Shown piece by piece: positions 1 through 10,254 of a stretch of 10,254 bases of DNA. Position 1 is the stretch's first letter. Each line of letters begins with the position of its first letter. A program made the position numbers and the translations under genes. Under the pieces are notes generated by a model that was given only the letters and a program-made list of their open reading frames with translations, did no database searches and had not been told where the DNA came from. Origin of the DNA: Candidatus Pacearchaeota archaeon (GTDB lineage: Archaea > Nanobdellota > Nanobdellia > Pacearchaeales > GW2011-AR1); NCBI GenBank assembly GCA_003694055.1, contig RFLC01000023.1, positions 1 through 10,254 of the forward strand, written 5' to 3'.

Positions 1-1
1 A

Positions 2-733
2 GCGCAAGAAGGGGATAAAGAGAGCAGGGATAAATTGGTTTTGCACAACTTAGGGATTGCAATTGAGCTAGCCTGGCGATACAAGCAGAGAGTTCCGCAT
101 GTTGAACTTGATGATTTAATTAGCGAGGCAAGCATAGGTTTAATCAATGCAGTTGATAATTACGACCCTTGTAGGAGAACTAAGTTCAGCACTTATGCGT
201 TTGATTGCGCCCGTTATCGAATTCAGCAGTATCTTGCAGATTCTTCCCACATTAGAATTCCGAACAATGTGAGACGCAAGGTCTTTAATGTTGTTAGGGT
301 TGCTGATGAGTTGAGGGTTAGGAAATGTCGCGAGCCAACAGCGGAGGAGGTTGCAGAAGAGCTGAATGCTTCGCAAAATAGAAAGCAGTACAGACCTGAT
401 TTTGTTGAGTTGGCGCTGCGCGCTTACAGAAATCGTTATCCTTTCTCTTTGTACCAGCCGTTTTATCCTAACGACGATAGGCCTTTGATTAAGTTTGTTG
501 CTGCGCGCAATGGAAATGGGAGGAATGGCGTTGAGCTGAAAATGCTTCGGGAGGATGTTGATAGATTGCTTAGGCGTTTGGATGTGCGCGAGAGGGACAA
601 AAAGCTGTTTCGCATGGTTTATTTTGAGGGCAAGTCGAAAAGCGTGGCTGGCAAGAAGTTCGGACTTACGCGCGAGCGGGCAAGACAGATTTGCGATTAT
701 GTTCTTGAAGAGTTGAGAAAGGTTATGAGGTGA
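2..733 (+). CDS. RNA polymerase sigma-70 family factor, 5'-truncated by the window edge
   Basis: This is a sigma-70-type initiation factor, which would direct RNA polymerase to promoters. The frame is open from base 2. The TTG at 35 is probably not the start, because the codons before it read AQEGDKESRDK, typical of the segment that opens region 2.1, so 243 residues are visible and the N-terminus is missing. In order: region 2.1 (to about 95); region 2.2, VELDDLISEASIGL (101-142), the polymerase clamp-binding helix; regions 2.3-2.4, KFSTYAF..IRIP (182-264); region 3, EPTAEEVAEELN (about 335-370); a sigma-finger-like SLYQPFYPNDDRPL (446-487); and region 4, with a helix-turn-helix ending in LTRERARQI (665-691). 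In place of the tryptophan pair of primary sigmas, the residues after FSTYAF are Asp-Cys (203-208), which suggests an alternative (group 3-like) sigma. Family assignment is secure. Its target promoters and its use with an archaeal polymerase are inference. Confidence 0.93.
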   Translation, partial: AQEGDKESRDKLVLHNLGIAIELAWRYKQRVPHVELDDLISEASIGLINAVDNYDPCRRTKFSTYAFDCARYRIQQYLADSSHIRIPNNVRRKVFNVVRVADELRVRKCREPTAEEVAEELNASQNRKQYRPDFVELALRAYRNRYPFSLYQPFYPNDDRPLIKFVAARNGNGRNGVELKMLREDVDRLLRRLDVRERDKKLFRMVYFEGKSKSVAGKKFGLTRERARQICDYVLEELRKVMR

Positions 734-742
734 TTTTGTTGC

Positions 743-890
743 CGCGCTTCGCAGCTCGCGCCTCGTTTGTAATGAATGCAGTGTTCAGTTCTTTGAGTAT
801 TGATTGATATGTGCAAGTGGAAAACTCTTGGTGCAGAACGCTCTTAACTTCACACACAAACGCAATCACTTCCGACTAGAGCTTCGCGCG
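743..890. other. Intergenic stretch with nested imperfect inverted repeats; no gene seen
   Basis: The gap between the sigma gene and the TATA box holds no convincing coding frame. Two sets of complementary arms are visible. The outer arms are CGCGC plus AGCTC (743-747, 753-757), facing GAGCT plus GCGCG (879-883, 886-890), with an internal loop. The inner arms are GTG-c-AAGT (811-818), facing ACTTCAC (847-853). They could fold into a nested structure in the sigma transcript's 3' end or in a small RNA. Equally, arms of 5-7 bases over this distance can arise by chance. No tRNA, box C/D or riboswitch signature was recognised. Confidence 0.2.
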
Positions 891-895
891 TGCGG

Positions 896-909
896 TTATA
901 TTTATATAT
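896..909 (+). promoter_or_regulatory. Archaeal TATA box for a probably leaderless transcript
   Basis: TTATATTTATATAT stands out in otherwise mixed sequence and is centred about 27 bases before the ATG at 930. Archaeal TATA boxes sit about 26 bases upstream of the transcription start, so transcription would begin at or next to the start codon. No Shine-Dalgarno sequence lies before 930, which agrees with leaderless initiation. A purine-rich BRE is not obvious just upstream (GCGTGCGG). No TTGACA-like -35 box is present at sigma-70 spacing. Confidence 0.7.
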
Positions 910-929
910 TGATGTGCATTTTAAGTTAA

Positions 930-2819
930 ATGCAAAAAAGAGGTCAGGTGACGATTTTTATTATCGTCGCTGTTGCTATTGTTGCAGGAGTTTTGACTTA
1001 TTTGCTTGTGCAGAAAAGTGTTGGGAGTGAGAGCGTGCCAAGCGATTTGAAGCCGGTGTTTGATACTTACTTGTCGTGCATAAGGCAGGAGGCAAGGAAT
1101 GCTGTTGATATCGCTCTAACGCAAGCTGGCTACATCGAGCCGCCGGAGTACGATCCGCCCAGCGATTACGCTCCCTTCTCGTCTGAACTGAACTTTCTCG
1201 GCATACCTGTGCCTTTTTGGATGTACCAGTCTGGCAACGGCTTAATCAAAGAGCAGATTCCGACTGAGCAGGAGATGGAACGTCAGATTGGAGATTTCAT
1301 TCAGGAGCGTTTGAAAGAGTGCGACTTGCAGGAATTTCTTTCGCAAGGAATTGAGGTTGAGGTTGACGAGCCGATTGTGAATGTCAATTTGGAGGATGAC
1401 AAAATGAGAGTGGACGTGCGCGCGGCGATGAGCGCGAGCGATGGCGAGACAAGCGCGAGGAAAACGCGTTACAAGGTTGAGATACCGACGCGGTTGAAGA
1501 GGTTTTACAAGGTTGCGAAAGAGATTTATCAGCGCGAGAAAGAGGAAGGTTTTTTGGAGCAGTATGCAATTGACACGCTAAACCTGAACGCTCCTGTCGA
1601 CGGGGTTGAGATTCAGTGCGCGCCAAAGGTTTGGTCAACGCGCGAAGTTGTCGAGGGAGTGAAGCGCGCGCTCGCAGACAATTTTGCGACGATAAAATTC
1701 TCGGACAAGTATGTTAAGGGCAAGGAAAGGGAGTACTTTTTGGTTGACATGGGGATTGGGGAGCAGGTTAGCGTGCTTTATTTTCCTGACTGGCCAAGCA
1801 AGATTGAGGTTTCTGGAGAGGGGGTGAGCAAGGCGACGATGGTTGCAAAACCGATTGGAGCAGAGCAGGGGCTTGGCGTGCTTGGCATGTGCTATGTGCC
1901 GTATCATTTTGTTTACGACATCAGCGTGCCTGTGCTTGTGCAGATTTACGACGGAGAGGAGAGCTTCCAGTTCCCGATTGTTGTGCTTGTTGACAACAAC
2001 CTTCCGCGGCAAATCAAGTCAAAGTTGAACTTGAGCGCAAGCGGGCAGGGAGCAGAGTTTGACCTTTGCAAGTACCGCACTCAAACACTGCAAGTGAATG
2101 TGTTTGATTCCAACTTCCGGCCTGTGAATGCTGACCTTTCATTCGGTTGTTTTGAGCAGAGGTGTCCGCTTGGCAAGGCAAAAGGCGGAACTCTCGTCGC
2201 AAAAGTGCCGCAGTGCGTTAACGGGTTTGTGTATGCAAGCGCAGACGGGTATGTGAAATCAAAGGCAAAGGTTTCGACAAACAGAGAGAACAGCGTTGAT
2301 GTGCTGATGGAGCGCAAGTTCCCGGTGAGGGTTGAGCTTTTTGTGAACGGAAGGAAGTTTGATGCGCAGAACTCTCGCGCGGTTGTTTCGTTCTTGCGCG
2401 ACGACGGATTTGGAGCGTCGCTGGCAATCCCAGAGTCTGGAACGAATGTTGTTGAGTTGCCCGACGGGAATTATGAGATTAGGGTTTATGTTTACTCAAA
2501 CTCCAAGCTTAGTTTGCCGCCAAGCACGCAGGTGAAGTGCGTGCAGGTTCCTAAGCAGGGCTTGCTCGGCGTGTTCGGAGCAAAAGAGGAGAACTGCTTT
2601 AATGTTCAAACCCCTGCGACGAGCTTGAACTTTGCTCTCATCGGAGGAGGAAAGCTTAAGCGATTTTTGACTCAGCAAGAGCTTAGCACTGGCCGCTTGA
2701 ACTTGTTTGTTCCTTCGTTCGGCAACCCGAGCTCGATTGATGAGCTGCAACGCAACTTTGTCTTGTTTGGCTCAAGCGAGCTAGGCTTGGAAGTCGGAGG
2801 TGGAAATGCAAGGAGATAG
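930..2819 (+). CDS. Membrane-anchored extracellular protein of a DPANN-type surface family (629 aa)
   Basis: This is probably an envelope protein held by one N-terminal membrane segment, with the rest outside the cell. The N-terminus MQKRGQVTIFII followed by hydrophobic residues to about 27 resembles an archaeal class III (pilin-type) signal, but it lacks the usual glutamate, so it may be an uncleaved anchor. Residues 38-135 hold a helical segment with Cys50 and Cys131. A second helical part begins at Cys230 (IQCAPKVWSTREVV). Residues about 380-465 read like a carboxypeptidase-regulatory-type beta sandwich (VNVFD..FRPVNADLSF, Cys407, Cys411, PQCVNGF, ADGY). Another beta-rich part follows. The ATG at 930 is supported by the TATA box 27 bases upstream. 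The gene's end overlaps the next gene, so the pair probably forms one operon. I recognise the family type from small-genome archaea, but no function is known to me. Confidence 0.88.
   Translation: MQKRGQVTIFIIVAVAIVAGVLTYLLVQKSVGSESVPSDLKPVFDTYLSCIRQEARNAVDIALTQAGYIEPPEYDPPSDYAPFSSELNFLGIPVPFWMYQSGNGLIKEQIPTEQEMERQIGDFIQERLKECDLQEFLSQGIEVEVDEPIVNVNLEDDKMRVDVRAAMSASDGETSARKTRYKVEIPTRLKRFYKVAKEIYQREKEEGFLEQYAIDTLNLNAPVDGVEIQCAPKVWSTREVVEGVKRALADNFATIKFSDKYVKGKEREYFLVDMGIGEQVSVLYFPDWPSKIEVSGEGVSKATMVAKPIGAEQGLGVLGMCYVPYHFVYDISVPVLVQIYDGEESFQFPIVVLVDNNLPRQIKSKLNLSASGQGAEFDLCKYRTQTLQVNVFDSNFRPVNADLSFGCFEQRCPLGKAKGGTLVAKVPQCVNGFVYASADGYVKSKAKVSTNRENSVDVLMERKFPVRVELFVNGRKFDAQNSRAVVSFLRDDGFGASLAIPESGTNVVELPDGNYEIRVYVYSNSKLSLPPSTQVKCVQVPKQGLLGVFGAKEENCFNVQTPATSLNFALIGGGKLKRFLTQQELSTGRLNLFVPSFGNPSSIDELQRNFVLFGSSELGLEVGGGNARR
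2796..2802 (+). promoter_or_regulatory. Shine-Dalgarno site deciding the start of the giant gene
   Basis: GGAGGTG lies inside the end of the upstream gene. Its GGAGG core ends five bases before the ATG at 2806, which is good spacing. The in-frame GTG at 2800 overlaps the motif and would have only a weak GGAAG before it. This favours 2806 and suggests translational coupling, since the upstream gene stops at 2817-2819. Confidence 0.65.
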
Positions 2820-5800
2820 TTTGTTAGCAGGTGAAAGGGTTGGGCGCAAGGGTTGGCTAGTTTTAGTGATGCTCATGCTGGTAGTGGTTTTAGCAGGGGT
2901 TGCGTGGAGTGTGGAGGTGAGCGCGCAGGCAGTCGGGCCAGTTGGAGCGGCTCAGGGAGGAGCTGTTGCTAACCCTGACGCGCCGTTCGCGCGAGCTAGC
3001 GCTAGCACTTCTTTCTCGAGTTCAACTGGCACAGGCGCGAGTTTTGTTACAAGGCAGGAGCAAGCGACTTACCAGCCAACAGGTTCGCTGCTCGGCAGGT
3101 CGCAGCCAATAAACGAGAGAGACATTTGCGTTAACCGAGGGGATTTGATTTTGAACGTTAGGCCGTTCAGTTGCAAACCTCAGGTTGTGAGGAGCGACTT
3201 GTTGGAAGAGCAGGATGTGCAGGTGTTTTGCGAGCTCGATGCTGTGAAAGCCAATCCATTGCTTGATGCGATAACATTGCGCAACGTTAGAATCAAGGCA
3301 GACGCTCCGCCTGAGGTGCGCGGCACAGCGTTCAGGCCTGCGAAAGCAGCGTTGAGGAGAAGGAGTGTTGTACTTGACAACCCGCTCTACGGCAACCTTG
3401 GGTATGTTGTGATTGTGCTGAAAAGGCAGCCTGTTGAGGCGCGCATGCCAGACTCTGTCACGGTCAACTTCAGCGTTGAGCTTGACTACTCTGCAACAAA
3501 CGCGTTTGGAGTGGGCAGAGAGGAGTTCATGCTCTCGCCGACAACTGACGAGGAATGGGAGAGAACAAGATTCCAAGGAGCGTTCTGGCGAGGGAAGTAT
3601 TTCTTGCGTTTAGAGGATGTTGACAACAATCGCGCAAGGGTTTCGGTTTACGATGGCAGGGAAAAAATAGCAAGCGCAGTTGTCAATAAGGGCGAGCTCT
3701 CTAGGCCGATTTACTTGCGAGGGAGTTTTTGCAATGAGGGGTTGCAGATAGCTTACGACGAGCTGATTTCCGACGAGCCGCGCGCTGAGATTGAGGTGAC
3801 GCAGGATTTCTCGACCGACAAGTTCTTGGTTGGAGAGCGCGAGAAGTTCTTTGGCAACAAGTGCATTGCAACAGATTTGCAGGTGAACGAGGACGGGGTT
3901 AGCGGGAGCGTTAAGGTGAGGTGCGGCACGCGTTCGTTCACGCTGAGCATTGGCAACGCACTTGGCAAGGATGTGCATTTTGAGTTCAGAGGCAAGCAGT
4001 ACGCTCCTAAGTTTGAAAGTGGCAAGTACGTGCTTGACCTGCGCGACATTGAGAGCAAGTGGAACGGCACTTATGAGCTCGGAGAGAACAACGAGCTTTT
4101 CTGGACGCCGTCAAAAGTCGGGAGGATTGAGAAGGTTATCGACGAGAACAACAGACTCAAGTCAGAGTTCAGCTCTGGAAAGCAATTTTTTGATTTGGTG
4201 AGGGCTAAGCTGGTTGAGTTCAAGAATGCTAGGGAAGAAACTTCGCAAGAGAGCAAGATTGAGCCGGGTGCAAGGGCTTATTACGACAAGGCAATTGCAA
4301 ATTATGAGCGCGTGGCAGATGAGTACACAAAAGCGCGCGACCCAAGCGGGAGGTTTTATGGCGAGCGGGCGTTGAGGAATGCGATTGAACTGGCAAGGGC
4401 GTTTGGCGACACTGAAACCATGCAGAGATTGACTGGGAAGTACTCTCGCCTTTATCCGGACGGAGATTATGTCGAGGAGTTCAAGAGGGAAGTGGACAAG
4501 AGGAAGGGTCTTGACTATTCTGGCTCTGTTGCGACAATTCAGTTGAATGGCAAGGAGACGCTTGTGCGCCTGACAGGGTTCCACATGCCTCAAGAGCGTT
4601 CAACTGCGACTTTTGTGTTTGCTAACGAGCAGCGCACGCTTGCGCGGGGAGGAAGGGTTGGGCTTTATCTTGATGATAAGAAAGTTGCAGATGTTGTTTT
4701 GCGAGAGGTCGGGCTTGGCAGGGCAAAGATAGATGCGTATTGCGTGCGCGACGGAAGGATTGCCGACGAGCCTGTGAGCTACAACCTGCGCGAAGACGGA
4801 GGGAGCGTGAGCGTGTGCGGAAAGATGAGCGCAACTCTCTTGCATGCAGATGTTGCGAGCGTGGCGAAGTTGCGCGTGCTGCCGTTTGTTGGCGAAGGCA
4901 AATCTGTTGGGCAGTTTGATGTGACAATTGGCATTGAGAAGCGTGCGTTCAAGCTCAACACTCTTGACGCGCTTGAGAAAATCAACTCGCTCAACCGCAC
5001 AATTGCAAAATGGCAGCGCATGTCAGACCAGCTTGGGCAGTTTGTTTCAGGAATGAAGGGCGCTTGCTTAGCAACTTCAATGGCTTTGAGCTTTAAGAAT
5101 TTCCTCGGAGGGTTGAATGGGGAGTCGCTTGCGCGGCAGGAGGTGATGTCAGGAGACAACGGATGGAAAGCAAAGTGCGAGGAATGGGTTAGTCAAGGAA
5201 GGTATGTTTCAATGACTGCCTGCTACAACGCTCACGCTGGAGAGATTGATGGAGATGTGGCAAGGTATGCGGGCGTGATAAACAGGATTAATGCAGAGAT
5301 TAACGCAGTGCAGGCAAGGCATCAGGTTTCTTCTGGTGGAGGATTGTTCAACCTCTTCGGAGGTTCGGCAGTTGACAGCGATAAGGTTAGGGAAGAGCTT
5401 GCGCGGATTGCCAAGCGCCGCTACGGCGACTTGGAGATAGATGTTTCCTCGCTCCCGCATGGCTGGACTGATGCGAGCGGAAAGCAAAAGGACAAGGTCA
5501 AGGTGAGCGAGCTTTTGTCAGATGAGAATGTGAAGAACGGGCTTGTGACAACTGATGCTGTGCGCTCTATCATGCTTTACGGCGAGCTCAAGCGCTCGGG
5601 TGGGGTGAGCGAGGTGCAGCGAGCCAACCTCGACGACAAATTGAAAGAGGTTGCAGGGTTGGTGAACAACAACAGGATTGTTTACAGCTCGATGCAAAAG
5701 CGCGAGCAGCTTGTGAGCGAGGGCTTTGCGCGGCCGCTTGTTCTCTCATCGTTCGCTTCAAAGGCAACTCCTGTGAATGTTGTTCCAGCAGCAAGGGTGG

Positions 5801-8800
5801 CAAACAAGCTCAGCTTCAGCCCGGGCGTGACGCACACAACAAGCGTGATAGTTTCCGCGAAGAATGCAAAAGGAGGCGGGACTTTTGATAGCGGAACTTA
5901 CATTCTTGGCTTGACCGAGGCAGATCCTTCTAAAGGTTACTTCCTTGTTAAAGATGTTTACTTGAAGAAAGGGAATGAGTTTGAAAAGTTGCCTCCTGAG
6001 CTGGCGAAGGAGTTTGCAAACACCTACAACCTCGGGCTTGTGCGGGCGGCAGAGAGCGTTGGGTATCACAATCCAATTGCAAAGCAGGACAGGGTTGTGA
6101 GGTATTTTGAGAACGAGCCTTACAAGGGCATGCCTGCGATTGTGCCGTTTGATTTGGAACGGGGTTGGTATGCTGCAACTAAGCAAACCCTGCCTGTGTT
6201 CGGAGGGATAGGTGCGTTTGACGCTAGCGGAAAGGTTGTGAGCTTCTGGCTTTGCAATGTTGGAGAGAACGGAAGGATTGAGTTTGAGAAAGGCATTGGA
6301 GATGATGTCTGCCAGCAAATCAACCTGAACACAGGCCAGCCGCTTGGAGTGTTCCCTGGGTTGAGCGCGAGCGAGGCAAGGGCGCTGGTTGACAAGGCAG
6401 TGAGGGCAGTGCAAGATGCTGCAAATGCCTACGGCTCTGGCAAGAGGTATGTGAGGGTTGCAGGAACGCAGGTTGAGGTTGGCAAGCCAGCAGTTGGCAA
6501 GCCAGAAACGCAATGCCAGGACTTCATGTCCCCCACTGACTGCTTGATTTTGTTCAATGTTTGCGACCCAGTGATTTGCCCGCCGTCGAGGTGCGACCTT
6601 GGCGGCCAGTACCCTGTTGCAGATGTTGTCCAAACTGGCATTATCGGAAGCTTGGTTCTTTGCTTGCCAAACATAAAGGAAGGGGTAGCAATACCAATTT
6701 GCTTGACAGGTGTGAAAGCAGGGCTTGACGGCTACATCTCAATCCTGAAGAACTACCGCGACTGCTTGCAGGCGCATGTTGAAACCGGCCAGATGCTTGG
6801 GTTGTGCGACCAGCTTTACTCAGTGTATTTGTGCGACTTCTTCTGGGGTCAGATTGGGCCTCTCATGGATGTGCTAATTCCAAAGCTTCTTGAGACGATG
6901 TACGGGCAGGGCGTTCGCGGCGGTGCAGAGTACCTAACTGTGAACGCTGCTTGGCAGAACATGCAGAAGTCAATGAACTACTTCACGCAAAGTTATGCTG
7001 GCAACTCTTTCAAGGCGTTCAACTTGCGCACTGGAGGGAAGTTCGACGCTGGCGCGTTGTTCTCTGGCTCGATAAGCTTGGCAAGCGGGGAGATTTGCAA
7101 GTCGTTTGTCTCGCAAAAAGCTCCTGCAGTGTTTGAGGCGCTGGTTGAGCCAGACAGCCCGCCGCAGTTCTACGCATACTTTGACCAAAGGCCGTTTAAC
7201 GATGCGCAAGTGCCTGCGCGTGCGCACTACAAGGTGTTCTATCACATTTACGCTGGCAATGACTTTGGAGTGCAGTACATGGTTTACTTGCGCAACCCGC
7301 CGTCCTCGTCATACTACGCAATCTCTCCAAGGCAAGTTGTTGCAACTGGTTTCATTCCGCGAGGGGAGTATGCCTCGCAAACCAAGGACTTTACTGCGCC
7401 AGCTGGCTACAAAGAGTTGTGCGTGAGGATAAACAACCAAGAGGAGTGCGGGTTCAAGCAGGTGACGAGCAACTTTGCTTTGAATTACTTGAAGGACAGC
7501 TTTGCAAAGCAGGAGATTGAGCGCAGGCAAATTACTAGCGAGAAGGAGTGCGTGAGCGGCAGCACGAACGCGTTTGCTTTGCTCAACCCTAACCTGCAGT
7601 CAGCAGCTGAAGAGGCGCTGAATCCGAATGTTTACGAGCGAGGGATAATCCGCATTTGCTCAACCCAAAACCCTGGACTTGGCACAGACCCGACGAGGTT
7701 TGTTGATGTTGGGTATTGCGACAACAAGAAAGTGAGGTGCTGGCTTGACAAGAGCAGTGTTGACAATGCGCTCTCAACAAGCGCAGTTGGGATGAAGAAC
7801 CAGACGCTTGCAGAGCTTGATGCACTTGCACAGCGCGCGCTTGAGAAGCAGGGCTTGTTGAGCAACGAGGAGTCGCTAGCTGCGTTGGTGGAGATGGAGC
7901 GAAGGATTGAAGGGCTTGTTCCGCTCTCAGCGGCAGACGCAGGACAGCAAGGGATTGAGTTGAGCGCGCAGCTTGACGAGCTCTTTAACAAGGTCTTGCT
8001 TGACACTCACAAGGCAGGTGTGGTTTACTTGAAGGGCCGCTTGAACGAGATTCTCGCGCGAAAGAACTTTAGAGGGGTTGGGGTGACGCGCGAACCAAAG
8101 AGCATTTTGAAAGAGAGCGTGGTGGGGGCAAGAGGAGAAACAGGAGCGCAGACAGAACAGGGAGCGCAAACTCCGAGCGAGCAGCGGCAAGAGAGCAGGC
8201 AGGGTGGAAGGCAAGAACAAACAGGTGAAAATGCGACTCCTGCAGCCGAAGGTAATTTGAACTTCTTTATGGACGGAAGTTGGGTGAGGGTTGATATTAC
8301 TGCTAATGGAACAACTTATTCTTATGCGCTGAACGAGAGCGATGCTCTATTGTTTTACGCTAGTTGGGAGGAGTGGATAGATGTTTTCAAGGATCCGCGC
8401 GCTGGGTTTGGGAAGAAGACATCTCAGGAGAAGCAGTGGCTAGTGCAATTGAGAATCAAGATGATTGATTTTAGGGACAGGCAGAGCAGGAGCAGGGATT
8501 CTAGGGATGCGACTGGAGAGGGTTCTGCACCCACCTCAACTGGAGCCGGCGGCAGCTCTGACACCAGCGGCGCAACAGCTGACAGCTCTTCTGGCGGGCA
8601 AGCGAGTTGCGCTCTAACTGATGTGCATTGGGAGAATGATCAAGGGCAGGAGATTGTTCAGGTGGACGAGGGCAAGGATGTTTTTGCGCTTGTGGAGTTC
8701 AGCGGAGATTGCAGCGGGAAAGAGCTAGAAATTAAGCTTGAAGAGGTCGGTGTGGTGTGGAATCCAGACATTAACACTGCTTTATACACGATCAAGGAAG

Positions 8801-9669
8801 GAGAGAGGAGCTACAAGGTTCGCTGGACAAGTGATAATTTTGAAGCAGACAATAGATATAAGTTCACAGCTTCGCTGGGTTTGGAGAGGAAAGAGTCGCA
8901 AGAGCTAGAGGTTTTATCGGCTGGAGGGGCTGGCGCATGCCAGCTGATTGATGCGTATTGGGAAGAAAAAGATACTGGGTTTAAGCTAGGAAAAGAACTG
9001 CCGCCGCGCGGGAGGGTGGCAAGAATTAATCAGCCGCTTTACATGGTTGCTAAACTCTCTGGAGAGTGCGCGGGAAAGAGGGTTGGATTTTTAGTGAAAA
9101 AGAATCAAAGGTTCTGGGCAGATTCTGAGGTAAGTGATGAGATGGCTAAGCAGGTTGGGCAAAGCACAAACGAGGGAGAGTTTATTGTTAAGAAAGAGTT
9201 TGAGTTTAAGGACGCAGGAGATTATTATTTCCTTGTTTCGTTCTATCCGTCTGGAGAGCAGGAAACGAGAGCAGATTTGAGGGTGGAAGACAGAACTTAT
9301 GGGGGTGTGCAGGATTCGCAGTTTTTCAAAACAATGGCGTTTAGTTTTAGGCAGGCAGGTAATGGTGAGTATAGGTTGTATTATCAGCCGGCGGTTGGAG
9401 CAGGGTTGGTGGACACAGGGATTTATGCGAAAGAAAGGGTTTTGAAATTTGGCAGCAGTGCAATCGGCACGCTTAATCCGCATTCTTTAGATGAGATGGT
9501 TTCTAGAGGTTTGACCGAAATACATCTTAGTGTTAGCTCGCAGTTCAAGAATTACACGTTTGACTCTGATGGTTTGAGGAATGTTAAACTAGAAGTGCTT
9601 GATGACGCAAGGGTTTGGAGGGATCGCGAACCTGGCACTCTTGTTTTGAGGTTGAAGCTAGCACGTTAG
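2806..9669 (+). CDS. Giant secreted multidomain surface protein (about 2287 aa)
   Basis: This is an exported envelope protein. A basic start (ERVGRKG) and a hydrophobic core (16-36) end in an AQA that could be cut by signal peptidase after residue 42. An Ala/Ser-rich linker follows. Residues 105-162 hold the conserved-looking block RDICVNRGDLIL..CKPQVV..LLEEQDVQVFC. A TPR-like helical segment covers 486-570 and a coiled-coil-like one 716-750, followed by a hydrophobic helix near 752-770. Cys1237, 1246, 1253, 1258 and 1263 cluster before a Cys-rich, partly hydrophobic helical region to about 1365. A Gln-rich linker (about 1775-1817) and a Ser/Gly/Thr linker (1905-1932) lead to two related beta domains (1935-2037, 2045-2160). 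No C-terminal membrane helix is visible. The ATG at 2806 is chosen over the GTG at 2800 from the ribosome binding site. The start overlaps the previous gene by 14 bases. I recognise the family type from DPANN archaea; its function is unknown. Confidence 0.88.
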   Translation: MQGDSLLAGERVGRKGWLVLVMLMLVVVLAGVAWSVEVSAQAVGPVGAAQGGAVANPDAPFARASASTSFSSSTGTGASFVTRQEQATYQPTGSLLGRSQPINERDICVNRGDLILNVRPFSCKPQVVRSDLLEEQDVQVFCELDAVKANPLLDAITLRNVRIKADAPPEVRGTAFRPAKAALRRRSVVLDNPLYGNLGYVVIVLKRQPVEARMPDSVTVNFSVELDYSATNAFGVGREEFMLSPTTDEEWERTRFQGAFWRGKYFLRLEDVDNNRARVSVYDGREKIASAVVNKGELSRPIYLRGSFCNEGLQIAYDELISDEPRAEIEVTQDFSTDKFLVGEREKFFGNKCIATDLQVNEDGVSGSVKVRCGTRSFTLSIGNALGKDVHFEFRGKQYAPKFESGKYVLDLRDIESKWNGTYELGENNELFWTPSKVGRIEKVIDENNRLKSEFSSGKQFFDLVRAKLVEFKNAREETSQESKIEPGARAYYDKAIANYERVADEYTKARDPSGRFYGERALRNAIELARAFGDTETMQRLTGKYSRLYPDGDYVEEFKREVDKRKGLDYSGSVATIQLNGKETLVRLTGFHMPQERSTATFVFANEQRTLARGGRVGLYLDDKKVADVVLREVGLGRAKIDAYCVRDGRIADEPVSYNLREDGGSVSVCGKMSATLLHADVASVAKLRVLPFVGEGKSVGQFDVTIGIEKRAFKLNTLDALEKINSLNRTIAKWQRMSDQLGQFVSGMKGACLATSMALSFKNFLGGLNGESLARQEVMSGDNGWKAKCEEWVSQGRYVSMTACYNAHAGEIDGDVARYAGVINRINAEINAVQARHQVSSGGGLFNLFGGSAVDSDKVREELARIAKRRYGDLEIDVSSLPHGWTDASGKQKDKVKVSELLSDENVKNGLVTTDAVRSIMLYGELKRSGGVSEVQRANLDDKLKEVAGLVNNNRIVYSSMQKREQLVSEGFARPLVLSSFASKATPVNVVPAARVANKLSFSPGVTHTTSVIVSAKNAKGGGTFDSGTYILGLTEADPSKGYFLVKDVYLKKGNEFEKLPPELAKEFANTYNLGLVRAAESVGYHNPIAKQDRVVRYFENEPYKGMPAIVPFDLERGWYAATKQTLPVFGGIGAFDASGKVVSFWLCNVGENGRIEFEKGIGDDVCQQINLNTGQPLGVFPGLSASEARALVDKAVRAVQDAANAYGSGKRYVRVAGTQVEVGKPAVGKPETQCQDFMSPTDCLILFNVCDPVICPPSRCDLGGQYPVADVVQTGIIGSLVLCLPNIKEGVAIPICLTGVKAGLDGYISILKNYRDCLQAHVETGQMLGLCDQLYSVYLCDFFWGQIGPLMDVLIPKLLETMYGQGVRGGAEYLTVNAAWQNMQKSMNYFTQSYAGNSFKAFNLRTGGKFDAGALFSGSISLASGEICKSFVSQKAPAVFEALVEPDSPPQFYAYFDQRPFNDAQVPARAHYKVFYHIYAGNDFGVQYMVYLRNPPSSSYYAISPRQVVATGFIPRGEYASQTKDFTAPAGYKELCVRINNQEECGFKQVTSNFALNYLKDSFAKQEIERRQITSEKECVSGSTNAFALLNPNLQSAAEEALNPNVYERGIIRICSTQNPGLGTDPTRFVDVGYCDNKKVRCWLDKSSVDNALSTSAVGMKNQTLAELDALAQRALEKQGLLSNEESLAALVEMERRIEGLVPLSAADAGQQGIELSAQLDELFNKVLLDTHKAGVVYLKGRLNEILARKNFRGVGVTREPKSILKESVVGARGETGAQTEQGAQTPSEQRQESRQGGRQEQTGENATPAAEGNLNFFMDGSWVRVDITANGTTYSYALNESDALLFYASWEEWIDVFKDPRAGFGKKTSQEKQWLVQLRIKMIDFRDRQSRSRDSRDATGEGSAPTSTGAGGSSDTSGATADSSSGGQASCALTDVHWENDQGQEIVQVDEGKDVFALVEFSGDCSGKELEIKLEEVGVVWNPDINTALYTIKEGERSYKVRWTSDNFEADNRYKFTASLGLERKESQELEVLSAGGAGACQLIDAYWEEKDTGFKLGKELPPRGRVARINQPLYMVAKLSGECAGKRVGFLVKKNQRFWADSEVSDEMAKQVGQSTNEGEFIVKKEFEFKDAGDYYFLVSFYPSGEQETRADLRVEDRTYGGVQDSQFFKTMAFSFRQAGNGEYRLYYQPAVGAGLVDTGIYAKERVLKFGSSAIGTLNPHSLDEMVSRGLTEIHLSVSSQFKNYTFDSDGLRNVKLEVLDDARVWRDREPGTLVLRLKLAR
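6478..6505 (+). repeat. Two-copy 15-base tandem repeat inside the giant gene
   Basis: GTTGGCAAGCCAG occurs at 6478-6490 and again at 6493-6505, a 15-base period that keeps the frame. It encodes VGKPA followed by VGKPE, a short linker just before the cysteine cluster. It is probably a small in-frame duplication. Confidence 0.8.
8608..9288 (+). repeat. Tandem pair of related beta-sandwich-like domains in the giant protein
   Basis: Copy one (8608-8916) starts CALTDVHWE, has FSGDCSGKELEI 30-odd residues later, and ends YKFTASL..ELEV. Copy two (8938-9288) starts CQLIDAYWE, has LSGECAGKRVGF, and ends YYFLVSF..ADLRV. The order and spacing of these motifs match, and each copy carries one cysteine at its start and one in the xGxCxGK motif, which could form a disulfide. 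This indicates an internal duplication of an Ig-like or similar module of about 105-115 residues. The fold is inferred from the strand-like pattern, not proven. Confidence 0.7.
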
Positions 9670-9752
9670 GGCAGGGCGCGAGATTGCGGGCGCGTTGGGA
9701 ATTGCGAAAGCTCATGCCGTTCAAACAGCATCGCCAATTGCAACAGCTAAAC

Positions 9753-9780
9753 AGCCCTTCTAATTAGCGGCTTTGTTTTT
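9753..9780 (+). terminator. Probable terminator of the surface-protein operon
   Basis: AGCC (9753-9756) can pair with GGCT (9769-9772) around a loop containing the palindrome CTAATTAG. The right arm runs into TTTGTTTTT (9772-9780). Archaeal RNA polymerase stops mainly at such T-tracts, so the tract matters more than the weak 4-bp stem. An imperfect hairpin (9700-9707 with 9731-9739) lies between the stop codon and this site. The tract serves only the plus-strand transcript. Confidence 0.45.
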
Positions 9781-9788
9781 GAAATCTT

Positions 9789-10253
9789 TTATTCCTCAAC
9801 TCCTAATTGCTTTAGAGCTTCTTTTACTTTATTTTCGTAATCTCGTTTGTCCATTTCTCCTTCATTAGCTGCTATTTTTATTTCTAGATTATCAAACTTA
9901 GATTGTAGAAAATTTAATAATCCTAATAGCTGAGAAACTTTGCCTTTGGGAATCTTAATCAATGGCAATTCAAGCTTAGAAATAGTTTCCTTTTTTTCTT
10001 CCTCGTAAAATGTTTCCTTTTTTACAGTCTTTTGTTTAGAAACCTCTTCTAGCGGCTTCTCTAATTCTCTCTCACAAATCGATTTGTCAATCAGAACTTC
10101 GCATTCTTCAAACCCTAGAGTTGGCTCTTTCTTCCAATAAACAGGGATTATTTTTCCAGATTTAATTTCTCCAAGACCAAATATACCTTGAACAACACCC
10201 TCTCTTATTGCGTCCTCTAATGTTTCTTTACTTAATATCCTATCTTCTCCCAA
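9789..10253 (-). CDS. C-terminal part of a DUF499/COG1483-like AAA ATPase (tentative), truncated by the window edge
   Basis: The last 154 codons of a minus-strand gene are visible, ending at TAA (9791-9789). The TTG at 10253 is the only available start and has no visible ribosome binding site, so the gene very likely begins beyond the right edge. The visible N-terminal part (SKETLEDAIREGVVQGIFGLG, then PVYW) looks like a winged-helix-type segment. A charged, probably disordered linker follows (EEVSKQKTVKKETF..EEEKKE). The end has IPKGKVSQLLGLL and a GEMDKRDYENKVKEAL helix. I associate this arrangement with the C-terminus of DUF499 (COG1483) ATPases, roughly 1000-residue proteins found beside DNA methylases in archaeal defence-type clusters. 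That match is from memory and uncertain; the ATPase domain itself is not in the window. The gene is convergent with the operon and clearly more AT-rich. Confidence 0.85.
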   Translation of the reverse strand: MGEDRILSKETLEDAIREGVVQGIFGLGEIKSGKIIPVYWKKEPTLGFEECEVLIDKSICERELEKPLEEVSKQKTVKKETFYEEEKKETISKLELPLIKIPKGKVSQLLGLLNFLQSKFDNLEIKIAANEGEMDKRDYENKVKEALKQLGVEE

Positions 10254-10254
10254 C

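Follow-up and report, generated by a model that had tools for sequence, protein, structure and literature searches.

Transcription start differs between bacteria and archaea. The window analysed here is a stretch of 10,254 nucleotides, the entire contig of a metagenome-assembled genome (G000; 995 kb in 270 contigs), and it opens with a reading frame that resembles a bacterial sigma-70 factor, next to genes of archaeal type. This raises the questions whether the protein is a true sigma factor, whether its gene resides in an archaeon, and with which polymerase it may act.

A 2025 paper (PMC12316311) contains the statement that archaea lack sigma factors. Passages of Castelle et al. 2021 (PMC8204110) describe sigma-70 genes (fam00359) in DPANN archaea, particularly in Woesearchaeota, where mis-binning was ruled out through the co-encoded proteins; according to the same passages, TBP, TFB and TFE are present too, no anti-sigma factor was found and the mechanism was not known. 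Our literature search of titles and abstracts gave no other paper on sigma factors in these archaea. Since sigma-70 in DPANN was already reported in 2021, the novelty of an archaeal sigma factor is lower than the earlier note on this DNA had proposed, and what the present analysis adds is a further case and a sharper puzzle.

The features of the window, with nucleotide positions and strand, are:

2 to 733, plus strand: sigma-70 family protein of 243 amino acids, 5' end missing at the contig start
38 to 244, plus strand: sigma region 2 (residues 13-81), seen by Pfam, alignment and fold model
290 to 382, plus strand: sigma region 3 (residues 97-127), just under the Pfam cut-off
440 to 502, plus strand: degenerate region 3.2, the finger (residues 147-167, PFSLYQPFYPNDDRPLIKFVA), placed by alignment and a low-confidence model
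590 to 721, plus strand: sigma region 4 (residues 197-240), with the putative -35 reader motif TRERARQ, in which R584, E585 and Q589 of RpoD are retained
903 to 908, plus strand: TATA box (TATATA), its first letter 27 nt ahead of the next gene's ATG
930 to 2819, plus strand: 629-aa protein with a hydrophobic N-terminus and relatives in Nanoarchaeota/Pacearchaeota
2800 to 9669, plus strand: giant 2289-aa protein whose family, known from Pacearchaeota/Nanoarchaeota, includes members with an SLT transglycosylase domain
9789 to 10253, minus strand: 154-aa ORF at the contig end

Sequence and fold comparisons confirmed ORF 2-733 as a genuine bacterial-type sigma-70 protein. In Pfam, Sigma70_r2 (41.8 bits, cut-off 24) and Sigma70_r4 (36.1 bits, cut-off 24.1) were found above threshold and Sigma70_r3 slightly below it (24.5 bits, cut-off 25.3). 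Forty-five NCBIfam families matched at E <= 0.001, the best models being of the SigB/RpoD type (111.6 bits, residues 6-241); among the best 25 of the 45, the sigma70-ECF superfamily model alone exceeded its cut-off, the rest scoring far under theirs. A phmmer search against PDB sequences aligned SigA with residues 5-240 (E 2.2e-24), and the ORF can be aligned over nearly its full length to solved SigA and RpoS. The E-values of these matches exclude chance. With regions 2 and 4 above their Pfam cut-offs and an almost end-to-end alignment to SigA/RpoS, the protein is, as the earlier note had held, a multi-domain sigma factor beyond an isolated helix-turn-helix. The same note had regarded regions 2, 3, 3.2 and 4 as all recognisable, which is true of 2 and 4 but only in part of the other two: region 3 stays just below its cut-off, and region 3.2 can be recognised through the alignment alone, as the finger (residues 147-175) was modelled by AlphaFold2 with a pLDDT under 50. 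The model, made from a 42-sequence alignment, had a mean pLDDT of 74.8. Region 2, comprising the core-binding helix 2.2 (DDLISEASIGLINAV) and the melting/-10 segment (KFSTYAFDCARYRIQQYLAD), was modelled with high confidence and superposed on solved region 2 structures with an rmsd of 1.0-1.7 A over 75-83 residues, while region 4 had a pLDDT of about 50-71. The contig starts within the ORF, which therefore lacks its 5' end; the N-terminus of the protein, and region 1.2 too if present, lie outside the window.

At the residue level the protein keeps D403, E407, Y430, R584, E585 and Q589 (RpoD numbering), and it has D, C, Y and Q at W433, W434, Q437 and T440, which we take to be the residues that read the -10 element. 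With these four replaced, the protein is not a canonical primary (group 1) sigma factor. In the alignment with PDB sequences, the acidic residues of the finger are mostly gone. The roles of the RpoD, RpoC and RpoB positions in sigma binding are those that we presume throughout.

The genome to which the contig belongs is 79.65% complete with 1.03% contamination, and judged by its marker genes it is archaeal and Pacearchaeota-like. Its 16S gene scored best as archaeal (1371.5 bits), its TFB has two TFIIB repeats within one 350-aa ORF, and it has an archaeal RNA polymerase operon in which ORFs for an Rpo5-like protein, Rpo2 and Rpo1 precede those for NusA-like and ribosomal proteins (names read from the sequence); Rpo1 was confirmed against PDB sequences. 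The archaeal genome assumed in the earlier note is thereby supported by 16S, TFB and polymerase operon alike. No TBP was found in this genome, which is unsurprising given its incompleteness. The Rpo1 of G000 (L086 5034-8465, G000:C174) is a single ORF of 1143 amino acids, while the matched archaeal PDB entries have two subunits, Rpo1N and Rpo1C; Rpo1 open frames measure about 1140-1190 amino acids in most genomes of family f1 and about 860-900 in other families.

The neighbouring genes point the same way. The 629-aa protein, which begins MQKRGQVTIFII, is present in nine of the ten genus genomes (G000 included), and 119 other listed relatives are 41-49% identical to it, with taxon-named sources given as Nanoarchaeota, Pacearchaeota or just 'archaeon'; these relatives fix the contig as archaeal. 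The TATATA at 903 to 908 lies at the position usual for a predicted leaderless archaeal promoter. Both the DPANN-type context and the archaeal TATA box that had been read from the sequence therefore hold, the latter at -27 of the ATG. Further, shorter ORFs match the N-terminus of the 629-aa protein in the genus genomes. After this gene, in eight of eight other genus loci read, follows the gene for the 2289-aa protein, which has an N-terminal hydrophobic segment and at least 259 homologues, 119 others being listed at 34-49% identity. Some of these homologues carry PF01464 (SLT transglycosylase), PF18013 or PF10030, and one, from a Pacearchaeota archaeon, is named at NCBI as a transglycosylase SLT domain-containing protein. 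The window's own copy gave no transglycosylase match in Pfam, and Pfam searches at E up to 1 on both neighbours gave sub-cut-off matches only. The 154-aa ORF had no match in Pfam or NCBIfam; its region has just 33% GC, and the GC skew reverses there.

Several indirect lines indicate that the sigma gene is resident in the archaeal genome. A chimeric contig or a mis-binned bacterial fragment has to be considered, as the ORF sits at the very end of the contig, its stretch has 44-47% GC against 50-56% across most of the remaining contig, and synteny upstream of the 629-aa gene is not conserved within the genus, so that the join between 733 and 930 cannot be confirmed by synteny. Against this, the codon usage of the ORF fits G000, which makes a chimeric join unlikely: with a model built on 13 other genes of G000, it scored -1.095 per codon, with 13 of 46 G000 gene pieces scoring lower, compared with -1.30 for E. 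coli rpoD and -1.25 to -1.39 for four other sigma genes of the phylum. Moreover, the 119 other homologues listed are all distant (27-38% identity), so that no bacterial donor is in sight, and the neighbouring gene, only 196 bp off, is archaeal. In G004, which belongs to the same genus, a different sigma region lies on a contig with a TFB ORF and tbp. Given the codon usage, the archaeal neighbour and the other sigma genes that share contigs with archaeal markers, we consider an assembly or binning error very unlikely. Like the DPANN sigma genes reported before, ORF 2-733 is thus, by indirect lines, encoded by an archaeal chromosome beside archaeal genes.

Sigma genes are widespread, yet patchy, in the phylum. 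A protein search with the window sigma in 140 genomes (G000 and 139 relatives) was positive in 22, G000 counted, and gave no match in the nine other genus genomes. The sigma region 2 family was found in 128 of 371 sampled phylum genomes, in 123 of them over the cut-off, and in 93 of 243 high-quality genomes of the phylum; ten of 14 control genomes were positive in this search, all ten of them bacteria. The family search also detected other sigmas in three genomes of the same genus (G004, G005, G009), and the genus seems to exchange its sigma genes. A sigma match and archaeal rpo1 lie on the same contig in ten of 33 sigma-positive genomes (G081, G139, G140, G170, G171, G189, G198, G245, G247 and G300), of which G139 is one contig of 1.3 Mb, while the sigma match on the rpo1 contig of G140 is partial; in at least three further genomes (G004, G010, G016) a sigma match and tbp lie on one contig. 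The 37 kb contig of G004 (G004:C3) has orthologues of both window neighbours as well as a 207-aa ORF that matches sigma region 2, seemingly no orthologue of the window sigma as it was missed by the search with the window protein. This short sigma ORF adjoins a TFB ORF (read from the sequence; L153 15226-17315), with tbp about 10 kb on, so that sigma, TFB and TBP genes lie inside 12 kb of one archaeal contig.

TBP was found in 130 of the 140 genomes, G000 being among those searched; of the 22 genomes that the window-protein search had scored as sigma-positive, 21 had TBP, the exception being the incomplete G000. Together with the TFB of G000, this bears out the expectation that both kinds of factor occur in one genome; a sigma factor that replaces TBP was rejected on the same counts. 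Among long relatives of the window sigma, region 1.2 was found in nine of ten tested, and regions 1.2, 2, 3 and 4 were all found in eight of the ten. Several phylum genomes have long primary-like sigmas (L123-L152; more than 400 and up to about 750 amino acids) in which a variable stretch separates region 1.2 from region 2, and one genome, G185, has six region 2 matches.

In a midpoint-rooted tree of 60 archaeal and 26 other sequences, in which many nodes had low support, the archaeal sigmas fell into 24 archaeal-only groups, many of them weakly supported; one archaeal clade joined six sequences from four families with a support of 0.89. The tree suggests several acquisitions together with some long residence or spread inside the phylum. 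At L082 and L088 (G055:C40 and G016:C4), two genera have a common neighbour block around sigmas of different tree groups, as though different sigmas had entered the same place in the chromosome. A conserved sigma operon was rejected, since the largest neighbour family shared in an all-against-all comparison of the window and 25 loci comprised four loci. Two locus pairs, G016/G055 and G067/G127, have several genes in common, and these are ordinary archaeal genes, e.g. for SRP54/FtsY-like and ribosomal proteins (read from the sequence). We also considered a viral origin; in one scan of viral contigs, which reaches close relatives only, none of 39 pattern matches was a relative.

How are these sigma genes themselves expressed, and are they under constraint? 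A TATA-like hexamer starting at -32 to -23 was present at 23 of 55 sigma genes of the phylum, compared with 5.7 +/- 2.2 (maximum 15) in 1000 shuffles, the pattern having been fixed after the upstream sequences were viewed and the ORF starts being mechanical. Other genes of the same loci had such a hexamer at the same place in 133 of 481 cases, a control obtained from 147 of 518 by removing 37 sigma ORFs. The window sigma is outside this count because its start is missing. By this signal, the phylum's sigma genes look like ordinary, often leaderless archaeal genes. Among 16 sigma pairs with at least 40% identity, one was identical, eight (seven distinct) had dN/dS values of 0.33-0.59 and seven were saturated; at such large dS, these values are weak evidence of constraint. 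The same-genus pairs in this range were 41-51% identical, apart from the one identical pair. Across nine same-genus pairs, partly non-independent (one sequence is used twice in two species pairs) and of presumed orthology, identity peaked in regions 2.1 (0.54), 2.2 (0.54), 2.3 (0.64), 2.4 (0.49) and 4.2 (0.54) and was lowest in 3.0/3.1 (0.25-0.26), with 0.34 in 3.2 and 4.1 and 0.38 in 1.2. No internal stops were seen in the sigma matches listed.

With regard to the fit between sigma and polymerase, the two sides give different pictures. Among 65 sigma ORFs of the phylum, a set that includes the window's ORF, was chosen with an HMM from 23 of 27 ORFs and leans to canonical sigmas as it includes loci of the 30 best-scoring region 2 matches, D403 was kept in 62, E407 in 52, W434 in 51 and Q437 in 47; the short region-2 ORF of G004 was left out. 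R584, E585 and Q589 were kept in 46, 50 and 54 of the 63 with region 4. Similar fractions were found at the same positions in 30 bacterial sigmas, most of which came from matches of the window sigma.

On the polymerase side, position 275 in the Rpo1 clamp coil of 53 genomes (RpoC numbering) is occupied by A, I, S or V, 281 by E, 293 by D or E, 295 by L (one F), 296 by W, 297 by D or E and 302 by H; all seven positions differ from E. coli, several with the charge reversed, while N276 (D in two genomes), R278, L279 and P288 are kept. Within family f1, the coils of 20 sigma-positive and 20 sigma-lacking genomes are alike beyond scattered single changes, and an adaptation of the polymerase to sigma was thus not seen inside this family. 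Thirteen genomes of other families have V273, I275, F280 and I283, but as all 13 are sigma-positive, family and sigma effects are inseparable here; Rpo1 of the PDB entry aligned has I at 275 and 283 as well. The RpoB flap segment between two conserved motifs comprises 31 residues in G000 versus 138 in E. coli, a figure that includes lineage-specific insertions. By our reading of the alignment, the flap tip helix that holds region 4 is absent. Exactly one Rpb1_1 match was found in each of the 53 genomes, and this search, which detects RpoC in bacteria, gave no second, bacterial RpoC in any of them; the archaeal polymerase is therefore the sole partner found in the cell. The earlier note had argued that a conserved clamp coiled coil makes the use of sigma by an archaeal polymerase possible. 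This argument is weakened, since the coil can be aligned but differs at seven positions, looks the same with or without sigma within family f1, and is accompanied by a shorter flap.

The bacterial promoter consensus gave no signal either. The 33 sigma-positive genomes (33.8 Mb) had 38 occurrences of TTGACA-N16-18-TATAAT and the 20 sigma-lacking ones (14.2 Mb) had 22, compared with 43 and 23 occurrences at the wrong spacing N22-24 and with 31 and 17, and 37 and 15, for backward control patterns; the consensus is thus not enriched in the sigma-positive genomes. A genome-wide set of bacterial promoters was not seen by this search for the exact consensus, which leaves room for a small or divergent regulon.

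The explanation that we favour is a resident, archaeal-encoded alternative (group 3-like) sigma-70 that most likely acts with the archaeal RNA polymerase via a changed contact. Because of the mismatch on the polymerase side, it remains somewhat short of an even chance. Under this explanation, the sigma genes of the phylum, which collectively seem to be driven by TBP/TFB promoters of archaeal type, would encode proteins whose regions 2 and 4 read promoter DNA. On the archaeal RNA polymerase, the only one of the cell, the sigma would serve few genes as an alternative factor for initiation or promoter opening; its region 2.2 would occupy the clamp coiled coil, where it would compete with TFE and Spt4/5, in a contact unlike the bacterial one. 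For this speaks that the alignments show the polymerase- and DNA-facing residues of the sigma set to be conserved about as in bacteria. Against it count the lack of the E. coli residues in the clamp coil, the short flap, the missing enrichment of the consensus and, in the window protein itself, the loss of W433/W434 and of much of the finger. We infer binding to the archaeal polymerase, transcription initiation and target genes; for the window sigma, core binding and promoter-specific initiation are predicted, and two initiation systems may run on one polymerase. The main rival is a sigma-derived regulator with no initiation of its own, which would attach to promoter-like DNA through regions 2.4 and 4.2, hinder or assist transcription by TBP/TFB, and not engage the polymerase in the manner of a bacterial sigma. 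An archaeal polymerase devoid of bacterial-type docking residues and flap tip would suit such a regulator, as would the conserved region 4.2 (0.54 in same-genus pairs) and the absence of a bacterial promoter signal. However, region 2.2 (0.54) and the strand-capturing region 2.3 (0.64), needless for a protein that only binds double-stranded DNA, are conserved at least as well as 4.2, and region 1.2 persists in nine of the ten long relatives tested. We regard this rival as rather unlikely.

It is also conceivable that bacterial genes are repeatedly acquired, have little or no function in the archaeon and are being lost. The patchy occurrence (the window protein matches none of nine other genus genomes, while G004, G005 and G009 have other sigmas), the polyphyly of 60 archaeal sequences in 24 archaeal-only groups and the rapid divergence (same-genus pairs listed are 41-51% identical, one identical pair apart) would be expected from such a turnover. 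About a third of the sampled phylum genomes carry at least one sigma, however, with no internal stops among the matches listed, an archaeal promoter signal, dN/dS below 1 and an archaeal clade (support 0.89) whose six members come from four families, which together make turnover without function improbable. In passages of PMC8204110, Castelle et al. 2021 propose bacteria as possible hosts of some Pacearchaeota and Woesearchaeota, the hint being fam00969, an SLT transglycosylase family. The sigma might then be delivered to a bacterial partner cell and work with the bacterial polymerase there, so that its surfaces stay bacterial while the cell's own polymerase is unmatched and the sigma-positive genomes have no excess of the bacterial consensus promoter. 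The family of the nearby giant protein has SLT members and fits the description of fam00969, a likeness by description only that adds a little to this reading through the link to bacterial hosts made in the same passages. Nevertheless, the window's giant protein is itself without a transglycosylase match, and several region 2 matches per genome (six in G185) fit internal regulation equally well. To our knowledge, there is no demonstrated bacterial host for this lineage. Delivery to a partner seems very unlikely to us. Still less probable is that the sigma is a cross-domain tool, expressed from archaeal promoters with bacterial surfaces kept for acting on the polymerase of a bacterial partner; if true, it would explain the bacterial sigma surfaces, the unmatched archaeal polymerase and the lack of a bacterial-promoter excess at once.

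Returning to the resident alternative sigma factor that we favour, genomes with sigma, TBP/TFB and one polymerase found in each are a natural test of mixing two systems. The contradiction is sharpened by our data, as the sigma keeps the residues that face polymerase and promoter while the polymerase side is unmatched. Either the archaeal polymerase uses sigma by an unknown contact, or these proteins act unlike known sigmas.

Like archaeal TFB (TFIIB), a sigma factor recognises promoter DNA and extends into the cleft of the polymerase. Unlike TFB, the window protein has no TFIIB match in the Pfam search, and G000 has a separate TFB. With the bacterial sigmas (SigB/SigF/SigG, RpoS and SigA/RpoD), the window sigma shares regions 2, 3 (just below the Pfam cut-off) and 4 in this order, 27-40% identity over most of its length and the TRERxRQ motif of region 4.2; it differs from them in lacking the residues W433, W434, Q437 and T440, in its degenerate finger and in its archaeal genome. 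Closest to the present case are the DPANN sigma-70 genes described in passages of PMC8204110, which likewise occur alongside TBP/TFB; there Woesearchaeota are stressed, whereas the genome studied here is Pacearchaeota-like, and the present analysis goes beyond those passages in testing the polymerase, the promoter consensus and the promoters of the sigma genes themselves.
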